Shown piece by piece: positions 1 through 7,322 of a stretch of 7,322 nt of DNA. Source of the stretch: a bacterium UBA3734 (GTDB taxonomy: Bacteria > Bacteroidota > Bacteroidia > Bacteroidales > Bacteroidaceae); NCBI GenBank assembly GCA_002372575.1, contig DFHC01000012.1:1-7322 (forward strand). The letters run 5' to 3'. The stretch's first letter is position 1, and each line of letters begins with the position of its first letter. The position numbers were made by a program, and so were the translations under genes. A model generated the notes under the pieces. The model saw only the letters and a list, made by a program, of their open reading frames with translations. It searched no databases and was not told the DNA's origin.

Positions 1-22
1 GCACAAAGACGAAGGACAGACC

Positions 23-78
23 GTGACAAGGTAACAAAGTAACAAGATGACAAGGTGACAAGGTAACAAAGTAACAGC
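23..78. repeat. Tandem octamer repeat, seven units
   Basis: Seven consecutive 8-base units run without gaps: GTGACAAG, GTAACAAA, GTAACAAG, ATGACAAG, GTGACAAG, GTAACAAA and GTAACAGC. The first six fit RTRACAAR; the last decays at its final two bases. There is no open frame or conserved spacer, so this is not CRISPR. It lies 52 bases upstream of the mannosidase start, in what is probably the leader or the gap behind an upstream gene outside the window. Such arrays can vary in copy number by slippage. Function unknown. Confidence 0.85.
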
Positions 79-87
79 GTTCTGTAT

Positions 88-106
88 GTTGCGATATCAT
101 CGCAAC
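88..106. promoter_or_regulatory. Perfect inverted repeat upstream of the mannosidase gene
   Basis: GTTGCGAT (88-95) and ATCGCAAC (99-106) are exact reverse complements separated by ATC. The right arm ends 24 bases before the ATG at 131. It could be a dimeric repressor site or a small leader hairpin. It has no T-tract after it on the plus strand, so it is a poor plus-strand terminator. No clear TAnnTTTG promoter box is visible in bases 1-130, so the promoter for the downstream genes may lie to the left of the window. Confidence 0.5.
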
Positions 107-130
107 CTCTCAACGCAAAAAAGCAACAAC

Positions 131-1594
131 ATGAAAAGACTAACTATTATTTGCTGTTTTGCAATGATAAGCCTGGGGGCAATGGCACAGGCTGAGTATG
201 GAAAAGAGTACATCAAGCGCATTGGCGAGAAGAGTTCGACCTATGTGTCGCGCCGTCCCGCCGAGAAGGATCGGTTGTTCCGTTCCGATGTGATTGACAA
301 GAAAATCAAGGAGGTGCAGAAACTGCTGAAGGGCAACCCGAAGCTGGCGTGGATGTTCGGCAACTGCTTTCCGAACACGCTCGAAACCACCGTCCACTAC
401 TCCAATGCCTCGGGCGACGACGACACCTTCGTCTATACGGGCGACATCCACGCCATGTGGCTGCGCGACTCGGGTGCACAGGTGTGGCCATACGTGCAGT
501 TCGCCAACGACGACCCGAAGCTGAAGAAAATGGTGCGCGGCACGATTCTCAGGCAGTTCCGCTGCATTTGCCTCGACCCCTATGCCAACGCCTTCAACCT
601 CGAACCCAACCCCAACGGCGAGTGGATGAAGGATTTCACGGCGATGAAACCCTTCCTGCACGAGCGGAAATACGAAATCGACTCGCTCTGCTATCCGCTG
701 CGGCTGGCCTATCAGTACTGGCTCACGACGGGCGATGCCTCGATTTTCGACGAGCTCTGGATTGAAACCATCCACAACATCCTGACCACCTTCCGCGAAC
801 AGCAGCGCAAGGGCGGCAACCTGGGGCCGTATCGCTTCCAGCGTCGCACCGAACGCGCCTCGGACACCACGCTCAACGACGGCTGGGGTAGCCCCGTAAA
901 GCCCGTCGGACTCATCGCCTCGGTGTTCCGCCCGAGCGACGACGCCACGACGTTCCTCTTCCTCGTTCCGTCGAATTTCATGGCCGTCACAAGCCTGCGC
1001 AAAGCCGCTGAAATCCTCTCGAAAGTGAACCAACGCAACGACCTCGCAGCGGAATGCACGGCTCTGGCCAACGAGGTGGAGGCTGCCCTGAAGCAATACG
1101 CCGTGAACCAGCACCCGAAATACGGTCCGATTTACGCCTTCGAGGTCGATGGATTCGGCAACCAGCTGCTCATGGACGATGCCAACGTGCCGTCGCTGTT
1201 GGCGATGGGCTACCTCGGCGACGTGCCGATGGACGACCCCATCTACCAGAACACGCGCCGTTTCGTCTGGAGCGACGACAATCCCTATTTCTTCCGCGGA
1301 AAGGCAGGCGAGGGCATCGGCGGACCGCACATCGGCTACGGCTATGCCTGGCCCATGTCGATTATGATGAAGGCCTTCACCGCCCAGAGCGACGACGAAA
1401 TTCGCCACTGCATGCGCCTGTTGCTCTCTACCGACGCCCAGACGGGCTTCATCCACGAGTCGTTCCACGTCGAGAACGCCGACAAATACACCCGCGCATG
1501 GTTTGCATGGCAAAACACGCTCTTCGGCGAGCTCGTTTTGAAGCTCATCGCCGACGGAAAAACCGACCTGCTGGTGAATTGCATGTCTGAATAG
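131..1594 (+). CDS. Secreted GH125 exo-alpha-1,6-mannosidase
   Basis: This 487-residue protein matches glycoside hydrolase family 125, inverting enzymes that remove terminal alpha-1,6-linked mannose from N-glycans or yeast mannan. Residues 1-19 form a signal peptide (MKRLTIICCFAMISLGAMA, then QAEYG), which places the enzyme in the periplasm or on the surface. Family signatures are visible: YTGDIHAMWLRDSG at about 102-115, RPSDDA around Asp270/Asp271, and GFIHESFH with Glu443, followed by W-F-A-W-Q-N near the end. The spacing of about 173 between the Asp pair and Glu443 fits the acid/base pair recalled for Clostridium perfringens GH125 (Asp220/Glu393). The frame is open to an earlier ATG at 86, but that start lies at the edge of the inverted repeat and would put 15 residues before the signal peptide, so I chose 131. 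No Shine-Dalgarno is seen, only an A-rich leader. The stop overlaps the ribosome site of the next gene. The family is confident; the natural substrate is inferred. Confidence 0.93.
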   Translation: MKRLTIICCFAMISLGAMAQAEYGKEYIKRIGEKSSTYVSRRPAEKDRLFRSDVIDKKIKEVQKLLKGNPKLAWMFGNCFPNTLETTVHYSNASGDDDTFVYTGDIHAMWLRDSGAQVWPYVQFANDDPKLKKMVRGTILRQFRCICLDPYANAFNLEPNPNGEWMKDFTAMKPFLHERKYEIDSLCYPLRLAYQYWLTTGDASIFDELWIETIHNILTTFREQQRKGGNLGPYRFQRRTERASDTTLNDGWGSPVKPVGLIASVFRPSDDATTFLFLVPSNFMAVTSLRKAAEILSKVNQRNDLAAECTALANEVEAALKQYAVNQHPKYGPIYAFEVDGFGNQLLMDDANVPSLLAMGYLGDVPMDDPIYQNTRRFVWSDDNPYFFRGKAGEGIGGPHIGYGYAWPMSIMMKAFTAQSDDEIRHCMRLLLSTDAQTGFIHESFHVENADKYTRAWFAWQNTLFGELVLKLIADGKTDLLVNCMSE

Positions 1595-1599
1595 GAGAG
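1593..1599 (+). promoter_or_regulatory. Shine-Dalgarno site of the first TonB receptor
   Basis: AGGAGAG overlaps the last two bases of the mannosidase TAG stop and ends 4 bases before the receptor ATG at 1604. A strong Shine-Dalgarno site is unusual among these genes: the other starts here have A-rich leaders. Its overlap with the preceding stop suggests that translation of the receptor is coupled to that of the mannosidase. Confidence 0.6.
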
Positions 1600-1603
1600 A
1601 TTT

Positions 1604-3658
1604 ATGAAAAAAATAACCATCTTTTCAATTCTGACAACGCTGCTACCGACGACAGCCCTCGCACAACAAGACTCTACGAAGCAAGTGAGCCTCAGCGAGG
1701 TGAGCGTGACTTCGGCACGGCAGGGCATGATTCAAAATCGTTCGTCGCTTGGACAACTCGAAACCATCAACCGCTCAGGACTGACAAAAATGGCGTGCTG
1801 CACGCTGTCGTCATCGTTTGAAAACACGGCCACCACGCAAACCAGCTACAGCGACGCGGTCACCGGCACACGGCAAATCCAGATGCTCGGACTCTCGGGC
1901 ATCTACACGCAGACGATGGCCGAAAACATCCCCACGCTGCGCGGACTGGGCTACGCCTTCGGCTGGGACTACACACCGGCAGCATGGCTCGACGGCATCG
2001 CCATCTCGAAGGGCGCAGGAACGGTGGTGAACGGCTACGAGGGCATCACCGGACAAATCAACCTCGACTTCCGCAAACCCAACGACGGACAGCCCGTCTA
2101 TCTCGACTTCTACACCGACACCGACCTGCACAACGAGCTCAACGCCGTGCTCAAACACCAGTTCTCGCCGAAGCTCTTCTCGGGACTCTTCCTGCACACC
2201 ACGCAAACCACCATGCCCAACCGTTGGCATAGCCGCATGGACGCCAACGACGACACGTTCATGGATATGCCCAAAGTCCACAACTACAACATATACAACA
2301 GGTGGCTCTATGCCGACGAGGAACACGGCGTGCAAAGCCGACTCGACGTGAAAATGGCCTACGACGAGCGCGAATTCGGACAAATCCACGGCGACTGGCA
2401 CGGCGGCACTCGCAACCTGAACTTCCAAGCCTCGAACAAGACGGGCATTTCCATCGGAAAGAAAGAGGGACAGAGCCTCGGCATCATCAACAGCGTGACG
2501 CTGCACGGACTGCGCACACACTATGGCCGCAGAACGCTCGATGCCGACCAAAAATCCTACTACGGAAACCTCATTTTCAACAGCGATTTCGGCGAAAACC
2601 ACCACTATCAGGTGGGCGGAGGCTACTTCTTCGACCTCATCGACAACCACGGCATGGCACCCAACACGAAAGTGAGTGCCTACGGAGCCTTCGCCGAATA
2701 TACGAACACCGCCATCGACAAACTGACGCTGCAAGCCGGACTCCGCGCCGACTATCTGCTACACCACGGATGGCTGATCACGCCGCGTCTGAACCTGAAA
2801 TATTCGCCAGCCCGATGGCTCGTGGCGCGACTGTCGGCAGGCCGAGGCCATCGCGTGGCAAACCCAGTGGTGGAAAACATCGGACTGATGGCCTCGTCAA
2901 GGCAATTCTACATCGACTATAATCGCGACGAAACGCTCGAAAGCGCATGGAACGTGGGCGGAAACCTCATATTCACCATCCCCATCTGGAACCGGCAGGA
3001 AGCCACGCTCTCGATGGACTACTACCACGTGGATTTCGGGCGACGACTTGTCACCGATCTCGATACCCATCAAACCCTTGCAGCCATCTATGCCGACAAC
3101 GGAAAAAGCCACACCGACACGTGGCAAATCGACCTCTCGATGCCGCTGTTCAAGGGCATGACGCTCTATGCCGCCTGGCGATACACGCTGCAGAGCGTGT
3201 CGCAACGAGTGCACGACTCGCACTACTACTATTCCTCGTCCTTCACAAAGGACTTCACCTACACGTTCTACGAGACCTCGGCCACGCTCATTCCTGCCTA
3301 CAAAGCCCTGCTCAACCTGCAATACGCCACCGCGATGCGACGCTGGGTTTTCGATGCCACGCTGCAACTCAACGGACGCACGCGACTGCCAGGCAGCGTT
3401 ACCAACATCGAAAGCGTCACGCTCAAGTCGGAGCACTCACCCGCCTACGCCCTGCTCTTCGCACAGGTCACGAAGCGATTCCGCCACTTTGAAATCTACG
3501 TAGGCGGCGAAAACCTGCTCAGCTATCGCCAAAAGAACCCCATCATCGGTTGGGACGATCCCTTCGGCAATCATTTCGACGCCTCGCAGGTGTGGGCACC
3601 CATCACAGGAAGGAAAATCTACGCCGGAATCCGGCTGAATTTAGGAAAATATATGTAA
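1604..3658 (+). CDS. TonB-dependent outer-membrane receptor, HMA-linked (putative metal uptake)
   Basis: This 684-residue receptor has a signal peptide at residues 1-20 (ending TTALA, then QQDS), a TonB-box-like VSLSEVSVTS near 28-37, a plug domain to about 155, and a 22-strand-type barrel for the rest. The barrel is rich in aromatic-ended beta strands, with a final strand near GIRLNL. In the plug, MLGLSGIYTQTMAENIPTLRGL and the GAGTVVNGYEGITGQINL segment are typical of Bacteroidetes receptors. There is no N-terminal carboxypeptidase-like domain, which many such receptors carry. A Cys-Cys pair (Cys65-Cys66, in KMACCTLSSSFE) sits early in the plug. The gene begins 9 bases after the mannosidase stop, and 19 bases after its own stop comes an exported HMA protein. 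That pairing points to a heavy metal or metal chelate as cargo, copper being the first guess. Receptor identity is confident; the substrate is inferred from the neighbour and the cysteines. It is not SusC-like: no SusD gene is present and the protein is too short. Confidence 0.9.
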   Translation: MKKITIFSILTTLLPTTALAQQDSTKQVSLSEVSVTSARQGMIQNRSSLGQLETINRSGLTKMACCTLSSSFENTATTQTSYSDAVTGTRQIQMLGLSGIYTQTMAENIPTLRGLGYAFGWDYTPAAWLDGIAISKGAGTVVNGYEGITGQINLDFRKPNDGQPVYLDFYTDTDLHNELNAVLKHQFSPKLFSGLFLHTTQTTMPNRWHSRMDANDDTFMDMPKVHNYNIYNRWLYADEEHGVQSRLDVKMAYDEREFGQIHGDWHGGTRNLNFQASNKTGISIGKKEGQSLGIINSVTLHGLRTHYGRRTLDADQKSYYGNLIFNSDFGENHHYQVGGGYFFDLIDNHGMAPNTKVSAYGAFAEYTNTAIDKLTLQAGLRADYLLHHGWLITPRLNLKYSPARWLVARLSAGRGHRVANPVVENIGLMASSRQFYIDYNRDETLESAWNVGGNLIFTIPIWNRQEATLSMDYYHVDFGRRLVTDLDTHQTLAAIYADNGKSHTDTWQIDLSMPLFKGMTLYAAWRYTLQSVSQRVHDSHYYYSSSFTKDFTYTFYETSATLIPAYKALLNLQYATAMRRWVFDATLQLNGRTRLPGSVTNIESVTLKSEHSPAYALLFAQVTKRFRHFEIYVGGENLLSYRQKNPIIGWDDPFGNHFDASQVWAPITGRKIYAGIRLNLGKYM

Positions 3659-3677
3659 ACCATTAAAAAATCAAACC

Positions 3678-4001
3678 ATGATGAAAAGAATCATTATCAT
3701 CCTCGTGGCGCTCGTCAGCACGCTGACCATGAGTGCCGACAACAAGAAGAAAGCGAAAAACGTGGAAAGCGTCACGTTCAACGTGTCGATGCACTGCGAA
3801 AACTGCCAGAAAAAAATCGAGGGAACCATCGGTTGGGAAAAGGGCGTGAAGGATCTGAAGACCGACCTCGAAAAGAAAACCGTCACCATCAAGTTCGATG
3901 TCCGCAAAACCAATAAGCAGCAATTGCAGGAGAAAATCCAAGAGCTGGGCTACGACGTGGAAGAAGTGACTGCCGAAGAAAAGAAAATCGAAAGCAAATA
4001 A
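3678..4001 (+). CDS. Exported heavy-metal-associated (HMA) domain protein
   Basis: This 107-residue protein has a signal peptide at residues 1-20 (MMKRIIIILVALVSTLTMSA), a lysine-rich linker, and one HMA domain at about 30-97. The metal site is MHCENC (Cys40, Cys43), matching the M-x-C-x-x-C loop used by copper chaperones and P-type ATPase domains to hold Cu(I) or similar soft metals. The closing GYDVEEV strand is also typical, and the tail is charged (EEKKIESK). There is no lipobox, so it should be a soluble periplasmic protein. It follows the TonB receptor by 19 bases, with no Shine-Dalgarno, and probably shares its transcript. The likely job is to take metal that the receptor imports and pass it on or buffer it. 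An alternative start one codon later (3681) changes little. Domain confident; metal identity inferred. Confidence 0.9.
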   Translation: MMKRIIIILVALVSTLTMSADNKKKAKNVESVTFNVSMHCENCQKKIEGTIGWEKGVKDLKTDLEKKTVTIKFDVRKTNKQQLQEKIQELGYDVEEVTAEEKKIESK

Positions 4002-4011
4002 ACGCTGGCTG

Positions 4012-4204
4012 ACACAAAAATCAGTGCCGCGACTCTCAACGAGCCACGGCACCGATTCTGTATGTTTAACCTTTCATTTCGTACAAATGGTAGCCTCACG
4101 GCCTCCATTGTCACCTGTTAAACAATCTGTTTAATTACCTTAAACCTAATAACTAAAAACCTAAATCTATTACTACTAACCTAAACAATCTATTAACCTT
4201 TTTC
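4012..4204 (-). ncRNA. Putative small RNA gene, about 190 nt, unrecognised family
   Basis: On the minus strand a TACCTTTG promoter box (4217-4210) precedes a transcript that would start near 4204 and end in a T-tract near 4016. The 5' part (4205-4130) contains no C and carries UUAGGUU-type motifs at about 4185, 4165 and 4149. After it come a small hairpin, GUUUAA/UUAAAC (4145-4140 with 4134-4129); an 8-bp helix, UGUUUAAC (4124-4117) with GUUAAACA (4070-4063); inside that helix, an 11-bp hairpin at 4111-4083 capped by a GUGA (GNRA) tetraloop; and last the terminator hairpin. The first hairpin and the 8-bp helix do not overlap, so both can form. Wobble pairs in the GNRA hairpin and the terminator exist only on this strand. 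No convincing reading frame is present. It converges on the HMA gene, with 3' ends about 10 bases apart. I do not recognise it as tmRNA, SRP RNA or RNase P RNA; 6S RNA or a paralogous Bacteroidales sRNA family remain possible. Confidence 0.68.
4016..4059 (-). terminator. Intrinsic terminator of the small RNA
   Basis: On the minus strand, 4059-4041 pairs without bulges with 4035-4017, giving 19 bp around the loop GUUGA. Four pairs are G-U wobbles (4058/4018, 4053/4023, 4046/4030, 4044/4032). On the plus strand these become A-C mismatches. The minus strand continues through TTTTT (4020-4016, partly inside the stem) and then GTGTC. The plus-strand side is followed only by a weak T-bias. The strand assignment to minus is therefore well supported; it may also act weakly for the HMA operon coming the other way. 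Confidence 0.75.
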
Positions 4205-4209
4205 TGGTG

Positions 4210-4217
4210 CAAAGGTA
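4210..4217 (-). promoter_or_regulatory. Bacteroidetes-type -7 box for the small RNA
   Basis: The minus strand reads TACCTTTG, an exact match to the Bacteroidetes -7 consensus TAnnTTTG. A start about 6 bases further on would fall near 4204, just where the C-free stretch begins. At the expected -33 distance the minus strand is a T-run (around 4240-4235) without a clean TTTG, so the upstream element is weak. No protein gene follows on this strand, which supports an RNA product. Confidence 0.55.
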
Positions 4218-4277
4218 CGACGATTTTCCACACGAAAAAACATTTTCGGTGATTTTATGCGAAAAAAGTGGGTTTTC

Positions 4278-4291
4278 TTGATATAAATCAA
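4278..4291. promoter_or_regulatory. FNR/CRP-type palindrome between divergent promoters
   Basis: TTGATATAAATCAA is a perfect TTGAT-N4-ATCAA palindrome, identical to the classical FNR consensus half-sites; the symmetry extends one base each side (C at 4277, G at 4292). Its centre is about 80 bases from the inferred start of the small RNA (near 4204) and about 84 from that of the transporter (near 4368). Regulators of the CRP/FNR family occur in Bacteroidetes, but which one would bind here cannot be told from the window. Confidence 0.5.
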
Positions 4292-4354
4292 GTATTGTTT
4301 GCGCACACAACGAATTTTCTTACTTTTTTTGAATGTTTTTTGCATAAAAATTAC

Positions 4355-4362
4355 TACTTTTG
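4355..4362 (+). promoter_or_regulatory. Bacteroidetes-type -7 box for the transporter gene
   Basis: TACTTTTG matches TAnnTTTG and is followed by CAGCC. The nearest TTTG upstream is at 4328-4331, 23 bases away, somewhat more than the usual 19-21. Transcription would begin near 4368. This excludes the TTG codon at 4360 as a start for the transporter and leaves a leader of only some 15-35 bases. Confidence 0.6.
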
Positions 4363-4401
4363 CAGCCAAAAGGAAACGAAACCGTGAATCCAAGAAAAAA
4401 A

Positions 4402-5385
4402 ATGCCTAACATCAAGAAAATCAGCCCCATCAGAATCCTGAAAGACTGGACGCTTCCCGTCGCCATGACGATGGGAACACTCATCTATCTGCTCTTTGCC
4501 AACATAGACGCCTTCGACCCCATTGCGCAGCAGGCTGGCCCGTTTTTCGACAAGATTCTGCCGCTGTTCATGTTCTTCATCCTCTTTGTCACGTTCTGCA
4601 AGGTCAATTTCCACAAGATGCGCGCCGTAAGGTGGCATTTGTGGGCGGGTGTGGTGCAGGTGCTGCTCATCGGCGTTGTTATGGCGGTGATTCTGGGCTA
4701 TCAGCTGCAGGGCAGCACGCTGGTGTTCATGGAGGCGATACTCGTGTGCGTGGTGGCACCGTGTGCGGCGGCGGCACCCGTCGTCACGCAGAAGCTGGGC
4801 GGCAGCCTCGAGCAGATGACCACCTACACGTTCATGTCGAACTTCCTCACAGTGCTGTTTATCCCCATCTGTTTCCCGCTGATTGAAAAGGGCGAGAGCA
4901 TGGGGTTCTGGGAGGCATTTCTTCAGATTTTCTATGGTGTGACGCTCGTTTTGGTCGTTCCGATGCTGCTGGCTTACGTCGTGAAGCATTTTTTCAAGCC
5001 GTTGCATCGGCGCATCGTGTCGGTGAAAGACCTTTCGTACTATCTCTGGGCCATTTCACTTGTCATCGTCACGGGTACCACGGTGAAAAATATCTGTCAG
5101 GCCGACACTTCGGTGCTTTTCCTCGTCGGCACGGCGCTGACAACGCTCGTCATCTGCCTCGGACAATACGCCATAGGCCGACAAATCGGGCGACGCTTCA
5201 ACCATACCAATGAGGCCGGACAAGCACTCGGACAGAAGAACACAGCCTTTGCCATCTGGATTGCCTATACCTATTTGCATCCCCTCTCGTCGGTGGGGCC
5301 GGGATGCTATATTCTATGGCAAAACACGGTGAATTCCATCGAAATCTATCAACGGAAAAAAGAGGGAAAACTGCTTAAAAGCTAA
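4402..5385 (+). CDS. BASS-superfamily (bile acid:sodium symporter-like) transporter
   Basis: This 327-residue inner-membrane protein has ten hydrophobic segments at roughly 16-35, 50-66, 77-98, 103-126, 136-158, 168-195, 209-230, 235-262, 275-295 and 299-321, the fold of the BASS superfamily. Family-like features include the small-residue stretch VAPCAAAAPVV in the fourth segment and GQKNTAFAIWIAYTYL with LSSVGPGCYILWQN near the end. BASS proteins carry organic anions such as bile acids, pyruvate or pantoate, usually with sodium. The region that should match the sodium-binding E-x-G-x-Q-N motif reads A-L-G-Q-K-N (275-280), so the coordinating glutamate appears absent and coupling may differ. 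I chose the ATG at 4402; an in-frame GTG at 4384 has AAGGA 9 bases ahead and is a real alternative, while the frame's earlier TTG lies inside the promoter. It is monocistronic, and its stop is 2 bases from that of the opposing receptor. Substrate unknown. Confidence 0.82.
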   Translation: MPNIKKISPIRILKDWTLPVAMTMGTLIYLLFANIDAFDPIAQQAGPFFDKILPLFMFFILFVTFCKVNFHKMRAVRWHLWAGVVQVLLIGVVMAVILGYQLQGSTLVFMEAILVCVVAPCAAAAPVVTQKLGGSLEQMTTYTFMSNFLTVLFIPICFPLIEKGESMGFWEAFLQIFYGVTLVLVVPMLLAYVVKHFFKPLHRRIVSVKDLSYYLWAISLVIVTGTTVKNICQADTSVLFLVGTALTTLVICLGQYAIGRQIGRRFNHTNEAGQALGQKNTAFAIWIAYTYLHPLSSVGPGCYILWQNTVNSIEIYQRKKEGKLLKS

Positions 5386-5387
5386 GT

Positions 5388-7322
5388 TTACTCGGCGTTT
5401 CCGAATCGAATTGGCACCACGACCTTGAGCATGATGTTGCGCCCCATGTTACTGACTCCGCGGCGGCCTGTCACGGGGTTCACGTCGGCATATTTCAGTC
5501 GACTCAAATGGCTCTGATAGGCGCGATTGAGCAGGTTCGTAGCAGTGAGATAAACCGAAAACAGGCGTTTTCCACGCAGCAACACGTCGGTTCCGGCCGA
5601 GGCGTTCAGCAGCGTGTAGGACGGCGTGCACGTCTCGGTGTCGTTGTCGGAATAGATTCGGTCTTGCTTCAGATGGCATTCCAGGCCGATGCTGGCATAA
5701 GAATTAGCCACGTGGCGACACTCGCGCAGCAAATCGTACTTCACGTTAAGCGTCCAGCGCGGCTGTGGCGTCGTGGGCAGGTAGCGGCGACCTTCGGGCT
5801 GGTGGAGCAGGCGCGTGGCAACATACGAAAAGGTGTTTTCGATATGAAGGAGGCGAATCGGATGCACCACCACCGTGGCTTCGCCACCCCACAAGCGGGC
5901 TGTGCCGGCAGTGTAGCGAAAAACGGGCAGATGGTCGTGGTCGTGTTCTTCGTCGTCATCAGTAATCGTACCTCCATTTTCGCCAGGCTCATGGCCGCCC
6001 GAGCGCGTTCCATCAATGGGTTGCAGCGGCATAGGCGTGGTTTCGCGAGCAAGGAAGATAAAATTGTTGATGTGGTTGGCGAAAAGCGAGAGCTGCACCG
6101 TGAAGAAATGCGACGAATAGTCGAAGCCAAAGTCGAGCTGCCAACTGTTTTCAGGGCGCAGGTTCTGGTTGCCGAGTTCATAGCGCAGCACCCCTTCGTG
6201 GTTACCATTCGAGGCCAGTTCGCTGAGGTTCGGCGCGCGGAATCCGTGCGAGAGATTCAGACGGAAATGAGCGTTGTCGCTGAGGCAATAGGTGGCTCCG
6301 AGGCTTCCTGAAATGCCGTCGAGGTTACGATGGAAGTCGCTGAACTGCCCGTCACGCTCGTAGGCGTGGAGCCAACGGCGGTCGTAGCGCACACCACCGC
6401 TCAGATTCCAGCGATTCCACGTGCGCGTGGCCGTGGCGAAGACACCGAAGTCGAAGAGGCGATAGGCCGGAATCAGGGCTTCCTCGGCGAGGTTTTGCGA
6501 GCGCTGCCACATGCCATTCACGCCCGTCGAGAATTTCCAGTTCGAGAACTCTGGCGAGATGTAGCGCAGGTCGTAGTTCACTGTGTGGAGGCGGAAATCG
6601 AGCTCGGCCTCGCCGTCGTGATGTTCGTGTTCCTCGCCTTCGTGCTCGTGTTCCTCGCCGTCGTGCTCATGGTGATGGCCGTGGCTGTGGCCGTATTCCT
6701 GTCGGCGGTTTTGCTGATAGCCCACGATGGCGTTCAGCCTACCCTCGCCCAGATGAATCGAGTTGTTCCACACGAGTTTGTAGTGGTGAATCTGCTGATG
6801 CGTCTCGGCCTTGGAGTATGTCTTCAGGCTGACATCCTCATCGTGTTCGAGTTCGCCCGTCGTGGCATCGCGCTCGCCCGTGACGATGCTCGGCGTGAGG
6901 TGGAAATACGAAAATTTCAGGTGAGAATGTCCCCAGTGCCAGTTTTTCCCGAGCAGCGCCGAGAAGGCGCGTTCGTGGAACTGCGAGCCTGGGACGTAGC
7001 CGTCCACCTTATTCTTATACGCGTGCGCGAACTTTTCGGAGTAGCGCAGGTCCCAAATCGTGCCGCGCTGGTTGCCCGCAAAGTTGAGCGAATAGTCGAA
7101 AAGTCCGTTGTTCGTCTGGTATTCGGTCTGTACATTGGCGCTCATCGTGCCCTGCGGCAGCGTAGGCTGCGAGTGAAACACCACCACGCCGGCCAGGGCA
7201 TCGGAACCGTACATCAGCGAAGCCGGACCTTTTAGAATCTCCACCGAGTTCACGTCGGCAGCGTCGATTTCCACGCCGTGCTCGTCGCCCCACTGCTGTC
7301 CTTCCTGTCGGATGCCGTCGCT
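5388..7322 (-). CDS. ZnuD-like TonB-dependent receptor, His-rich, N-terminus beyond the window
   Basis: The frame is open to the right edge; 644 residues are visible, beginning inside the plug domain (SDGIRQEGQQWGDEHG, then the ILKGPASLMYGSDALAGVV plug signature). The GTG at 7274 is an internal Val codon, not the start; signal peptide and TonB box lie outside. The rest is barrel, ending with NLLNRAYQSHL, a GRN segment and a last strand closing VVVPIRF, then GNAE. Two metal-ligand-rich stretches stand out: residues 211-240 of the visible part, with 11 His and 12 Asp/Glu in 30 positions, and 455-464 (DDDEEHDHDH). Both lie between predicted strands and are probably extracellular loops. This architecture resembles the Neisseria zinc receptor ZnuD, so zinc is the best guess; nickel, copper or cobalt cannot be excluded. 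The gene converges on the BASS transporter with a 2-base gap and no visible terminator between them. Confidence 0.88.
   Translation of the reverse strand, partial: SDGIRQEGQQWGDEHGVEIDAADVNSVEILKGPASLMYGSDALAGVVVFHSQPTLPQGTMSANVQTEYQTNNGLFDYSLNFAGNQRGTIWDLRYSEKFAHAYKNKVDGYVPGSQFHERAFSALLGKNWHWGHSHLKFSYFHLTPSIVTGERDATTGELEHDEDVSLKTYSKAETHQQIHHYKLVWNNSIHLGEGRLNAIVGYQQNRRQEYGHSHGHHHEHDGEEHEHEGEEHEHHDGEAELDFRLHTVNYDLRYISPEFSNWKFSTGVNGMWQRSQNLAEEALIPAYRLFDFGVFATATRTWNRWNLSGGVRYDRRWLHAYERDGQFSDFHRNLDGISGSLGATYCLSDNAHFRLNLSHGFRAPNLSELASNGNHEGVLRYELGNQNLRPENSWQLDFGFDYSSHFFTVQLSLFANHINNFIFLARETTPMPLQPIDGTRSGGHEPGENGGTITDDDEEHDHDHLPVFRYTAGTARLWGGEATVVVHPIRLLHIENTFSYVATRLLHQPEGRRYLPTTPQPRWTLNVKYDLLRECRHVANSYASIGLECHLKQDRIYSDNDTETCTPSYTLLNASAGTDVLLRGKRLFSVYLTATNLLNRAYQSHLSRLKYADVNPVTGRRGVSNMGRNIMLKVVVPIRFGNAE
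6603..6692 (-). repeat. His/Glu-rich loop segment with 21-base tandem repeat
   Basis: These 30 codons encode 11 His, 10 Glu and 2 Asp. Inside them, two 21-base units at 6662-6642 and 6641-6621 (minus strand) match at 18 of 21 bases and encode DGEEHEH and EGEEHEH; a decayed third unit follows (HDGEAE). The pattern suggests growth of a metal-binding loop by in-frame tandem duplication, which could vary in length between strains. Confidence 0.85.

Follow-up and report, generated by a model that had tools for sequence, protein, structure and literature searches.

A predicted small RNA gene family of Prevotella in the broad sense, with an FNR-type palindrome upstream of its promoter box

The locus and the predicted RNA

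The stretch of DNA analysed here, called the window, is 7,322 nucleotides long. The predicted small RNA (sRNA) unit lies on its minus strand, in the spacer between a gene for an HMA-domain protein and a gene for an SBF-family transporter (Table 1). A GH125 alpha-mannosidase gene is found at 131-1594, and TonB-receptor, HMA and transporter genes are nearby. By its gene content, the window appears to be an ordinary-looking nutrient- or metal-uptake neighbourhood.

Table 1. Features at the predicted sRNA locus, in window coordinates (a dot in the strand column marks a palindrome)
Feature	Position	Strand	Basis or remark
HMA-domain gene	3678-4001	+	domain match
Predicted small RNA, about 190 nt	~4205 to ~4015	-	R1 covariance model, box spacing, T-run
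Terminator T-run	4016..4020	-	sequence
Intrinsic terminator stem-loop, conserved tip GCTCG..GAGT	4021..4055	-	96.1% of cells paired; double changes in 12/14 pairs
Conserved GTTAAACATA element	4061..4070	-	identity 0.95 in 59 copies selected for carrying the element
Hairpin 1 with GTGA (GNRA-type) loop	4086..4109	-	coordinates; 93.0% of cells paired; double changes in 6/9 pairs
FopS/GibS seed-like stretch GTTTTTAGTTATTAGGTTTAAGGTAATTAAACAGATTG	4123..4160	-	local alignment 19.5 vs shuffle mean 9.8; 0/2000 as high
Near-invariant UAG-rich leader core, predicted seed region	4145..4198	-	mean identity 0.98, 59 copies
-7 promoter box TACCTTTG	4210..4217	-	TAnnTTTG; coordinates
-33 element position	4238..4240	-	family consensus TTG; TTT in the window
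Predicted CRP/FNR-type operator TTGATTTATATCAA (minus-strand reading)	4278..4291	.	first base 74 nt upstream of the box
Second palindrome TTGTTTGCGCACACAA, predicted protein-binding site	4295..4310	.	coordinates
-7 type box TACTTTTG of the divergent SBF-family transporter gene	4355..4362	+	sequence coordinates
SBF-family transporter gene	4402-5385	+	SBF domain match

The first-pass annotation had read a TAnnTTTG box, a compositionally distinct leader, a GNRA hairpin and a terminator in this spacer, and all four have been located on the minus strand. It had placed the RNA start near 4204; the spacing of 12 nt between the first base of the FopS model and its box puts the expected start at ~4205, a shift of one base. 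The product length of about 190 nt given there agrees with the 4015-4205 span between the box-derived start and the T-run. The family covariance model described below (R1) matches the window copy at 4015-4217 on the minus strand with 200.2 bits.

The minus strand folds with a predicted energy of -59.5 kcal/mol (z -6.42), a stability reached by none of 200 shuffles. The plus strand folds well too (-35.7, z -5.60; 0/200 shuffles equally stable), so folding energy alone cannot pick the strand. The strand of the predicted unit is set instead by the box, the T-run and the homologues, and it is minus. The strand had originally been argued from wobble pairs, four of them in the terminator; three G-U pairs are counted in the 4021-4055 stem, and a fourth is gained if the stem extends into its A/T flank. 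A simple terminator scanner gave no call for the 4021-4055 hairpin in the window. The reading as a stand-alone minus-strand sRNA gene with a predicted promoter and terminator is strongly supported by the box, the covarying helices and the sharp ends seen in the homologues.

A small-protein reading was dropped, as a closed frame common to the copies is absent inside the unit. Over 59 copies, the longest closed frame there measures 17 aa in the median and never exceeds 33 aa, and the 54-aa open frame of the window (4114-3950, minus) continues beyond the terminator.

Distribution, conservation and covariation of the family

The window copy is a member of an RNA-gene family in the genus Prevotella in the broad sense, to which its host belongs; the host is thus no Bacteroides. 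A plain DNA search matched 33 of 60 genomes, the window's own included, all of them in the window's genus. With the R1 covariance model, which was built from 17 copies, matches were obtained in 368 of 398 sampled genus genomes, including 170 of the 175 good ones, while 30 gave no match. A family-wide sample of 121 genomes gave 12 matched genomes. Seven of these, every genome of the genus in the sample, scored >=127 bits, and the other five, out of 114 outside the genus, matched weakly (35-42 bits). In the order-wide sample of 198 genomes, the 197 other than the window's own gave no match. Once a search covered more than 40 genomes, stricter filters applied and not all candidates were scored (six per genome in the 398-genome search), so the copy numbers of 1 to 6 matches per genome are lower bounds. 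The predicted family has paralogues in some genomes.

An exact-word scan found at least 118 stretches. Among the matches listed, 78 of 80 also fit the covariance model, the two misses being a Tannerella MAG and Pseudalkalibacillus, and the locus sets used below for neighbours, box and operator draw on those 80. The carriers among the matches listed include P. jejuni, P. bivia, P. denticola, P. oulorum, Segatella copri, S. baroniae, Hallella, Xylanibacter ruminicola and many MAGs. Two matches in plasmid records are both on large Prevotella replicons. A phage origin was dropped after no match was found in phage records. In viral contigs, 23 word matches yielded four model matches (99.3, 67, 31.6 and 25.6 bits); the first two, contigs L322 and L325, are clear family matches, that of L325 being incomplete, and may stem from the margins of prophages or from host DNA that was binned wrongly.

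The Rfam covariance search proposed for the spacer returned no family at gathering score in the window, and the same holds for eight other family loci. Matches below the cut-off (mir-8521, SQ2397, BTnc231, GibS, FopS and others) have not been counted as membership. No published account of this sRNA family was recognised in a non-exhaustive search of the literature. With 170 of 175 good genomes matched and no Rfam match, the family is a strong candidate for a core regulator. Prevotella and the genera split from it are major gut and oral bacteria in which RNA regulation is poorly charted.

Neighbouring genes were compared at 146 loci. This set, the 108-locus set used for the box and the 147-locus set used for the operator count some places twice because the same genome was fetched by different searches; the window itself is present as both L001 and L213. 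The commonest neighbour is a divergent glycosyltransferase, of which one protein cluster occurs at 80 of the 146 loci and 63 ORFs are the first divergent upstream neighbour. At loci of this type, ispF or PorV is often close by. The SBF transporter replaces the glycosyltransferase in the window, an arrangement that is rare elsewhere among the 146 loci (SBF neighbour in L186, L188 and L189; HMA neighbour in L187 and L188). The sRNA unit adjoins unrelated genes in other genomes.

For the conservation measures, copies with too little flank or without GTTAAA[C/A]ATA were dropped before the box count; removal of identical 3' halves then reduced 108 copies to 95, and removal of copies longer than 226 nt left 59 main-type copies for the pairing count. 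In a structure-free alignment of these 59 copies, 94.9% of cells in the two helices are paired, against 36-47% in controls with slid helices. The compensatory changes that the first-pass annotation had proposed to look for are present as double changes in 18 of the 23 pairs of the two helices. The double-change cells number 209, as compared with 60.6 in shuffles, and none of 500 shuffles reached any of five pairing measures, a comparison in which the relatedness of the sequences remains.

Identity over the 59 copies is 0.98 in the leader core, 0.95 in GTTAAACATA (a value biased by choice, since the presence of this element was a selection criterion for main-type copies), 0.78 in both hairpins and 0.36 just past the T-run. 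The ends of the predicted unit are sharp, with conservation breaking off past the T-run and the box lying upstream. A loss of the promoter box and of the helices without compensation, which had been named as an observation against the gene, is not seen in the main type: its loci keep the box (108/108), and the 59 copies compared keep the helices with compensation.

Three further structural ideas were dropped. A tandem repeat of FopS seeds in the leader was rejected after its self-repeat score was reached in 67 of 300 shuffles. A long-range helix between TGTTTAAC in the linker and GTTAAACATA was discarded because, in a by-eye reading of the alignment, the partner varies while GTTAAACATA stays constant. 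RNAalifold also joins the promoter box to the beginning of the leader by a 6-pair helix, which would not form in the RNA with a start at ~4205; model R1 nevertheless contains it.

Beside the main type, L053-L062, L016 and L223 are paralogues, most of which have a longer UAG-rich leader and lack GTTAAACATA (L059 has it), and several of which carry the second palindrome between the -33 and -7 elements. L218-L222 and L225 are short relatives from other genera or further paralogues. They have related UAG-rich leaders, which suggest a wider sRNA superfamily.

Promoter box and upstream palindromes

The TAnnTTTG box is found upstream of all 108 main loci (95 distinct 3' halves). Its distance to the leader core is 27-29 nt in 81 loci and 48-98 nt in 27. 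At 21-23 nt upstream of the box, the family has a TTG that is 92-100% conserved per base over 65 distinct upstream sequences; the -33 element of the window is imperfect in this respect.

New in this analysis is an FNR-type palindrome at a fixed distance upstream of the predicted sRNA box. For the operator count, identical upstream regions were removed, which reduced 147 regions to 131. The exact pattern TTGA-N6-TCAA is present in 98 of the 100 main copies kept after dereplication and in 27 of 31 other copies; 97 of those 100 main copies have a site with at most one mismatch at -74/-75 from the box. The consensus of 117 distinct sites is TTGATTTANRTCAAGAA. An equally good match anywhere in 160 nt occurs in ~10% of shuffles, a descriptive comparison and no independent test, since the motif was found in the same sequences; the FopS regions and the 400 kb sample described below are the independent parts. 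The first palindrome travels with the predicted sRNA and not with one neighbour. Six glycosyltransferase genes carry their own box at the same spacing from the palindrome, which may therefore serve both directions at such loci.

The second palindrome, TGTGnnCGnACACA, is carried by 76 of the 100 main copies when one mismatch is allowed, and its usual position is -92 to -94. It is placed at -18/-19, within the promoter, in 11 of the 31 other copies, and a one-strand pattern search of 400 kb of genome G016 gave none. In the window, both palindromes fall between the sRNA box and the box of the SBF transporter gene.

The first palindrome is shared with some copies of FopS. Among 28 distinct FopS upstream regions, seven have it at 73-74 nt from the box, of which five come from this genus and two from a single other genus, and the remaining 21 lack it; in this count, the 100-nt flanks of L043-L052 only just reach the palindrome position. 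An evenly spaced sample of 400 kb from genome G016 holds three TTGAYN4RTCAA sites, of which the one that precedes FopS alone has a box at that spacing. Over 2.0 Mb, palindrome-box pairs precede the family 156 times, FopS 7 times and something else 11 times, a count that is not unbiased, since most loci had been selected as family carriers. Six of the 11 belong to the glycosyltransferase genes divergent from the sRNA and one, L024, is closely followed by a family copy; the pairs at L220 and at one L225 site precede related leaders, while L148 and another L225 site look unrelated. The fixed FNR-type palindrome, common to this family and some FopS copies, is a concrete lead on how these sRNAs may be activated.

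Proteins with a CRP/FNR-type HTH (PF13545) were found in 39 of 40 genus genomes, 37 of them above the cut-off, and the 30 HTH stretches compared fall by eye into three classes. Cur/BT4338 has been dropped as the regulator; the site given for it in the available text, wwwTATGTTnTAnAACATAwww (PMC6989115, PMC3878776), differs from the palindrome here.

Possible function and relation to known small RNAs

Based on these observations, we lean, with some reserve, towards a genus-wide predicted sRNA family that is switched on by a CRP/FNR-type regulator and probably pairs its 5' leader with mRNA starts. RNA is presumably made from the unit, and the regulator would act at the palindrome upstream of the box, a putative activator site, to turn the sRNA on. 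The leader, a probable seed, would then pair with mRNA start regions and control translation, and hairpin 1 and GTTAAACATA would stabilise the RNA or bind a protein. Genes for outer-membrane sugar uptake, or other nutrient genes, may be among the targets.

The leader is viewed as a predicted seed by analogy with FopS and GibS, which are reported to act at mRNA starts. FopS is a Bacteroides family of paralogous, PUL-repressing sRNAs of ~65-70 nt that reportedly pair with SusC-type mRNAs close to the start codon and so block their translation (PMC11697453). GibS, of ~145 nt, is likewise reported to bind the start regions of its targets (PMC7366714). The mean unpaired probability predicted for the leader core is only 0.43, which makes it no more than partly open. 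A hint of such pairing comes from counts, within -20 to -1, of 9-mers that complement the consensus leader. For 214 starts without a close upstream gene, 14 were found against 5.6 expected (8/200 shuffles as high), and a second set of 153 such starts gave 15 against 5.4 (5/300). The result is weaker over all 366 starts of the first set (17 against 10.4; 28/200), and with G016's own leader the signal is gone (9 against 8.2; 129/300). For SusC start regions, enrichment in G016 is weak at most (mean z -0.57/-0.85, n=15), and the window's own genome shows none (+0.27/-0.19, n=10).

An alternative, which we think has a modest chance of being right, is that the RNA is mainly a protein-binding decoy, whose UAG-rich leader and hairpins titrate an RNA-binding protein in place of pairing with mRNA. 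TAG occurs eight times in the leader, as compared with a mean of 2.87 in 2000 base shuffles (sd 1.55, max 9), and the terminator tip and GTTAAACATA are conserved in sequence as well as in pairing. In Bacteroides, RbpB has been reported to bind single-stranded parts of sRNAs (PMC11697453). However, RRM_1, the known type of partner and the one searched for, turned up in just 2 of the 40 genus genomes and not at all in the window's own 58%-complete genome, with a positive control in Bacteroides ihuae. An RRM protein of RbpB type is therefore no general partner, as 38 of the 40 genomes gave no RRM_1 match, and an RbpB sponge has been dropped as a general mechanism. FopS is present in 37 of the same 40 genomes, so an RRM partner does not define FopS outside Bacteroides, and the RbpB model, worked out in Bacteroides, cannot be applied as it stands to the Prevotella group.

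The RNA could also be SrcF of S. copri or one of its relatives, a kind already described in one species; we regard this as improbable. SrcF is an sRNA needed by S. copri for colonization, with reported effects on colonization and on nutrient-uptake genes including PULs (PMC11814227). The identity is conceivable because S. copri carries a family member, a strong copy in strain iA622 (L106, 171.0 bits). By the description available for SrcF (PMC11814227), to which the comparison is confined, the two are alike in host group, and the reported link of SrcF to nutrient uptake would suit the RNA here; a non-exhaustive literature search found no published srcF sequence.

It is very improbable that the RNA is of the 6S type and binds RNA polymerase, as the first-pass annotation had considered. 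Its length of ~190 nt, intergenic position and genus-wide occurrence would suit a 6S RNA, but the window has no Rfam family at gathering score, and the consensus fold is two separate hairpins, no long rod. RF00013 and RF01685 were each found in 0 of 60 genus genomes, a weak search because the RF01685 control was positive nowhere and the RF00013 control was positive in five genomes, none of them Bacteroides. Hardly credible at all is that the hairpin only terminates the plus-strand operon, with the remainder plain spacer: it begins ~20 nt past the HMA gene stop and the plus strand forms it too, but T-run and promoter box lie on the minus strand and the unit recurs beside unrelated genes.

Returning to the leader-pairing sRNA, a broader proposal may be made, although we consider it rather doubtful: a single CRP/FNR-type sensor would drive a Prevotella RNA regulon, made up of this RNA and some FopS copies, and would retune translation from nutrient-uptake genes with no Hfq, ProQ or RRM chaperone involved. 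The FNR-type operator would be the site of action of the regulator proposed for FopS. The operator pattern TTGAYnnnnRTCAA fits the FNR/DNR box TTGATnnnnATCAA and the HcpR box TTGACnnnnGTCAA, and it differs from GTAACnnnnGTTAC, which the available part of the same source gives for HcpR2 (PMC1274295).

FopS has been described in Bacteroides and is widespread in Prevotella-type genomes; it was found in 93 of 100 genus genomes (50/50 good ones) and in 113 of 121 family-wide genomes, and the G016 copy lies on stretch L278. Whether the window RNA belongs to a FopS-type family had been left open by the first-pass annotation. By Rfam score it is neither FopS (RF04319; 16.6 bits, cut-off 56) nor GibS (RF04182; 19.6 bits, cut-off 115), but the window leader resembles the seeds of both. 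The GibS 5' consensus aligns with the window leader at a score of 21.0, which none of 2000 shuffles equalled. Among five copies compared, the seed similarity is weaker in L003, L007 and L010, where 5-15 of 1000 shuffles did as well, and L023 shows none (383 and 573 of 1000). L220, from another genus, scores 24.0 against FopS (0/2000 shuffles as good), aligns with the window leader as well (0/2000) and carries its own palindrome-box pair. In our reading, the leader may be of common descent with the FopS/GibS seed for part of the family, which does not amount to FopS membership.

As compared with GibS, the window RNA has a similar length, a long 5' region and a terminator, and differs in its TAnnTTTG box, the GibS promoter motif being non-canonical as far as the source describes it (PMC11697453). 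With FopS it shares the canonical -7 box, the presence of several copies per genome and a 5' seed-like stretch followed by a terminator. Unlike FopS, which the available account gives as ~65-70 nt with one terminator hairpin, it is about 190 nt long with two covarying hairpins, and it adds a near-invariant leader half, hairpin 1 and GTTAAACATA.
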